DNA from: Methylophaga sp. | GTDB lineage: Bacteria; Pseudomonadota; Gammaproteobacteria; Nitrosococcales; Methylophagaceae | Direction: 5' to 3' | Assembly (NCBI GenBank): GCA_011053005.1 | Contig: DRHW01000012.1 | Location: 1 to 64,000 of the forward strand | DNA: 64,000 nt | In this document: in pieces, positions 1 to 64,000 of the stretch | How the letters are laid out: every line of letters begins with the position of its first letter | How positions within the stretch are numbered: position 1 is the stretch's first letter | Made by a program: the position numbers and the translations under genes | The notes under the pieces: model-generated | What the model saw: the letters and a program-made list of their open reading frames with translations, nothing else | Told to the model about the DNA's origin: nothing | The model's database searches: none

Positions 1-868
1 GTGTTAGTTCGACACCCGCCAATGCACCGGTCACCACCAGTGCCATAATCAGGCCGGCAAGGATTGCAGGACACGAGAATAGTGACAGATCAAGCATCGG
101 CATCTTCGAACGTAATTGCTGACGCACGAAGAGTGCCAGTAATCCCAGACCGAGGAGCAGTATCACTAGCGTAATAGCAAGCGACTGCTTCGCACTGACA
201 CCAGACTTAATGCCATACACCAGCAAAAGTATCCCGCTGACGAGCACCAACGCCTGCCCCAACGGCCAGCTTCCTTGTGTCGTTTTCTCTGTGCCTGGCA
301 ACAAGAGGTACACCAACGGTGCAACCACCAACATAATCGGTACATTGATTAGAAAGGCCGACCCCCACCAGAAATACTCGAGCAGCGCCCCGCCGATCAG
401 CGGCCCGAGTGCCGCGCCGGCAGCGCCAACCATGCCCCATAGTCCAAGTGCCATGGCGCGTTCGCCTGCGTCCTCGAACGTACGACGGATTATGCCCAAC
501 AAACACGGCATGATCATCGAGCCGCCCAGAGCCAGCAGCACCCGAGCTCCGATTAGCATAGCTGGGGTCGATGCGAAGGCAGCCAGCAACGAGGCGAAAC
601 CGAACACGATCAAGCCGATGAGCAACACGCGGCGATTACCGATTCGATCAGCCAGAGTGCCCATTGGCACCAGCAGTCCCGCCATCAGCAGCGGGTAGAT
701 ATCGATGATCCACAGCACTTCATTGGCTGAAGCACCAAGCGCCAGAGTCAGCGAGGGTACGGCGATGTGCAGGATGGTCATGTCGATGACCACCGGCAGG
801 AAGGCCAGCATGACTGCCAGCAGGATCAGCCAGCGACGAGGGATGACAAAACGCATGGATAGACTCAT
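1..868 (-). CDS. MFS drug exporter, SmvA/EmrB-like (DHA2), truncated by the window edge
   Basis: The minus frame stays open from an ATG at 868 to the left edge, giving about 289 residues without a stop; the 3' part lies outside. The protein starts MSLSMRFVIPRRWLILLAVM and continues with hydrophobic helices. Family hallmarks visible are VIDMTILHIAVPSL in helix 1, LWIIDIYPLLMAG in helix 2, the loop GTLADRIGNRRVLL (MFS motif A) and GAAGAALGPLIGG in helix 5 (antiporter motif C). The family has 14 transmembrane segments and exports quaternary ammonium compounds and methyl viologen; the exact substrate here is unknown. Codons are clearly GC-rich compared with all neighbours, which suggests transfer from a high-GC donor. 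A REP-like repeat begins about 13 bases upstream, so the native promoter region appears lost. A second ATG at 856 is possible. Confidence 0.85.
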   Translation of the reverse strand, partial: MSLSMRFVIPRRWLILLAVMLAFLPVVIDMTILHIAVPSLTLALGASANEVLWIIDIYPLLMAGLLVPMGTLADRIGNRRVLLIGLIVFGFASLLAAFASTPAMLIGARVLLALGGSMIMPCLLGIIRRTFEDAGERAMALGLWGMVGAAGAALGPLIGGALLEYFWWGSAFLINVPIMLVVAPLVYLLLPGTEKTTQGSWPLGQALVLVSGILLLVYGIKSGVSAKQSLAITLVILLLGLGLLALFVRQQLRSKMPMLDLSLFSCPAILAGLIMALVVTGALAGVELT

Positions 869-881
869 GGGCAAACGTGGA

Positions 882-972
882 CTGACTCTTTTGATTTCTC
901 AAGCCGGTATGATTTCATTTTCAATCTAGTTTGACCCTTTGATTTGCAATCCAGTCTGACTGCATTGATTTA
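882..972. repeat. REP/MITE-like repeat, family A, copy 1
   Basis: Imperfect copy of an element of about 75-90 bp found also at 8941, 9348 and 10596. Shared blocks are CTTTTGATTTCTC near the left end, GATTTCATTTTCAATC in the middle and a GTCTGAC..ATTGATTT right end. This copy carries a small internal duplication of the right end. It separates the GC-rich exporter from the AT-rich cassette genes. Confidence 0.7.
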
Positions 973-984
973 AACTTGTTGAAT

Positions 985-1449
985 CTATTCTTTAACTACT
1001 TTTTTTACTGAATCCGCTTTAGAAGATGTCGAGCCCACTTTACGCCAAGCTTCATATTCTTCGCTATTGATCCACGTTACACCAATATATTCTTCCCATC
1101 GCTCGAAGTCTGCACTTCGATAGCTTCCACCACCACAGCCACCTGCACCAAATGTCATTTCACATACATTTAAAATAATGTATTCGCCATCGTATTGAAG
1201 CGGACCAACATTATTGCAAGTGGCTAAAAAACTGTATGGGACTTCAAAAATGATGCTTTCCGTTTTAACACCACCACTATTTGTAACCCGTGTGATAGAG
1301 CAGGTTCCAGCATAAAATGCATCATTGCCGATAATAATATCTGGCTTTAAATTCGCCCACCATACTGTTGGCAAAGGCTCTTTCTCTACCTCACCACAAC
1401 CGAGAGTGAGCGTAGCGCACGCCATTAAAATGAACAGTAATCGAACCAT
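985..1449 (-). CDS. Small lipoprotein of unknown function
   Basis: 154 residues with a typical lipoprotein signal: start MVRLLFILMACATLTLGCG, lipobox LTLGC with the lipidated cysteine at residue 18. The mature part has several cysteines (residues about 50, 79, 97 and 105) and a glycine-rich stretch GAGGCGGGSY, and ends in a charged lysine-rich tail. I recognise no family. It is the leftmost minus-strand gene of the cassette region and lies downstream of a half attC, so it may be a cassette gene; its own attC would be to the left, where a family A repeat now sits. Likely exported and membrane anchored; function unknown. Confidence 0.6.
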   Translation of the reverse strand: MVRLLFILMACATLTLGCGEVEKEPLPTVWWANLKPDIIIGNDAFYAGTCSITRVTNSGGVKTESIIFEVPYSFLATCNNVGPLQYDGEYIILNVCEMTFGAGGCGGGSYRSADFERWEEYIGVTWINSEEYEAWRKVGSTSSKADSVKKVVKE

Positions 1450-1579
1450 AATTTATACGTTCTCAGTTAAGGTTTTAGAGTGTCTAAAAAGACTCTCCCG
1501 TACTTTTAGGCACTTTTCTAATTTAGCCTCGCAGAGACAACGCATCACTAAACGATGAGATATTGGCGACTTTGCTGCA

Positions 1580-1635
1580 TATTTTTGGAGAAAAAGTGAG
1601 AATATTACGAAGTCCGTTTGAATGCTTTGTTAAGT
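1580..1635 (-). repeat. Half attC site behind the GNAT gene
   Basis: On the minus strand an ACTTAAC box follows the GNAT gene and leads into AAAGCATTCAAACGGACTTC, which resembles the left arm of Vibrio/Shewanella-type attC sites. I cannot find a matching right arm with a GTTRRRY box before the lipoprotein gene. Confidence 0.45.
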
Positions 1636-1638
1636 CTT

Positions 1639-2121
1639 TTATAACTTTTTTTGCCAGAATAATGCTTTACCCATAACAGGATCAAGCTCATAACCAGCAA
1701 AGCCAAATTTAATATAAGATTTTTGAGCTACTTTGTTACCTTCGAGAACTTCTAATGTTACTTTACAGCACCCTTTAGATTTTGCTATTTCTTCGACTTT
1801 TGAAAGCATTAATTGGCTTAATCCAAGTCCTCTGAACTCGTTTACCACTACTACATCATGAATATTAATGAGTGGTTTGCACTCAAAAGTGGAAAAGGCA
1901 TCAAAGCAATTTACTAAGCCTGCAGGCTTTTTATTAACGTAACAAATAATGCTGAAAGCATGAGGAAGCTTTGATAAATGGCTTGCTAAGTTTGACTTAA
2001 CTGTCTCTGACAAAGGTTGAGAACCCCCCATTTGATCTTGAGAGTAAGCATCTAGTAAATAGCCAATATCTTTTGCTTGTTCTTGATCTAAATAATTAGC
2101 AATTTTAACGTCAATATTCAT
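1639..2121 (-). CDS. GNAT-family N-acetyltransferase
   Basis: 160 residues with a single GNAT fold. Residues about 87-110 form strand 4 and the acetyl-CoA pyrophosphate loop (motif A) INIHDVVVVNEFRGLGLSQL, where RGLGLS corresponds to the usual Q/RxxGxG/A signature. The following CCKVTLEVLEGNKVAQKSYI gives the motif B region, and KFGFAGYELDP the C-terminal strand. It should transfer an acetyl group to an amine; substrate unknown. GNATs are common integron cargo. It sits between a complete attC upstream (2144-2223) and a half attC immediately after its stop, as expected for a cassette gene expressed from upstream. Confidence 0.85.
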   Translation of the reverse strand: MNIDVKIANYLDQEQAKDIGYLLDAYSQDQMGGSQPLSETVKSNLASHLSKLPHAFSIICYVNKKPAGLVNCFDAFSTFECKPLINIHDVVVVNEFRGLGLSQLMLSKVEEIAKSKGCCKVTLEVLEGNKVAQKSYIKFGFAGYELDPVMGKALFWQKKL

Positions 2122-2143
2122 TTTGATTCCTTGCTACTTTTAC

Positions 2144-2223
2144 ACTTAACGTTTCCAACATTGGCTGGAACACGCGGTCGGAAGTCCAGCACTAAAGATG
2201 CGGCATACTTGGCCTTGTTATGA
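2144..2223 (-). repeat. attC site
   Basis: Read on the minus strand: a CATAAC box, a left arm, a central palindromic part with GTGCTGGACTTCCGACCGCG opposite CCAGCCAATG, and a perfect GTTAAGT box (GTTRRRY) 22 bases before the GNAT start codon. It belongs to the HAD gene cassette. Confidence 0.7.
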
Positions 2224-2341
2224 GTTTCACACAAACTCTTGATGTTCTGGCAAATTATTGTTGATTTGATACTAAGTCACTTTTTGCTTCAGTGGCTGCG
2301 GTTTTTGCAGTCAGCTGAGATTACTTGTAAATGTTTTTTCC

Positions 2342-3007
2342 TCAGTAAAGCATTTGTATTTCTTCTAAATGAGTATCCGTAAAATCAGATAATTTTTTAA
2401 GTTTAATATGAGAGATTTGATATTTTTTATTTGTAAATTCTATAGACGGTGGAATGACTACTGTTTTCATATTTGCATGGCTTGCTGAAAGAATGCCAGA
2501 AACAGAGTCTTCAAACACAATACACTGTGACGGTTTAACATTTAATTTTTTTGCAGTAGTTAAATACACAGCGGGATCAGGCTTTCCTTTTTTTTCATCT
2601 TCTGAGGAAGAGATGGCATGAAAATAGTGAGCGATATTAAGTTTTTTTAAAACGACAGGAATCAACCTAGAAGGTGCGTTCGTTGATAGACCAATTTTAA
2701 ATTTTTTGCCTTGGAAAAAGTCTAAAATTTCTTGGACTCCTTCCATTGGCACTCCATTTACAGCAATAAGTTTTGCTACGCATTCAATAACTTCATTTTC
2801 AACTTTTTCTAAACTTTTCCCTTGCCATGGAAAATGGCGATACCAAAACTCAGTTACCTCCCTAGTAGTCATTGAAGCCGTTTGCTCTGATAGCTCATCG
2901 GAGACTTCGACACCTACAGATGAAAAAACCTGTTTTTCCGCTTCTTTCCACATGGGTTCTGAATCAATCAATGTGCCATCCATGTCAAAAATCACAGCTT
3001 GTATCAT
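2342..3007 (-). CDS. HAD-superfamily sugar-phosphatase-like hydrolase (HxpB/YniC type)
   Basis: 222 residues from the ATG at 3007. A longer frame to 3085 would read through the attC, so I reject that start. HAD motif I is AVIFDMDGTLIDSEPMW at the N terminus (nucleophile and acid D-x-D), motif II is the serine/threonine in KIGLSTNAPS, motif III the lysine in KKGKPDPAVY, and motif IV the acidic pair in CIVFEDSVSGILSA. A helical cap (C1) lies between motifs I and II. This is the beta-phosphoglucomutase/2-deoxyglucose-6-phosphatase subfamily, which dephosphorylates small sugar phosphates in the cytoplasm. The start codon lies 10 bases after the attC core box, typical of a cassette gene. Confidence 0.85.
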   Translation of the reverse strand: MIQAVIFDMDGTLIDSEPMWKEAEKQVFSSVGVEVSDELSEQTASMTTREVTEFWYRHFPWQGKSLEKVENEVIECVAKLIAVNGVPMEGVQEILDFFQGKKFKIGLSTNAPSRLIPVVLKKLNIAHYFHAISSSEDEKKGKPDPAVYLTTAKKLNVKPSQCIVFEDSVSGILSASHANMKTVVIPPSIEFTNKKYQISHIKLKKLSDFTDTHLEEIQMLY

Positions 3008-3016
3008 ATTTTTTCC

Positions 3017-3074
3017 ATTTAACGCCTTGCTCAGCGACAACGGTATCGAGTCGGTGTGCAGCAATTCATTATGT
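3017..3074 (-). repeat. attC site, 58 bp
   Basis: Minus strand: ACATAAT box overlapping the stop of the NTF2-like gene, then GAATTGCTGCACACCGACTC pairing with GTTGTCGCTGAGCAAGGC, then a GTTAAAT box (GTTRRRY) just before the HAD start. Length and layout match classical 59-base elements. Confidence 0.75.
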
Positions 3075-3455
3075 ATCTTTACCAATTATTTCATGACCAT
3101 AAGAATTATCTATCGAGCATAGCCAAACACCTTTTGAATTTTTCGTAAAAACGTAGGTAGCTTTACGAATTACGGCTGGATAATTCGGTGCTGATACCAC
3201 CGTGTTTGCAAGCACTAAAGCTGTATCCCCCGTTTCCAGAATCTCTAAACCTTGTTGCTCTATTTGTAATCCATTTTTGAAATAAACGGCGATAGCTTCA
3301 AATGCCTTACGAATAGCTATCTTACCTACTGCATTTTTGCCAGGTTCAATGACCAAAACAGCATCATCGGTATAGATACCCATTAAAGTATCAAAATCCT
3401 CGGCGATTATTGCACTGTCAGCCTTTTTAATTTGTTCAATTATCGAATGGGTCAT
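3069..3455 (-). CDS. SnoaL/NTF2-like protein (DUF4440/SgcJ type)
   Basis: 128 residues forming one NTF2-like alpha+beta barrel: an N-terminal helical part with FDTLMGIYTDDAVLVIEPG, the characteristic KNAVGKIAIRKAFEAI segment, and C-terminal strands ending RKATYVFTKNSKGVWLCSID. Such proteins are ketosteroid-isomerase-like cytoplasmic proteins, some with isomerase or hydrolase activity, many without known ligand. The stop codon lies inside the left box of the attC at 3017-3074, so this is a cassette gene. The site on its 5' side is not clear. Confidence 0.75.
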   Translation of the reverse strand: MTHSIIEQIKKADSAIIAEDFDTLMGIYTDDAVLVIEPGKNAVGKIAIRKAFEAIAVYFKNGLQIEQQGLEILETGDTALVLANTVVSAPNYPAVIRKATYVFTKNSKGVWLCSIDNSYGHEIIGKDT

Positions 3456-3610
3456 AAATTCTCGTATATCAATTAACAGAGTCAGAGCAGCGTGTAATCT
3501 AATAGATACATCGGCAGATTAGCTTAATCGTTGATTTCTTGAGGAACAAGTGCCAAGCCGTGTATTGCTAGTCTTGCTTAACATATTGATAGCGTAGTGT
3601 TGAAAAACAC

Positions 3611-3754
3611 TTAAAAACCATTACCGGTCAGCGCCAACACACCCTGAATGATCAAGTAGCTCGCAACGATATAGTTGAGAAGCTTGGGGAATACAAGGAT
3701 AGCGATGCCTGCTGCGAGTGAGATCAGGGGAGCAAGTTCTAGATGTAGTGTCAT
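3611..3754 (-). CDS. DUF3096-family small membrane protein (47 aa)
   Basis: A 47-residue frame starting MTLHLELAPLISLAAG and ending VLALTGNGF. It is preceded by a strong ribosome binding site GGAGG eight bases before the ATG. The body consists of two short hydrophobic segments around a conserved PKLLNYIVASYLIIQG centre, which matches what I know of DUF3096 proteins. Probably a small inner-membrane protein; function unknown. No attC adjoins it directly. Confidence 0.8.
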   Translation of the reverse strand: MTLHLELAPLISLAAGIAILVFPKLLNYIVASYLIIQGVLALTGNGF

Positions 3755-3989
3755 GTTGAGAGCCTCCTAAGGCTTAAATTAATAGTAAATTAAAGGGTTA
3801 ATATGAGTATCATTTTCTGGGGTAACTTCGACACATAACGCGCCAAGCAGACCATTTTGTAAGTATTTTAGCCGAAGACCCGCGAGCAATATTCCCGCTG
3901 ACTTCATTTAAGTTTCCATTCTTTATCATAACGCCCTGTTCAACAGGCAATTGAAACGCAGCGTAAATTTATCTATTGCAGCTGCTTTT

Positions 3990-4243
3990 TTATAAGTAGT
4001 TTACTCGATACTTCACTTGAATGAAGTCATTTGCAAAGGCTGTTGCCTCAGATTCCAACAATCTGATTTGATTGTCGAGTTTTCCAAAAAGAGAGAGACC
4101 ATCCCCTAATAAAACGGGTGCCCTAGTTATGGTCATTTCATCAATGAAGTGATGATTAAGAAATGAAGTAATTGTATAGCCACCATCAATATAGGCGTGA
4201 TTAAAACTGTCTACCGACGTCGAGATTTTTATAGACGTTGATG
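3990..4243 (-). pseudogene. C-terminal fragment of a RibD_C/dihydrofolate-reductase-like protein
   Basis: The minus strand encodes about 84 residues of a RibD C-terminal-domain protein, with HAYIDGGYTITSFLNH followed by DEMTITRAPVLLGDGLSLFG and a regular stop at 3990. In this family HxYIDGG and the LLGxGxxLF segment close the NADPH-binding fold. The frame runs into a TGA at about 4244 and the N-terminal two thirds is absent, so this is a remnant. Confidence 0.75.
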
Positions 4244-4257
4244 TTCATACCGTCATT

Positions 4258-5736
4258 TCAAGCTAGCTTCTCCTGGATGGCTTCATCTTTTCTATTTAGA
4301 CACCGCCCTCTCGGCTCATCCCCCTCATAGAGCACAATGTCGGAGTGTAGAAACTGGGCAGCTTCTGCTGAATCCTTAACTTTGATAGCACTACGTTGTA
4401 ACATTTCTGATTCAAACTCAGTTAACACACTTTCCCTTATGCCAACGTCACGCCATTGAGATAAGGGTCTGCATCCTATGGATATCCCACGAGCCAGCGC
4501 CACGGCATCTAGTAGGGCTTGATTCGCGCCCTGTCCTTTGAATGGACTCATCGGGTGAGCCGCATCGCCAATTAACGTTACTTTAGCCCCTTTTTCCAAT
4601 AATTCTGAAGTCAGTAATTCTCGGTCATACACTGGATAACCAGACACCATCGCATCCTGAGTTGCCGATAAAATTTGAGGGACAGGAGCATGCCACGGTG
4701 TTCTTCGACATGCTTCTTCCTTAAGTGCTTTAGCGCCTAGTTCACTCAATGCCTTTGCCTCATCTTCTGGCATTGGGAAGCTGAGCTGCCACATTACAGA
4801 ATCAGATGTATAAGGCATGATGTAGATCCGCTCATTGCCGTTAGCGGTTTGAAATACTGTCGCCGAGTCCAGCAAATCACTATCAATACCATCGAGATCA
4901 GCCAAAGTGCAAATACCCAAGATCACAATACAACCTAGGTAACGTAAAGGAGTGACATCTTCGCCAATCAGCAAGCTTCGCACCACGCTACGAATACCAT
5001 CTGCGCCCACAACTAGATCTGCCTTGGCATGTTTTATCTCACCATTCACTTGAAAGCTAAGATCAACACCTTCATCCTCACATTCCTTAAAATCAACTAA
5101 CGGATGATTCCAGTGTATCGCATCATGTCCACCAAGTTGTTCAAGTAGCGCAAAACGCAAAGACTGACGAGCAATATGCACATTGGTTCGCTTCGGCGCT
5201 GTTTTCTCACCAGAGTGCAACCACTTTCTCATGCCCCATTCACCGACCACTTTTCCTGCTGTGGTATGAACCACATGTCTTGTAGATATCACCCCTTCTG
5301 CTAACGAGAAAATGCCCAATCCCTCAATAGCTCTGGTCGCTTGCTGCAAGGTGAGGCCATAACCTTGAGCTCGAGCATCGAAACCACTATCACGCTCATA
5401 AAGCGTAAAAGGAATTCCACGGTGCAAACAAGCCACAGCCAGAGCGACACCGCCAATACCACCACCAATAATAGCAATGTGAGGGTAGATTTCTGTATCT
5501 GCTACAGGATGATTAGCAGCAGGAATTAAGCCTGAGCCAGCACAATTCAAGCATAATTCGAGGTGACGCTTAGGAGGAACTGGCGCCGTTCCATCACCCT
5601 TATTTTTTTCAAATTCATCCATTTCTTTCTGGAATTGCAGTCGCACGGCCTTACGGAGCCGCCTACTTGTTCTGCCAAGGCCCCGACATTTTCGACAAAT
5701 AGTCCAACTACCTGTTTCATTTTCCACTTTTTTCAC
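4258..5736 (-). CDS. FAD-dependent aromatic-ring-type monooxygenase with an N-terminal CxxCxGxG zinc motif pair
   Basis: 492 residues. From about residue 86 there is a class A flavoprotein monooxygenase: dinucleotide motif IAIIGGGIGGVALAVAC, the DG motif in LVVGADGIRSVVRSLL, and the GD motif VTLIGDAAHPMSPFKGQGAN. These bind FAD and NAD(P)H, and the family hydroxylates aromatic or other ring substrates. The first 75 residues are unusual: two DnaJ-type motifs, CRKCRGLG and CLNCAGSG, separated by a charged linker, which could bind one zinc ion. The substrate is unknown. It lies within the accessory region but has no attC directly beside it, and codon use looks less AT-rich than the cassettes. 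A degraded reductase gene lies just downstream. Confidence 0.85.
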   Translation of the reverse strand: MKKVENETGSWTICRKCRGLGRTSRRLRKAVRLQFQKEMDEFEKNKGDGTAPVPPKRHLELCLNCAGSGLIPAANHPVADTEIYPHIAIIGGGIGGVALAVACLHRGIPFTLYERDSGFDARAQGYGLTLQQATRAIEGLGIFSLAEGVISTRHVVHTTAGKVVGEWGMRKWLHSGEKTAPKRTNVHIARQSLRFALLEQLGGHDAIHWNHPLVDFKECEDEGVDLSFQVNGEIKHAKADLVVGADGIRSVVRSLLIGEDVTPLRYLGCIVILGICTLADLDGIDSDLLDSATVFQTANGNERIYIMPYTSDSVMWQLSFPMPEDEAKALSELGAKALKEEACRRTPWHAPVPQILSATQDAMVSGYPVYDRELLTSELLEKGAKVTLIGDAAHPMSPFKGQGANQALLDAVALARGISIGCRPLSQWRDVGIRESVLTEFESEMLQRSAIKVKDSAEAAQFLHSDIVLYEGDEPRGRCLNRKDEAIQEKLA

Positions 5737-5995
5737 TTCTTCTTTAATTTAAGCTAATGATGACTTTAGTGTTCATTTCGTCACACTCGCAAAGGCGAGG
5801 ATCCATAGGCTGTGTAAGTTGCTACAGTTTGTATATTCAAGCCTGCAGGGGAATGACGGTATATTTAATCGAGAAAGTTACCTAAAATAATCTATCCCGC
5901 TTATTTGTGTCTGACTAGATCTGTGCCGACTTAATATACCTGCTGTAATTCTAAGGCGGGCTGGACCTTGATGTGTTGGTGCCTAGAATACCAAA

Positions 5996-6229
5996 CTATT
6001 TCCAACCATATAGCCAGATATCGTCGTCCTTTAAATCTGTCCATGTTATTGGAATTATCCGCTTTGTCATAACGGCTTCTATGGCGCATGAGACAACCTG
6101 ATTTTCTTCATCAAATTGAATTTCGGTAACCATAAAGTGCACTTCCTTATTAGCAGGGTGAACCGCAGTCCATTTGCTATTAAGTAACTTTTTTGGATTA
6201 ATTTTATTCACTGGTACCCCAATAATCAC
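5996..6229 (-). CDS. TIGR02450/DUF2389 tryptophan-rich small protein
   Basis: 77 residues. The start region INPKKLLNSKWTAVHPANKE, the middle HFMVTEIQFDEE, and the end WTDLKDDDIWLYGW follow the pattern of the conserved TIGR02450 family: KLL-SKWTAV near the N terminus, then hydrophobic strands and tryptophans near the C terminus. Cytoplasmic, no known function; usually a single gene in marine gammaproteobacteria. It points away from the plus-strand ygi operon. No attC is seen beside it, so probably a resident gene rather than cassette cargo. Confidence 0.75.
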   Translation of the reverse strand: MIIGVPVNKINPKKLLNSKWTAVHPANKEVHFMVTEIQFDEENQVVSCAIEAVMTKRIIPITWTDLKDDDIWLYGWK

Positions 6230-6395
6230 ACTGTAATTTTTTTAAATACCGAAGATAGCGCCAGACCCTAACCCTATTGATTCATCATACCGCTACAACT
6301 TATGGCTAACAAATAAGCTAGCCAATAATTACCTCGAGTCGTTTATACCTTATATAATCAGTCACAATTTCTCATTTGTGTATTAAGGATTGATT

Positions 6396-6803
6396 ATGTT
6401 GGACGTGCTACTGCCTACTTTAGGTAATTTTTTAGCTCATTTTATGTTGGCGTTAGTGTTGCTGATTGTGTTTAAGTTTGTCTATGCCTTTATCACGCCA
6501 CATGATGAATGGGCATTGATTCGTAATAACAATCTCGCAGCGTCTATTGGTTTTGCAGGGGCTATTTTAGGCTTTGCGTTGGCCTTAGCCGGTGTTATTA
6601 GTAACTCAATCAATTTAATTGATTTTGCCGTGTGGAGTGTCATCGCCTTAATTGCTCAACTAACCGCTTTTGCCATTGTTCGCTTTGTATTTATGCCTCA
6701 AGTCGTTAGCCGAATTGAACAAGGTGAAATCAGTGCTGGCGTGATGTTAGCGGTAACCAGTGTCGCTGTAGGTCTACTTAATGCCGCTTGCATGACATAT
6801 TAA
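6396..6803 (+). CDS. DUF350 (YjfL/UPF0719) inner-membrane protein
   Basis: 135 residues from the ATG at 6396, with AAGGA six bases ahead; a TTG at 6390 is less likely. Four hydrophobic helices are evident: FLAHFMLALVLLIVFKFVYAF, SIGFAGAILGFALALAGVI, WSVIALIAQLTAFAIVRFVF and AGVMLAVTSVAVGLLNAACM. NNLAASIGFAGA before helix 2 is the family signature. In Enterobacteria yjfL lies with yjfC/yjfM, paralogues of ygiC/ygiB, and the same trio is seen here in one direction. The DUF350 role is unknown. Confidence 0.85.
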   Translation: MLDVLLPTLGNFLAHFMLALVLLIVFKFVYAFITPHDEWALIRNNNLAASIGFAGAILGFALALAGVISNSINLIDFAVWSVIALIAQLTAFAIVRFVFMPQVVSRIEQGEISAGVMLAVTSVAVGLLNAACMTY

Positions 6804-6816
6804 TAGGAGCAACATC

Positions 6817-7410
6817 ATGCAAAAACGTGGTCAAATTTCTAACCTAAGTCGCTTTCGTAAATATCGTGTTATCAAGCCATTAGCGCTTGCTATTTCAAGC
6901 ATTATTTTAGCCAGTTGCAGTAGTAACCAAGAAGAAGTGTATGTGGTGGAAACACCGGAAGATTGCACCTACAGAACATCCATGAGTTACGAGCAATGTG
7001 AAGTGGCCTATAAAAAAGCCTTAGCAGAAGCCGAACGTACAGGCCCTCGCTATGATTCAGCTGCCGATTGTGCTGCTGAATTTGGTAATGAACAATGTCA
7101 TCAATCTAGCTCAGGTAGTTTTTTTATGCCTTTTATGGCGGGTTGGATGGTCAGCTCAATGATGAATAATTCATCAAGACAATCTATGTTTAATCCCGTG
7201 TATAAACCACAAGCTGACCGAAGTAATTCATTTACCACTGCAACAGGTCGCCCTGTTAATTCAACAGCATTAGGTAAATTTACTGCGCCCTCTGATGCCG
7301 TTAGAAAACAAGCACCAACTGCGAATACAACACTGCGTCGTGGCGGCTTTGGAGCAATGGCAGCATCAAAATCTGCTTGGTCTGGCTCAAGTAAGTCATG
7401 GGGCGGCTAA
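6817..7410 (+). CDS. ygiB: DUF1190 (YgiB) lipoprotein-like protein
   Basis: 197 residues. An N-terminal basic stretch is followed by ALAISSIILASCSSNQEEV, a lipobox-like LASC around residue 34. A segment TYRTSMSYEQCEVAYKKALA and repeated cysteines (DCAAEFGNEQC) are typical of YgiB/DUF1190. The C-terminal half is low complexity, rich in S, G and R, ending SGSSKSWGG. It lies 13 bases after the DUF350 gene and 3 bases before ygiC. In the family it is co-conserved with the ATP-grasp protein YgiC; proposed to act at the envelope, mechanism unknown. Confidence 0.85.
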   Translation: MQKRGQISNLSRFRKYRVIKPLALAISSIILASCSSNQEEVYVVETPEDCTYRTSMSYEQCEVAYKKALAEAERTGPRYDSAADCAAEFGNEQCHQSSSGSFFMPFMAGWMVSSMMNNSSRQSMFNPVYKPQADRSNSFTTATGRPVNSTALGKFTAPSDAVRKQAPTANTTLRRGGFGAMAASKSAWSGSSKSWGG

Positions 7411-7413
7411 GCC

Positions 7414-8586
7414 ATGTTGCGAAGAGAGATTGAGCCTCGTAAACATTGGCAGAAAAAAGCAGAAGAGTTCGGCTTTAACTTTCATACCATTGACGGTGAT
7501 ATTTATTGGGATGAACGCGCCTTTTATCAATTCTCATTAGAACAAATTGAGCAGGATATTGAAGATCCAACTGCCGAACTACATCAAATGTGTTTAAAGG
7601 TCGTCGAAACCGTTATTGCAGATGATGACTTGATGCGACGTTTTTGTATTCCTGAACCCGTCTGGCCGCTTATTCGTGACTCATGGCAAAGAAAAGATCC
7701 GAGTTTATATTCGCGTATGGACTTTTCGTACAATAATCGTCATCAAGCTAAGTTGTTAGAAAACAATGCCGATACGCCGACTAGCCTTTATGAAACTGGA
7801 TTTTGGCAATGGTTATGGTTAGAAGAGAATGTCGATAGTGGCGTCTTAGCTCGCCAAGCCGATCAATACAATAGTTTGCAAGAAAAGCTGATTAACCGCT
7901 TTCGTGAATTAGCTGCCCGTTATCCCTATCAAACCTTATATTTGGCTTGCTCAAAAGGTACTGATGAAGATCGCGGCACCGTGCAATACATTGAAGACTG
8001 TGCCCGTGAAGCAGGCATTTCATGCAAATTTATATTCATTGAAGACATTGGCTTAAGTGAACAAGGCCAATTCACTGATTTAGACGACAATCCTATTGAA
8101 TGGTTATTTAAACTTTATCCATGGGAGTTTATGTTTGAAGAAGGCTTTGCCGATGCCTTATTGAGCAGTAACACCTTATTTTTAGAACCACCATGGAAAG
8201 CTATTTTAAGCAATAAAGCGTTATTACCGATGTTGTGGCGTTTGTACCCCAATCACCCTAACTTACTGCCCGCGTTCTTTGAAGATGAACTCGATCAAGC
8301 CGCAGACTTTTATCCATTGATTAAAAAACCACTCTTTTCACGTGAAGGCGCCAATATCACGATTTTGGAGTCACCTGACAATATCGTGCAACACAGTGAT
8401 GGCCCCTATGGACAAGAAGGCTTTATCTACCAAGCCGCTGAACAATTGCCACGGTTTGGTGAGAGTTATACCTTAATTGGTAGCTGGCTCATTGATGATC
8501 AACCCTGTGCGATGTCAATTAGGGAAGATAACAGTGCAATCACACAAGACGGCAGCCGATTTTTACCACACATTATTTTTGGTTAA
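7414..8586 (+). CDS. ygiC: Glutathionylspermidine-synthase-like ATP-grasp protein (YgiC/YjfC)
   Basis: 390 residues, the usual length of YgiC. Family features are the N-terminal WDERAFYQFSLEQIEQ, the RMDFSYNN segment that in the glutathionylspermidine synthase fold contributes to substrate binding, the central LLENNADTPTSLYETG, and the C-terminal ATP-grasp part KKPLFSREGANITILE. The synthetase domain of Gsp joins glutathione and spermidine using ATP, but YgiC-type proteins lack the amidase half and their substrate is not established. It completes a three-gene operon with the DUF350 and DUF1190 genes. Confidence 0.85.
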   Translation: MLRREIEPRKHWQKKAEEFGFNFHTIDGDIYWDERAFYQFSLEQIEQDIEDPTAELHQMCLKVVETVIADDDLMRRFCIPEPVWPLIRDSWQRKDPSLYSRMDFSYNNRHQAKLLENNADTPTSLYETGFWQWLWLEENVDSGVLARQADQYNSLQEKLINRFRELAARYPYQTLYLACSKGTDEDRGTVQYIEDCAREAGISCKFIFIEDIGLSEQGQFTDLDDNPIEWLFKLYPWEFMFEEGFADALLSSNTLFLEPPWKAILSNKALLPMLWRLYPNHPNLLPAFFEDELDQAADFYPLIKKPLFSREGANITILESPDNIVQHSDGPYGQEGFIYQAAEQLPRFGESYTLIGSWLIDDQPCAMSIREDNSAITQDGSRFLPHIIFG

Positions 8587-8765
8587 CTCAAACCAAATTA
8601 CTTCAATCAATGGGTTAATTAATGGAGTCTGACCTCATTAGTCTTTTAGTGTCTAAGTTAACTTAATTATAGTTGCTGTCTTTGTATAAGTTATGTAAAT
8701 ATAAACCGCCAGTGAACTAGAAATAATCAATTTACATTCAGTGAAATCAATAATAGGAAATTTTA

Positions 8766-8852
8766 ATGTTTAAATTTTTGGGTAGTGCAATAGGTATTAT
8801 TTTTATTATCGGTCTGCTCGTCGTGATCGGCTTTTTTTCGTTGATTTTTTAA
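8766..8852 (+). CDS. Putative 28-aa single-helix membrane peptide
   Basis: A short frame, MFKFLGSAIGIIFIIGLLVV followed by IGFFSLIF and a TAA stop, preceded by AGGA about eight bases ahead of the ATG. Apart from one lysine it is entirely hydrophobic, as in known small inner-membrane peptides. It lies 180 bases after ygiC. No family is recognised. Confidence 0.4.
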   Translation: MFKFLGSAIGIIFIIGLLVVIGFFSLIF

Positions 8853-8900
8853 CTCTGTTTTATTCTCGGTCTTCGAGACAGCCTCATGAATTTTTTAATC

Positions 8901-8922
8901 TGCGACCGTCAATCAGGTCGCA
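8901..8922 (+). terminator. Possible weak terminator hairpin
   Basis: TGCGACC and GGTCGCA form a 7-bp stem with an 8-base loop, downstream of the 28-aa peptide frame and the ygi operon. The T-tract that should follow is poor, so termination is uncertain. Confidence 0.35.
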
Positions 8923-8940
8923 GCCTTCAATGCAATTATA

Positions 8941-9013
8941 ATCAAAGTGATCTGACTCCTTAGATTTCTAAAGTTAATAAAATTCCATTTTCAATCGAGT
9001 CTGACCCCTTTGG
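8941..9013. repeat. REP/MITE-like repeat, family A, copy 2
   Basis: Shares ATCAAAG..TCTGACTCCTT at the left end and ATTTTCAATCGAGTCTGACC at the right end with the copies at 9348 and 10596. The two ends are imperfect inverted repeats of each other. It flanks the nasA-tail fragment on its left. Confidence 0.75.
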
Positions 9014-9029
9014 TTCTCACGATTATGTA

Positions 9030-9343
9030 TTATTCAAACAACTTCTTAATCTCAGGAATACACGATCCGCAGTTGGTGCCTGCTTTAAGTTGCTTGCCGA
9101 TATCTTCAACTGATTTAGCTGCACCACACGTGATCGCGTCTTTGATTGTATTTTCACCAATACCAAAACAAGCACAGACTAAAGCACCAACATCAAGTTT
9201 ATCGGCACCTAGTTTTACTGCGAGTAAGTTTGAGCGAGCTTCATCGCTCAACGGCGATTCGCTGAATAAATTACTTAGCCATGTGCGAGTCGGCAATTCG
9301 TGATTAGGTGCTATAAACACCACGGCAGCTAATTGTTTATTTT
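9030..9343 (-). pseudogene. Third copy of the nasA 3' end (BFD-like [2Fe-2S] domain fragment)
   Basis: The minus strand repeats roughly the last 105 codons of nasA (19050-21704), with conservative changes and no stop. All four BFD cysteines are kept (CACFG, and CGSC near the end). The homology stops where the family A repeat begins (about 9343), and on the other side the nasA stop is followed by another family A repeat rather than the nasA downstream leader. There is no good ribosome binding site before the possible GTG start at 9323. I read it as a fragment; a small free-standing BFD-like protein cannot be excluded because the frame is intact. Confidence 0.8.
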
Positions 9344-9347
9344 AGAA

Positions 9348-9423
9348 ATCAAAGGGGTCAGACTCCTTTGATTTCTCCGGCCTGTATGATTTTATTTTCA
9401 ATCGAGTCTGACCCCATTGATTT
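9348..9423. repeat. REP/MITE-like repeat, family A, copy 3
   Basis: Best-formed copy: left end ATCAAAGGGGTCAGACTCCT, right end ATCGAGTCTGACCCCATTGA, inverted relative to each other, about 76 bp in all. Its right end abuts a half attC site. Confidence 0.8.
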
Positions 9424-9429
9424 ATTGAT

Positions 9430-9476
9430 TTAAAGCACGCGAGGTACAAGCGTCGCCTTTGACACGATTGTTATGT
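9430..9476 (-). repeat. Half attC site
   Basis: Minus strand: ACATAAC box shortly after the stop of the PD-(D/E)XK-like gene, then a GC-rich arm GTCAAAGGCGACGC. The GTTRRRY half is missing where the family A repeat starts. Confidence 0.55.
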
Positions 9477-9489
9477 GCGTTGACGCGCT

Positions 9490-10368
9490 TCATACCACCT
9501 CGAATGCCATCTTCATTTGCTGAAACAAATCCCACTTTTTCTGTCCTTCCCGACCATATATAGAATATAGTGATGAAAATCGTGTTGCGATGTCATTCTC
9601 TGCCTCATGAATCGTGGGTGCTATTGCTTGATGCCATACGGCAATCAGCCGCCTGTCCTTAGAGAATATGTCGGAGGTATCATAATCTCTATCGAGTTTC
9701 ACCAATTGAGCCCTTAGCCCGTCCCTTGCTACGGTTTCGTTAACACCCATTGCAATCCCCTGCAGTGGGTGTATAACCCGACTCACATCTAACACAGCAA
9801 GCCCGTAGCTTTGACCGCGTGCACCAGCATAACGGCGCTTAAGTTGCCGTACCGCCTCCTTAGCTCTTTTTCGGATCTGCTTTGCTGACCCTATCCTCTT
9901 GCACTCGATAAAGACCCTGTATCGACCTATTTTCACTAAAAGATCTTCTACACCAGCAAAACTGACTTCGTAACCTGCTTGTAGGAAATATGAAGCTACT
10001 CTAAGCTCAAGTTGTATGTTTCGGGGGCGGGTGTTCTCAGTTTCCTCCTTCGCATACTCTGGACCGCCAATGGCGATCTTGAGTAATTCTAGGAACCCAT
10101 CAGGCTCTTTTATGGTGAGCCCCCTGTAAATCCAACTCCATTCATCCATTTCACGCATGACGAAAAGAAGGTGATCTCGCACCTCCTGCTCTGAACATTT
10201 CTGAGATAGGTACCTATCATAAAATTCAGTGTAGCGACCAATCCGTGATCTCCTAGCATTGATTCCTTTTTCTTCCAAATAATTTATGAGCGCCCGCGCA
10301 TTGGTGAGTTTCTCGGTAAATTCCTCTTCAGTCCGTCCTCCGCCCTCTCCTAAAATGAACGTTTCCAT
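9490..10368 (-). CDS. Cassette protein with a PD-(D/E)XK-like nuclease core
   Basis: 292 residues from the ATG at 10368; a GTG at 10374 overlaps the attC box and is less likely. The middle contains LELRVASYFLQAGYEVSFAG, then EDLLVKIGRYRVFIECKRIG. A helix with glutamate, an acidic residue before a strand, and E-x-K on the next strand is the PD-(D/E)XK restriction-endonuclease-like pattern. The following basic helix KQIRKRAKEAVRQLKRRYAG and the strand YGLAVLDVS fit the same fold. The N-terminal about 120 residues and C-terminal part are unassigned. Possible roles are a nuclease or defence protein; no methylase partner is present. It is flanked by a complete attC (10373-10456) and a half attC. 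Confidence 0.65.
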   Translation of the reverse strand: METFILGEGGGRTEEEFTEKLTNARALINYLEEKGINARRSRIGRYTEFYDRYLSQKCSEQEVRDHLLFVMREMDEWSWIYRGLTIKEPDGFLELLKIAIGGPEYAKEETENTRPRNIQLELRVASYFLQAGYEVSFAGVEDLLVKIGRYRVFIECKRIGSAKQIRKRAKEAVRQLKRRYAGARGQSYGLAVLDVSRVIHPLQGIAMGVNETVARDGLRAQLVKLDRDYDTSDIFSKDRRLIAVWHQAIAPTIHEAENDIATRFSSLYSIYGREGQKKWDLFQQMKMAFEVV

Positions 10369-10372
10369 AGCC

Positions 10373-10456
10373 ACCTAACGATCTAGTTAAGGGGAGCCGC
10401 GCTTTTAGCGGCGTCCCAAGTGAGCGAAGCGAACGCACTTGAACTTTTTGTTAGCA
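10373..10456 (-). repeat. attC site, 84 bp
   Basis: Minus strand: GCTAACA box, an outer arm AAGTTCAAGTGCGTTCGC with partner GCTCACTT, an inner stem GGGACGCCGC..GCGCGGCTCCC, and a perfect GTTAGGT box six bases before the ATG of the nuclease-like gene. Confidence 0.8.
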
Positions 10457-10459
10457 TTT

Positions 10460-10595
10460 TCATTTTTTAAATAACTCTACTCGATCTTTTTCAGCTTGAA
10501 CAAAAAAGAAGAATGCAAAATAACCGATAACTACTAAAATGAGTACTCCGCCCATTCTCTGTAGAAAGCTAGAAATGTCATTAGTTATTATAAGG
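10460..10595 (-). pseudogene. Small membrane-protein cassette gene cut by a repeat
   Basis: The frame ends normally at 10460 and encodes a helix (GGVLILVVIGYFAFFFFVQ) followed by a charged tail AEKDRVELFKK. Upstream it stays open to the edge of the family A repeat at 10596, with no start having a ribosome binding site; an internal ATG at 10555 would give 31 residues. The 5' end was probably replaced by the repeat. Its attC at 10373-10456 is intact. Confidence 0.5.
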
Positions 10596-10669
10596 ATCAA
10601 AGGGGTCAGACTCCTTTGATTTCTCAAATCAATGTGATTCCATTTTCAATCGAGTCTGACCCCATTGGT
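10596..10669. repeat. REP/MITE-like repeat, family A, copy 4
   Basis: ATCAAAGGGGTCAGACTCCT at the left and ATCGAGTCTGACCCCATTGG at the right, inverted ends, 74 bp. It lies between a truncated cassette gene and the stop codon of the 92-aa gene, where an attC would be expected. Confidence 0.8.
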
Positions 10670-10673
10670 CGCA

Positions 10674-10952
10674 TTACAGACCCTGTTCATTAAAGGTATT
10701 GTTGAAGTCGTATTTCTTTACTTCTGGATCTTCGTATTCTGCCTGCAAGTAAAGATCGCGAGAATCTTTGAAGGCGAGATCAATGTAGTGATTTAGCTTA
10801 TCCCTGCTACCATGCGCCAAGAATATAATTGAACGATAAGCTCGATCCTCTATCGGTCCTCGGTTCATAGATTCCATGGACTCAAGAATGCGAATCACTT
10901 CTTTTGGTTCATCGAAATCTGACTCGACTTTGTTAATGATATCCTGCTTCAT
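10674..10952 (-). CDS. Hypothetical cassette protein (92 aa)
   Basis: 92 residues, acidic, no signal peptide or membrane segment. It starts MKQDIINKVESDFDEPKEVI and has a helical pattern with SIIFLAHGSRDKLNHYIDLA in the middle. I recognise no family. A complete attC lies 13 bases upstream of the start (10965-11043). The 3' side runs straight into a family A repeat within 5 bases of the stop, so its own attC is lost. Confidence 0.65.
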   Translation of the reverse strand: MKQDIINKVESDFDEPKEVIRILESMESMNRGPIEDRAYRSIIFLAHGSRDKLNHYIDLAFKDSRDLYLQAEYEDPEVKKYDFNNTFNEQGL

Positions 10953-10964
10953 ACTCTCCCTGAC

Positions 10965-11043
10965 ACATAACGACTAAATAAGGGGCTGCGTGGTAGCGCA
11001 GTCCCGCGAACGATAGTGAGTAAACTTCATTTTCTTGTTAGGT
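10965..11043 (-). repeat. attC site, 79 bp
   Basis: Minus strand: perfect ACCTAAC box, AAGAAAATGAAGTTTACTC arm, inner stem GCGGGACTGCG..CGCAGCCCC, and a GTTATGT box. It starts within the last codons of the GIY-YIG gene and ends just before the 92-aa gene. Confidence 0.8.
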
Positions 11044-11491
11044 TTTCGATTTTGTTTAAGGTTTTATCACTTAATAATGTTTTTGGATCAACTTCAACAA
11101 GATTTGACATAAGCTCTTGACCATAATCAATAGTCTTCCACTTTTGAAATCTTTTTATATCTCTTAAGTTGTTTTTTGAGGGTAAGTCTTGCCAGCCTTT
11201 TCCATGCTTTGCTCCTCTAACCTTTTCATATCCATATCTAATTGCATATGAATTTGCTACCAAAACTTCAGCCACTTGCCTTGCTGGTGTAGTGCGAATC
11301 CTATAATCATCAAGCATAAAAACTTTATGTATAAATATAGGGGGGCACTCCTTAGTTGCCACAGCGCCACCTTTTCCAAAGTGGCTTTTCATACGCTGAT
11401 CAAAGTTTGTGGTACATCCAATATACCAACGTTCAAAGTTCAATCTAAGCACGTAGATAAAACAAGTTTTTTCGGCAATTTTATCCATCAT
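11027..11491 (-). CDS. GIY-YIG-like nuclease domain protein (cassette gene)
   Basis: About 154 residues from the ATG at 11491. A longer frame to 11602 reads backwards through the attC at 11494-11553, so I reject it. Near the N terminus CFIYVLRLNFERWYIGCTTN gives the two strands of a GIY-YIG fold (Y-V-L, then W-Y-I-G), followed by FDQRMKSHFGKGGA, where the basic residue and GKGGA loop fit the family. A C-terminal region with NNLRDIKRFQKWKTIDYG is unassigned. GIY-YIG domains are metal-dependent single-strand cutters in repair enzymes, homing and restriction nucleases; a stand-alone copy could serve defence or mobility. Its stop lies in the attC at 10965. Confidence 0.7.
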   Translation of the reverse strand: MMDKIAEKTCFIYVLRLNFERWYIGCTTNFDQRMKSHFGKGGAVATKECPPIFIHKVFMLDDYRIRTTPARQVAEVLVANSYAIRYGYEKVRGAKHGKGWQDLPSKNNLRDIKRFQKWKTIDYGQELMSNLVEVDPKTLLSDKTLNKIENLTRK

Positions 11492-11493
11492 AC

Positions 11494-11553
11494 ACCTAAC
11501 GTTAGAATTCAGCCGCGCCGCTTTTTGGCGTCGGCTGGGACGCATTGTTAGGT
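11494..11553 (-). repeat. attC site, classical 60-bp 59-base element
   Basis: Minus strand: ACCTAAC box, AATGCGTCCCAGCCGACGCC arm, AAAA loop, GGCGCGGCTGAATTC arm and GTTAGGT box. Both core boxes match RYYYAAC/GTTRRRY perfectly, the clearest attC in the window. Confidence 0.9.
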
Positions 11554-12068
11554 TGCGGCTCATAGAACACAAATGTGACTTTATCAGGGCAAGGCTCTTC
11601 AAAAACCACTCTCATACCATTTTCAGTTTCTTTTACCTGATTAATAACAACCTGACTACTACCGTAGTAATTGAAAATGTAATTATTGAATGGCCTTGTA
11701 AAGTTAATTGTAAAGTCAGAAACACCATTATCGGTTAGTGAGGAGATTTCACTGGAATCAATGAACTCCGACTTATTTGGATTAAAGGTTATGAACCCAG
11801 CAAGAACATGTGCATGGTTTCTGCTATCAACAAGTGATTTTTCTATATTTGTTACACGTTCGTCTGTGATCTTAGAAAATGCAACTAGCATTTTATTAAA
11901 TTCATTCTGTTCTTTTTCTGACCATGCACCTGCCGTTGCACTAAACCCTCCACCAACAACAGGTACCCCAGAAAGACAGTTTAATAAAAACCTGAGTGCC
12001 TTAGTATTACCTCCACCAGAAAAAGCTCTTTCTAGTTCCGCTACTAAATCTTCTGAATTTTTACTCAT
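11502..12068 (-). CDS. Hypothetical cassette protein (188 aa)
   Basis: 188 residues, soluble except for a moderately hydrophobic glycine-rich stretch LSGVPVVGGGFSATAGAWSE near residues 32-52. A helical region KMLVAFSKITDERVTNIEKS follows, then a beta-rich C-terminal half with INFTRPFNNYIFNYYGSSQV. The end NNASQPTPKSGAAEF is encoded inside the attC, showing that the stop was fixed by the cassette boundary. No family recognised. It is the first gene after the attI-like leader at 12082, normally the best expressed position of an array. Confidence 0.65.
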   Translation of the reverse strand: MSKNSEDLVAELERAFSGGGNTKALRFLLNCLSGVPVVGGGFSATAGAWSEKEQNEFNKMLVAFSKITDERVTNIEKSLVDSRNHAHVLAGFITFNPNKSEFIDSSEISSLTDNGVSDFTINFTRPFNNYIFNYYGSSQVVINQVKETENGMRVVFEEPCPDKVTFVFYEPQPNNASQPTPKSGAAEF

Positions 12069-12081
12069 GATCTCGATGACA

Positions 12082-12287
12082 ACCTAACTTGTAGTTAACA
12101 GGAATAAAAATTCCTAGTAATTTCTATACATATACGGACTAAAATTCCTAGTAAGTGTATATTAAAGTAAAAACAGGGAATTATTAGCCAACTCTTTTGG
12201 ACGGCTCTATCCTAACCGATTCAAGTTATCTATATAAAATAAATAATCAACTATATAGAAAAATAATCGTATTGATTCAATTAAATG
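12082..12287 (-). other. attI-like leader, second copy
   Basis: Homologous to 18863-19049 with scattered differences. On the minus strand it runs from just after the decayed nasA tail to TACAAGTTAGGT, an attI-like end (AACAAAGTTRGRY in class 1 integrons), 14 bases before the first cassette start. It contains GGAATTTTTATTCC, a short palindrome, and the block ATATGTATAGAAATTACTAG shared with the other copy. Confidence 0.6.
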
Positions 12288-12818
12288 TTATTCAAACAGC
12301 TTCTTAATTTCAGGGATACACGATCCACAGTTGGTACCGGCTTTGAGTTGCTTGCCGATGTCTGCAACTGATTTTGCTGCACCACACGTGATCGCTTCTT
12401 TGATTGTGTTTTCACCCACACCAAAATAGGCACAGACTAAAGCGCCAACATCAGGTTAATCGGCACCCGGTTTTCCTGCGAGTAAGTTTGATCGAGCTTC
12501 ATCACTTAATGGTGATTCGGTGAATAAATGACTCAACCATGTGCGAGTCGGTAACTCATGATTGGGTGCAATAAATACCACGGCAGCTAATTGATTATTT
12601 TTGATGATGCCTGCACGAAAACGCAGGGCTTTTAGATCGACAAATTCTAACCAGTCGCCCTCTTCAATTTCATCGGCTAATTGTTGCTTTGCCCAAGCTG
12701 AATAATCGGAAATTGCAGATTCTCCAGCTAGTTCATAGCGCCAGAATTGTTCGACTTTGACACTTACACAATAACTTTGGTTATTGAGACTCAAACCATT
12801 TCTGGACAGAATAAAGCC
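12288..12818 (-). pseudogene. Second, decayed copy of the nasA 3' end
   Basis: Corresponds to the last about 175 codons of nasA. A nonsense change (CAA to TAA at about 12455) stops the frame before the BFD domain, and a cysteine of the CxC pair is replaced by tyrosine (CAYFG). The upstream homology ends at about 12818 in the codons for HGFILSR. With the leader at 12082-12287 it forms a duplicate of the 18863-19570 region. Confidence 0.9.
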
Positions 12819-12949
12819 AGAAATCAATGGATGTTTATATTGAGTCTGAAGACATAAAGCTTATGCGAAACATTATTGGCTACACCATACAGTGCTGGTC
12901 TTATCCCAGGGTCAAGTCCAATAAAAATACTTATTCCATCAAAAAAAGA

Positions 12950-12979
12950 AATGCCGGTCAGCTTAACTGACCGGCATTA
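12950..12979 (-). terminator. Rho-independent terminator of the PEP-CTERM gene
   Basis: AATGCCGGTCAG and CTGACCGGCATT form a perfect 12-bp stem with a short loop, followed on the minus strand by TTTCTTTTTTT. It lies about 40 bases after the stop of the PEP-CTERM gene. Confidence 0.9.
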
Positions 12980-13018
12980 CGCTGTTGTTGCTTTTTTATA
13001 CTAATTTTTCACATGAAA

Positions 13019-13528
13019 TTAAGCAGTTAAGGCATGTTTTTTACGTAAGCCTAGGAAACCTAATAATACAGGGGCAAATAAGAATAACGCCGCTGGAACA
13101 GGTACAGCAGACACTGACACGGTGTATTTTAGTACCGAACCAGTAGCGTCTACGAAGTCCAACACACTTAATTGGTTTGCATATAGTGTAGTGATAAAGC
13201 TGAAACTAGCGACGTTAGATATAAAGAATGTTTTAAAATCATCTGGTGCGCTTTTGAATTTTACCCAACCACTAGCTAAAGAGGCTTCAGGATTAAATGT
13301 CCAAGAGACTTTTACGGGTGTTGTTGTATCGGAACTAAGATCAAACTGTGACTTCCAAGAACCACCATTTGCTAGTGTTGCTAAGCCACTACCAAGAACA
13401 ACACTTCCTGAAGCAACGTCAACATTTTGCGTGGCGTTGGTAGATTGGAACCCTTTTAACGATAATGTTGCTGCGTTAGCACCGACTGAGAATAACAACG
13501 CTGCAACTAATAGCATAACTTTTTTCAT
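13019..13528 (-). CDS. PEP-CTERM-type secreted protein
   Basis: 169 residues from the ATG at 13528, with AAAAGG upstream; the longer frame to 13576 enters the riboswitch and is rejected. Signal peptide: MKKVMLLVAALLFSVGANAA, cleaved near ANA/A. The mature part is a beta-rich domain without recognised family. The C terminus has the sorting signature: VPVPAALFLFAPVLLGFLGL, then the basic RKKHALTA, a PEP-CTERM variant with VPVPA as the recognition motif. Such proteins are processed by an exosortase and go to the envelope or exopolysaccharide matrix; no exosortase gene is in the window. Upstream lies a c-di-GMP-I-type riboswitch and downstream a strong terminator, so it is a self-contained regulated unit and not a cassette. 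Confidence 0.9.
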   Translation of the reverse strand: MKKVMLLVAALLFSVGANAATLSLKGFQSTNATQNVDVASGSVVLGSGLATLANGGSWKSQFDLSSDTTTPVKVSWTFNPEASLASGWVKFKSAPDDFKTFFISNVASFSFITTLYANQLSVLDFVDATGSVLKYTVSVSAVPVPAALFLFAPVLLGFLGLRKKHALTA

Positions 13529-13559
13529 AACTATTAACCTTTTATTAAAATAAATGAAG

Positions 13560-13636
13560 CAATGCAACCCAGCCATCTTACTTAGTAAGATCTGTGGCTT
13601 TCCGACCCCGCCTCACGACGAGCTTGGCTTTGAAAA
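13560..13636 (-). promoter_or_regulatory. Cyclic di-GMP-I (GEMM) riboswitch
   Basis: On the minus strand, 30-110 bases before the PEP-CTERM start: TCAAAGCCAAGC, then GAGGCGGGGTCGGAAAGCC, then ACAGATCTTAC..GTAAGAT, then GGCTGGGTTGC. This follows the GEMM-I order (GGCAAACC-like P1b, ACGCAAAGCC, a P2 stem capped by TACTAAGTA, and GGCCGGGTTGC). PEP-CTERM genes are known targets of this class. Ligand binding would link matrix protein output to c-di-GMP; the on/off direction cannot be read. Confidence 0.8.
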
Positions 13637-13794
13637 ATACGAAGAAAAACTTCTTGTTTGTGGTTGTATCTACATACCACTAGATGATCTGCCATCTACA
13701 CACAGTATGGGCGAGATTTATTACAGGATAATGTCAATTTTACCAATCACTGAAATAAGAAAATAAGGTAGTGGGTAACTTTAATAAGGCGGTC

Positions 13795-13850
13795 TTTTAA
13801 TTTGGAGTACGAAGCACGGAAAACTAATCCGTTTGACGCATTTGTTAGGC
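13795..13850 (-). repeat. Half or degenerate attC site
   Basis: Minus strand: perfect GCCTAAC box overlapping the end region of the 68-aa gene, then AAATGCGTCAAACGG and a small stem ACGGATTAGTTTTCCGT. No convincing GTTRRRY box follows before the PEP-CTERM promoter region. Confidence 0.5.
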
Positions 13851-13854
13851 CACG

Positions 13855-14061
13855 CTACTTAACAAGACTTACTATTCCAAAAATACCGCCGAGCAGGCCT
13901 AAGCCAATTGAAATTAGCCCTAGCCATGCGGCAACCCTCACAATAATTTGAGGGTGATAGGTGGATGCCCTAAATTTACCCAACCATAAATTGCATATTT
14001 TAATTTGAGCTTCGGTCTTAGTTTGAAGATCGCCAAGTAAGTGGTGCAACCAACCATTCAT
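13855..14061 (-). CDS. Small membrane protein (68 aa), cassette gene
   Basis: I choose the ATG at 14061, preceded by AAAGAAG eight bases earlier, giving 68 residues starting MNGWLHHLLGDLQTKTEAQI. The longer frame to 14100 overlaps the upstream gene. A C-terminal transmembrane helix is clear: VRVAAWLGLISIGLGLLGGI followed by FGIVSLVK. No family recognised. It begins 2 bases after the stop of a broken gene in the same cassette and ends beside a degenerate attC. Confidence 0.6.
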   Translation of the reverse strand: MNGWLHHLLGDLQTKTEAQIKICNLWLGKFRASTYHPQIIVRVAAWLGLISIGLGLLGGIFGIVSLVK

Positions 14062-14063
14062 TA

Positions 14064-14269
14064 CTATGACTTCTTTAGGATGTTGAATAGTTGTGCGCAT
14101 TGTTTGATGTTTTTAAGGAAATTGTCATCGATTTGCAGGGCTTCGCAATAAATAGACTTATCGTTGCTAAGATTTTTAATTTTTATGATAAGCGCGGAGG
14201 GACGTTGGGATCTTGTATCCAAACCCAGCCTTGCTGGGTATCCTCTCTCAAAGCTGCAAATAATTTCAT
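14064..14269 (-). pseudogene. Frameshifted hypothetical cassette gene
   Basis: The frame starts MKLFAALREDTQQGWVWIQD seven bases after an attC box and stops early at RLS. A single-base shift restores IIKIKNLSNDKSIYCEALQI and an end LFNILKKS. Proteins with the pattern MKLF-LR-D-QGWVW--DP..SRxI-KI and YCEALQI occur as small conserved proteins in other bacteria, so a one-base loss is the likely break. Confidence 0.5.
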
Positions 14270-14275
14270 TGAGTT

Positions 14276-14347
14276 GCCTAACGGCTTGCTCAGCGGAAAA
14301 ATGCGAGCGGGAGCGAGTAGTTTTTCCGATGCAGCAACTTGTTAGCT
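14276..14347 (-). repeat. attC site, 72 bp
   Basis: Minus strand: AGCTAAC box, AAGTTGCTGCATCGGAAAAA arm, inner stem CGGAAAAACTACTCGC..GCATTTTTCCG and a perfect GTTAGGC box. Confidence 0.85.
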
Positions 14348-14351
14348 TTGT

Positions 14352-15065
14352 TTAGCACTTAGCATCAGGCGGAATACCCTTTTCTACATTGAGAAAAAGC
14401 AATACATTTCTTTTAATAACATTTTTCCATATTAAAGTAGGCAATCCCATGAAAAAATCCTTAGCTGCACCTTTGCCGCTTCGCTTCAATGTCTTAATCG
14501 CAATAGTTGGCTTAACCGGCAAGAAATAACTTTTATTATTAGCCGGCTTTCCACTTAAAAGTCTGGTCAATGCTGCTTTGGTAGCAGGCACACTATTCCA
14601 GTCGCTTCTAAATACAACACATCCATTTCTATTAATGATAAAAACAGCATTGGGATAACCACCATAACCGTTATGAGCGCTGCCATTTATGTCATCAATA
14701 AGGATGCTTCTTTTTTCCCCATCTTTATTTAAGTTTCTCGCACAGCTAATTTTTCCTTCAAGTGATTTGTGTGATGGAATATTACTTCCAGGATGTGCCT
14801 CTCTTACATATAGTACGGAGAAGCTAACATTAGGAAATAAACCAACTAAATCACTCATACCTTCTCGCCTGCCTTGAAATAATGGACAAGTGATACTTCC
14901 AAGCTCAAGCACCAGAAACTCTCCTGTAAAATCCAGTAAATTTACGACTTCACTAGCTATATTGGATAATGAAAAATTTGGGGCTTTCTTACCAACCTCC
15001 GGTCCATAAAAATTATCTAAATCATAAGTATTGCTAGAAAACTCATCGTAATTATAGTTTTTCAT
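14352..15065 (-). CDS. Thioredoxin-fold protein of the iodothyronine-deiodinase-like family (cassette gene)
   Basis: 237 residues. The redoxin fold begins at about residue 23 with VGKKAPNFSLSNIASEVVNL. The active-site strand LVLELGSITCPLFQGRREGM has a single cysteine where animal deiodinases carry selenocysteine and follow with P-x-F; SVLYVREAHPGSN matches the conserved Y-I-E/R-E-A-H motif. NRNGCVVFRSDW then closes the sheet. Bacterial homologues are thought to be peroxidase- or reductase-like, not iodinated-hormone enzymes. The C-terminal about 60 residues are basic (KTLKRSGKGAAKDFF) and unassigned. It is bracketed by attC sites on both sides (14276 and 15097), hence cassette-borne. Confidence 0.8.
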   Translation of the reverse strand: MKNYNYDEFSSNTYDLDNFYGPEVGKKAPNFSLSNIASEVVNLLDFTGEFLVLELGSITCPLFQGRREGMSDLVGLFPNVSFSVLYVREAHPGSNIPSHKSLEGKISCARNLNKDGEKRSILIDDINGSAHNGYGGYPNAVFIINRNGCVVFRSDWNSVPATKAALTRLLSGKPANNKSYFLPVKPTIAIKTLKRSGKGAAKDFFMGLPTLIWKNVIKRNVLLFLNVEKGIPPDAKC

Positions 15066-15096
15066 TATTGCTCCTCGATAGTTGGTTTAAGTTGAA

Positions 15097-15201
15097 AGCT
15101 AACGCCTGAGTTAAGCTGGGACGCGAAACGGTCTCGGCTTGAACGATTAGTTAGGAGCGTCCCAGTGAGCAAAGCGAACGAACTTGAATTTTTTGTTATG
15201 T
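15097..15201 (-). repeat. attC site, 105 bp
   Basis: Minus strand: ACATAAC box, outer arm AATTCAAGTTCGTTCGC opposite GCTCACT, long inner stem TGGGACGCTCC..GCGTCCCAGC, and a GTTAGCT box. The outer arm is nearly identical to that of the attC at 10373, suggesting a common local source. Confidence 0.75.
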
Positions 15202-15370
15202 GTTAAGTGCAATGTACACCCCGATTAATGCGACTGCTAGACTGAAAATTGATATTTGATGTCTGCGCTGTATAGCCGCCCAACCAGAGTCAGTTAATTT
15301 CGAATGATTTTCAATAGGTTGAAATGGCTGTTGAGAGTTTATAGAACCATCATCGTTAATTTGTCCAATT
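15196..15370 (-). pseudogene. Cassette gene truncated at its 5' end by a 120-bp repeat
   Basis: The frame ends at 15196 inside the attC box and reads GQINDDGSINSQQPFQPI, then GWAAIQRRHQISIFSLAVAL and IGVYIALNT, a soluble part with one C-terminal membrane helix. Going upstream it remains open to 15370, exactly where the family B repeat begins, and has no start codon. Confidence 0.65.
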
Positions 15371-15490
15371 AATCAATGGGGGTCAGTGTGAATCGATTGT
15401 TAAACAATAAGATGAAAAACCATAAAAAATATTAGAATTAATGATATGACCTATGAGATACCGATCAATCGAAACTGACCCCATTGATTT
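15371..15490. repeat. Family B repeat, copy 1 (120 bp)
   Basis: Nearly identical to 17749-17866. Ends are AATCAATGGGGGTCAGTG and AACTGACCCCATTGATTT, an inverted pair with the same GGGGTCAG core as family A. The inside is AT-rich with a TTGTTAAACAA palindrome and no coding frame. Looks like a miniature inverted-repeat element. Confidence 0.85.
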
Positions 15491-15544
15491 CATTACATTC
15501 TCTATGTATATTCAATTATTTAATCAATCCAAAAAGGATGCAGG

Positions 15545-16321
15545 ATGACCCTACTCTACAAGAACACATTCTTACATTGCGCAATTTTATCATTCGCAGC
15601 TACCACAAGTTCTATTGCTTTAGCGGCAGATTCAGATAATGACTGGGGCGGATTATACGGTGGCATAGCCATTGGCGCACTTCATGGTAAGGCAAACCCA
15701 GACACAACCACCACTGACGGTAGCTACTTCAACACCGGAAACATAAACAAACTAAATAATACCTTTCAAAAAGATGTATCTGGTTCTACAGCAACAGCAT
15801 CGGCCATTTTGGGTTATCTAAAACAAAGTGATAATTTCCTTTACGGTATTGAGGCCGACTTAACTGTCATGGGGTTCAATGAAAAAACAAGTACGACAAC
15901 CCGCTACGCATCAGGTAGCAAGTTAGAAAATACCACGGACACATCGATAAAAAGTCACTTCTCTTTGGCCTTCAGACCCACCATTGGATACAGTTTTGGC
16001 AACACCATGGTTCAATTGGGTGCTGGCCCAGTCATTAGTCGCTTTAATTATAAGTTCAGCTTTGTTGATGCCCAAGATGCAACAACCAGTTCGGATAATG
16101 ATAAAACAGCAGTCGGGGTATCCGCCGATATTGGCATCAAACATAAATTTGATAATGGTTTAATCTTGCAAGCCGATTATATTTACTCTCAGTATTCAAA
16201 CATTGCCGATAAAGACAGCTTACTCACTAACCAAGCAGGGGGAACACAAACAGATAAGTTTTCTTATGACTCCGATTTCAAATCACACAACATTCGTATT
16301 GGTCTCGTAAAATACTTTTAA
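15545..16321 (+). CDS. Outer-membrane beta-barrel (OmpA/OmpW-like porin) protein
   Basis: 258 residues. Signal peptide ends at SSIALA/ADSDNDW (about residue 28). The mature protein starts with NDWGGLYGGIAIGALHG, the typical first strand of small 8-stranded barrels, and shows alternating hydrophobic strands such as FLYGIEADLTVMGF, FRPTIGYSFGNTMVQLGAGP and ADIGIKHKFDNGLILQADYI. It ends in IRIGLVKYF with the terminal phenylalanine required for BAM-dependent insertion. A ribosome binding site AGGATGCAGG precedes the ATG. It lies on the plus strand between repeats and is not cassette-like; ligand unknown. Confidence 0.85.
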   Translation: MTLLYKNTFLHCAILSFAATTSSIALAADSDNDWGGLYGGIAIGALHGKANPDTTTTDGSYFNTGNINKLNNTFQKDVSGSTATASAILGYLKQSDNFLYGIEADLTVMGFNEKTSTTTRYASGSKLENTTDTSIKSHFSLAFRPTIGYSFGNTMVQLGAGPVISRFNYKFSFVDAQDATTSSDNDKTAVGVSADIGIKHKFDNGLILQADYIYSQYSNIADKDSLLTNQAGGTQTDKFSYDSDFKSHNIRIGLVKYF

Positions 16322-16353
16322 GAGATAACAGATCAGATAAGTCTGACGAGGGA

Positions 16354-16380
16354 TTCAATGGGGTCAGACTCTGACCCCAA
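16354..16380. repeat. Solo REP palindrome
   Basis: TCAATGGGGTCAGA directly followed by CTCTGACCCCAATT forms a near-perfect palindrome with the core shared by families A and B. It lies 33 bases after the barrel gene and might also terminate transcription or protect the mRNA end. Confidence 0.7.
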
Positions 16381-16447
16381 TTATCGAAACGCTCTCTACT
16401 CAATACAATACCAACGCTTTATTGGTTGCTGCCCTTATTAACCATTG

Positions 16448-17239
16448 AAAAAGGGGACAGATTTATTTTTCTACTCATTTCACTCGCTCCTTTCTGGGTC
16501 TACCTTGACCTCGTTGTTCAATTCGAACGCCTAAACGGCTTTCCACTTCATCAATAAACCGGGCAGAGCCAGTTAATTGGTTACGTTGTAATGCACGTTG
16601 AATCAGTTGATTTTCGTGTTCACTGCCTACGTCATTTACATAATTCACATAGCGTTGTTCTCGTTCTGCTTTTTCACTCGCTAAACTCAAATAAACCGGA
16701 TCGTCATCAATCCATTTGTTTTCAGTCAATCCTGCATGTTGAGAATAACTTGACCATTCATAATCTGATACAGATTTCACCATGACTGCTTTGACGGGGT
16801 TACGCTCCACATATCGAAGACAGGATAATAAATATGCATTTGTTTCGATGGGACTTGATTTATAACGCCCTTCCCATAAACTCCCACTTCGATTTTCTTG
16901 ATGATTGACGTAATGTGTTTGTCTGCCTGCCAATCGTTTCATGAGCTTTGCTAGGTTTTCAGGTTCATTATTCGGGTTTAAAATAAGGTGTACATGATTC
17001 GTCATCAGACAATATCCATATACACTGACGTCCAATTCTCGTTTCCATTCCTGTAATGTGTCGAGGTGAAAGGTAATCGGCTTTTTCGCCAAAGACTATC
17101 TGACGATTATGTCCTCGCTGCACTATATGATGAGGTGTGTTCTCTAATATAATTCTTGCCTGCCTTGGCATTTTTATTATCCTTGTTTATTAAATTGAAT
17201 CGACTTATCTAGTTAAAATTAACCTGTCCCCTTTTTTCC
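16448..17239 (-). mobile_element. REP-associated tyrosine transposase (RAYT) unit with inverted ends
   Basis: The broken transposase gene lies between AAAAAGGGGACAGATTTATT on the left and AATTAACCTGTCCCCTTTTT on the right, inverted copies of one end sequence. The core GGGGACAG differs by one base from the GGGGTCAG of families A and B. The right end abuts a half attC. Confidence 0.75.
16475..17171 (-). pseudogene. REP-associated Y1 transposase (TnpA_REP), frameshifted
   Basis: The N-terminal part starts at 17171 with MPRQARIILENTPHHIVQRG, the HxxQRGHNRQ family signature. After about 33 residues, near 17075, the frame must shift to continue as FHLDTLQEWKRELDVSVYGY. The second part carries YCLMTNHVHLIL (the HUH-type metal motif NHVHL), RSGSLWEGRYKSS, and the catalytic tyrosine region LLSCLRYVERNPVKA. 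The C terminus ends in RGQGRPRKERVK. An intact RAYT would nick single-stranded REP hairpins and move them. This copy is inactive unless the shift is programmed, which nothing suggests. Confidence 0.9.
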
Positions 17240-17296
17240 TGTAGTGGAGGCGAAACCGCAACGAAAAAGCTGTCGCTGTGCTTGGCCCTGTTAGCA
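17240..17296 (-). repeat. Half attC site
   Basis: Minus strand: GTGCTAAC box after the 74-aa gene, AGGGCCAAGCACAGCGACAG arm and a following GCGGTTTCGCC; the GTTRRRY half is missing where the RAYT element begins. Confidence 0.5.
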
Positions 17297-17309
17297 CTTA
17301 ACACCGAAT

Positions 17310-17534
17310 TCAAAAGTCTCTATCGCCTACATATGGAATGACACTCCATTCCTCATCTTTATTTTTACGTGAATAGATCTCTCGGTCAGTACCTTCTGAA
17401 TTTGGGATGCTGATGCATTGCTCTGCATCATCGTCACTGCATATCACTGGCTGATGCTGGGCTGATGCTTCTGCATATTTTTTAGCCTTAGCGTTTTCCC
17501 AGATTTCGTTTATTTCTTCTTGAGTGTGCTTCAT
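17310..17534 (-). CDS. Hypothetical acidic cassette protein (74 aa)
   Basis: 74 residues, soluble and acidic, starting MKHTQEEINEIWENAKAKKY with a helical N terminus, and containing DDDAEQCISIPNSEG and a C-terminal EWSVIPYVGDRDF. No family recognised. A complete attC (17552-17623) lies about 17 bases upstream of the start and a half attC lies just beyond the stop, so this is a simple one-gene cassette. Confidence 0.6.
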   Translation of the reverse strand: MKHTQEEINEIWENAKAKKYAEASAQHQPVICSDDDAEQCISIPNSEGTDREIYSRKNKDEEWSVIPYVGDRDF

Positions 17535-17551
17535 TGTTGTAGCCCCTTGAG

Positions 17552-17623
17552 TGCTAACGCCCGCATTTGCGGCTGGTTTGTAGCGCAGCGGAAAACCAGT
17601 CCGACAACATGCGCTTGTTATGT
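17552..17623 (-). repeat. attC site, 72 bp
   Basis: Minus strand: ACATAAC box, AAGCGCATGTTGTCGGACTG arm, inner stem CTGGTTTTCCGCTGCGCTAC..AACCAG, partner GCAAATGCGGGC and GTTAGCA box. Confidence 0.8.
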
Positions 17624-17627
17624 TTTG

Positions 17628-17748
17628 CTACAGCCATTCTTCAAACTCATGTATACGAAACTCACGCTCTTTAAGAGATTTTTCGTATTCCGATACGTCT
17701 TTTAGCAGTTGCTCAATTACAGTTGCATTGTCGTACCATAGATCATTG
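17628..17748 (-). pseudogene. Second cassette gene truncated at its 5' end by a family B repeat
   Basis: The frame ends at 17628 next to the attC box and encodes DLWYDNATVIEQLLKDVSEY, EKSLKEREFRIHEFEEWL, a coiled-coil-like helix. Upstream it remains open up to the family B repeat at 17749 and lacks a start codon. Confidence 0.55.
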
Positions 17749-17866
17749 AATCAATGGGGTCAGTGTGAATCGATTGTTAAACAATAAGATGAAAACCCAT
17801 AAAAAATATTAAAATCAATGATATGACCTATAAGATACCGATCAATCGAAACTGACCCCATTGATT
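17749..17866. repeat. Family B repeat, copy 2 (118 bp)
   Basis: Matches 15371-15490 almost throughout, with only a few substitutions and a one-base length difference at the first end. Same inverted GGGGTCAGTG/AACTGACCCC ends. Confidence 0.85.
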
Positions 17867-17869
17867 CTT

Positions 17870-17920
17870 CATTCGATTAAGTATTAATAAAAATGGTCCG
17901 ACTGAAAGAATTTGTTAGGC
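17870..17920 (-). repeat. Half attC site
   Basis: Minus strand: perfect GCCTAAC box overlapping the stop of the 138-aa gene, then AAATTCTTTCAGTCGGACC. The remaining half is absent where the family B repeat lies. Confidence 0.6.
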
Positions 17921-18331
17921 ATGCTTTCCAATGCTTAGTTGAGGCACATCAACCGGTGCAATCCCAACATTTATAGCATCGATTCTAAAAAGCATCGGAA
18001 CTACATTGGTATTGGTGAACATTGTTTTGTCCCGTCCCCAGTGTACAGAATATATTTTTGTTCCAGCATCAAGCCAAATATCTGATTTTGGCTCTCCTTT
18101 CCCAGTAAATAGCATAATCCAATCACCTTTATTTACAACTCCGTTACCAAACCAAAATAAATTATCTTGGAACGGCGTGGCAGATTGGTTGACTCCTGCA
18201 TATCCAACCATAATTCCATACTGGCCTAAATTTATTGTTTCATTCACCAAAATTACAATGCGCTCCTGGTTTGGTTTTCCTCTTTCTTCAACAGGATAAA
18301 GAAAAAGCTCAGGAATATTCGACACAATCAT
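17915..18331 (-). CDS. Hypothetical beta-rich protein (138 aa), second gene of a two-gene cassette
   Basis: 138 residues, no signal peptide. The sequence is mainly short beta strands: RIVILVNETINLGQYGIMVG, NLFWFGNGVVNKGDWIMLFT and a C-terminal MLFRIDAINVGIAPVDVPQL. No family recognised. Its ATG overlaps the TGA of the upstream 171-aa gene by four bases, so the two are translationally coupled and may form a functional pair. The stop falls inside a half attC. Confidence 0.65.
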   Translation of the reverse strand: MIVSNIPELFLYPVEERGKPNQERIVILVNETINLGQYGIMVGYAGVNQSATPFQDNLFWFGNGVVNKGDWIMLFTGKGEPKSDIWLDAGTKIYSVHWGRDKTMFTNTNVVPMLFRIDAINVGIAPVDVPQLSIGKHA

Positions 18332-18843
18332 TGGTCACCTCTACGTGGGGCTATAAACCAGCTCAGGAATAACAAAATTGTGCCTAATATCATCACGGGA
18401 ATACCGTATGTTGCCATGTCATTTTGGAAAAACTCTATGCACGCACCTATAAGCGTCGTGCCTGCAAAAATCCCAAAATTTGAGAAATGTCTGTTTGAAC
18501 GAAATGATGCTATCCGCTCATTAAGCACAGCATTTCTTGACGAGATATCAGCCTTCTCATCCCGCAAGATATCTATCTGCTGCCTTAAGCGTGTCGTATC
18601 ATCTTGGGATCGGCTAAGCTCTCCCGCGAAATGCGATGTAGTTGCCACTAACATTTTTGAAGTCGCCTCGCTCCCAAATACTCGGTTATTCGCCGCAGCA
18701 AGACCTTCAATTGCATTAACCATAGGAAACCGTGAAAGCTGACTAGGCTCCATAAGTTCCGTAGGTATATCGTTACTACCCTGTATCTGCTGACCATCAG
18801 CGCCAGTATCAGATGGCGTTGGAATATCTGGGATTTCAACCAT
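18328..18843 (-). CDS. Coiled-coil membrane protein (171 aa), first gene of a two-gene cassette
   Basis: 171 residues. The N-terminal 40 residues are polar and proline-rich. Residues about 70-115 form a coiled coil (LSRSQDDTTRLRQQIDILRD, then EKADISSRNAVLNERIASF). Two hydrophobic segments follow: FSNFGIFAGTTLIGACIEFF and YGIPVMILGTILLFLSWFIA, then a basic RRGDQ tail. Probably an inner-membrane protein with a long cytoplasmic coiled coil. It is the first gene after the attI-like site and its stop overlaps the next start, suggesting a partner relation with the 138-aa protein. Confidence 0.65.
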   Translation of the reverse strand: MVEIPDIPTPSDTGADGQQIQGSNDIPTELMEPSQLSRFPMVNAIEGLAAANNRVFGSEATSKMLVATTSHFAGELSRSQDDTTRLRQQIDILRDEKADISSRNAVLNERIASFRSNRHFSNFGIFAGTTLIGACIEFFQNDMATYGIPVMILGTILLFLSWFIAPRRGDQ

Positions 18844-18862
18844 AATTTGATTCTCAAATTTT

Positions 18863-19049
18863 GCCTAACTTGTTTATTAAGAGGAATAATAATTCCCTGT
18901 AATTTCTATACATATACGGACTAAAATTCCTAGTAAGTGCATATTAAAGTAAACAAAGGGAGTTATTAGCCAACTCTTTTGGACGGTCCTATCCTAACCG
19001 ATTCGAGTTATCTATATGAAATAAATAATCGTATTCATTCAATTAAATA
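18863..19049 (-). other. attI-like site and leader of the cassette array
   Basis: Directly after the nasA stop on the minus strand lies about 185 bases of AT-rich leader ending in AATAAACAAGTTAGGC, close to the AAACAAAGTTAGGC end of known attI sites, 20 bases before the first cassette start. It contains GGAATTATTATTCC and TTAGTCCGTATATGTATAGA, both shared with the second copy at 12082. Transcripts from the nas operon would read into the array. No integrase gene lies here, though in known integrons intI adjoins attI. Confidence 0.65.
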
Positions 19050-21704
19050 TTATTCAAACAACTTCTTAATTTCAGGAATACACGATCCACAGTTAGTGCC
19101 TGCTTTATGTTGCTTGCCAATGTCTTCAACTGATTTTGCTGCACCACATGTGATCGCATCTTTGATTGTGTTTTCACCCACGCCAAAACAAGCACAGACT
19201 AAAGCGCCAACATCAGGTTGATCGGCACCCGGTTTACCTGCGAGTAAGTTCGAGCGAGCTTCCTCACTTAAAGGTGATTCGGCGAATAAATTACTCAACC
19301 ATGTACGTGTTGGTAATTCGTGATTCGGTGCAATAAACACTACGGCAGCTAATTGATTATTTTTGATGATGCCTGCACGAAAACGCTGGGCTTTTACATC
19401 GACAAATTCTAGCCAGTCGCCCTCTTCAACTTGATCGGCTAATTGTTGTTTTGTCCAAGCTGAATAATCAATAATTGAATATTCTCCAGCTAATTCATAA
19501 CGCCAGAATTGTTCGCCTTTCACGCTCACACAATAATCATCATTACTGAGTTTCAAGCGTGTTCTCGATAAAATAAAACCATGCCAAACAGCTTGATATG
19601 GACTAATTTTAACAGGTGTATGTTTTGATTCTGGCTGACCAGAAATAGGATCAACAACAGGATTAACGACCGCGTCAACCCGCGATAATGTCGAGTTTTG
19701 TTGTGTCCAATGCATTGGTACAAAAATATTGCCAACACGTTGATTGTCGGTAATTTGTACGCGAGCCAACATCGTTCCCCATCGGCTTTCTATCTTGGCT
19801 AAATCATGATCTTTCACCGACCATTTTTCGGCATCAACTGGGTTGATATCAACAAAAGGTTCAGCAATATGACCATTCAATTTTGCACTACGAGCGGTAC
19901 GTGTCATCGTATGCCATTGGTCACGAATGCGACCAGTATTTAATACTAATGGATATTCGACACTTGTCGGATTAACCGGCGCACGTGGCGTAATAGCAAT
20001 AAATTGTGCTTTGCCATTGGCGGTGAAGAATTTATTGTCGGTAAATAATCGTGCAGTACCTTGTGGATTTTTGGCATTTACAGGCCATTGAATTGGCTGT
20101 AATTCATCATATTGTTGATCGGTTAAATTGGCTAAACCACTAATATCAAAATCACGTTTGCCACTATTTTCAAAACCCGATAAGGCGGCATGTTCACGAA
20201 AAATATCGGCATTTGATTGATAATTAAAGTGTTGCTCAAAGCCTAAACGCTTTGCCACTTGGCTCATTATCCACCAATCTTCTTTTGCTAAACCTGGCGT
20301 TGGCAATACATTGCGTTGTCTTGAAATTCGACGTTCAGAGTTAGTGACGGTGCCACATTTTTCACCCCATGCGAGTGCTGGTAATACTATTTTGGCACAG
20401 GCCGTAGTATCAGTAAATTGTTCACAATCTGACACTACAACTAATTCACAAGCTTGTAATGCAGCGCGAACTTTATCAGCATCAGGCATAGTGACAACGG
20501 GATTAGTTGCCATGATCCAAATCGCTTTAATTTTGCCACTTGCTACGTTATCAAACATATCAACCGCTTTTGAACCCGCCGTTGTTGTTAAGTTATCTGT
20601 TTGCCAAAAACGTGACAATAAATCACGGTGGTTTTCATTATCAATATCCATGTGTGCAGCGAGTTGGTTCGATAAACCGCCGACTTCTCGCCCGCCCATC
20701 GCATTGGGTTGACCCGTAATTGAAAATGGCCCCATCGCAGGTTTACCAATACTGCCCGCCGCTAAATGACAGTTGATAATACTGTTTGATTTATCGGTAC
20801 CCGAAGAGGATTGATTTACGCCTTGTGAATATAAAGTAATGACTTTTTTAGTGGCGGCAAATAGTTCAAAAAAGTGTTGAACATCTTGCTTATCTAAGCC
20901 GCATGTATGGGCAACGTGATCAATATTGATACTTGATTCTTCTGCTGACATTAAGGCATCAGCAAAACCATCGGTATGTTTATCAACAAACTTCCAATCA
21001 ATTTTATTGTTTTCATGTAAATAACTTAATAAACCATTAAACAATGCTGCATCAGAACCTGATTTTAGCGGTAAATGTAAATCAGCAATCTCACAAGTCG
21101 CTGTTTTACGAGGATCAATCACCACAATTTTTAAATTAGGATTATCTTGTTTGGCTTGCGTAATACGTTGAAAAACAACAGGATGGCACCACGCAGTATT
21201 AGAGCCTTCGAGAACAATAAGATCGGCAAGTTCTAAGTCTTCATAGTTGCATGGCACAGAATCACTACCAAAAGCACGTTTATAACCCGCAACGGCAGAT
21301 GACATACATAAGCGTGAGTTCGTATCGATATTGCCACTACCAATAAAGCCTTTCATCAACTTATTGGCAACGTAATAATCTTCAGTTAATAATTGGCCTG
21401 AGACATAAAAGGCGACGGCATCAGGGCCATGTTCTTTGATTATTTTTCTAAAGCCATCAGCTACCGTATCTAACGTGGTATCCCATGATGTTTGTTCACC
21501 ATTGATTAAGGGATGAAGCAGACGACCATCAAGATCAACGGTATCTGCTAATGCTGAACCTTTTGAACATAAACGGCCTAAATTTGCTGGATGCGATTTG
21601 TCGCCTTTAACGGACAAAATACCTTGCTCATCTTTCGTCGCTAATACCCCGCAACCGACGCCACAATAAGGACACGTAGTTGAAGTGGTGACTGCATTAA
21701 TCAT
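19050..21704 (-). CDS. nasA: Assimilatory nitrate reductase catalytic subunit with C-terminal BFD domain
   Basis: 884 residues. It reduces nitrate to nitrite in the cytoplasm with a bis-MGD molybdenum cofactor. The N-terminal [4Fe-4S] ligands are C11, C14, C18 (CPYCGVGC) and C46 (RLCSKG). The molybdopterin core follows with NSRLCMSSAVAGYKRAFGSD, where the cysteine is the likely molybdenum ligand, and GPFSITGQPNAMGGREVGGL. The C-terminal 55 residues form a BFD-type [2Fe-2S] domain with CACFGVG, ITCGAAKS and CGSC, receiving electrons. It overlaps the upstream FAD oxidoreductase by 4 bases, last gene of the nir-nas operon. Its 3' end has been copied twice into the accessory region. Confidence 0.97.
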   Translation of the reverse strand: MINAVTTSTTCPYCGVGCGVLATKDEQGILSVKGDKSHPANLGRLCSKGSALADTVDLDGRLLHPLINGEQTSWDTTLDTVADGFRKIIKEHGPDAVAFYVSGQLLTEDYYVANKLMKGFIGSGNIDTNSRLCMSSAVAGYKRAFGSDSVPCNYEDLELADLIVLEGSNTAWCHPVVFQRITQAKQDNPNLKIVVIDPRKTATCEIADLHLPLKSGSDAALFNGLLSYLHENNKIDWKFVDKHTDGFADALMSAEESSINIDHVAHTCGLDKQDVQHFFELFAATKKVITLYSQGVNQSSSGTDKSNSIINCHLAAGSIGKPAMGPFSITGQPNAMGGREVGGLSNQLAAHMDIDNENHRDLLSRFWQTDNLTTTAGSKAVDMFDNVASGKIKAIWIMATNPVVTMPDADKVRAALQACELVVVSDCEQFTDTTACAKIVLPALAWGEKCGTVTNSERRISRQRNVLPTPGLAKEDWWIMSQVAKRLGFEQHFNYQSNADIFREHAALSGFENSGKRDFDISGLANLTDQQYDELQPIQWPVNAKNPQGTARLFTDNKFFTANGKAQFIAITPRAPVNPTSVEYPLVLNTGRIRDQWHTMTRTARSAKLNGHIAEPFVDINPVDAEKWSVKDHDLAKIESRWGTMLARVQITDNQRVGNIFVPMHWTQQNSTLSRVDAVVNPVVDPISGQPESKHTPVKISPYQAVWHGFILSRTRLKLSNDDYCVSVKGEQFWRYELAGEYSIIDYSAWTKQQLADQVEEGDWLEFVDVKAQRFRAGIIKNNQLAAVVFIAPNHELPTRTWLSNLFAESPLSEEARSNLLAGKPGADQPDVGALVCACFGVGENTIKDAITCGAAKSVEDIGKQHKAGTNCGSCIPEIKKLFE

Positions 21705-22918
21705 AATTGATCCTCATCAACCTGATGTTGACCAAATAAAATATCTTCTCTAAACCGCGAAATATCTTTCTTATCGCCCAGTAAAGAAAAATACCAATTA
21801 CCGTCAGTGGTGTCGCCATAAAGTAAAATGCCGGTAATTTTATTGTTGTTCAGCACCAGCTTTTTATAAATATGACGAGATGGATCTTGATAAATTAAGG
21901 TTTCAGACAAAGCATCACCATTAAAATCGCCTGCTGAAAATAAATTAATACCCGTGACTTTTAGTTTGGTTGCCGTCGCTTGTGTTTCATAACTAGCAAT
22001 GCCCATATCCATTAAATGATTCGCACAGACTTTTGCTTGTTCAAATAACGGTGCCACTAATCCAAATGTTTGTTTGCGATGTTGAACACATTCACCGACA
22101 GCATAAATATTGGGTGTGTAGGTTTGTAAGGTGTCATCAACTAAAACACCGCGTTCACATTGCAGACCCGATTGTTGAGCAAGTTCAATATTCGGCCGAA
22201 CACCAATTGCCATTACGACAAGATCAGCAGCGACTTCTGAGCCATCTTTAAAACGTATTTTTTCAACACGCTGGTTGCCTAATAACGCTTCAGTTTCGGT
22301 GTTCATCAGAAACGTCATGCCTTTGGCTTCTAATTCTGCTTGCATCAAATCTGAGGCTGATTGATCAAGTTGCTGATTCATTAAGATATTGCCGCGATGA
22401 ACAACTGAGACATCCATTCCTTGAATCATCAAGCCATTGGCGGCTTCTAAACCCAATAATCCGCCACCAATGACAATCGCTTTTTTATGTTTTTTGGCGG
22501 TATCGATCATCACATTAACGTCATTAATATCACGAAAGCTAATCACACCTTCTAGATCAACACCGGGCACGTTCAGCATGACCGGCAACGATCCTGTCGC
22601 CAGAATCAACCGATTATAATCTGCTGTCGTGCCATCATCAGTGACGACTTGACGTTTTAATCGATCGATTTTGGTGACGGTTTTGCCAATGTGCAACGTA
22701 ATATTATTGTCTTGATACCACTGCACATTGTTAATCACAATTTCATCGAGATTTTTATCGCCCGCCAGCACGGGCGATAACATAATTCGATTATAGTTGC
22801 CGTGCGGTTCAGCGCCAAAAACGGTGATATCGTATTTATCGGGAGCGAGTTTTAACAGTTCATCAACCGTTCGCATCCCTGCCATACCGTTGCCAATAAG
22901 GACTAATTTCTCTTTCAT
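21701..22918 (-). CDS. NAD(P)/FAD-dependent oxidoreductase, electron-transfer partner of nitrate reductase
   Basis: 405 residues. The N-terminal FAD-binding motif is LVLIGNGMAGMRTVDELL and the internal NAD(P)H motif is AIVIGGGLLGLEAANGLM; the ATG motif LILATGS and the GE region NIYAVGECVQHRKQTFGLV are those of the NirB N-terminal half and of NasB-type subunits. It lacks iron-sulfur and siroheme domains. Inference: it passes electrons from NAD(P)H to the BFD domain of NasA. It lies 15 bases after the PhzF-family gene and its stop overlaps the nasA start. Symbols vary (nasB/nasC), so I leave the name open. Confidence 0.9.
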   Translation of the reverse strand: MKEKLVLIGNGMAGMRTVDELLKLAPDKYDITVFGAEPHGNYNRIMLSPVLAGDKNLDEIVINNVQWYQDNNITLHIGKTVTKIDRLKRQVVTDDGTTADYNRLILATGSLPVMLNVPGVDLEGVISFRDINDVNVMIDTAKKHKKAIVIGGGLLGLEAANGLMIQGMDVSVVHRGNILMNQQLDQSASDLMQAELEAKGMTFLMNTETEALLGNQRVEKIRFKDGSEVAADLVVMAIGVRPNIELAQQSGLQCERGVLVDDTLQTYTPNIYAVGECVQHRKQTFGLVAPLFEQAKVCANHLMDMGIASYETQATATKLKVTGINLFSAGDFNGDALSETLIYQDPSRHIYKKLVLNNNKITGILLYGDTTDGNWYFSLLGDKKDISRFREDILFGQHQVDEDQL

Positions 22919-22933
22919 TATGCTAGAAAATAG

Positions 22934-23860
22934 TTAGTCGATGTGATCGGGAATATGCATTTTTCCTTCAGCAACCAACACTGCTTCGCCACCGATTCTT
23001 AATGTCATTTCAGCTTTAGCTTTGTGATCCATTTCAATATTCAACACACTGCGTCTATTTTTATCATCACCTCGGTCAACAGCAAATGTGTGCGTACCTT
23101 GTTGGGTAAAGTCATGCGAACACAAATACGAGGCAAAGGCTGGGATCGCACTACCAACAGGTGGATCTTCATGTATACCGATATTAGGACCTAATAATCG
23201 GGCGTTGAAATTAGAATCCATATACGGTGTTTTAGGCGAGAATAATAAAACTTCCAAAGCGGCCGTTTGTGGTGCAGCTGATTTACTCCACGCTGCAAAG
23301 TTGAATCGTGCTTTTCGCACGGTTTCATAATTCCACACCGGTACGATTAAATATGGGAAACCACATGAAACTAAACGTGTTGAGTATTTTTTATTATCAA
23401 TATCTTCTGGTTTAATCGATAAAAATTCAGCAAGTTCAACATCAGAAGGTGCATAACGATCGATAATCGATGACACTTTTCGGGTGAACTGAACAAAGGT
23501 TGGTTGACCATTTTTTGATGAAATGTTGACTTCGATCGCACCTGTATTTTGAATAAATGTCAGCGGTGTTACGTCATCAAGCAAATCAACATCACCATTT
23601 ATAGCTAATGCAAATGCCGTGGCAATAATAGGATGACCGGCAAAATCAATTTCAGCTAACGGTGAGAACATTCTCATTCTGCGTGTTGTTTTGCTTTTGT
23701 CTGGGTTTGAAACAAAGACGGTTTCAGACAAATTCATTTCACTCGCAATCGACGCCATTTGTTTATCAGTTAAACGATCGGCATGAGGAAAAACCGTAAT
23801 TTGTGCGCCAGCAAAGACATCTTTGGTAAAGGCATCGACGACGTAATAATCAAGAATCAT
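22934..23860 (-). CDS. PhzF-family isomerase/epimerase-like protein
   Basis: 308 residues with the two-lobed PhzF/diaminopimelate-epimerase-like fold. Start MILDYYVVDAFTKDVFAGAQ has the family F-x-G-A/N-x motif. SEMNLSETVFVSN carries the catalytic glutamate in N-L-S-E-T, EIDFAGHPIIATAFAL is the conserved AGHP segment, and HEDPPVGSAIPAFASYL the second-lobe DP-x-G/TGSA-type segment. Substrates in this family are diverse. Its start overlaps the nirD stop by 4 bases and it precedes the FAD oxidoreductase, so it is co-transcribed with nitrate assimilation genes; this place is unusual and its role there is unknown. Confidence 0.9.
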   Translation of the reverse strand: MILDYYVVDAFTKDVFAGAQITVFPHADRLTDKQMASIASEMNLSETVFVSNPDKSKTTRRMRMFSPLAEIDFAGHPIIATAFALAINGDVDLLDDVTPLTFIQNTGAIEVNISSKNGQPTFVQFTRKVSSIIDRYAPSDVELAEFLSIKPEDIDNKKYSTRLVSCGFPYLIVPVWNYETVRKARFNFAAWSKSAAPQTAALEVLLFSPKTPYMDSNFNARLLGPNIGIHEDPPVGSAIPAFASYLCSHDFTQQGTHTFAVDRGDDKNRRSVLNIEMDHKAKAEMTLRIGGEAVLVAEGKMHIPDHID

Positions 23861-24195
23861 TGAGCTGCTCCATTAAGGTTTACTTCTACTCTATCGCCTG
23901 CAATGCGAACGCCATAACTGGCAACATTTACACTTTCATCTTCAAAACAAATGCCCGTTTTAAGACTGAAATGTTGTTTATATAACGGTGAAGAGACCAT
24001 TGGTTCACCTTTTATATCGCCGATCATGCCTCGCGAGAGTACATGTACTTTACCAAAAGGATCATAGTTATTAATGGCATAAACAGATTTATCTTCCATA
24101 TAAAATATGGCGACTTGTTCCGCATCAACCAACGCACATACGCCTGAATTTTGTTGCAAGTCATCGACACTGCATACGTCTACCCACTTGCTCAT
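23857..24195 (-). CDS. nirD: Nitrite reductase (NADH) small subunit
   Basis: 112 residues, a Rieske-like NirD fold: WVDVCSVDDLQQNSGVCALV, VAIFYMEDKSVYAINNYDPF, and PMVSSPLYKQHFSLKTGICF. As in other NirD proteins the Rieske cysteine/histidine ligands are not all present, so it is probably a structural subunit. It partners NirB in the six-electron reduction of nitrite to ammonium. It begins at the base where nirB ends and overlaps the next gene by 4 bases. Confidence 0.95.
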   Translation of the reverse strand: MSKWVDVCSVDDLQQNSGVCALVDAEQVAIFYMEDKSVYAINNYDPFGKVHVLSRGMIGDIKGEPMVSSPLYKQHFSLKTGICFEDESVNVASYGVRIAGDRVEVNLNGAAQ

Positions 24196-26729
24196 TACGC
24201 CATCTCCGCTTTTGCTAATTCACGTTCTTCTATGTTGGCAGGACGCACTTGTCCACGTTCTTCGACAAAAATAATGTTTTCGTCATGTTTGTCACTGTTC
24301 ACAAAGTGGCGGAAACGTTTCACTTTGCTTTCATCAGCAATCGTTGTTTTCCATTCACATTGATACGTGTCCACTACACGTTGCATTTGATCTTCAAGCT
24401 TGTCACAAATATTTAATTTGTCGTCAATGATCACTGATTGCAAGTAATCTAAACCGCCTTCCATGTTTTCCATCCAAACTGATGTACGCTGCATTCTGTC
24501 AGCGGTTTGAACATAGAACGTTAGAACACGATCGATGTATTTGATTAAAGTTTCTTTATCTAAGTTGGTTGCAAATAAATCACCGTGACGTGGTTTCATA
24601 CCGCCATTACCACACACATATAAGTTCCAACCGCCTTCAACAGCGATGATACCGATATCTTTACTTTGTGCTTCGGCACATTCACGAGTACAACCAGACA
24701 CAGCAAACTTAATTTTATGTGGTGAACGTAAACCTTTGTAACGGTTTTCAAGTTCAACGGCTAAGCCTACGCTGTCATCAACACCATAACGGCACCAAGT
24801 ACTACCGACACAGGATTTAACAGTACGTAATGATTTGCCGTAAGCATGGCCACTTTCAAAACCGGCATCGATCAATTCTTGCCAAATCAAAGGTAACTGA
24901 TCAACACGCGCGCCAAACATATCAACCCGCTGTCCACCGGTAACTTTGGTATAAAGGCCATATTTTTTAGCGATTTGACCAATCGCAATTAGCCCTTCTG
25001 GTGTGACTTCACCACCTGTCATACGAGGTACAACAGAATATGTTCCATCTTTTTGCATATTGGCTAAGAAGGTATCGTTGGTATCTTGCAAGCCGACATG
25101 TTCTTCTTTAAGCACGAACTCATTCCAGTACGAAGCCAAGATGTTACCGACAGTTTGTTTGCATATTTCACAACCGCTACCTGAACCGTGTTTTTTTAAT
25201 AATTCATTAAATGTTTTAATTTCTTCTACCATGATCAGGTTGTATAAATCCTGACGGGTGTAAGCAAAATGTTCACAAATATCCGTGTTGACTTCAAAAC
25301 CCGCTTTTTCTAATTCGCAGTCTAATACTGATTTTAATAAGGCAACACAACCGCCACAGCCTGTTCCGGCTTGAGTTTCTTTCTTTAATCCGCCTAATGT
25401 GGTGCAACCGCCTTCAATTGCAGAACAAATATCGCCTTTTTTCACATCAAAACATGAACAAACTTGTGCTGAAGCAGGCAATGCATCTGGACCTAAACCC
25501 ACAGAAGCATCAGAACGAGCGGGCAAAATTAATGAATCTGGATTACTCGGTAAATCAATGGCATTGAGATAATATTGTGACAAGATCGGATAACCCGACG
25601 CATCACCCACTAATACCGCACCCAGCAATAATTTATTGTTTTTACTCACCACTAAGCGTTTGTAGATTCCTTCCACACCATTTTGGTAGGTATAAACCAA
25701 TGAGCCAGGTTCTGAAGCATGCGGATCGCCGATACTTGCTACATCAACGCCGTTTAATTTCAACTTAGTACTCATATCAGCGCCAGTAAAAAACGCATCG
25801 CCACCAGCAAGTTGATTAACAACAGTACGTGCCATTGCATAACCCGGTGCAACCAGACCAAAGGTTTGATCATTCCATGAAGCACATTCGCCAATGGCGT
25901 AGATATCTTGATCAGATGTCAGGCAATTATCATCAATAATGACGCCGCCACGGTTGGCTATTTTTAAACCTGATTGAGCAGCTAGATCATCACGAGGACG
26001 AATACCTGCTGAATATAAAATCAAATCTGTTTCTAATTCAGTTCCATCAGAAAACATCATTTTGTGTTTACATTCGTCGCCATCAACAATCTTTATTGTA
26101 TTTTTATCGACAAGAACAGAAACGCCTAATTCTTCGATTTTTTGTTTTAATAAACCCGCACCACCATCGTCTAATTGTGCCGACATAAGGCGTGGGCCAA
26201 ACTGTACAACGTGAGTGATTAAATCTAAATCTTGTAATGCTTTTGCCGCTTCAAGCCCCAATAAACCACCGCCCACTACCGCGCCGACTTTTGATATTTT
26301 AGCTGCTTCTTTCATATCATCGAGATCATCAATCGTACGATAGGCAATGCAGTTTTCTCGATCATTACCTGGGATCGGTGGGATAAAGGCATTAGAACCC
26401 GTTGCTAACACTAATTTATCGTAAGCAATGACCTTACCTTTTTCAGACGTAACCGTTTTATTTTCACGGTCAATCATCGTAGCTTTATCGCTTAAATGAA
26501 TCGTAATATTATTGTTTTCAAAAAAGCCTTCTTCTACTAACGATAATTCAGCAGCAGATTTACCTGCAAAATATTCACTTAGATGCACGCGATCATAAGC
26601 AGGAATTGCTTCTTCACAGAAAGTAACAACATCATAATTATCTTCAATATCACTGGCCATCAAACTGACTAAAAAGTTTTGACCGACCATTCCGTTGCCA
26701 ATAACCACTAATGTTTGTTTGTTACTCAT
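24195..26729 (-). CDS. nirB: Nitrite reductase (NADH) large subunit
   Basis: 844 residues, full length. Order of domains: FAD-binding LVVIGNGMVGQNFLVSLM; NAD(P)H-binding GAVVGGGLLGLEAAKALQ; BFD-type [2Fe-2S] domain near residues 420-475 (CSCFDVKKGD, GCGGC); second cysteine cluster GSGCEICKQTVG; sulfite/nitrite reductase domains with siroheme and [4Fe-4S] ligands in SCVGSTWCRYG and SGCTRECAEAQ. It uses NADH to reduce nitrite to ammonium in the cytoplasm. First gene of the operon nirB-nirD-phzF-FAD-nasA. The promoter region to 26992 holds a sigma-54 element and NtrC-like sites. Confidence 0.97.
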   Translation of the reverse strand: MSNKQTLVVIGNGMVGQNFLVSLMASDIEDNYDVVTFCEEAIPAYDRVHLSEYFAGKSAAELSLVEEGFFENNNITIHLSDKATMIDRENKTVTSEKGKVIAYDKLVLATGSNAFIPPIPGNDRENCIAYRTIDDLDDMKEAAKISKVGAVVGGGLLGLEAAKALQDLDLITHVVQFGPRLMSAQLDDGGAGLLKQKIEELGVSVLVDKNTIKIVDGDECKHKMMFSDGTELETDLILYSAGIRPRDDLAAQSGLKIANRGGVIIDDNCLTSDQDIYAIGECASWNDQTFGLVAPGYAMARTVVNQLAGGDAFFTGADMSTKLKLNGVDVASIGDPHASEPGSLVYTYQNGVEGIYKRLVVSKNNKLLLGAVLVGDASGYPILSQYYLNAIDLPSNPDSLILPARSDASVGLGPDALPASAQVCSCFDVKKGDICSAIEGGCTTLGGLKKETQAGTGCGGCVALLKSVLDCELEKAGFEVNTDICEHFAYTRQDLYNLIMVEEIKTFNELLKKHGSGSGCEICKQTVGNILASYWNEFVLKEEHVGLQDTNDTFLANMQKDGTYSVVPRMTGGEVTPEGLIAIGQIAKKYGLYTKVTGGQRVDMFGARVDQLPLIWQELIDAGFESGHAYGKSLRTVKSCVGSTWCRYGVDDSVGLAVELENRYKGLRSPHKIKFAVSGCTRECAEAQSKDIGIIAVEGGWNLYVCGNGGMKPRHGDLFATNLDKETLIKYIDRVLTFYVQTADRMQRTSVWMENMEGGLDYLQSVIIDDKLNICDKLEDQMQRVVDTYQCEWKTTIADESKVKRFRHFVNSDKHDENIIFVEERGQVRPANIEERELAKAEMA

Positions 26730-26768
26730 GCAAGCCTCAAATTTGTAATTAACTTATTCGGACTTACT

Positions 26769-26784
26769 AGCACACATCGTGCCC
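26769..26784 (-). promoter_or_regulatory. Sigma-54 promoter of the nirB-nasA operon
   Basis: Minus strand GGGCACGATGTGTGCT fits YTGGCACG-N4-TTGCW with GG and GC ten bases apart. Transcription would start near 26757, giving a 5' leader of about 28 bases before nirB. Confidence 0.75.
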
Positions 26785-26857
26785 AACCTCATATCACATT
26801 GATTATTATCATTATTTTGTCAAAATACTGTTAAATTATAAGGTTTTAAAATTCAAC

Positions 26858-26945
26858 TTCGCACTGTAATAGTGCATAAATATCAGCTTTGGTGCATAGC
26901 TTATAAAATCATTAACGGTGTATTTGATTTTGCACCAAATGGTTT
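26858..26945 (-). promoter_or_regulatory. NtrC-type upstream activator sites
   Basis: TGCACTATTACAGTGCG (26861-26877) is a dyad matching GCAC-N5-7-GTGC NtrC sites, centred about 110 bases before the predicted start. Half-sites TTTGGTGCATAG (from 26888) and TTTGCACCAAAT (near 26930) lie further up. This spacing is normal for sigma-54 enhancers and indicates induction under nitrogen limitation. Confidence 0.6.
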
Positions 26946-26992
26946 ACTTTTTATCTACAAGATCATGTGTAAAACAACAATGATATTTCACT

Positions 26993-28726
26993 TTATGGTT
27001 CTAGAAGATTATCGACCAGCAACTGCACAGATCGTTGTTGTCTAAAATCATTCACCGCTAAACGATAGCGAATAAGTGCTTTTCCACCTTTATGTAACCA
27101 AGTCGGTTGAAACTGACGAAAAGCCATCGCAGTCACTAATTGACCGTTACCCGTATCGATAGTGAGTCTTAGATGATCTTGTTGTTGGCCCACCGATCTA
27201 ATCTCTGTAACAGTAAAATAACCATGAAATTGTGGTTCAGCAAAGTTCTGCCCCCACGGTGCGATAGTTGGCAATAGTTCAGCAAGTTGTAATGAAATTT
27301 CATCAGCAGCAAGTTCACCATCTGATAATAACTCTGCCTGCAATACCGAAGGATCAACCGTTTGTTGTAATGCAGATAAAAACAATTGTTCAAATTGTGG
27401 CAAGTCTTTCATCGCCAGTGTTAAACCAGCCGCCATCGCATGACCACCAAAACGGGTTAACATGCCTTCTGGCGCTTGATTTGCAACTAATGCCAATACA
27501 TCTCGAATATGCACGCCGGGAATAGAACGTGCCGAACCTTTCACTTCGCCTTCGTTACCCGGTGCAAAAGCAATAACGGGGCGATGTTGACGTTCTTTGA
27601 TGCGTGAGGCCAATAAACCAATCACGCCTTGATGCCATTGTTCATCATATAAACAGTAACCTAATGGCGGCTCACTTTTATCAAACGACATATTTTCTAA
27701 CATGGTTAACGCATCGGTTTGCATATCTTGTTCAACAACACGTCGTTGTATATTAATATCATCCAGCACATGTGCCGCTTTTAATGCTTGCGTTGGATCA
27801 TTCATCAACAAGGTTTCAATCCCCATGCCCATGTCTTCTAATCGCCCTGCTGCATTTAAACGCGGGGCAATTGAAAATCCCATATCTTGTGATGCAATGC
27901 TTCGATGGTCGCGACCTGAAACTTCAATCAATGCATTAATACCCGCACAGGCTCTACCTGCTTTTATTCTGGCTAAACCTAATGTCACTAACGTTCGGTT
28001 GAGTTTATCTAACGGCACCACATCGGCTACGGTGCCAAGTGCGACTAAATCTAACAAACTGTTTAATTTAGGCTCTTCGATCTGTTGTTGCTCGAACCAA
28101 TTTTGGCTGCGTAAATATTGTCGTAAACCTAATAATAAATAAAAACATACGCCGACTCCCGCCATGCTTTTGCTTGGAAATTCATCGCCATGCTGATTCG
28201 GATTAATTATCGCATCAGCATTTGGCAGTGTTTCACCCGGTAAATGATGATCGGTGATTAATACTTTAATGCCACGTTTATGTGCGGCTTCAACACCTGC
28301 AATACTGGCAATGCCGTTATCCACCGTCAGTAATAAATCTGGCTGATTGTGTTCAACAACTTCTGCTAATAACTCCGGCGTCAAACCATAACCATGAACA
28401 AATCGATTGGGCACAATATAATCGAGATGTTGAGCACCCATGGCTTGTAAGCCACGAATAGCAACGGCACAACTGGTCGCACCATCAGTATCAAAATCAG
28501 CCACAATCATAATGCGTTGTTGTGTCATCACTGCGTTTGCCAACAATGTCACAGCTTTATCCATGCCTAACATTAACGACGGTTTTGGCAGTTCACTTAA
28601 TGAATAACTTAAATCTGCTTCAGCGTGAATGCCTCGCGCCACCATTACACGGCGTACGCTATCTGGCCATATTTTAGGTAAGGCTTCCCAGCCACTAGCA
28701 TCACGTTGTTTTATTTTTTCAGTCAT
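26993..28726 (-). CDS. recJ: Single-stranded-DNA-specific 5'-3' exonuclease RecJ
   Basis: 577 residues from the ATG at 28726, which overlaps the last base of the upstream stop TAATG; the longer frame by six codons is less likely. DHH-superfamily motifs are visible: IMIVADFDTDGATSCAV (motif I), LLTVDNGIASIAGV (motif II), VLITDHHLPGETLPNADAII (motif III, the DHH), and the DHHA1 GGHAMAAGLTL. It degrades 5'-ended single strands in recombination and mismatch repair, using Mg/Mn. Downstream lies the promoter region of the nir operon, reading the same way. Confidence 0.95.
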   Translation of the reverse strand: MTEKIKQRDASGWEALPKIWPDSVRRVMVARGIHAEADLSYSLSELPKPSLMLGMDKAVTLLANAVMTQQRIMIVADFDTDGATSCAVAIRGLQAMGAQHLDYIVPNRFVHGYGLTPELLAEVVEHNQPDLLLTVDNGIASIAGVEAAHKRGIKVLITDHHLPGETLPNADAIINPNQHGDEFPSKSMAGVGVCFYLLLGLRQYLRSQNWFEQQQIEEPKLNSLLDLVALGTVADVVPLDKLNRTLVTLGLARIKAGRACAGINALIEVSGRDHRSIASQDMGFSIAPRLNAAGRLEDMGMGIETLLMNDPTQALKAAHVLDDINIQRRVVEQDMQTDALTMLENMSFDKSEPPLGYCLYDEQWHQGVIGLLASRIKERQHRPVIAFAPGNEGEVKGSARSIPGVHIRDVLALVANQAPEGMLTRFGGHAMAAGLTLAMKDLPQFEQLFLSALQQTVDPSVLQAELLSDGELAADEISLQLAELLPTIAPWGQNFAEPQFHGYFTVTEIRSVGQQQDHLRLTIDTGNGQLVTAMAFRQFQPTWLHKGGKALIRYRLAVNDFRQQRSVQLLVDNLLEP

Positions 28727-29673
28727 TATTTCCAGAATTTCCAAACGTCGAGAGATGTTAAATCATACTGACCGTAGTCAGGAATTTGCAAAGTCAGTTT
28801 CGATATATTAGCTTTTTTGACCTGCTGCCAAAGTGTTTGCAAACAATGCTCATCAAACTGCTGTAATTGCTGCTGCCAATCGGCTTCAAGATCAAGTTCA
28901 TCCAATACCCACAAATGTTGACCTGAATTTAATATGTTGATTGAATCGTTTATCCAATCGACTTTCCCATTCAAAGTAATAGTCGCATGTTGTGCTAATT
29001 GTTCAAGCAATCGATTATTACCCTGTACAGATGTCCAGCTATTTTGTTTAGCACTAAATTCGCCCACGCCCCAAAACCACACACTATTAACCGGTAATTT
29101 ACCTTTGGCAATACGTTGTTGATTAACATCCGCATCAAAAAGCTGCATTTGGATTTCATTCCATAAGCGGATCCATGCTCGCCGGTCATCGCCTTGTGGC
29201 AAATAAGCATCCACGCCTTTGCCATTCACTTCAGGCAAAGCACTAAAGTTTAATTTTGGCATCTCAGCTAAGGTTAATAACCAACTGTCAGGATCTAAAG
29301 CATTTAGTTGGCCGTTAAATTCTGCTAATAATGGTTGAATCTCGGCAATCAAGGCCTTGCTTTCTTGTTGTGTGATATCTAAATCATCGGCAAACAATAA
29401 CAAGCGATCACGATCGGGATGCAAATAGCACGGATCGGCTTTTATTGAAGTCTGTGACTGATTCAATAAGCTGACGAGCGGCAAATCTGAATCAATGATA
29501 GGTGTTTGGCTAAAGTGATTAAATAATAATCGGGCTAAGCCTGTCGGGTCGGCTGTAAAGCGCGATTTTTTAATGATTTTAGTTAAGGTCGGCGGAAGGC
29601 TACTAGCATTAATCTGTTGGCTGATTATTCTGGCTAAACCTGGCCAGACAAGCGTTAATGCCGTTTTAGACAC
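28726..29673 (-). CDS. Phosphoglycerate-mutase-like regulatory protein family (function unknown)
   Basis: 315 residues. The segment AYLPQGDDRRAWIRLWNEIQ followed by MQLFDADVNQQR, then PVNSVWFWGVGEF and a C-terminal LQIPDYGQYDLTSLDVWKFW, is the pattern of a gammaproteobacterial family usually annotated as phosphoglycerate-mutase or cofactor-independent-mutase-like, found beside recJ. I see no clear metal-binding serine motif, so catalytic activity is uncertain. It is 3 bases after hda and overlaps recJ by one base, clearly in the same transcription unit. Confidence 0.65.
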   Translation of the reverse strand: MSKTALTLVWPGLARIISQQINASSLPPTLTKIIKKSRFTADPTGLARLLFNHFSQTPIIDSDLPLVSLLNQSQTSIKADPCYLHPDRDRLLLFADDLDITQQESKALIAEIQPLLAEFNGQLNALDPDSWLLTLAEMPKLNFSALPEVNGKGVDAYLPQGDDRRAWIRLWNEIQMQLFDADVNQQRIAKGKLPVNSVWFWGVGEFSAKQNSWTSVQGNNRLLEQLAQHATITLNGKVDWINDSINILNSGQHLWVLDELDLEADWQQQLQQFDEHCLQTLWQQVKKANISKLTLQIPDYGQYDLTSLDVWKFWK

Positions 29674-29676
29674 GTC

Positions 29677-30381
29677 TTATTTAAGCGCTTGGCGAACAAA
29701 AGGTATGGTTAAGCGACGTTTTGCCGCCATCGACGCTTTATCAAGATCACGTAATAAATCCATCAACACATGAATATCTCGACTGTGATGACGTAATAAA
29801 TATTGTGCAACTTCATTCGGTAAATCTAGGCCGCGGGCTTGCGCCTGAACAATTAAAGCTTGTTGTTTGGCATCATCATCTAAAATTTCTAATTGATAGA
29901 CTAATCCCGTTGCTAAGCGAGAGCGTAAATCAGCAAGCTTAATGTTTATCGTCGCAGGATTATGACTAGAAGCGATAAGCAACTTGCAGCCTGTTAATTG
30001 CAATCGGTTAAAACAATGAAAAATAGCCTCTTCCCACTCTTTTATTCCGGCAATGGCTTCTAATTCATCTAAACACAATAAATCAAGTTGTTCTAAAGAT
30101 TCTAATACTTCTGGCGAACTGGTGACCACAAGCTCTGCTAAAGGCAAATAAACGATACGTTTAGCTGATTGTTGGCTTTGCATTTGATCGATAATCGCCA
30201 TTAATAAATGCGATTTCCCCGATGCTTTATCGCCCCATAAATACAGAAAATCGATTGTTGCCAGTTCACAAAATTCAAGTAAAGCGAGCTTTACTTCTGG
30301 TTGGCTAAAATAAAAATTATCGAGTCGATAGACTTCTTGTGGGTTCAAACGCAAAGGTAATTGCGTGGCTAATTTTTGCAT
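29677..30381 (-). CDS. hda: DnaA regulatory inactivator Hda
   Basis: 234 residues, an AAA+ protein like DnaA domain III. Start QLPLRLNPQEVYRLDNFYFS resembles the Hda clamp-binding N terminus (a QL-LxL motif). Walker A is FLYLWGDKASGKSHLLMAI, Walker B LLCLDELEAIAG, sensor 1 LLIASSHNPAT, and the arginine finger region DLRSRLATG. With the sliding clamp it stimulates ATP hydrolysis by DnaA after replication starts. It directly follows the AI-2E permease gene with no gap. Confidence 0.93.
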   Translation of the reverse strand: MQKLATQLPLRLNPQEVYRLDNFYFSQPEVKLALLEFCELATIDFLYLWGDKASGKSHLLMAIIDQMQSQQSAKRIVYLPLAELVVTSSPEVLESLEQLDLLCLDELEAIAGIKEWEEAIFHCFNRLQLTGCKLLIASSHNPATINIKLADLRSRLATGLVYQLEILDDDAKQQALIVQAQARGLDLPNEVAQYLLRHHSRDIHVLMDLLRDLDKASMAAKRRLTIPFVRQALK

Positions 30382-31437
30382 TTATAAAGTCTTATGATAA
30401 AGCTGACTATCGAGATAGCGACGTAATCCGTAACGTAAAAGTACCATGAAAACCGTCGCGGCTGGCAACGCTAATAAGATACCAGCAAAACCAAATAATT
30501 GGCCGCCCGCTAATACTGCAAATATAACGGCAACAGGATGAAGACCGATTCGCTCACCGACAAAGCGTGGCGTTAACACGGTACCTTCAATCATTTGAGC
30601 AGAACTAAAGACCACCACGACCATGAGAACAGGGAACCATTCGTGAAATTGTAAAAATGCGGCCGTACCAGCCAAACCAATACCGACAATCAAGCCTAAA
30701 TAAGGTACAAAACTCACTAAGCCAGCGATAATGCCTAATAGCAACGAGAGATCTAAGCCTATCAGCGCTAATCCAATAGTATATAAGGTTGAAAGTGCCA
30801 CCATCACCATTAACTGACCACGAATGAAAGCGGCCAACATATCATCACATTCCAAGGTTAACTCAATCACTTTTGATGCATGACGACGTGGCAGTAACTT
30901 TCTAAAACGTGCGACCATTAAATCCCAATCGCGTAATAGATAAAAAGTAATGACAGGTACTAAAAATAAATTTGTTAGCATTTGTAAGACTGCAGCACCA
31001 GAGCCTTTAATATAGCTCATAATGCCGCCAGCCACTTGTCCGAACTCAGCGCCGTATTTGGAGACGGTTTCTTTAAGCGTATTAATATCTAACGCGCCAA
31101 CAGGTAAACCAATTGAATTTAACCATGGCACAACTGTTGATTGCAGCACCGATAGGTAATCTGGCACGCTTTTAACTAATGAACTGATTTGATTGGATAA
31201 TAGTGGAAGTACAACCAGCAACAATAATAAGACCATAAACAATAAAACGGCAAATACGATACATACCGATACTGTCCGCGAGAGTTTTTTAGTTTCCAAC
31301 TTATCAACAATTGGATCAGCTAAATAAGCTAATAAAGCTGAAACTAAAAACGGCATCAATACAGGGCTAAGTGCATAAAGCAACCAGCCAGCAATGACGA
31401 GAACAATCACTGCTAAAAATTTATTACTGTCTGTCAT
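30382..31437 (-). CDS. AI-2E-transporter-family (PerM-like) membrane protein
   Basis: 351 residues from the ATG at 31437, preceded by AAGGAT and forming an ATGA overlap with the upstream stop; the longer frame with MGTSCMEDQQ is a read-back into that gene. Helices include FLAVIVLVIAGWLLYALSPV, MPFLVSALLAYLADPIVDKL, a periplasmic region, and the conserved C-terminal GIIAGLVSFVPYLGLIVGIG and TVLTPRFVGERIGLHPVAVI. The family has about eight helices; members are proposed exporters of AI-2 or ion antiporters, and PerM's substrate is unknown. Confidence 0.9.
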   Translation of the reverse strand: MTDSNKFLAVIVLVIAGWLLYALSPVLMPFLVSALLAYLADPIVDKLETKKLSRTVSVCIVFAVLLFMVLLLLLVVLPLLSNQISSLVKSVPDYLSVLQSTVVPWLNSIGLPVGALDINTLKETVSKYGAEFGQVAGGIMSYIKGSGAAVLQMLTNLFLVPVITFYLLRDWDLMVARFRKLLPRRHASKVIELTLECDDMLAAFIRGQLMVMVALSTLYTIGLALIGLDLSLLLGIIAGLVSFVPYLGLIVGIGLAGTAAFLQFHEWFPVLMVVVVFSSAQMIEGTVLTPRFVGERIGLHPVAVIFAVLAGGQLFGFAGILLALPAATVFMVLLRYGLRRYLDSQLYHKTL

Positions 31438-31991
31438 TTTTGATCCTTGCTGGTCTTCCATGCACGATGTCCCCAAATGATAAGATATTCAAGACCACTA
31501 GTGACGGTACTGGCTACAACAAGCCAAATCATCATCGTTATAGCCAATTCAGCATCAAATAAACCTTGTTGCTGAAAAATCACCAGCAATACTAAACTAA
31601 TCTGTAACGCCGTATTGATCTTACTACTCCATAAGGGTAGAAGTTCGAATTTTCCCACTATAAAGTGATAAGCCAATGCACCAAGCACAATCAATAAATC
31701 ACGACCTAATACCAGCCATAATAACCAATGGGGCAATAAATCTAACCATGTTAAGGTGGCAAAGGTGACGACTAATAATAATTTATCTGCCAGTGGATCG
31801 AGGATCGAGCCTAAGCGTGACTCCCAATGATAATGTTTGGCTAAAAAGCCATCTAATGCATCCGAAAAGCCCGCCACTGCAAACAAGACTAAAGCTGCAA
31901 CAAAGTGCCCCATTATCAAACACCAAATAACGGGAATGACCAGAATAATCCTTAATATTGAAATCAGATTAGGCAGTTGACTCCAGTTCAA
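31434..31991 (-). CDS. CDP-alcohol phosphatidyltransferase (PgsA/cardiolipin-synthase-like)
   Basis: 185 residues. The catalytic motif DG-xx-AR-x8-G-xxx-D-xxx-D appears as DGFLAKHYHWESRLGSILDP followed by LADKLLLV, with K replacing the usual R. Four to five membrane helices surround it. Such enzymes transfer a phosphatidyl group from CDP-diacylglycerol to an alcohol such as glycerol-3-phosphate. Overlaps of 4 bases with both neighbours show tight translational coupling. It may be a second PgsA-type enzyme; the exact acceptor cannot be read. Confidence 0.9.
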   Translation of the reverse strand: MNWSQLPNLISILRIILVIPVIWCLIMGHFVAALVLFAVAGFSDALDGFLAKHYHWESRLGSILDPLADKLLLVVTFATLTWLDLLPHWLLWLVLGRDLLIVLGALAYHFIVGKFELLPLWSSKINTALQISLVLLVIFQQQGLFDAELAITMMIWLVVASTVTSGLEYLIIWGHRAWKTSKDQK

Positions 31992-33052
31992 GGCAATAAC
32001 CGATATCGCATAACATCATCAGCATTATCGCCCTCTTTTGCTATAACGTGTTCAATAGCAAGTGTGCGAACAAAGACAGACTTGTCGCCTTTAATTTGCA
32101 ATGTCACCGCGAGCGTTTCATTTTCCATGCTCACCATTTGTAGATCTGAAACATATTGCAAACGGCCCAAGTAGGTCATCGCCCGTGAATAATCAGCATA
32201 ATCTCTTACGTTAGCAATTTCTAAGGTAGATATAGTCGATGTGGTGTTTTGCTCTTGATCAGTCACCACTTGAGTAAAGTCTCGGGACACTTTATCTGTA
32301 AACTGATCAATGCCTGCTTGTAGCGCGGTAGTTACGTTACCTTGTGATTGCCATTGTTCGCTGGCGACGCCGTCATCAATCAGCGATTGCCAATCAATTT
32401 TAACGTCATCATCTGCTAAGTGAGTCAGTTGTGCTAATAAAATAATTTTTGCACCATAACGCTGTGAAGCTTGCTGTATCGGCGCTGCAAGTCCGGCAGA
32501 AATATCATCAATACTTATTTGGATCTGATCTTGTAAATCCATTATCGGCAATAATATTGGTAATCCACGTCGCACAGCAGCTTGTTCTACTACCTTTTTA
32601 TATTGTGTTTCATCATCTGAAGCCACAATGTGTTTTGTATGGCCATCATCAATCGCCAACCAAACCATCACATCCGGCCGCATTTTAGACCAAATAGGCA
32701 ATCCATTATTGGTCAGCACTTGATTGACAGCGGATTCATTAAACGTCAGTGATAAAGCAAGTTGATTAGCTGGGGTTGCATCATCTAACGTTTCTTGTAG
32801 CTGTTGATATTCAGCTCGTTCAACGAGCGCGTCCACATTAGCCAATATCGGTGTCAAATTAGCTGCATTTAAAGCGGCGCTATCGCCCACCACTTTTAGT
32901 AATACTTGGCGTAAAATATCCGGTGAAACTCGCTGTCTCTCCTGATCATCTTGATTAGCTACAACAGCTTGTGATTGATACAGATCTGCAAGTTCAGCAG
33001 CAAAACTGTTCGTAGCAAACAATGATAGTAGAATGAAAATAATTTTATGCAT
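31988..33052 (-). CDS. DUF2066 protein, exported
   Basis: 354 residues with signal peptide MHKIIFILLSLFATNSFAAE. The body fits DUF2066: YQSQAVVANQDDQERQRVSP and DILRQVLLKVVGDS near the N terminus, then ANQLALSLTFNESAVNQVLT and KMRPDVMVWLAIDDG. Periplasmic, unknown role; in many gammaproteobacteria it starts the DUF2066 - phosphatidyltransferase - permease - hda run seen here. Its start faces purM across 123 bases that must hold divergent promoters. Confidence 0.85.
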   Translation of the reverse strand: MHKIIFILLSLFATNSFAAELADLYQSQAVVANQDDQERQRVSPDILRQVLLKVVGDSAALNAANLTPILANVDALVERAEYQQLQETLDDATPANQLALSLTFNESAVNQVLTNNGLPIWSKMRPDVMVWLAIDDGHTKHIVASDDETQYKKVVEQAAVRRGLPILLPIMDLQDQIQISIDDISAGLAAPIQQASQRYGAKIILLAQLTHLADDDVKIDWQSLIDDGVASEQWQSQGNVTTALQAGIDQFTDKVSRDFTQVVTDQEQNTTSTISTLEIANVRDYADYSRAMTYLGRLQYVSDLQMVSMENETLAVTLQIKGDKSVFVRTLAIEHVIAKEGDNADDVMRYRLLP

Positions 33053-33175
33053 TGTGGTATTCTATCACGCTGTTTTTATAGGCGTGAATGCCGTTTTATT
33101 TATTTTAAAGCTTTGCTCGACAAATCAGCGAAAGAAAATGCTTCGAGCGATGTGACCAATCTCAGGAACTGACAT

Positions 33176-34243
33176 ATGACAAACTCGGCCGACACTAATA
33201 CTTCAGCCCCTTCATCACTGAGCTACCGCGATGCAGGCGTAGATATTGAAGCCGGAAACGCGCTAGTTGATCGCATTAAACCTCATGCGATCAGAACTCG
33301 TCGTCCTGGTGTTATGTCTGGTTTGGGTGGCTTTGGCAGCATGTTTGAATTGCCGCTTGATCGTTATAAAAAGCCTGTTTTAGTATCAGGCACAGATGGT
33401 GTCGGCACTAAATTACGCCTCGCCATCGAGTCTGGTATTCATAACACTATCGGTATCGATCTTGTTGCCATGTGTGCTAATGACATTATTGTTTTAGGTG
33501 CAGAACCTTTATTTTTCTTAGATTATTATGCAACGAGCAAACTTGATATTGATGTAGCAGAATCAGTTGTCTCAGGTATTGCCGATGGCTGTATCTTAGC
33601 GGGCGCAGCATTAGTCGGTGGCGAAACAGCCGAAATGCCAAGCATGTATGAAGATGGTGATTACGATCTTGCTGGTTTTTGTGTTGGTATCGTTGAAAAA
33701 GACAAAGCCATTGATGGTAGCCAAGTGGCTGTCGGTGACGTCATCATCGGTATTGCTTCTTCTGGTCCACACTCGAATGGTTATTCATTAATTCGTAAGA
33801 TTCTTGAACGTAGTCAAGATGAATTATCAACACCATTTGCTGGTAGTACTTTAGGTGAACATCTAATGGCACCGACCCGAATTTATGTTAAATCATTATT
33901 GCAACTTAATGAAAGCATTAACATTCATGCCCTATCTCACATCACTGGCGGCGGTTTGTTAGAGAATATTCCTCGTGTACTTCCAAAAAATGTGTGTGCC
34001 GTGATTGATGCCAATAGCTGGCAACGACCTGCTGTTTTTGATTGGTTACAAGACCAAGGTAATGTGATCGACGAAGAAATGTACCGCACATTTAATAATG
34101 GCATTGGTATGGTCGTTTGTGTTGCTAAAGATGATACTGAACAAACCTTATCGCTATTAGCACAATACGGCGAAACGGCGTATCAAATTGGTCATATTGA
34201 ACAATCTGAGCAAACTATTCCTCATGTTGTTATTAATAAATAA
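33176..34243 (+). CDS. purM: Phosphoribosylformylglycinamidine cyclo-ligase (AIR synthetase)
   Basis: 355 residues. Begins after a leader AGGAACTGACAT. Family segments: [40 protein letters not shown] (ATP/substrate loop), [20 protein letters not shown], and [20 protein letters not shown], ending with [14 protein letters not shown]. It makes aminoimidazole ribotide from FGAM using ATP, fifth step of purine synthesis. It is followed after 2 bases by purN. Confidence 0.97.
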
Positions 34244-34245
34244 TC

Positions 34246-34845
34246 GTGATTAACAGTACAAACATGGCAGATAAAACTCCTCGCGTTGTCATCCTGATTT
34301 CAGGACGTGGCAGTAATATGATTTCGATTGTCAAAGCAGTAAATGACGGTGAATTGCCAATTAAAATAGTAGCCGTTATTAGCAATCGGCCTGATGCAGC
34401 CGGCATTGAATTTGCCCAGCAAGCGGGTATTGATACAGCCATCATTGATCATAAAGCCTATGCATCACGCGAAGACTTTGACCAAGCAATGGCAACTAAG
34501 ATTGATACTTACTCGCCAAACTTAGTCGTTTTAGCTGGCTTTATGCGAATTTTAACGGCTGAATTTGTTAAACATTATGCGAATAAATTGATTAATATTC
34601 ACCCTGCTCTATTACCAAAATTCAAAGGCATGGATACACATCAACGTGCGATTGATGCCGGCGAAACTGAGCACGGTGCCAGTGTTCATTTTGTGACTGC
34701 TGAACTTGATGCTGGCCCTGTTATTTTGCAAGCTAAAGTCCCTGTTTTAAGCTCTGATACTGCCGATACATTGGCCGCTAGAGTGTTAGAACAAGAACAT
34801 AAGCTTTATCCTGACGCAATAAATAAACTGGTGGCTGGGTCGTAA
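34246..34845 (+). CDS. purN: Phosphoribosylglycinamide formyltransferase
   Basis: 199 residues from GTG at 34246; an ATG at 34264 (MADKTPRV) is an alternative giving 193 residues and aligning better with the usual family start. Motifs: PRVVILISGRGSNMISIVKA (glycinamide ribotide phosphate loop), NIHPALLPKFKGMDTHQRAI with the catalytic N, H and the DTH segment, and ASVHFVTAELDAGPVILQAK with the catalytic aspartate. It transfers formyl from 10-formyl-THF to GAR. Coupled to purM. Confidence 0.96.
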   Translation: MINSTNMADKTPRVVILISGRGSNMISIVKAVNDGELPIKIVAVISNRPDAAGIEFAQQAGIDTAIIDHKAYASREDFDQAMATKIDTYSPNLVVLAGFMRILTAEFVKHYANKLINIHPALLPKFKGMDTHQRAIDAGETEHGASVHFVTAELDAGPVILQAKVPVLSSDTADTLAARVLEQEHKLYPDAINKLVAGS

Positions 34846-34846
34846 T

Positions 34847-35605
34847 ATGTTTCGAGCAATAGTCTTATGTCTACTTCTAATGCCGTTATCTCTAGCTGCG
34901 AAGGAGATTCCGGACTTCTCGGCAAATTATTTGGTGATGCTAAACGGTATTCAAGCAGGCGACTTAAAGCAACGTTTATCGACTAATGCCAATGGTACTC
35001 GCGAGTTTAATTCCTCAACGCAAGCTCAAGGTATATTCGCTTTTTTCAAACCAGATGTTATTGAAGAAATAAGCACTTGGACGATGCTTAATAATAAAAT
35101 CCAACCACACCATTATATTTATCAACGCAGCGGTGGCAAAAAAGAAAAATATCTAGAGCTCAATTTCGATTGGCAGTCAAATCAGCTGTCTATCAATGAT
35201 AAGAATCATCCTTGGCAGCTTGAACTTGAACCTGACACACTCGATAAATTAATCTATCAACTCGCCTTGATGAATGATCTGGATAAAAATAAAAAACAAT
35301 ATAATTATCGCATCGCAGATGGTGGAAAAATTAAAACCTACACCATCATGTTGCTTGGTGAAGAGACTGTAATGACGCCTCTTGGCAGAATCAAAACGGT
35401 AAAACTCAAACGATTAAGAGATGAAGAGAGTAAACGTCAAACCGTACTTTGGTGTGCCCCAGCGCTTAATTATTTACCTGTAAGATTAGAGCATACTGAA
35501 AAAGACGGTACCGTTTTTACTGCGAGCCTTCGTCGTTTAAGAGGTATTTCTACCGACAAGGCTTTTATTCAAAGTGGCGGCGATGCTAAAGCCGGCTTTA
35601 ATTAA
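34847..35605 (+). CDS. DUF3108 protein, exported
   Basis: 252 residues with signal peptide MFRAIVLCLLLMPLSLAAKE. DUF3108 pattern: ANYLVMLNGIQAGDLKQRLS, FFKPDVIEEISTWTMLNNKI, YIYQRSGGKKEKYLELNFDW and TPLGRIKTVKLKRLRDEESK, then VLWCAPALNYLPVRLEH. Predicted periplasmic beta-sandwich. It follows purN with one base gap, a frequent arrangement in gammaproteobacteria. Function unknown. Confidence 0.85.
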   Translation: MFRAIVLCLLLMPLSLAAKEIPDFSANYLVMLNGIQAGDLKQRLSTNANGTREFNSSTQAQGIFAFFKPDVIEEISTWTMLNNKIQPHHYIYQRSGGKKEKYLELNFDWQSNQLSINDKNHPWQLELEPDTLDKLIYQLALMNDLDKNKKQYNYRIADGGKIKTYTIMLLGEETVMTPLGRIKTVKLKRLRDEESKRQTVLWCAPALNYLPVRLEHTEKDGTVFTASLRRLRGISTDKAFIQSGGDAKAGFN

Positions 35606-35617
35606 GTAAGGTAAGAG

Positions 35618-36214
35618 ATGACAGACAAACAATTCACCATTCTTGAAGAAAAGGTACTGCATAAAGGCTTTTTTAGTATGACAAGCATTACGCTTAAACA
35701 TACGTTATATAAAGGTGGTTGGAGTCAACCTATCACAAGGGAAGTATTTCAACGTGGTAATTGTGTGGCTGTTTTACTTTATGACCCACTCCGTGATGAA
35801 GTGGTCATTATCGAACAATTTCGAGCTGGCGCGATGCAAATGCCTGAGCAAGCTTGGCTATTAGAAATCGTCGCCGGTGCTATTGAGCCGGGCGAAACTG
35901 CTGAAGAAGTTGCTTACCGAGAATCAGTTGAAGAAGCTGGCTGTGAAATTCAGCAACTCATCAAAATAAATGATTTTTTTACTTCACCGGGCGGTACATC
36001 AGAATTGTTAACGTTGTTTTATGGCAAAGTTGATACAAGCGGTATAGGTGGAATTCATGGTCTAGATCATGAAGATGAAGATATTTTTGTCACCACTATG
36101 AAGTTTGATGACGTTTATAAACTATTACTCGACGGTAAAATATTGTCTGCTATCCCGATTATTGCCATTCAATGGCTATTTATTAATCGCGATAAATTGC
36201 GTCAGACTAGCTGA
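35618..36214 (+). CDS. nudF: ADP-ribose diphosphatase (Nudix)
   Basis: 198 residues. The Nudix box is GAIEPGETAEEVAYRESVEE followed by AGC, matching GX5EX7REUXEEXGU. The 15-residue downstream ITDFFTSPGG-type segment reads KINDFFTSPGGTSELLTLFY, typical of ADP-ribose pyrophosphatases. N-terminal RGNCVAVLLYDPLRDEVVII and EQFRAGAM complete the family pattern. It cleaves ADP-ribose to AMP and ribose-5-phosphate. Its 3' end overlaps the convergent mutarotase gene by 8 bases. Confidence 0.95.
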   Translation: MTDKQFTILEEKVLHKGFFSMTSITLKHTLYKGGWSQPITREVFQRGNCVAVLLYDPLRDEVVIIEQFRAGAMQMPEQAWLLEIVAGAIEPGETAEEVAYRESVEEAGCEIQQLIKINDFFTSPGGTSELLTLFYGKVDTSGIGGIHGLDHEDEDIFVTTMKFDDVYKLLLDGKILSAIPIIAIQWLFINRDKLRQTS

Positions 36215-37115
36215 TACTGAATACCGTTGTAACGACATGTTCCCTACCCGCTGGAATAATCGTCAGGCTATCTGTAAATACATTTGCAGTTTCAACACAT
36301 ACAAAATTTCGATAACTATCCTGATTCAAATCATTCTTGTTACTGCTCAAAGACGTCCAAGGATTCCATATGATGGTACTTTCACTGCCATGTGACGAAA
36401 TATTGATCGTGCGATCGAAACCACTATCGATCAATGAAATATGTTTGGGTGATTTCTGATAAATTCTATCAATTTGATCTGTCACCGCTACATCATCTAT
36501 TTGTTGTTTAACAGCAAATGAATCTAACTTATCAAGATATGCCTTGCCATCCAACCCTTTAATTAACACATTACTAACATCGCTCACCTTAAAATAGGTA
36601 TGTAACGCTTCTGTGATAGTAAAAAATTCTGTGCCGGTATTTTTGGTTTTAAGTGTTACTTCTAGCTCAGGACCGATAATAAATTGTAGTTCTAAATTAA
36701 ACTCATAATCCCATATCTGCCTCGTCCTATCGTTATCAGCTGTGACCAATATAATGCTTGTTCTACCATCTTCTAACATTTCTGTTGTTCGAACATGCCA
36801 CAGTTGATTACGCACAAAACCATGATGAGGACGTTCTATTTCAGAGGTATGATCATCTCCAAACCAGGGCCAGCAAATAGGAATACCACCACGAATTGCT
36901 TTACCTTCTTGGTACTGCACTTTCTCACTCAAGAAAAATAAATCTTCTTCCGCATCATTAGGATGATAAGAAACGATTTGACCAGCGTAGGTAGATATTT
37001 TGGCTTTGGCGTACTGATTGGTAATATCAATCATGACAAAACCATTGTCCGCGAGGCTAAACTCTACGTGGTCTTTAATGCCAAATTGCTGGTTCAATTG
37101 TGTCTTATTCTGCAT
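36207..37115 (-). CDS. D-hexose-6-phosphate mutarotase (YeaD-like aldose epimerase)
   Basis: 302 residues of galactose-mutarotase-like fold: STYAGQIVSYHPNDAEEDLF, the motif AIRGGIPICWPWFGDDHTSE, PHHGFVRNQLWHV with the catalytic histidine, ITEALHTYFKVSDVSNVLIK with the second histidine, and C-terminal IIWNPWTSLSS with YRNFVCVETAN carrying the catalytic glutamate. Expected reaction is interconversion of alpha and beta anomers of glucose-6-phosphate. Could feed the Entner-Doudoroff genes edd/eda further right; that link is inference. Confidence 0.9.
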   Translation of the reverse strand: MQNKTQLNQQFGIKDHVEFSLADNGFVMIDITNQYAKAKISTYAGQIVSYHPNDAEEDLFFLSEKVQYQEGKAIRGGIPICWPWFGDDHTSEIERPHHGFVRNQLWHVRTTEMLEDGRTSIILVTADNDRTRQIWDYEFNLELQFIIGPELEVTLKTKNTGTEFFTITEALHTYFKVSDVSNVLIKGLDGKAYLDKLDSFAVKQQIDDVAVTDQIDRIYQKSPKHISLIDSGFDRTINISSHGSESTIIWNPWTSLSSNKNDLNQDSYRNFVCVETANVFTDSLTIIPAGREHVVTTVFSIS

Positions 37116-37142
37116 ATATTTTTATTCTGGCTGTATTAAAAA

Positions 37143-37175
37143 TTAAAAGACGGGCTATAAAGCCCGCCTTTGTAT
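37143..37175 (-). terminator. Rho-independent terminator after slyD
   Basis: Minus strand GGCGGGCTTTATAGCCCGTC forms a stem followed by TTTTAATTTTTAA. It lies about 135 bases past the slyD stop; it also separates slyD from the mutarotase start region. Confidence 0.75.
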
Positions 37176-37308
37176 CATCGTTATACTTTAACTAAAGTTA
37201 TATGAGTTCAACTACTTAAGAGATAGATAAATTAATATGAACAGATTGTATTAGAAATCTAATCTTTCAACGTCAATTTAATCTCTTGTAATTGAAAAAA
37301 ACGATTGC

Positions 37309-37791
37309 TTAGTGGTGATGACCGCCGTCACCATGTACATGACCATGTGCTAATTCTTCAGCAGTGGCTTCACGCACTTCACGAACGGTTACATCAAAAT
37401 TCAAATGAACGCCCGCTAATGGATGATTACCGTCAACAGTCACCATATCATCAGTGATTGCAACAACTGTTACCATGACAGGACCATCATCGGTTTCAGA
37501 TTCAAATTGCATACCGACTTCGATATTTTCAACGCCGCCAAATAATTCTTTTGGTACTTCTTGTGCCATTTCATCATGACGCTCGCCGTAAGCTTTAGCA
37601 GGCTCAATGCTCGCTTTAACTTTATCGCCCGCTTCATGGCCTTCTAATGCTTCTTCAAGACCATCAATGATGTTACCGAAGCCTTGTAAGTAGGCTAAAG
37701 GACCTGCACCATCAGATGTATCAATAACTTCGCCTTCATTGTTGGTTAATGTGTAGTCAATAACGACAACAGTATTTTCTGCTATTTTCAT
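37309..37791 (-). CDS. slyD: FKBP-type peptidyl-prolyl isomerase SlyD
   Basis: 160 residues. N-terminal FKBP strands MKIAENTVVVIDYTLTNNEG, the LAYLQGFGNIIDGLEEALEG segment around the isomerase site, and the inserted IF chaperone domain (GVENIEVGMQFESETDDGPV and MVTVVAITDDMVTVDGNHPL). The C terminus HGHVHGDGGHHH is a short histidine-rich metal-binding tail. A cytoplasmic folding helper and nickel/zinc handler. Single gene with its own terminator. Confidence 0.95.
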   Translation of the reverse strand: MKIAENTVVVIDYTLTNNEGEVIDTSDGAGPLAYLQGFGNIIDGLEEALEGHEAGDKVKASIEPAKAYGERHDEMAQEVPKELFGGVENIEVGMQFESETDDGPVMVTVVAITDDMVTVDGNHPLAGVHLNFDVTVREVREATAEELAHGHVHGDGGHHH

Positions 37792-37858
37792 TTTAATTTC
37801 CTTAAGAATTGAATTTATATTTGCTGAGGTACAGTTGGCACCGTTCTCAACAGTGCGA

Positions 37859-39112
37859 TTACATATGCTTGATTACTGACTCTGCGTAATCACTACTACT
37901 TAGGGCTGGAACACCAACCATCTCAGCCAAGTCACAGGTAACCTGACTATTCATAATTGCACCTGCAACACCCGCGACAACTAAATCGGCTGCTTCAAGC
38001 CAGCCAAGATGACGTAGTAACATTTCGGCTGATAAGATTAATGATGATGGATTTGCCATATTTTTACCCGCTAATGCAGGCGCTGTACCATGAGTCGCTT
38101 CAAAGATTGCAATTGAATCAGATAAGTTTGCTCCGGGAGCAATACCAATGCCGCCGACTTGAGCTGCTAAGGCATCAGAGATGTAATCACCATTTAGATT
38201 TAATGTTGCGACCACATCATAAGCAGAGGGGTGTAACAAAATTTCTTGTAAAAAGGCATCAGCAATACAGTCTTTAATGACGATTTCTTTACCAGTATTT
38301 GGATTTTTGAATGATTTCCACTCGCCGCCATTCAAAGGGATTGCACCAAACTCTTTTGCTGCAAGTTCATAACCCCATAGTTTGAAACCACCTTCAGTGA
38401 ATTTCATAATATTGCCTTTGTGGACAATTGTCACAGAATCACGGTCGTTATCAATGGCATATTGAATCGCTTTACGCACTAAACGCTCTGTTCCTTCGCG
38501 AGAAACAGGCTTGATGCCGATACCTGATGTTTCAGGGAAACGGATTTTAGTCACACCCATTTCTTCTTGTAAAAATTTGATCACTTTTTGAGCTTCAGCG
38601 CTTTCTGCCGCCCATTCAATACCGGCATAAATATCTTCTGAATTTTCACGGAAGATAACCATATCGATCTTTTCAGGTGCTTTAACAGGACTAGGTGTTC
38701 CCGGATAATAACGAACAGGACGTTGGCAAAGATATAAATCAAGTGTTTGACGCATCGTTACATTTAATGAACGCATACCGCCGCCCACAGGAGTCATCAA
38801 AGGACCTTTTATCGAAACAACATAGTCTTTTAAAGCCTGCATCGTTTCTTCTGGCAAATACTGATTATCGCCGTAGACTTCAGTCGCTTTTTCACCCGCA
38901 TATACTTCCATCCATGCGATTTTACGCTCACCGCTATACGCTTTTTCAACAGCAGCATCGATAACAGATATCATCGCTGGTGTAATATCAACACCAATGC
39001 CATCACCTTGAATAAATGGAATAATCGGTTGATTCGGTACAGTTAAAGAATAATCGTTATTGACACTAATAACGCTGCCATTCTGTGGTAAATGGATGTG
39101 TTCGAAAGCCAT
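37859..39112 (-). CDS. icd: NADP-dependent isocitrate dehydrogenase
   Basis: 417 residues, close to the E. coli type. Visible: [20 protein letters not shown], the substrate loop [20 protein letters not shown] with the phosphorylatable serine and binding arginines, [34 protein letters not shown] with the catalytic lysine, and [20 protein letters not shown] with metal-binding aspartates. It oxidises isocitrate to 2-oxoglutarate. Upstream region to 39313 is shared with the divergent DUF692 gene. Confidence 0.97.
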
Positions 39113-39313
39113 TCAGTGAGGCTCCTGATAATTAAAAGCGATATTTTAGCACTAAGTACGCTTCCAACCAAAAAAATGACTATTTACGTTAAAAACAAAT
39201 GTACACGTTCACCTCACATCAATGACAAGATAAAGATCTCAACCTAAATCAACATGTAACATTTAGGCTTATCATTCGTCATAATGATAGAACATGAAAT
39301 CGGGAGATATTTA

Positions 39314-40162
39314 ATGAATACAGCCTCATGCCCAATAACTGGTGCAGGTTTAGGTTTACGCAGAAGCTTTATGAATGAGCTGGATGCACTTGACCATAAC
39401 CCTGCTGACTTCCTTGAAGTCGCACCTGAAAACTGGATGGAAATGGGCGGCGCATTAGGCAAGAAATTTACACATTTTGCCGACCGTTATCCGATGATCT
39501 GTCATGGCCTATCATTATCTATCGGTAGTCCTGCGCCGTTGGATGAAGACTTTCTGATCCGTTTGAAAAAGTTCTTCGATAAACACAATATCCGATCTTA
39601 TAGCGAACATCTCAGTTATTGCAGTGATGATGGTCATCTTTATGATTTGATGCCTATTCCCTTCACTCCAGAAGCGGTTGACCATGTTGCCAAACGTATT
39701 CAACGGGTTCAAGAGATTTTGGAGCGACCACTGATCATTGAAAACGTCTCTTATTATGCAGCTCCAGGTCAGGAAATGTCGGAAATTGACTTTTTAAATG
39801 GTGTGCTCGAACAGGCCGATTGTGACTTATTACTCGATGTTAATAATATTTATGTTAATAGCATTAATCATGGTTATGACGCGGCAAATTATATTAAATC
39901 GATAAACAGTGATCGCATTGCATACTTACATATTGCAGGCCATTACGATGAAGCTGATGATCTAAAAGTCGATACCCACGGCGCCGATATTATCGATCCG
40001 GTTTGGAAATTATTAGAACTCACTTATCAACATCATGGCGTATTGCCGACATTATTAGAACGTGACTTTAATATTCCATCGCTTGACACACTTATTACCG
40101 AGGTCGATAAAATTCGTCATTATCAGTCGATTCAGGAACATGCTCATGTCGCAACAGCCTAA
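39314..40162 (+). CDS. bufB: DUF692 multinuclear non-heme iron oxidase (BufB/MbnB-like)
   Basis: 282 residues from the ATG at 39314, which has GGGAGA at a proper distance; the ATG at 39284 lacks a ribosome binding site. TIM-barrel family with metal ligands in YPMICHGLSLSIGSPAPLDE, SYSEHLSYC, PLIIENVSYYA, DLLLDVNNIYVNSINHG, IAYLHIAGHYD, KVDTHGA and LLERDFNIPS. These enzymes modify cysteines of partner peptides (methanobactin, bufferins) with DUF2063-type partners. The partner gene follows with overlap. No precursor peptide of the bufferin type is visible next to it, so the substrate is unknown. Confidence 0.9.
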   Translation: MNTASCPITGAGLGLRRSFMNELDALDHNPADFLEVAPENWMEMGGALGKKFTHFADRYPMICHGLSLSIGSPAPLDEDFLIRLKKFFDKHNIRSYSEHLSYCSDDGHLYDLMPIPFTPEAVDHVAKRIQRVQEILERPLIIENVSYYAAPGQEMSEIDFLNGVLEQADCDLLLDVNNIYVNSINHGYDAANYIKSINSDRIAYLHIAGHYDEADDLKVDTHGADIIDPVWKLLELTYQHHGVLPTLLERDFNIPSLDTLITEVDKIRHYQSIQEHAHVATA

Positions 40163-40907
40163 AAAACCAAGCTTTATTGATACTCAATATCAGTTTGCGG
40201 CTTTCCTGCGTGATCCTGATAATCAGCCGATGCCAGACAATATAGAACCTAGGCGCATGGCGATTTACCGTGAACTGTTTTATAACAATATCGAAGGGTT
40301 TATCGCCAACGGCTTTCCTGTTCTGAGAGAAATTTTCTCAGATAAAGCGTGGCATGACATGATCCGTGACTTCATGATAAAACATCATTGCAAAACACCC
40401 GTTTTCCATGAGATCGCTCGCGAGTTTTTAGCCTATCTCGAAGATGAACGTGACAATGCAAATGATCCGATTTTTATTCAAGAACTAGCTCATTATGAAT
40501 GGGTAGAATTAGCATTAAGCGTATTAGATGAGGTTGAAAACGAAGTAACAATCAATCCAGACAATTTGTGCTTGAACGCCCATTTTAAGACCGCATCTTT
40601 AGCTTGGCCCTTAGTTTACAATTATCCCGTACACAAGATTGGCCCTGATTTTCAACCTAATGAAAGAAGTAACAGTCCGGTTCATCTGCTTGTGTATCGT
40701 AGCAAAACAGACAGCATTAGATTTTTAGAGTTAAACCCCGTGAGTGCTCGTCTTATCGACTTACTTAATGAGAGATTAACCGGCCAAATAGCCGCTGAAC
40801 AAATTGCAACTGAACTTCAACACTCCAATCCACAAGTGGTCATTGATGGCGCACAAGCATTGATTAATGACTGGTTGCAACGGGGAATATTACTGGCAAC
40901 CTCATAA
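40146..40907 (+). CDS. bufC: DUF2063 partner protein of the DUF692 oxidase (BufC-like)
   Basis: 253 residues from the ATG at 40146 (AGGAA eight bases ahead; 40140 is equally close); the frame upstream to 40062 lies wholly within the DUF692 gene. N-terminal DUF2063 domain: QYQFAAFLRDPDNQPMPDNI, RRMAIYRELFYNNIEGFIAN, GFPVLREIFSDKAWHDMIRD. The rest has LAHYEWVELALSVLDEV and a C-terminal winged-helix-like PVSARLIDLLNERLTGQIAA. It probably binds the peptide substrate and presents it to the oxidase. Overlaps bufB by 17 bases. Confidence 0.88.
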   Translation: MSQQPKKPSFIDTQYQFAAFLRDPDNQPMPDNIEPRRMAIYRELFYNNIEGFIANGFPVLREIFSDKAWHDMIRDFMIKHHCKTPVFHEIAREFLAYLEDERDNANDPIFIQELAHYEWVELALSVLDEVENEVTINPDNLCLNAHFKTASLAWPLVYNYPVHKIGPDFQPNERSNSPVHLLVYRSKTDSIRFLELNPVSARLIDLLNERLTGQIAAEQIATELQHSNPQVVIDGAQALINDWLQRGILLATS

Positions 40908-40944
40908 ATCGCAGTAAGTCACACCATAATTAAATCGTAAGATA

Positions 40945-40985
40945 CAAAAAAGGGACAGAAAACGTGTGTTTGCTGTCCCTTTTCA
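40945..40985. terminator. Bidirectional terminator between bufC and eda
   Basis: AAAAAAGGGACAG and CTGTCCCTTTT form an 11-bp stem with a 13-base loop. It has A-tract on one side and T-tract on the other, so it can serve both convergent units. Confidence 0.85.
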
Positions 40986-41002
40986 GTTTGTCGAAGGAGA
41001 AA

Positions 41003-41635
41003 CTAGCTTGTAGCTAATTGCACCGCTTCAGCAGATAAACGGGTAATTTCATCCCAGTTTTCCGCATCAACTAAGTTTGCTGCACACATCCAAGATCCAC
41101 CAACACAGGCTACGTTAGATAAGTTGTAATATTCTTTAACGTTCTTTTGGCTCACACCACCCGTTGGGCAAAATGTAATTTGTGGGATCGGTGCACCAAT
41201 TGATTTAAGCATTGGCACGCCACCCGCTGCTTCTGCAGGGAAAAACTTCATTGCTGTGATGCCTTTTTCTAACAAACGTAATGCATCACTTGGGTTAGCA
41301 ATACCTGGTAATAAAGGCACACCAGTTGCAATTGCAGCATCAATTAATTTATCAGTTGTACCTGGGCTAACAATAAATTGTGCGCCAGCATCAATCGCTT
41401 GGTTCAATGTTTCAATATTAATAATCGTACCCGCACCAACAATCGCATCTGGCACTTCAGCTTTAATACGACGAATAGATTCTAAAGCAGCGGGCGTACG
41501 TAAAGTGATTTCTAGTACTTTTAATCCACCTTTAACTAATGCTTTTGCTAATGGCACAGCATGTTCAACGTTATTAATAACCATCACCGGTACAATAGGT
41601 GAGATAGTCATAATTTCTTTAATAGTTAAGCTCAT
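41003..41635 (-). CDS. eda: KDPG aldolase (2-dehydro-3-deoxy-phosphogluconate aldolase)
   Basis: 210 residues, a small TIM barrel. The catalytic glutamate is in VLEITLRTPAALESI, the Schiff-base lysine in KGITAMKFFPAEAAGG, and phosphate binding in ITFCPTGGVSQKNVKEYY. It splits KDPG into pyruvate and glyceraldehyde-3-phosphate, the last Entner-Doudoroff step. Located 30 bases after edd and transcribed with it. Confidence 0.96.
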   Translation of the reverse strand: MSLTIKEIMTISPIVPVMVINNVEHAVPLAKALVKGGLKVLEITLRTPAALESIRRIKAEVPDAIVGAGTIINIETLNQAIDAGAQFIVSPGTTDKLIDAAIATGVPLLPGIANPSDALRLLEKGITAMKFFPAEAAGGVPMLKSIGAPIPQITFCPTGGVSQKNVKEYYNLSNVACVGGSWMCAANLVDAENWDEITRLSAEAVQLATS

Positions 41636-41665
41636 TGTATTTTTTCCAAAGTTTTAAATAATTAT

Positions 41666-43489
41666 TTATTCAACATTAAACATGTTGATAGCACCGGTTT
41701 CAGCAGATGAAACACCGCGACGGAAACTATCAAACAATTCACGTCCCATACCATAATGATGATCAACACTGCCTTTAATGCACTGCGTGCGATTATTAAA
41801 TACTTCGTCATCAACCAAAATATTCAAATCCCCTGTTTGTGTGTTTAAGTGCAACATATCGCCGGTGCGAACACGGGTTAATGGACCGCCTATTTCACAT
41901 TCTGGACACATGTGAATGGCTGAAGGTACTTTGCCTGACGCACCAGACATACGACCATCAGTTACAATCGCCACATGAAAACCTTTGTCTTGTAGAGAAC
42001 CTAAGATAGGCGTCAATTTATGTAGTTCAGGCATCCCGTTTGCTTTAGGGCCTTGGAAACGCAACACCACGATTAAGTCTTTTTGCATTTCGCCACGTTT
42101 AAAGGCAGCAACGACATCATCTTGATCATCAAACACCATCGCAGGTGCTTCTACAATTTGATGCTCTTCAGCAACGGCAGATATCTTCGATACACCACGA
42201 CCTAAGTTACCTTTAATCAAATGCAAACCGCCGGTAGCAGAGAAAGGCTCATCAACAGTACCAATAACACCAAGATCTAAAGACTTGTTTGGACCTTCTT
42301 CCCAAATCAATTTGCCATCAACTAATTTTGGTTCTTGTGTATATGAATTCATACCACGTGTTGATGCAACGGTCATAATATCTTCGTGCATTAACCCTTT
42401 TGATAATAATTCACGAATCAATACACCCATACCACCAGCAGCTTGGAAATGGTTAATATCCGCTTCACCATTAGGATAGATCCGTGTCAGCAATGGAATA
42501 ATCCGAGTGATTTTATCAAAATCATCCCAATTAATGATAATCCCTGCAGCACGAGCAATAGCGACTAAATGCATAGTATGGTTAGTCGAACCACCTGTTG
42601 CCATCAAACCTATCATGGCATTTACGATTGCCTTTTCATCAATCATGTAACCCACAGGTCGGAAATCATCGCCCATCGCAGTATATTTTAATACTTGCTC
42701 AGTAGCGCTAACAGTCAACGCATCACGCAATGGGGTGTTTGGATTAACAAATGAGCTACCAGGTAAATGAAGCCCCATCATTTCAACCATCATTTGATTA
42801 CTGTTGGCTGTACCGTAGAAAGTACATGTTCCAGGGCTGTGATAAGACTCAGATTCAGCTCTTAATAATTCATCACGACCGACTTTACCTTCAGCATATA
42901 GCTGACGAATACGGACTTTTTCTTTATTTGGTAAGCCACTTGGCATCGGTCCGCCAGGAACAAAAACAGCGGGTAAATGACCAAAACTTAATGCAGAAAT
43001 CAACAATCCAGGGACGATTTTGTCACAAATACCTAAGAACAAGGCACCATCGAACATATTGTGGCTCAAGCCAATAGCTGATGACATTGCAATAACGTCA
43101 CGGCTAAATAGCGATAACTCCATACCTGGCTGACCTTGCGTCACGCCATCACACATAGCAGGAACACCACCCGCAAATTGTGCTACGCCACCTGCTAAAA
43201 GAGCCGCTCTTTTGATTAGGTCTGGGTATGTTTTATAAGGTTGATGCGCTGACAACATATCGTTATAAGAAGAAATGATACCGATGTTCGCTTTAACATT
43301 AGCAGATAAGTCTGCTTTTTCACTGGCACTGTTTGCTGCAAAAGCATGAACCAAGTTACCACATTCTAAATGCGCACGGTGTGGCCCAGTTTCAACTGCG
43401 GCATCAATCCGTGCTAAATAGGCCGCACGACTTACACGGCTTCGCTCAATTATGTCGTTAGTAACTGTTTCTAATACTGGATGAACCAT
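41666..43489 (-). CDS. edd: 6-phosphogluconate dehydratase
   Basis: 607 residues from the ATG at 43489, preceded by AGAAGG six bases away; the longer frame by 13 codons lacks such a site. IlvD/Edd family: [54 protein letters not shown] (Fe-S cysteines), [17 protein letters not shown], and the C-terminal [20 protein letters not shown]. It dehydrates 6-phosphogluconate to KDPG with a [4Fe-4S] cluster. Operon edd-eda, with a probable operator over its start site. Confidence 0.96.
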
Positions 43490-43520
43490 AGGTACCTTCT
43501 TTATTTGTGCTTTGCTTGCT

Positions 43521-43575
43521 TTTAACAAACAAAATGCTCGTTATTAGAGATTTAACAAACGTTAAACCTATTATA
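43521..43575 (-). promoter_or_regulatory. Probable edd promoter with operator repeats
   Basis: On the minus strand TATAAT lies at 43575-43570. Immediately after it, over the expected start site, is the palindrome TTTAACAAACGTTAAA (43551-43566), and TTTAACAAAC recurs at 43521-43530, exactly 30 bases (three helical turns) away. This layout suggests repression by a dimeric regulator; its identity is unknown. Confidence 0.5.
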
Positions 43576-43795
43576 AATTTCTAAATTCACCCGACATTCT
43601 AACTCGAATTGGCTTTTTTCGCACAACTTGCGATTATAATTTGCCAGTTTTCACTATCATAAGATTATATTCATCATCCCAATTGGATGATTTATCCCTC
43701 GGTTAAATGTATGATTGCTGGCTATATTTATATCGCGTCACAATGTGAAATTTAAAATTTAATTAGTTAAACCATAGGCTTAGGTGAATTCTATA

Positions 43796-44482
43796 ATGAT
43801 TGAAGGAAAACCACTACGTACAGTACGTAGTTTTGTACGCCGTGAAGGTCGATTAACACCCGGACAACAACGCGCTATTGATGATCTTTGGCCACAATTT
43901 GCCATTGATGAAGCAAGTTCATCTATTGATCTTGATTTACTTTTTGGTCGTGATGCTCCTAAAGTATTAGAAATAGGCTTCGGCAATGGTGCCTCACTTG
44001 CACAAATGGCGTCTGAACAACCCGAACATGATTTTTTAGGCGTCGAAGTACACCGACCCGGCGTCGGTCAATTACTTAAAGCCATTGATCAACAGGGCTT
44101 AACCAATTTACGAGTTGCTTGTACTGATGCTGTTGAATTATTAAACCACCGCGTTGCCGATAATGCTTTAGATCGCGTACAACTCTATTTCCCTGATCCT
44201 TGGCATAAAAAACGTCATCATAAACGACGTATTATTCAACCGTCTTTTGTTGAACTGTTAGCTGCTAAAATCAAACCTAACGGTCATCTTCATATGGCAA
44301 CAGATTGGCAACATTATGCTGAGCAAATGTTAGAAGACTTATCAAACAGTGATGAGTTTGTTAATTGTGCGGATGCATCTGGTTACATTCCTCGTCCAGA
44401 CTATCGACCACTCACAAAATTTGAACAACGAGGCCATAAATTAGGTCACGGTGTATGGGATCTTTTATTTAAACGACGTTGA
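43796..44482 (+). CDS. trmB: tRNA (guanine-N7-)-methyltransferase
   Basis: 228 residues from the ATG at 43796 with TTAGGTG ahead; a GTG at 43784 lies in that ribosome binding site. SAM-binding motif VLEIGFGNGASLAQMA, HDFLGVEVHRPGVGQLLKAI, then the family signature VQLYFPDPWHKKRHHKRRII and C-terminal RPDYRPLTKFEQRGHKLGHG. It methylates G46 of tRNAs. A monocistronic gene facing away from edd. Confidence 0.96.
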   Translation: MIEGKPLRTVRSFVRREGRLTPGQQRAIDDLWPQFAIDEASSSIDLDLLFGRDAPKVLEIGFGNGASLAQMASEQPEHDFLGVEVHRPGVGQLLKAIDQQGLTNLRVACTDAVELLNHRVADNALDRVQLYFPDPWHKKRHHKRRIIQPSFVELLAAKIKPNGHLHMATDWQHYAEQMLEDLSNSDEFVNCADASGYIPRPDYRPLTKFEQRGHKLGHGVWDLLFKRR

Positions 44483-44564
44483 ACATTGAATAAAGCTTGC
44501 ACCATTTAAATGCTTAGGCTAGTTTTCACATCTACAATAAATTATCAAGATAAGGTGAGTGAGG

Positions 44565-45929
44565 ATGAGACGGCACTATAAATTAAAACTGGTTAGCTTT
44601 GTAATCGCCTCATCGCTAAGCTCTATAAGCTATGCTGCTGGCTTTGCGCTCATTGAACAAAGTGTGACAAGCTTAGGTCGTGCTTTTGCAGGTAGTGCGG
44701 CCGTTGCAGAAGATGCCAGCACAATATTTTTTAACCCCGCAGGTTTGAGCTATTTATCACATTCTGAATTTTCAGCAGGTCTTAACCTTATCAACCCAAA
44801 AAGCGACTTTTATAATGAGGGTTCGGCTCTTCAAGATGGTACTCCAATAACCGGCAATGGTGATGATGGTGGCAGACTAGGTCTTGTTCCGAATTTATAT
44901 TATGCCCAACGTCTTAATGATCGCATGGTTGCAGGTATTGGCATTAATGCACCTTTTGGCTTAGTCACTGAATATGATGATAACTGGGTCGGTCGTTATC
45001 AAGCAATTAAATCCAGTTTAAAAACAGTCAATATCAATCCATCATTTGCCTTTCAGACCACAGAAAAACTGTCACTTGGTTTTGGTATTAATCTGCAGCA
45101 TGCTGAACTTGCTCTTTCACAAGCTATTGATTTTGGCAGTGCTTGCGCTTCAACGTCAGTCAGTACAAATCCATCAGTTACGGCTCCTCTCAAAGCTCTA
45201 GCAGCAACATGTGCAGCACCACAAGCTTATGATGGCAAATTAAAAATGACCGCTGATGATTGGAGCTGGGGCTATAACCTTGGTTTGATGTTTCAAGCTA
45301 ACGAGGCAACACGTATTGGTTTCGCCTATCGCTCTAAAATTTCTCATCACTTAAAAGGTGAAGGAAACTTTTCTAAGCCTAATAATGCGGCAGTACAAAC
45401 GGTTGCGAATGCAATTGGGTTTTCGAATGGTAATATTGATGGCAAAGTAACACTGCCAGAATCAGCCTCTGTTGCTATTCACCATCAAATTAATGCTCAG
45501 TGGGCGATTATGGGTGATGCAAGCTGGACACGATGGAGTCGGTTTCAAACCTTGACCGTTAACTCTGATGATTCAGAACGCCTCAATAGTAGCAAAGAGG
45601 AAAAATGGGACAACAATATGCGCTATGGCATTGGTCTTACTTATCTTCATAATGATACTTGGACATTCCGCGGCGGCATTGCTTATGACGAAACACCTGT
45701 TTCTGATCAATATCGCACACCTCGCATTCCTGATGAAGGCCGAAAATGGATTGCATTGGGTGCCAGTTACAAATACTCGGAAAATATAATACTTGATGCA
45801 GGTTATTCTCACCTTTTTGTAAGCGATCCAACCCTTAATGAAACGGATGATAAAGGTTATAACCTTAAAGGAAAATATAAATCTAGTGTCGATATTCTAG
45901 GTATTCAAATGCGATGGATATTCTTGTAA
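44565..45929 (+). CDS. FadL/TodX-family outer-membrane transporter
   Basis: 454 residues from the ATG at 44565 with AAGGTGAG ahead; the GTG at 44559 is in that site. Signal peptide ends SISYA/AGF. FadL signature at the mature N terminus: GFALIEQSVTSLGRAFAGSA then AEDASTIFFNPAGLSYL, the NPAG-type motif of the hatch domain. Further: LVPNLYYAQRLNDRMVAGIG and INAPFGLVTEYDDNWVGRYQ. C terminus ends WIFL with an aromatic strand. A 14-strand barrel for long-chain fatty acids or other hydrophobic compounds. Five bases before an acyl-CoA synthetase gene. Confidence 0.92.
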   Translation: MRRHYKLKLVSFVIASSLSSISYAAGFALIEQSVTSLGRAFAGSAAVAEDASTIFFNPAGLSYLSHSEFSAGLNLINPKSDFYNEGSALQDGTPITGNGDDGGRLGLVPNLYYAQRLNDRMVAGIGINAPFGLVTEYDDNWVGRYQAIKSSLKTVNINPSFAFQTTEKLSLGFGINLQHAELALSQAIDFGSACASTSVSTNPSVTAPLKALAATCAAPQAYDGKLKMTADDWSWGYNLGLMFQANEATRIGFAYRSKISHHLKGEGNFSKPNNAAVQTVANAIGFSNGNIDGKVTLPESASVAIHHQINAQWAIMGDASWTRWSRFQTLTVNSDDSERLNSSKEEKWDNNMRYGIGLTYLHNDTWTFRGGIAYDETPVSDQYRTPRIPDEGRKWIALGASYKYSENIILDAGYSHLFVSDPTLNETDDKGYNLKGKYKSSVDILGIQMRWIFL

Positions 45930-45933
45930 AAAC

Positions 45934-47793
45934 ATGACCTACCCGATGACAATTGCTGCATTCAATGATGCTATAGATGAATCTACAATAACTGATCACG
46001 CAAAACCCATGGATTCCATTTCACGAGAACAGGCGGGGACACTTTATGGTCTATTCCAAGAACGTGTAAAACGCAGTCCACAACATACCGCATATCGCAG
46101 CTACTCTCATTCACGAAATGAATGGTATGACACCACATGGCAACAGGTCGCCTTGCAAGTTGCACGGTGGCAAGATGCGCTTGCCAGCGAAAATTTATCT
46201 CGTGGTGATTGTGTGGCGATTAATCTCAAAAACTGTAAAGAGTGGGTATTTTTTGATCAAGCAGCGATGGGCTTAGGGCTAGTTGTTGTTCCTTTGTACC
46301 CTGATGATCGGCCAGATAGCGTTGCTTATATTTTGCACGATGCGGATGTCAAATTACTTTTTTTGCAAAATGCAGCGCAGTGGAGACGCTTAGTACCAGT
46401 GATAACCGAATCACATAACATCCAACGCGTAATTATCAATAATTTTGATGAAGAAACCTTATCCGCTCCTGCTGTCTACGCTAAAACATGGCTACCTGAA
46501 AATGGTGGTAAATTACGCGATATAGATACTGAGGCTCAACAATTAGCATCAATCATTTATACATCAGGTACAACTGGCCGTGCTAAAGGTGTCATGCTCA
46601 GTCATCATAATATGCTTTCTGTAGCAGCCGCTTCAATGCAATGTACCGACTTAAACGATAGCGATGTCTTCTTATCCTTTTTGCCCCTGTCTCATACTTT
46701 CGAACGTACCGCAGGTTATTACCTACCGATGATGGCTGGCGCTACGATCGCTTATTCACGTGGTATTGCGCAATTAGCTGAGGATATGCAGGACATCAAA
46801 CCCAGTATTATGATTGCTGTGCCACGCATTTTCGAACGTATTTACTGCCGTTTACAAACTCAATTATCTAGTCAATCATTTGTTGCCAACGGTCTCTTTA
46901 AAGCCACAGCAAAGATAGGCTGGAAACGCTTTCAATACCAGCAAAATAAAGGCCGCTGGCATCCTACTTTCCTACTGTGGCCAATCCTTGAAAAGCTCGT
47001 AGCATCAAAAGTACATGCCCGATTAGGTGGCAATATACGATTGATTGTCAGTGGCGGCGCAGCATTGTCACCGCCTGTCTCTAAATTATTTATTGGGCTT
47101 GGTTTTTGTCTATTACAAGGCTATGGCTTAACAGAAACCAGTCCAGTTATCAGTGTCAATAAACCAGACAGTAACGATCCTGTGAGCGTTGGTAAACCGA
47201 TTCCAGGTGTAAGCGTGATGATCGGCCAAAATGACGAATTATTAACACGTGGACCAGGCAATATGTTGGGCTACTGGAATAATCATAAAGCGACGGCTCA
47301 AATGATTAATGCTGATGGCTGGTTGCACACAGGCGATCAGGCGCGTATCGGTAGTAACGGACACATTTATATCACCGGTCGAATTAAGGACATTTTAATT
47401 TTAAGTAATGGTGAAAAAGTCCCGCCGGGTGATATTGAAACGGCGATATTAATGGATGATATATTCGAACAAGCATTAGTTGTTGGTGAAGGAAAGCCTC
47501 ATCTAGCGGCCCTACTTGTGCTCAATACTGATCACTGGTTTCGTGTGGCAAAAGAATTGGGCTTAGATGCTTTCAATCGTAATAGTCTTAGAAATAAAAC
47601 CTTAAATACTATGGTGATTCACCGTCTAAAAGATTTATTACACGACTTCCCTGCTTATGCAAAAATTCGCCGTGTCGTCTTAATATTAGAACCTTGGACA
47701 GTCGAAAATGATCTCATGACTCCAACCATGAAGATCAAGCGAAGCAAAGTGCTTACTGTTCACAAGGCAGAGATAGAAAATATGTACGGTTAA
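45934..47793 (+). CDS. Long-chain acyl-CoA synthetase (AMP-forming)
   Basis: 619 residues of the ANL superfamily. ATP loop LASIIYTSGTTGRAKGVMLS, FLSFLPLSHTFERTAGYYLP, the adenylate motif LLQGYGLTETSPVISVN, DGWLHTGDQARIGSNGHIYI, GRIKDILILSNGEKVPPGDI, and the C-terminal catalytic lysine near MTPTMKIKRSKVL. An internal basic stretch (KIGWKRFQYQQNKGRW) is typical of the LC-FACS group. It activates fatty acids to acyl-CoA. Position directly after the FadL gene suggests coupled uptake and activation. Confidence 0.92.
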   Translation: MTYPMTIAAFNDAIDESTITDHAKPMDSISREQAGTLYGLFQERVKRSPQHTAYRSYSHSRNEWYDTTWQQVALQVARWQDALASENLSRGDCVAINLKNCKEWVFFDQAAMGLGLVVVPLYPDDRPDSVAYILHDADVKLLFLQNAAQWRRLVPVITESHNIQRVIINNFDEETLSAPAVYAKTWLPENGGKLRDIDTEAQQLASIIYTSGTTGRAKGVMLSHHNMLSVAAASMQCTDLNDSDVFLSFLPLSHTFERTAGYYLPMMAGATIAYSRGIAQLAEDMQDIKPSIMIAVPRIFERIYCRLQTQLSSQSFVANGLFKATAKIGWKRFQYQQNKGRWHPTFLLWPILEKLVASKVHARLGGNIRLIVSGGAALSPPVSKLFIGLGFCLLQGYGLTETSPVISVNKPDSNDPVSVGKPIPGVSVMIGQNDELLTRGPGNMLGYWNNHKATAQMINADGWLHTGDQARIGSNGHIYITGRIKDILILSNGEKVPPGDIETAILMDDIFEQALVVGEGKPHLAALLVLNTDHWFRVAKELGLDAFNRNSLRNKTLNTMVIHRLKDLLHDFPAYAKIRRVVLILEPWTVENDLMTPTMKIKRSKVLTVHKAEIENMYG

Positions 47794-47846
47794 TTTGTCT
47801 TTTATCTACAGGGATTTAAGCTTTAAAAATTATCAAAATATACGTA

Positions 47847-49115
47847 TTAAATTCGAGCGTTTAAAACGGCTTCAACAGTATGGAATGAGCCAAACACCAA
47901 TACTCGATCACCTTTTTGAGCGCTATTTATTGCTTGTTGATAGGCTTCTATTACTGTTGGAAAAGGTTTGATTTTACTCTCATCAATAATATTGCTGAGT
48001 TGCGCCGCCAAAACGTCACTAGTCATTCCACGGCTACCTTCTAAACCTGAAACATACCAAGTGTCAATAACAGGTTTTAATATCGATGCAACAGCAACAA
48101 CATCTTTGTCTTTCAACATTGATAACACAGCAAATGTTTCGCCTTTGCAAGGTATTTCAACTAATAACTTTGCTAAATTCTCTGCACCTTGCTGATTATG
48201 CGTCACATCTAAAATCGTGGTGATATCACCGTGGATTTGTTGGAATCGACCAGCCAGTTGAACTGTTGTTAACCCTTTTTTAATGGCCTCTTCGGCAATG
48301 TCATAATCTTGATCATTCAATAAACTAATCACTTGAAGCACTGCCGAAGCATTTTGCAACTGATATGCACCCGCTAAAGCAGGAAGTGGTAAATTTTGTA
48401 ATTGAGTATGATTATTTGACCAATGCCATTGGTGTTGATCGATATCAATATTGAATTCACCACCGGCTAAATACATAGGTGATTGTAGTGACGTTGCATG
48501 AGCGACTAAACTTTGTGGCGGTTGGTTTTCGGAGCAAACAACAGGCTTATCTTCACGTATAATCCCCGCCTTTTCAAAACCGATGGCTTCGCGTGTAGTG
48601 CCAAGCCAAGCCGTATGGTCAAGGGCTATTGGGGTAATTAAAGCAATATCAGTATCAAATAAATTAACGGCGTCTAATCGCCCGCCCATGCCAACTTCTA
48701 AAATAGCAATATCAATATTGTTTCGACCAAAAATATCTGCCGCAGCTAAAGTTGCAAACTCAAAATAAGTGAGTGAAGTATCCACACGTGCTTTATCGAT
48801 ACGTTCAAACGATTGACAGATCGTTTGATCGTCACAGGGTTGACCATTAATACAAATACGTTCGTTGTATTGCAATAAATGCGGCGAAGTATAAGTTCCC
48901 GTACGATAACCCGCTGTACGTAATATTGATTCAAGCATCGCCACAGATGACCCTTTGCCATTGGTGCCAGCAATAGTGATCACAGTGAATGGCAGCTTTG
49001 ATGTTCCGCCAAGCTGTTGCCAGACTAACCCTACTCGTTCGAGGCCTGGATCAACGTCGGTAAAGTGTAATGACTCTTGCCACTTTAGCCACTGCGGCAA
49101 AGTTTGAAAACGCAT
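47847..49115 (-). CDS. folC: Bifunctional dihydrofolate/folylpolyglutamate synthase
   Basis: 422 residues of the Mur-ligase type. ATP loop VITIAGTNGKGSSVAMLESI, TGTYTSPHLLQYNERICING, the omega-loop and metal region IAILEVGMGGRLDAVNLFDT, LDHTAWLGTTREAIGFEKAG, and a C-terminal Rossmann-like domain with TTILDVTHNQQGAENLAKLL. It adds glutamate to dihydropteroate and folates. Distal gene of the trp-acc-fol cluster, 15 bases after accD. Confidence 0.95.
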   Translation of the reverse strand: MRFQTLPQWLKWQESLHFTDVDPGLERVGLVWQQLGGTSKLPFTVITIAGTNGKGSSVAMLESILRTAGYRTGTYTSPHLLQYNERICINGQPCDDQTICQSFERIDKARVDTSLTYFEFATLAAADIFGRNNIDIAILEVGMGGRLDAVNLFDTDIALITPIALDHTAWLGTTREAIGFEKAGIIREDKPVVCSENQPPQSLVAHATSLQSPMYLAGGEFNIDIDQHQWHWSNNHTQLQNLPLPALAGAYQLQNASAVLQVISLLNDQDYDIAEEAIKKGLTTVQLAGRFQQIHGDITTILDVTHNQQGAENLAKLLVEIPCKGETFAVLSMLKDKDVVAVASILKPVIDTWYVSGLEGSRGMTSDVLAAQLSNIIDESKIKPFPTVIEAYQQAINSAQKGDRVLVFGSFHTVEAVLNARI

Positions 49116-49130
49116 AACGCTAAGACTTTC

Positions 49131-49997
49131 TTAAGCAGCAACGCGTTTTTGTAGGACAGACAAGATGCTTGCTAATCGATCACGCATATCACGGCGATCA
49201 ATAATCATATCTACAGCGCCATGCTCGACTAAAAACTCACTACGTTGAAAACCCTCAGGTAATGTTTCTCTTACCGTTTGTTCGATAACTCGAGGACCTG
49301 CAAAACCAATTAATGCTTTTGGCTCAGCTACATTAAGATCGCCTAACATTGCCAAACTAGCTGAAACACCACCCATAGTAGGGTCGGTTAATACCGAGAT
49401 AAAAGGTACGCCTGCTTTACTAAGTTGCGCCAAAATAGCACTGGTTTTAGCCATCTGCATTAATGAAAATAAACCTTCTTGCATTCGTGCACCACCACTC
49501 GCAGCAAAACACACTAAGGGAATTTTCTTTTCTAAAGCAACTTGTGCCGCGCGAACAAATTTTTCGCCGACCACAGATCCCATCGATCCGCCCATAAAAC
49601 TAAAATCAAATGACACTGCGACAACTGGCAAATCTTTTAGAGTACCTTGCATAGCCAGTAATGCATCATTTTCACCTGTTGTTTTTTGCGCTTGATAAAT
49701 ACGATCTTTATACTTTTTACTGTCTTTAAATTTCAAGGTATCAACAGGCTTTACATCAACCGCAATTTCTTTACGATCGGCTTCATCAAGAAAGCTCCCA
49801 AGTCGAGTTCGTGCATTAATTCGTTGATGATGAGCACATTTCGGACAAACATGAAGATTTCGCTCTAATTCAGCACGATAAAGCACACTGTCACACTCAG
49901 GACATTTGCACCAAACACCTTCAGGTACTGAGCGATTGCGAACTGTTGTGCGAATTTTCGAAGGAATTAATTTTTCAAACCAACTCATTTTTGTCAC
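49131..49997 (-). CDS. accD: Acetyl-CoA carboxylase carboxyltransferase subunit beta
   Basis: 288 residues. N-terminal zinc ribbon [20 protein letters not shown] with CPKC spacing; then carboxyltransferase motifs [40 protein letters not shown] and [20 protein letters not shown]. Forms the alpha2beta2 transferase with AccA, making malonyl-CoA. Sits between trpA and folC, the conserved gammaproteobacterial order. Confidence 0.97.
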
Positions 49998-50021
49998 CTA
50001 TTATATTTATTTTTCGACGCG

Positions 50022-50840
50022 TTATTTAGCCATGTCGCGAGCATTAATGGCATGGCGCATTTCCGCCAATACATTAGCAACAGCTGCGGGTAAATCTTCG
50101 GGTTTATCAGCATGCTCAGCAATACAATTAACCAAGGTACTTCCAACCACAACGGCATCAGCTACTTCAGACACCGCAGCGGCAGAAACGCCATTACGAA
50201 TACCAAAACCGACACCTAGAGGTAAGTCAGTTAAGGTTCTTAGCATAGACATTTTTTCTGCTACTTCAGCGACATCAAGCGTTGCAGTGCCCGTCACGCC
50301 TTTAATAGATACGTAGTAAATAAAGCCTTTTGCATACTTGGCAATTTTTGTCATACGCTCTAATGACGTTGTTGGTGCAACCAAGAAGATAGTATCAATT
50401 TCGTGTTTGTCCATAATCGACAAGAATTCAACGGATTCTTCTGGTGGCATATCAACCGTTAAAATACCATCGATACCTACTTGCTGCGCTTTTTCAGCAA
50501 AAGCTTGATAGCCCATTGCTTCTAATGGATTCGCGTAGCCCATCAACACGATCGGTGTTTCTTTATCTTTTTGTCTAAATTGACTCACCATATCTAATAC
50601 ATGATGTAGCGACATGTCATTTTTTAAAGCCCGTTCACAGGCTTTTTGAATAACCGGACCATCAGACATTGGATCAGAAAATGGAATACCCAGTTCTAAG
50701 ATATTTGCACCGGCACTGACCAAAGCATGCAACATTGGCACGGTTACCCAAGGTTCTGGATCGCCAGCTGTAATATAAGGGATCAGCGCCGTCTGACCAT
50801 CAGCCTTTAGCTTATCAAAGCATTGTTTAATACGACTCAT
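50022..50840 (-). CDS. trpA: Tryptophan synthase alpha chain
   Basis: 272 residues, TIM barrel. Catalytic glutamate in ANILELGIPFSDPMSDGPVI and aspartate in LTVDMPPEES; TALIPYITAGDPEPWVTVPM opens the protein, and the flexible loop GFIYYVSIKGVTGTATLDV and LPLGVGFGIRNGVSA are typical. It cleaves indole-3-glycerol phosphate to indole for TrpB. Nine bases after trpB. Confidence 0.97.
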   Translation of the reverse strand: MSRIKQCFDKLKADGQTALIPYITAGDPEPWVTVPMLHALVSAGANILELGIPFSDPMSDGPVIQKACERALKNDMSLHHVLDMVSQFRQKDKETPIVLMGYANPLEAMGYQAFAEKAQQVGIDGILTVDMPPEESVEFLSIMDKHEIDTIFLVAPTTSLERMTKIAKYAKGFIYYVSIKGVTGTATLDVAEVAEKMSMLRTLTDLPLGVGFGIRNGVSAAAVSEVADAVVVGSTLVNCIAEHADKPEDLPAAVANVLAEMRHAINARDMAK

Positions 50841-50849
50841 TTGTTACCC

Positions 50850-52070
50850 CTAGAAACTTAAACCAGCCATTGAGGCTACTGTATGCATATCTTTATCGCC
50901 ACGACCAGAAAGATTGATCAACAAAACTTGATCGGGTGACATAGTTGGCGCTAATTTAGTCACATAGGCTAGCGCGTGACTCGATTCCAATGCAGGAATA
51001 ATACCTTCGGTACGCGTTAACTCGTGAAATGCTTCTAATGCTTCATCATCAGTTACAGAAACATATTGAGCCCGACCGATGTCTTTTAGCCAAGCATGTT
51101 CAGGACCAACACCAGGGTAATCTAAACCAGCAGAAATCGAGTGTGTTTCAATAATCTGACCATTTTCATCTTGCATTAGATAGGTACGATTACCATGTAA
51201 AACACCAGGTACACCAGCACACAATGGTGCTGAATGTTTACCTGTTTCTATACCGTGCCCCGCACCTTCAACGCCATACATCGCCACTTCCTTATCTGCA
51301 ATAAACGGATGAAATAAACCTATTGCATTAGAACCACCGCCGATACAAGCAATCAACGCATCAGGTAATTTACCCGTCGCTTTTAGAATTTGGGCACGAG
51401 CTTCACGACCAATTATGGCTTGAAAATCACGTACCATCGCCGGATAAGGATGTGGTCCAGCAACGGTACCGATGATATAAAAGGTTTCATCGACATTAGT
51501 AACCCAATCACGCAAAGCTTCGTTCAAAGCATCTTTTAAAGTACGCGCACCCGACTCGACGGGTACTACAGTCGCGCCTAATAACTTCATTCGATAGACG
51601 TTTTGTGCTTGGCGTTGAACGTCTTCGGCCCCCATATAAACGATACATTCCATACCTAAACGAGCCGCAACTGTTGCGGTTGCTACGCCATGCTGGCCTG
51701 CTCCCGTTTCAGCAATTATCCGGTTTTTACCCATACGTTTGGCTAATAACGCTTGACCAAGAGCATTATTTATTTTGTGTGCACCCGTGTGATTGAGATC
51801 TTCACGTTTAAGGTAAATTTGTGCTCCACCTAATTTTTTAGTCCAATTCTCGGCCAAATAAATAGGTGAAGGTCGGCCCACGAAATCCGCTAAATCTTTA
51901 TTCATTTCAGCTTGAAAATCAGGATCATTTTTATAATGATTATAAGCCACTTCAAGCGCGTAAATCGCTTCCATCAAGGTTTCGCCTACAAAACGTCCAC
52001 CATATGGTCCGAAGTGACCTTTATCGTCAGGGTAGGTGTCGTAATAATCTTTATCCAATTGTTCAGCCAT
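50850..52070 (-). CDS. trpB: Tryptophan synthase beta chain
   Basis: 406 residues. PLP lysine in [40 protein letters not shown] near the start, [20 protein letters not shown], and the phosphate cradle [16 protein letters not shown]; ends [18 protein letters not shown]. It condenses indole with serine to tryptophan. Overlaps trpF by 8 bases. Confidence 0.97.
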
Positions 52071-52677
52071 TTGCTACCTCTTGCATAAAAGCAGTTATTT
52101 TTTGTTTATCTTTTATCCCTTTAGCTTGTTCAACGCCACCACTGACATCAACAGCATAAGGTTGCACTTGTTTTATCGCACTTGCTACATTAGCCATGTC
52201 TAACCCACCAGCAAGAATCAAAGGTTTGTTAATCATTTTAATTAATGACCAATCAAATACCTGTCCTGTTCCACCCGGTATCCCAGGTTGATAACTATCC
52301 AATAATATGGCTGCAGCTGAATCATATTGAAGAACTGTTTTGCTCAAGTCTGTATCAACTTGCATCCTAACCGCTTTTAAATAAGGTCTGCCAAACTGCT
52401 CACAATATTCAGCGGATTCATCACCATGAAACTGTAGTATCAATGTTGGTATCGCCGCGATACACGCCCTTACTTCATCAGCTTGCTCATCTACAAATAA
52501 TGCAACGATGCTAATAAAGGGCGGTAATCCACTCACAATTTGTTTTGCTTGCGCAATCGTCACCGCTCTGGGACTACGTGGATAAAACACTAGTCCCAAT
52601 GCATCAGCACCCATTTCAACTGCAAATTCAGCATCTTGGCGACGAGTGATGCCACAAATTTTTACACGTGTTCGCAT
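52063..52677 (-). CDS. trpF: Phosphoribosylanthranilate isomerase
   Basis: 204 residues, TIM barrel. Catalytic cysteine in [16 protein letters not shown], catalytic aspartate late in [16 protein letters not shown], and [14 protein letters not shown] and [20 protein letters not shown] as family segments. Third step of tryptophan formation from anthranilate. trpE/G/D/C are not in the window, as usual for gammaproteobacteria with split trp genes. Its stop overlaps the trpB start. Confidence 0.96.
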
Positions 52678-52712
52678 AAAATCGCTTTTCAGGAAAAATC
52701 TAACTTACTACT

Positions 52713-53492
52713 TTACCAGACCACGGGGAAAGCTGACACTGTTGGCAGCTTATATTGCTCAGGGTATTCAACATTTATGAAATATAATCCTTCTGGCGGT
52801 GACGTGATTCCGCCATGAGCGCGACTACGCCCTTCTAATACTTCTTTAGCCCATTCAATCGATTTTCTGCCTTCTCCAATCGGTACTAATACGCCAACTA
52901 AATTTCTGACCATGTGATGCAAAAAGGATTGCGCTTTTACATCAATTGCAATGCAGTCACCTTTACGTATGACTTTTATTTTTTCAACGGTTTTAAACGG
53001 GCTATGCGCTTGACACTCTTTTGCTCTAAATGCTGAAAAATCATGATACCCAACCAATAAATCAGCCGCAGCTTGCATCCGTTCAACATCTAAAGGGCTA
53101 AAGATCCACCACATTTTATGAGCATGAATAGCTGAACGACTAACTCTGTTCATAATGACATAACGATAGCTGCGGTTTAATGCAGAAAATCGTGCACTAA
53201 AGTCATCATCGACTACTTTAGCCCATGTGACATTGATATCTGAAGGTAGATTGGTATTAAGCCCTAAAATCCAGTTACGTTCGCCACGTTGCACCGTTGT
53301 TTCAAAATGTACAACTTGTTGTAATGCATGTACACCTGAATCAGTTCGGCCAGCCGCCACTGTTTTTACTGGATGGTTAGCAACAAGACTTAATGCACGC
53401 TCTAAACAACCTTGAACCGTTATTTGTGCTGGTTGAACTTGCCAGCCCGCAAATCGCGTTCCATCATATTCAACACCTAAGGCAACTTTCAA
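52713..53492 (-). CDS. truA: tRNA pseudouridine(38-40) synthase
   Basis: 259 residues. Catalytic aspartate D51 in AAGRTDSGVHALQQVVHFET, start VALGVEYDGTRFAGWQVQPA, and C-terminal SFLHHMVRNLVGVLVPIGEG. It modifies uridines 38-40 of the anticodon stem. Between fimV and trpF as in Pseudomonas and many relatives. Confidence 0.97.
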   Translation of the reverse strand: MKVALGVEYDGTRFAGWQVQPAQITVQGCLERALSLVANHPVKTVAAGRTDSGVHALQQVVHFETTVQRGERNWILGLNTNLPSDINVTWAKVVDDDFSARFSALNRSYRYVIMNRVSRSAIHAHKMWWIFSPLDVERMQAAADLLVGYHDFSAFRAKECQAHSPFKTVEKIKVIRKGDCIAIDVKAQSFLHHMVRNLVGVLVPIGEGRKSIEWAKEVLEGRSRAHGGITSPPEGLYFINVEYPEQYKLPTVSAFPVVW

Positions 53493-53504
53493 CTAATCAC
53501 CACG

Positions 53505-56054
53505 TTATGACAAACTCATCAACAATGCTTGCGCTTTAGACTTTTGCTCATCATTTCCTTCTTTGAGTACTTCTTCTAAAATATTGCGTGCGCCATCAGG
53601 ATCGCCCATATCGGCGTAAGCTGAAGCAAGATCTAACTTAGTTTCAGCCTCATCAATTTCATCATAGCCACTCAAATCAAATTCTAAGTCGCTCGATTCA
53701 GGTTGCAAATCTAAATCGCTATCTAAATATTGAAGCTCATCCAGAGTAACATCCTCAACAGATAAATCTTCAGGCTTATAAGATTCGTCAGGTAACTCTA
53801 TCGATAACGGCTCATCACCTAACGACAGCGTTGTATCTTCTAACTCACTAGCAGAATCAACGTCAAAATTGAGTGGCGCATCAAAATTTGTCTTAGCAGC
53901 TTCATCATCTATAGAAAATGATTCATTCACATTTATATCATCAAGCTGTTCACTCGGCACATCTGCGTTATCGCTTGCATAATCATCAAGATTAAATTCA
54001 ATCGTATTAGAATGTGTGTTTTCAACCTCAACTTCATTCATATTTTCATCTGAACGGGGTTCGGCTTCATCGACTGATAACACATCATTTTGATTGGTTT
54101 GAATATCATCAGAGTCCAAGTACATTTCAGACTCGCTAGCAATAGTCACAATATGAAAAAGTGTATTTGATGGTGCTAACTCTCTACCCCAAGCTGCAAT
54201 CTCCAACCATTCTGCTGAACTTTTATCGATATCCAAACGGCCTGCTAAGCTTACAAACTGTTCAAATAAGCGTTGTTTATACATAACATACAATAATTTT
54301 CTTAAGACTAATTGATTAGCAGGCTCTTTTTGCTCTGCTTGCTCAAGTGGTAACATCGCTTTTTCGAAATTTCCGTACCCAACGAGCATATCTGCTTGTT
54401 CAATTAATACCGCAACGCTTTGCTCTCCATTATCATCGCTAACATCAGCAGCACCTGAGGCATACACCGCATTTTCTAAGCTATCTTCTTTGTGTTCGTT
54501 GAAATTTTCAGTTAATTGACCTTCATCGCTTCGTTGTTGGCCGTCATCCTCTTCCCATTCATTGTCTTCTTTGCGACGTTTGATTAGTAATAACAACGCT
54601 AACAGTAATAATAAAGCACCGCTGCCTATCGCAAATTCTGACATATTATTAGTCACGATATTTTTTACCGTAAAAAATATAGAACCTAATTCATCATCCT
54701 CTATCGAATCGTCATTAGCTGAATGTAACTGATTATCCACCAACTCATTATTCAAAACAGGCTCATTCTCAGTAAACTCATTTTGTTTATCAATGTCTGT
54801 AACTTCAGTTGCATCTTGAGCAGAAGGTGTGTTTTCAGTTTGCTGTTGATCTTTCTCAACCATACTCTGCAATCTAGCAAGATCAGCATCTTTTAGTGAA
54901 ATTAAACGACGCATAGTCTCCATTTGTACTTCTAATGCATCCATACGTGCTTTAAAATCAATGTTCTCTTGTGTTTGGCCTTCAATAGTTTCCTGAGCTA
55001 AGGTCAATTGCTCACTAAGATCTTTTATTTTTGCAGATCCCAACGGTGATAAAGCGTCATCATTTAACGATGGTTCTTCAGTTGGAACGACTAACTTCAA
55101 ACGCGCCGAGTCATCTACATTATTGGTAGCCGTTTCATTCGTTTCTGAAACAACTACATCACTACTAGGTGTCGTTTCTTTTTTCGCTGGTTCAATGGTT
55201 TCCTCTACAGAATCTGCAACAGGCGGCGTAACCGTTTGTTCTACAGAATCAGGATTAATGGCTGGAGGTGTATTTCTGTTTTTCCACGCTATATTTTGTT
55301 GTTTAAATGCGTTAAGAGCTTGTTGGCCTGTTAATTTATAAATATCACTTTCGCTGGGCATCGATAAGGTATAGCCGGCTTTTAAACCATTCACATTTCC
55401 ATTTTGAAATGCATCAGGGTTTGCATAAAACAATGCCATCATCATTTGAGGAACAGTAATGTTATTATCTGGTTTTGAATTTAATGCGATTTCCCACAGC
55501 GTATCAGTACGACTTACCGGACCATAACTATTACCTGAGAGTGAAATGCTACTGTCATAGCCAGAATCTGATGCAATAGTTGGACTACTATTCGCCGTGA
55601 TTATTTGAGTAGGTCTCTTTGCCGATGTCGAAGAACCGCTATTAAATGTACTCTTAGGTGGATCGAGTAATACCGTATATTCACGAATTAAACGTCCTGA
55701 ACCCGTTGTTGTTGCCGTCAACAAAAAATCAATAAAAGGCTCTCGAATAGGTTGCTGAGAACTAATGACAATTTTAACGCCGCCCAACTTCTCAATCACA
55801 TCAAACTTAAGTTGGGTGAGTAAAAAATTCCGTTCAATACCTGCTTGTTCGAATTCTTTACTTGATGCTAAACGCACTTGAAAATTACCAACATCGTCCG
55901 CATTTAAAGCGGTAATAGGAATTTCCGCTTTAAACGGCTCATTGAGTGCTGATGACAGCTCAAGTTTACCTAAACCAAATGCATTGGCTTGCATCGGTCC
56001 CAAAAGCCCCAATGCTGCCATCACCGCAACACTGGCAAATCTTCTAGTCATCAT
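53505..56054 (-). CDS. fimV: FimV-family peptidoglycan-binding pilus/polarity protein
   Basis: 849 residues. Signal peptide ending MQANA/FGLG, then the FimV N-terminal domain (LGKLELSSALNEPFKAEIPI) and a LysM-like region around residues 180-260 (DTLWEIALNSKPDNNITVPQ). A coiled coil (LAQETIEGQTQENIDFKARM) precedes one membrane helix, FAIGSGALLLLLALLLLIKR. The cytoplasmic part is very acidic with TPR-like units and ends with the FimV C-terminal domain LDLASAYADMGDPDGARNIL. In Pseudomonas FimV organises polar type IV pili and motility. Conserved position between asd and truA. Confidence 0.93.
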   Translation of the reverse strand: MMTRRFASVAVMAALGLLGPMQANAFGLGKLELSSALNEPFKAEIPITALNADDVGNFQVRLASSKEFEQAGIERNFLLTQLKFDVIEKLGGVKIVISSQQPIREPFIDFLLTATTTGSGRLIREYTVLLDPPKSTFNSGSSTSAKRPTQIITANSSPTIASDSGYDSSISLSGNSYGPVSRTDTLWEIALNSKPDNNITVPQMMMALFYANPDAFQNGNVNGLKAGYTLSMPSESDIYKLTGQQALNAFKQQNIAWKNRNTPPAINPDSVEQTVTPPVADSVEETIEPAKKETTPSSDVVVSETNETATNNVDDSARLKLVVPTEEPSLNDDALSPLGSAKIKDLSEQLTLAQETIEGQTQENIDFKARMDALEVQMETMRRLISLKDADLARLQSMVEKDQQQTENTPSAQDATEVTDIDKQNEFTENEPVLNNELVDNQLHSANDDSIEDDELGSIFFTVKNIVTNNMSEFAIGSGALLLLLALLLLIKRRKEDNEWEEDDGQQRSDEGQLTENFNEHKEDSLENAVYASGAADVSDDNGEQSVAVLIEQADMLVGYGNFEKAMLPLEQAEQKEPANQLVLRKLLYVMYKQRLFEQFVSLAGRLDIDKSSAEWLEIAAWGRELAPSNTLFHIVTIASESEMYLDSDDIQTNQNDVLSVDEAEPRSDENMNEVEVENTHSNTIEFNLDDYASDNADVPSEQLDDINVNESFSIDDEAAKTNFDAPLNFDVDSASELEDTTLSLGDEPLSIELPDESYKPEDLSVEDVTLDELQYLDSDLDLQPESSDLEFDLSGYDEIDEAETKLDLASAYADMGDPDGARNILEEVLKEGNDEQKSKAQALLMSLS

Positions 56055-56100
56055 CTCAAAACCCCTTATTTAATACTGATATCCATAATGTTGTAATGGC

Positions 56101-57123
56101 TTAGAGATATTTTTCAACCAAAATTTCTGCAATTTGAATGCTATTTAATGCCGCCCCTTTGCGCACATTATCGGCAACAACCCACAGATTTAAACCCGTT
56201 GGATGTGAAATATCTTCACGAATACGACCTACATAAACAGGGTCAGTACCTGAAGCTTGAGAGACCGCAGTAGGATAACCACCATCAACGTGTTCATCTA
56301 ATACTACGATACCATCTGTTTCAGATAATAGTTTTCTCGCTTGCTCGGCAGTAATTTTATCCCGCGTTTCAATATGAATAGCTTCAGAATGTCCATAAAA
56401 CACCGGAACACGAACGGCTGTAGGATTAACTTGGATAGACTTATCACCCATAATTTTTTGGGTTTCCCACACCATTTTCATTTCTTCTTTGGTGTAACCA
56501 TTTTCTTCAAAGACATCAATTTGAGGAATAACGTTAAAAGCAATTTGTTTTGGGTAAACGCTTGTTTCAACAGGGCGGCCATTTAATAATGCTGCCGTTT
56601 GTTTAGCTAATTCATCCATTGCAGGTTTACCCGTTCCCGATACCGCTTGATAGGTACAGACATTAATCCGCGTTATACCAACCGCATCGTAGATAGGTTT
56701 AATCGCCACCATCATTTGGATAGTAGAGCAATTCGGGTTTGCAATAATACCGTGATTTTTATAATCAGCAATCGCATCAGGATTAACTTCTGGCACGACC
56801 AATGGGATGTCGTCTACATAACGAAATTCAGACGTATTATCGATAACAACGCAACCAGCTGCCGCGGCAATTGGAGCATAGATTTTTGAAATGCTGGCAC
56901 CAGGTGAGAATAAACCAATTTGTACTTTAGAAAAATCAAATGTTGCTAAATCTTCAACGACCAATGTTTTATTACCAAAAGTCACCGTACTGCCAGCTGA
57001 TCGCTCACTAGCTAATGCATAAACTTTACCCACCGGAAACTTCCGCTGATGCAAAATATCTAACATTGTTTCACCTACCGCACCGGTAGCACCTACTACT
57101 GCAACATCTACTTTTTTATTCAC
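56101..57123 (-). CDS. asd: Aspartate-semialdehyde dehydrogenase
   Basis: 340 residues. NADP loop VAVVGATGAVGETMLDILHQ, catalytic cysteine in IIANPNCSTIQMMVAI, catalytic histidine region VRVPVFYGHSEAIHIETRD. It reduces aspartyl phosphate to the semialdehyde for lysine, methionine, threonine and diaminopimelate. 46 bases ahead of fimV. Confidence 0.97.
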   Translation of the reverse strand: MNKKVDVAVVGATGAVGETMLDILHQRKFPVGKVYALASERSAGSTVTFGNKTLVVEDLATFDFSKVQIGLFSPGASISKIYAPIAAAAGCVVIDNTSEFRYVDDIPLVVPEVNPDAIADYKNHGIIANPNCSTIQMMVAIKPIYDAVGITRINVCTYQAVSGTGKPAMDELAKQTAALLNGRPVETSVYPKQIAFNVIPQIDVFEENGYTKEEMKMVWETQKIMGDKSIQVNPTAVRVPVFYGHSEAIHIETRDKITAEQARKLLSETDGIVVLDEHVDGGYPTAVSQASGTDPVYVGRIREDISHPTGLNLWVVADNVRKGAALNSIQIAEILVEKYL

Positions 57124-57147
57124 TTGGAGTCCTATTTATAAAATTTA

Positions 57148-58218
57148 TTAAAGCGCCGCGACGACAGCATCACCCATTTCAGATGTGCCAACTTTAGTCA
57201 TGCCTTCGGAATAAATATCAGCAGTACGAATGCCTTTATCAAGCACTTTCCCTACTGCACTTTCAATTCGATCAGCCATCACGGATTCATTTAATGTGTA
57301 ACGCAACATCATCGCAACCGATAAAATCGTCGCTAAAGGATTTGCTGTGTTTTGTCCTGCAATATCAGGAGCTGAACCATGAATCGGCTCGTACATACCT
57401 TTACCACTTTCATCGAGTGATGCAGAAGGTAACATACCAATAGAGCCAGTCAACATTGATGCACAGTCAGACAAAATATCACCAAACATATTAGTGGTGA
57501 CCATTACATCAAATTGTTTTGGCGCACGAACTAACTGCATAGCCGCGTTATCAACATACATATGACTTAGCTCGACATCACTATAATCTTTAGCAAGTTC
57601 CGTCATTGTTTCACGCCACAATTCCGTACTTTCTAACACATTGGCCTTGTCGACTGAACATAAACGTCCTTGTCTTTTTTGAGCAATATCAAAAGCGACT
57701 TTACCGATGCGTTGAATTTCACTTTCGCGATAAACGAGCGTGTTAAAGCCTTCTTTTTCGCCATTTTCAAGAGTACGTACACCACGAGGTTGGCCGAAAT
57801 AAATGCCGCCAGTTAATTCACGCACAATCATTAAATCTAAGCCGGCAACGACGTCATGTTTCAATGTAGAGGCATCAGCTAATTGTGGATACAAAATTGC
57901 TGGACGTAAATTGGCGAATAAATTTAATGCACTACGAATCGCTAACAAACCTTTTTCAGGTCGTACACTGATATCGAGCGATTCCCATTTATAACCACCG
58001 ACCGCGCCCAATAAAATGGCATCTGCCGCTTTCGATAATGCTAGTGTTTCGTCAGGAAACGGCGTGCCCGTTTCATCATAAGCGGCACCGCCTATCAAAC
58101 CATATTCTAACGATATATCTAAGCCATCTTTTTTTAGGGCATCTAATACTTTGATCGCTTCAGCAACAATTTCTGGTCCGATACCATCGCCGGGTAATAC
58201 TGCAATTTTTTTTGTCAT
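57148..58218 (-). CDS. leuB: 3-isopropylmalate dehydrogenase
   Basis: 356 residues. [20 protein letters not shown], substrate arginines in [35 protein letters not shown], the catalytic lysine in [16 protein letters not shown] and [20 protein letters not shown] with metal-binding aspartates. It oxidatively decarboxylates 3-isopropylmalate for leucine. 24 bases ahead of asd. Confidence 0.97.
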
Positions 58219-58271
58219 TATTTATTTCACTAAACTAAAATTTAAAATTATTTATCAAACGTAAGCAGGGT

Positions 58272-58910
58272 TTAAGAAAACAACCAAGGTGATTGTTTCT
58301 GTCTATTTTGCTCATAGCTTTCGATGTCACCTGTATGTTGTAACGTTAGCCCAATGTCATCTAAACCATTAAGCAAACAATGCTTTTTAAAGGGATCAAT
58401 TTCAAATGGTATCTGCCCACCATTTGGCAAGGTAATTTGCTCGGCTTCTAAGTCAACCGTTAATTGATAACCAGGCTCTGCTTGAACATCCGAAAATAAA
58501 CGTTCGACTATTGTTTCATCTAACTGAATCGCTAAAATGCCATTTTTACTCGTATTATTAAAGAAGATATCGGCAAAACTCGGTGCAATAATAACGCGGA
58601 TTCCAAAATCATCTAAGGCCCATACTGCATGCTCTCGGCTAGATCCACAGCCAAAATTTTCTCGCGCTAATAAGATCGTACCGCCTTTATAACGTGGCTG
58701 GTTTAACTCAAAATTTTCATTTAATGGACGATTTGAACAGTCTAATCCTGGTTCACCAAGATCTAAATAGCGCCATTCATCAAATAAATTAGGCCCAAAA
58801 CCACTGCGTTGAATAGATTTCAAAAACTGCTTAGGGATAATCGCATCGGTGTCGACGTTCGGTCTATCTAGTGGTATTACGATACCTTTTTCTACAGAAA
58901 ATACTTGCAT
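58272..58910 (-). CDS. leuD: 3-isopropylmalate dehydratase small subunit
   Basis: 212 residues, the aconitase swivel domain. [40 protein letters not shown] and [20 protein letters not shown] are family signatures. With LeuC (not in the window) it isomerises isopropylmalate. Normally leuC lies directly upstream; here that place is taken by a YceI gene and stator genes, so leuC must be elsewhere. Confidence 0.97.
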
Positions 58911-58958
58911 TGCTTATTTCTTCACTTTAACTGAATTTATCTTGCTGACTGAGTCGGT

Positions 58959-59555
58959 TCATTTTAGCTTTAATGTTAAATAAAAGCTCACGGGCACCAC
59001 ATGACTAATACTAGGAAGAGATGCCAATTCCATTAATTTGTTAACACCTGATGCCAGTTCAAAGTCATCAGCATTAATAATGACTGGCTTAGCACTCACT
59101 ACTGATAATTTAGCACCAACCAAACGTGTGACGATAACATCAAGTGTCAACGGTTTTGTTACACCATGTAAATTTAGTTTAGCATCGATGGTAAGGTGTG
59201 TACTTGCACCTTCTGCAATTGCATCAACTAAGTCAGTATCAATCGAGGCAGTCAGTATTGCGGTTGAATACTTACTGACATCAAAAAGCTCTTTTTTCAT
59301 TCTATCATCACGAATGGCAACATTAGTATCAACACTAGCCAAATCAATATCTAATACAAATTGACCTTGGGCATCATAACTACCTTGTAGCTGTTTAAAT
59401 GAATGAACTTCAGCTATATTTGTTTTTTTAATCGAAATAAAATTCAATTGAGAATCGCTACTATCGATAACCCAGTCCATCGCTTGTGCAGAGATTGAAC
59501 TAAGTGACAATCCCATTACCACGGCTGTCATTTTTGTTAATTTAACTATATTCAC
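58959..59555 (-). CDS. YceI-family periplasmic lipid-binding protein
   Basis: 198 residues with signal peptide ending SISAQA/MDWVID. The lipocalin-like YceI fold is seen in WVIDSSDSQLNFISIKKTNI, QLQGSYDAQGQFVLDIDLAS, and LTIDAKLNLHGVTKPLTLDV, the conserved G-V-T/K-P-L/V strand. Members bind isoprenoids or fatty-acid-like molecules in the periplasm. 15 bases after the pomB stop and 48 before leuD, so probably read from the stator promoter. Confidence 0.9.
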   Translation of the reverse strand: MNIVKLTKMTAVVMGLSLSSISAQAMDWVIDSSDSQLNFISIKKTNIAEVHSFKQLQGSYDAQGQFVLDIDLASVDTNVAIRDDRMKKELFDVSKYSTAILTASIDTDLVDAIAEGASTHLTIDAKLNLHGVTKPLTLDVIVTRLVGAKLSVVSAKPVIINADDFELASGVNKLMELASLPSISHVVPVSFYLTLKLK

Positions 59556-59570
59556 TTGAATCTCCTATAT

Positions 59571-60485
59571 TTATTCGGGGGTAGTAACTTCGCCATCAAC
59601 CGATTCATATTCATTATTAAGACGCTCAATGGAATCATTTACCTCTTGCTTGGAGGTAGATTTAAGCACGATAATTTCCACACGTCTATTCTTTGCCCTA
59701 TTCTCAGGCGTATCATTGGTTGTTAAAGGCTGTGTTTCAGCATGACCTTCTAAAACAAAACGATCTGGCTGCATTTCACCGTTAGCCAATAATTCATGGA
59801 CAACGGATGTTGCTCTTGAAGTTGATAACTCCCAATTAGAACGATAACGAGCTGTATTAATAGGTATATTATCGGTATGACCTGCAACGACTATTTGGCC
59901 ATCTGTTTTACTTAATACATGACGAATTTTATCCAAAATAGGTAAAAACTCTCTATTCAAATTAGCATTACCAGATTGAAAAGAACCTTTTTCTCGTATT
60001 CTAATAACTATTCTATCGAACTGGGTTTCAACATCAATTAAACCTTCGTCAATTTCTTCTTTTAAGGCTTCTTGGAACTCTAATGATTCTTCGTTAATTT
60101 CTTCTTGCTGTTTTTTTGCAGCAACTTCAGCTTTCTCATCAGCGTCTTGCTTTACTTTTAAAGCATCTCTGGTTTCATCAATAGTATCTTGTCTTACTTC
60201 TGAAAGCGGTGTCGGTCTTGGTTCTCCGGGACTGAACTCTTGAGCAATGATACTCGTACCTTTTGGAATTTCATTGGCGGCAACCTCACGCTGTACACCA
60301 AATGCATTATCCAAAGATTTAACAACCATCTTGTATTTCAACGCGTCCATTTCGGCAAACGAAAGTAGCAATACGAAGAAACACATTAATAATGACATTA
60401 GATCAGCAAACGTTCCCATATAGGCAGGTAACCCTACTGGGGGACAATCTTGCTCAACGGCATCATCTTCTAATTCTTCACTCAT
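59571..60485 (-). CDS. pomB: Flagellar stator protein PomB/MotB
   Basis: 304 residues. One membrane helix near residues 27-48 with the ion-binding aspartate: GTFADLMSLLMCFFVLLLSF, followed by a plug/linker and a C-terminal OmpA-like peptidoglycan-binding domain (VVAGHTDNIPINTARYRSNW, LEGHAETQPLTTNDTPENRA). An extra charged helical stretch lies between (KQDADEKAEVAAKKQQEEIN). With PomA it forms the stator that drives flagellar rotation. The PomB name rests on similarity of the pair to the sodium-type group; motB is the generic name. Confidence 0.92.
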   Translation of the reverse strand: MSEELEDDAVEQDCPPVGLPAYMGTFADLMSLLMCFFVLLLSFAEMDALKYKMVVKSLDNAFGVQREVAANEIPKGTSIIAQEFSPGEPRPTPLSEVRQDTIDETRDALKVKQDADEKAEVAAKKQQEEINEESLEFQEALKEEIDEGLIDVETQFDRIVIRIREKGSFQSGNANLNREFLPILDKIRHVLSKTDGQIVVAGHTDNIPINTARYRSNWELSTSRATSVVHELLANGEMQPDRFVLEGHAETQPLTTNDTPENRAKNRRVEIIVLKSTSKQEVNDSIERLNNEYESVDGEVTTPE

Positions 60486-60510
60486 TTGAATTAATTCCTT
60501 TCATAGCTAA

Positions 60511-61275
60511 TTATTCAGCGGCCTCAACGGTCTCACGTTTAGACGGAGGTAAGAAGTTTTTCAATAATTCATCTAATACTTTAGGGTTTTGTCCTTCTTG
60601 AATAGCCAATACACTTTGAATAATAATATTTTTATTCAACTGTTCTTCCATGCTACGTAATGCCAATTTATCGGAGATTGGTAATGCGAACATATTGGCT
60701 AACATTGCCCCATAAAGAGTTGTAAGTAAGGCAACCGCCATCGCAGGACCAATCGATTTAGGATCGGACATATTGGACAGCATTTGCACCAAGCCAACAA
60801 GGGTTCCTATCATTCCCATGGCCGGACCAGCATCACCAATTTGTTTAAAAATAGCTTGTCCCATTTTGTGACGCGAGACCATTTCATTCATTTCTGTTGA
60901 TAACGCTTTCTTAACGACCGATGCTTCGTGGCCATCGACCAGCATACTAATCCCTTTCGATAACACAGGATTAGTGATTTCTTGACCTTCTAACGCTAAT
61001 AAACCTTCTTTGCGTGCAATGCCTGCTAGCTCGACAACACTTGTAATTAAAGATTCAGGGCTTTCAGATTTATATAAAAATGCTTTCATCGCCGTTTTAA
61101 TTGAGCCAATAAACTGTCCCAAGGTAAATCGCATTAATACGACAGCAATAGAACCGCCAAGAACAATCATGAATGACGGCGCATTAATAAAAACTAACGC
61201 ACCTGACCCGAGGGCAATAGTTGCAATAATAAGCCCCCAGGATGCTAAAAATCCCAGTAATGTAGCTAAATCCAC
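60511..61275 (-). CDS. pomA: Flagellar stator protein PomA/MotA
   Basis: 254 residues, four membrane helices: SWGLIIATIALGSGALVFIN, APSFMIVLGGSIAVVLMRFT, GDAGPAMGMIGTLVGLVQML and AMAVALLTTLYGAMLANMFA. The cytoplasmic loop has the torque-generating charged residues. The short MotA form and the GDAAPxxGMIGTL-type motif fit PomA. 25 bases ahead of pomB. No other flagellar genes lie in the window. Confidence 0.93.
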   Translation of the reverse strand: MDLATLLGFLASWGLIIATIALGSGALVFINAPSFMIVLGGSIAVVLMRFTLGQFIGSIKTAMKAFLYKSESPESLITSVVELAGIARKEGLLALEGQEITNPVLSKGISMLVDGHEASVVKKALSTEMNEMVSRHKMGQAIFKQIGDAGPAMGMIGTLVGLVQMLSNMSDPKSIGPAMAVALLTTLYGAMLANMFALPISDKLALRSMEEQLNKNIIIQSVLAIQEGQNPKVLDELLKNFLPPSKRETVEAAE

Positions 61276-61420
61276 AAATCAATCCCCTTAGATGAGTGCA
61301 GCATAATATAAATATGACTCAGCAACAGAGCATAAAAGCCTTTGTATATCACTGCTTGAATCCATTAATTTTAAAAAGGTAATTCTACCCAATACCAGCT
61401 AAAAAATCTGTTCTATTCGT

Positions 61421-63565
61421 TTAAACGTTCTTTTTCTTTAACTTTTGACGATATAACAACCAAGCAGGTAACAAACATAAAATACACAACACGACGAGTA
61501 CGAGCAACGGCCATAATATCGGCTTATTCCACTGTTGCTGCAAGCTTGATCGTTGCTGTGCATCTAAACGTCGATACTTAATCGTATTATTTGCCATTAA
61601 ATTTGGTTTTACGTTTTTATTCCATGAGTGATACAAAGAAAACTGCCTGGTATGAAACCCCCAGATCCACGGCGAATCATCGGTAATAATATTTAACATT
61701 TTCTTAATGATTGCTCGTCGCTCATCATTATCTGGCATCACTCTCATCTGTTCGAACAAATGATCAAATTGAGCATTTTGATAGTTAGCAGCATTTTCAC
61801 CACCCGATATCATCTTGCTATTCGGACCATAAAGAAGAAACAGAAAGTTTTCCGGATCAGGGTAGTCGGCATTCCAACCCCATTGAAAAAGCTGAGCTTG
61901 GCCATTACGCATTTTATCTTGGAACCGATTATAGTCAGTGCTACGAATAACGAGCTGTATTCCTAATTTAGTAAATTGTTTACGCAACCAGTCAAACTGA
62001 GCTTTAGCATCAGGTCCACTGGCCGGCACATCTAAATACAACGTTAGTGGCTCACCTGTTTTTTGTGAACGACCAGCAGGATAACCCGCCTTTGCTAATA
62101 GTTTGGTCGCTTCGGCTATTGATTTTCGCTTAGCCGTATCTTTTTCCCAGTCATACACAAAATGATTAATCCCTACTTCACCATTACGGTAGCCAAATAT
62201 ACCTGGTGGAATAGGACTTTGAGCAGCAATACCACGACCGTTTAGAAATATTGAAATAAATTCTTCATAATCAATGGCGATTGAAATCGCCTGACGTAAA
62301 TATTTTGCTGTATCACTATAACCGCCGACAACCGGATCTTGCATATTAAACCCGATATAGAAGGTGGAGGCTTCAACAGCTGTTCTAAGTGCAATACCCT
62401 TTTCCTTCATGGCATCACTTAAAAGATATTTTCCGTCAGGAGCAACATCAATTGCTTGATCAAAACTATCCGAGCTAATACCACTAATATCATAATAACC
62501 TTGAAGAAACTTATTCCAATATGAAGTACTTTCTTTTTCTAAGTTGAAAACGATTCTATCAATAAAAGGTAATTTTTTCCCTTTATCATCTAACAATCCT
62601 AGTGCTAAATCACTAGGTTCTCCTTGTTGGGGATAATATTCATCATGAAAATTTGGATTTTTTTCTAACACCATACGACTGTTTGGATCATTTTCTGTTA
62701 ACTGATACGCCCCCGTTCCAACCGGATACCAATCTAAGGTTATATTTTTCTTAATGAGTCCTGGCTGAGCATAAAAGGCATCGGCTTCCCATGGAACAGG
62801 AGCGAAAAAAGCCATTGCTAGCCAATATCGTAATTGTGGATATTTGCCGATGACTTTGATTTGATAAGTATAACGATCAACCACCTTCACCCCAGAAATA
62901 GCTGATGTTCGTAAATCTATTGTTTTTCCTAATTGTTTTTCGGCTCGTAATTGTGCGGCGTAATCTGCAAGTCCAACGATGTATTCACTCATCACGCCCA
63001 ATATCGGAGAATGAAGTTCAGGATCGGCTAATCGTTTAATTTGATAGACATAATCCTCAGCAACTAACTCCCTACTACCTTGAACCTCAAAATCAGCAAG
63101 CTTATTGATATCATCTAATTGATCATCGGTCAGATGATGATATACAAACTGTCCTTTATTATCTTTCGAAAAGGCAGGATGAGGTTGATAAAGAATGTTT
63201 GGTTTAATTGTAATTTGATAAACACTGTAGGCAACCTCGCTCGAGGTATCATCTTCACTCACTTCAATATCGTTTTTATTATAGTAATGTATTGATGGCA
63301 AACTTGTGGCGGTCAAGGGCACTAATGTAAAGGGTCTCTTTAAGTAATGATATTGAAACGGCGGCTCATAAATTTGACCCGTAAAACTCGCTTCATTTTC
63401 ACTATATGATTTAGCAGGATCTAAATGCTTAGGACGTAATGAGAATGAACTGTACAAGGTCACAGCATTATCTGCTTGTTCAGAATAAGGTGAATTGACT
63501 GTCGGCAACTCACAGCCCACCAAAAACAATAAAACAACACTGCAAAAATACGATATAAACCGCAT
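61421..63565 (-). CDS. Family 5 peptide-type ABC substrate-binding lipoprotein with a C-terminal membrane anchor
   Basis: 714 residues from the ATG at 63565 (GGGA seven bases ahead); the frame to 63598 has no ribosome binding site. Lipoprotein signal MRFISYFCSVVLLFLVGCEL. SBP_bac_5 segments: YEPPFQYHYLKRPFTLVPLT, VAEDYVYQIKRLADPELHSP, GAYQLTENDPNSRMVLEKNP, and AISIAIDYEEFISIFLNGRG, QAQLFQWGWNADYPDPENFL. Binds oligopeptides or similar ligands. Unusual is a second membrane anchor at the C terminus, PILWPLLVLVVLCILCLLPA, followed by a basic tail. No permease or ATPase genes are adjacent. Confidence 0.88.
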   Translation of the reverse strand: MRFISYFCSVVLLFLVGCELPTVNSPYSEQADNAVTLYSSFSLRPKHLDPAKSYSENEASFTGQIYEPPFQYHYLKRPFTLVPLTATSLPSIHYYNKNDIEVSEDDTSSEVAYSVYQITIKPNILYQPHPAFSKDNKGQFVYHHLTDDQLDDINKLADFEVQGSRELVAEDYVYQIKRLADPELHSPILGVMSEYIVGLADYAAQLRAEKQLGKTIDLRTSAISGVKVVDRYTYQIKVIGKYPQLRYWLAMAFFAPVPWEADAFYAQPGLIKKNITLDWYPVGTGAYQLTENDPNSRMVLEKNPNFHDEYYPQQGEPSDLALGLLDDKGKKLPFIDRIVFNLEKESTSYWNKFLQGYYDISGISSDSFDQAIDVAPDGKYLLSDAMKEKGIALRTAVEASTFYIGFNMQDPVVGGYSDTAKYLRQAISIAIDYEEFISIFLNGRGIAAQSPIPPGIFGYRNGEVGINHFVYDWEKDTAKRKSIAEATKLLAKAGYPAGRSQKTGEPLTLYLDVPASGPDAKAQFDWLRKQFTKLGIQLVIRSTDYNRFQDKMRNGQAQLFQWGWNADYPDPENFLFLLYGPNSKMISGGENAANYQNAQFDHLFEQMRVMPDNDERRAIIKKMLNIITDDSPWIWGFHTRQFSLYHSWNKNVKPNLMANNTIKYRRLDAQQRSSLQQQWNKPILWPLLVLVVLCILCLLPAWLLYRQKLKKKNV

Positions 63566-63691
63566 AGAATTTCCCAATACTTTATAAATTAGATTCATTA
63601 TAACGAGTTATAAGTTATGTTGCCTCTTCCAGAAATAAGTAATTTCGGGTACTTTGTAACGTTTTCTAACATTACTTTCTAAGGATTAACT

Positions 63692-64000
63692 ATGGGATTT
63701 TTACAAGGCAAACGTGTATTAATTGTCGGTGTTGCGAGTGCACGCTCTATTGCATCTGGTATCGCGCTAGCGATGGCACGCGAAGGTGCTGAACTGGCAT
63801 TCACTTATCAAAATGATAAATTAAAATCTCGCGTCGAAAAGATCGCTGAAGAATGCGGTTCGAATCCTGCGCTATTATTCCCTTGTGATGTTGCTAATGA
63901 TGCAGAGATTAACACTGTATTTGAACAGCTAGGACAACACTGGGACGGCTTAGATACAATCGTTCATTCAGTCGCCTTTGCTCCACGTGATCAACTACAA
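63692..64000 (+). CDS. fabI: Enoyl-ACP reductase FabI, truncated by the window edge
   Basis: The first 103 codons are present from ATG 63692, with AAGGA six bases ahead. [20 protein letters not shown] has the FabI NAD-loop (G-x5-S-I), then [40 protein letters not shown], and [15 protein letters not shown], the conserved I-H-S-I/V-A-F-A-P strand. It catalyses the last step of each fatty acid elongation round. The catalytic tyrosine region lies beyond the window. Confidence 0.95.

Follow-up and report, generated by a model that had tools for sequence, protein, structure and literature searches.

A putative HvfBC peptide-maturation pair in Methylophaga, unlinked from its likely HvfA precursor across the Methylophagaceae

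The nearest described relatives of the genes analyzed here belong to the HvfABCX oxazolin system of Haemophilus influenzae, described in the accessible part of PMC13419390, and to the captophorins, fontiphorin and gonophorin. In its accessible sections, PMC13097082 covers thiooxazole chemistry and copper binding, with an absorbance near 305 nm given for 5-thiooxazoles; an arginine pair and a phenylalanine are said there to mark the MNIO enzymes that act on Lys-Cys (EGKCG) precursors, and an aspartate next to the phenylalanine is the proposed base. A survey that began from genes adjoining MNIO genes (PMC12452194, accessible portion) recorded bufferin and Buf_EGKCG precursor genes located away from MNIO genes and suggested modification in trans. 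About 4,000 MNIOs of its largest cluster had none of the four known precursor types alongside, and hundreds of these were preceded by another small Cys-containing ORF.

According to the available text of Kohler et al. (PMC3511200), Caulobacter sigmaF acts through GTAACC-N16-CGAA and controls two DUF2282-DUF692-DUF2063 operons and a YedY gene. The available text of Nasreen et al. (PMC7907618) reports that H. influenzae RpoE2 controls msrAB and a four-gene DoxX cluster, and that the anti-sigma restraining it, of 67 aa, has a zinc-binding motif. By our own reading, this four-gene cluster is the hvf operon.

We analyzed a 64,000-nucleotide stretch of a Methylophaga genome, referred to as the window, and compared it with the rest of that genome (G000, 2.89 Mb) and with its relatives. 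The window encodes an enzyme pair, hvfBC, that from its sequence is very probably the cytoplasmic maturation half of an oxazolin/captophorin-type pathway, with the precursor half at an unlinked and probably co-regulated locus. Our literature search, mostly outside subscription papers, returned no description of such a split in the Methylophagaceae.

The hvfBC pair in the window

The features of the locus are as follows.

39255..39280, plus strand: ECF-type promoter-like site, TGTAAC (39255-39260), 16 bp, CGTC (39277-39280)
39302..39306, plus strand: GGGAG, probable ribosome-binding site preceding the ATG at 39314
39314..40162, plus strand: hvfB, MNIO (DUF692) peptide maturase of 282 aa, assigned from profile matches
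40140 or 40146..40907, plus strand: hvfC, DUF2063/NGO1945-type partner
40948..40983, plus strand: hairpin with 11-bp arms ending in T4, probable terminator

HvfB scores 441.6 bits against NF003818 (curated NCBIfam cut-off 360) and 353 bits against PF05114 (DUF692), and falls under the cut-offs of the BufB model (275, cut-off 310) and of MbnB (44.6, cut-off 325). Among solved structures its best match is 3bww. HvfC reaches 304 bits against NF050145 (curated cut-off 142), which identifies it as the RRE partner, and also matches PF09836 and PF22106; it is a DUF2063 protein with an NGO1945 C-terminal domain. Both candidate starts of hvfC lie inside hvfB, so the overlap of partner and oxidase genes noticed in the sequence-only reading is real. 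Each protein is the only match of its kind in G000. A comparison with PHROGs gave no match. Translation of hvfB is unlikely to begin at the upstream ATG 39284, since this lies four bases past the promoter-like site, and most of the relatives displayed start at the equivalent of 39314, after GGGAG.

Eight residues of HvfB (H64, H99, E143, D175, H206, D220, H222 and E249) are invariant in 81/81 aligned rows. We take them to be the metal ligands by analogy with MbnB, and to that extent the metal-ligand segments reported in the sequence-only reading are indeed present. R17, D251 and F252 also occur in all 81 rows and R16 in 79 of them, in an alignment whose rows include no bufferin-type enzymes for contrast. 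HvfB carries the Arg-Arg and Asp-Phe signature of Lys-Cys MNIOs (R16-R17 and D251-F252), with its residues equated with FonB R15, R16, D249 and F250 by motif rather than by alignment. The accessible text of PMC13097082 is inconsistent on which group conserves the second arginine.

The sequence-only reading had found no precursor gene beside the pair, and a scan of the gaps and the window for ORFs and KCG motifs bears this out. Between 37116 and 41002 there are four intergenic gaps, and just one ORF of at least 25 aa with at least two cysteines lies mostly inside any of them; it encodes 26 aa (37809-37889), and its gap is not adjacent to hvfBC. No frame in the 64-kb window contains more than one KCG between stops. 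The earlier statement that the gap 39113-39313 leaves no room is right in that no ORF there has two or more cysteines, but the gap is not empty, as it holds the promoter-like site. Similarly, a terminator had been placed at 40945, and a hairpin exists, but at 40948-40983. The precursor types named at that stage, bufferin-like DUF2282 and methanobactin, do not fit, and an EGKCG-type HvfA is likely instead. A DUF2282 precursor was rejected, as PF10048 has no match in the G000 genome at E values up to 1.

An HvfA locus on another contig

Searching the whole genome for an EGKCG-encoding DNA pattern gave two matches, both within one gene on contig C3.

L034 8226-8597 (G000:C3), minus strand: hvfA, 123 aa, signal-like N-terminus, six KCG motifs
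L034 8975-9280 (G000:C3), minus strand: tandem HvfA paralogue without cysteine, signal and much of the leader kept

The HvfA leader, NPFGNTELSSGYMQLAE, is of the same kind as in HvfA proteins encoded beside hvfBC elsewhere. HvfA scores 54.5 bits against NF050137, the HvfA-family repeat model (cut-off 19.5), and 26.6 against the narrower equivalog NF050188, under its cut-off of 95. With the signal-like N-terminus read from its sequence, it appears to be an EGKCG-repeat precursor with a Sec signal. On the 3′ side of hvfA lies hvfX (NF050144, 214.6 bits, cut-off 80), the single HvfX match in G000, followed by genes for MsrP (463 bits, cut-off 207) and MsrQ (187, cut-off 130). Upstream and divergent is an ECF sigma gene (TIGR02937, 78, cut-off 42.9), and next after it a gene for a 79-aa zf-HC2 protein (35.9, cut-off 22.2) that is likely an anti-sigma. 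By sequence, this is the RpoE2/SigE-like order of an ECF sigma gene followed by a zinc-finger-type anti-sigma gene. NrsF was also considered as the anti-sigma and rejected, having no match in G000, where the zf-HC2 gene is present instead; NrsF occurs in 7/59 relatives, all seven within the Methylophagaceae. The Cys-less paralogue has an acidic core with ATEHQ-type repeats, and its −35 element is GGTTAC. The first hvfA copy in G001 resembles it, with two cysteines and GGTAAC as the −35.

Precursor, MNIO and partner do not form one cluster in G000. hvfB starts at position 39314 of contig C12 (122,394 bp) and hvfA lies at about 52,250 of C3 (112,462 bp), so that, assuming a correct assembly, a minimum of about 90 kb separates the two loci. 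The proposed genome search for a Cys-rich secreted peptide did give a candidate, of the HvfA family rather than DUF2282. Of the two options offered in the sequence-only reading, action on a peptide encoded elsewhere gains a candidate, the predicted secreted Cys-repeat precursor with hvfX beside it on C3; an unknown substrate is not needed, as a fitting precursor is present in the same genome.

Conservation of the split and of a shared promoter-like site

HvfC exceeds the cut-off in 34 of 36 Methylophagaceae genomes, G000 included; the exceptions are G016 (67% complete) and G029. For HvfA the count is 29 of the 36, with 27 detected by the model and two more, G012 and G018, by protein search. 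In every one of the 29 genomes with both genes, hvfA and hvfBC are separate: on different contigs in 27, and about 600 and 520 kb apart on a shared contig in G034 and G035. Among the seven genomes without HvfA, three (G002, G009, G019) have the neighboring genes at a contig end, two (G016 and the 100% complete G029) lack HvfC as well, and for the last two completeness is 84% (G022) and 69% (G026). Some contigs end at hvfA or close beside it (G002 C95, G009 C36, G019 C87, G004 C63/C53), perhaps through its repeats, and counts of hvfA from draft genomes may therefore be too low. When only family genomes at least 90% complete with HvfC are considered, HvfA is present in 22/22. A second MNIO match at another place occurs in 13/36 family genomes.

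Outside the order, hvfA and HvfC lie within about 2 kb of each other in 6/6 genomes with matches to both families (G043, G049, G050, G051, G052, G055). Within the order, about 61 kb separate HvfC of G039 from an HvfA-like gene (43% identity), which is one gene away from what is, by eye, a relative of a small gene neighboring the family hvfA locus. We take this small gene to be the one named DUF1244. Because the genes of G039 are also unlinked, the split may be older than the family. The comparison of relatives proposed earlier, for a lost precursor, accordingly points to no recent loss, the split being common to 29/29 family genomes with both parts.

The gap upstream of hvfB contains TGTAACA-N15-NGTC, and TGTAAC-N16-CGTC occurs once in the 64-kb window against 0.04 expected from shuffles. 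In a sample of 80 public HvfB loci, which overlaps the genome panel and so does not give independent counts, 34/34 loci of the window's clade (35/35 with the window) have TGTAAC-N16-NGTC 55-70 bp ahead of the hvfB match, as do 0/46 others; distances are counted from where the tblastn alignment begins, several residues into the protein in L125 and L137. The family name Methylophagaceae follows the names in matching public records, several of which NCBI places under Piscirickettsiaceae. The chance of a site is about 0.003 per locus, an overestimate, as the background rate (39 matches over all 80 loci) counts the 34 hvfB sites themselves. In the HvfB tree, a branch supported at 100/100 divides the 35 site-bearing rows from all the others. 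The aligned site profile was built from pattern matches, so its pattern letters are invariant by construction; the clade counts and a 6-mer test serve as controls. In the latter, TGTAAC is the sole 6-mer found in all 35 hvfB upstream regions, and the best 6-mer of a control region reaches 13/31.

No EGKCG gene lies near hvfB in the 34 site-bearing loci, within stretches of up to 4 kb (several of these contigs are shorter), and 39 of the 46 site-less loci have one nearby; among the other seven, L146 contains masked bases immediately before the gene. With its end lengthened to NGTCTA, the site is also found 84-106 bp before hvfA in 27/28 family loci and also in G018, giving 28/29. In G012 TGTAAC is kept and the −10 part is altered. 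Counting all 31 hvfA copies, four are without the full site: that of G012, the degenerate first copies of G000 and G001, and the second tandem gene of G007. Where hvfA adjoins hvfBC, even a looser GTAAC-type pattern precedes it in only 1/39 loci, and in G039 the site occurs at neither the hvfA nor the hvfC locus. These sequence patterns suggest that the hvfBC and hvfA loci are probably switched on together, and that the unlinked HvfA, tied to the window pair by the shared ECF-type site, is its likely substrate.

A wider regulon was considered and rejected: the loose pattern is not enriched in G000 (10 matches, against 20 for the reversed control), which also counts against the sigma link. An exact-spacing match before a FAD oxidoreductase gene on C16 is attributed to chance, with the full site in 0/11 relatives (12 loci taken, L258 cut, 11 upstream regions readable). 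Another exact-spacing match falls inside the coding sequence of the sigma gene.

A full sigma gene followed by a zf-HC2-type gene occurs in 26/26 loci, counted with the pattern H-x3-C-x2-C (H or Y permitted; H in the proteins displayed). This count excludes the edge pieces L213 and L188 as well as G004, G012 and G018, whose sigma gene is a fragment, disrupted or missing. The sigma gene, hvfA, hvfX, msrP and msrQ are all unbroken in 25/29 family loci. The four incomplete loci are G005, cut by a contig end; G012, broken; G004, with a sigma fragment and a contig break; and G018, without sigma and hvfX. The hvfA-adjacent sigma gene is thus a fragment, frameshifted or absent in 3/29 genomes with hvfA, although G004 and G018 retain the site before hvfA, and G018 also before hvfB. 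Elsewhere in G012 and G018 only 27%-identical sigma paralogues were found, so another sigma factor may read the site, or the loss of sigma may be recent. hvfX is broken in G012 and absent in G018; hvfA, hvfBC, msrP and msrQ persist in all three. The sigma gene is not plainly autoregulated, because no TGTAAC faces it in 30/31 hvfA upstream regions.

A five-member HvfB clade (L132, L135, L149, L150, L173; support 99/94) likewise has no EGKCG gene within up to 4 kb. Its members have GGCCGGTCT in common upstream of hvfB, with TGTAAT or TGAAAT about 17 bp before it (by eye, without a control); in three of these loci TGTAAT overlaps a stop codon. This clade is possibly a second, independent split. 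We tentatively raise the idea, somewhat against the odds, that loci of this kind have come apart more than once, with only an ECF promoter in common to link their parts. In that case promoters, rather than neighborhood, could serve to match many orphan MNIO-partner pairs to their precursors, and the split would part cytoplasmic modification from a periplasmic module of peptide, HvfX and MsrPQ.

Proposed pathway and comparison with known systems

Pairing HvfBC with the unlinked HvfA has to be weighed against other readings. HvfBC could act on a different, unrecognized peptide, with the C3 HvfA served by another enzyme or left unmodified. In its favor, unlinked genes point to the pairing only indirectly and HvfA is under the cut-off of NF050188, but we consider this improbable given the single MNIO match in G000, the 22/22 co-occurrence of HvfC and HvfA, the site common to both loci and HvfB residues of the EGKCG type. 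That the enzymes are relics of a pair whose neighboring precursor was lost is very improbable: no precursor adjoins them, and the small genomes G012 and G018 have a partner locus that is partly disrupted or lost, but HvfB and HvfC are intact with their invariant residues, the site is kept in 35/35 clade members and a precursor exists elsewhere. A precursor hidden in the gap 39113-39313 can practically be dismissed, since the 51-aa ORF that exists at 39092-39247 has one cysteine and no KCG and begins inside the divergent gene at 37859-39112 (presumably isocitrate dehydrogenase, by eye), and TGTAAC alone of the upstream 6-mers is kept in all 35 relatives.

We therefore favor HvfBC as the maturation half for the unlinked HvfA, and propose its working by analogy with the relatives, from which function, chemistry and regulation are drawn. 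The other half would comprise hvfA, hvfX (DoxX) and msrPQ (methionine-sulfoxide repair), beside the ECF sigma and zf-HC2 anti-sigma genes. Thiol, oxidant or copper stress would disarm the zinc-finger anti-sigma, and the released sigma factor would read TGTAACA-N15-NGTC at both loci. HvfC may bind the NPFxxxELSSGYMQLAE-type region of HvfA, and HvfB would oxidize the cysteines of the E[AG]KCG repeats to 5-thiooxazoles, as in HvfA and FonA. The peptide, exported by Sec, would buffer periplasmic copper together with HvfX, and MsrPQ would repair oxidized methionines.

A whole family keeps the parts separate, with a common promoter-like site indicating the pairing. Such a site suggests a practical route to the substrates of orphan RiPP enzymes, and with cultured Methylophaga modification in trans can be tested directly.

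Compared with HvfABCX of H. influenzae and the captophorins, the Methylophaga system has the same components: HvfB, HvfC, HvfX and an EGKCG-type HvfA with a signal peptide. In those systems hvfA, hvfB, hvfC and hvfX form one operon, whereas here hvfBC is unlinked from hvfA-hvfX, which precede msrPQ beside the sigma gene. The H. influenzae arrangement also resembles the one proposed here in placing a DoxX cluster and methionine-sulfoxide repair under one ECF sigma with a small zinc-type anti-sigma. The cases in PMC12452194 resemble ours in having precursor and MNIO at separate loci, but a family-wide fixed split and a common promoter are not described in its accessible portion. The Caulobacter sigmaF/NrsF regulon resembles the proposed arrangement in that one ECF sigma, acting at a GTAAC-type −35, governs an MsrP-type gene as well as MNIO operons at separate places. 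It differs in that each operon there has its own DUF2282 gene (bufferins), a type absent here, its anti-sigma is NrsF, without a match in G000, and its −10 is CGAA rather than NGTC. The Methylophagaceae would join Caulobacter and Haemophilus/Neisseria as a lineage whose copper-peptide genes and methionine repair appear to be under one ECF sigma.
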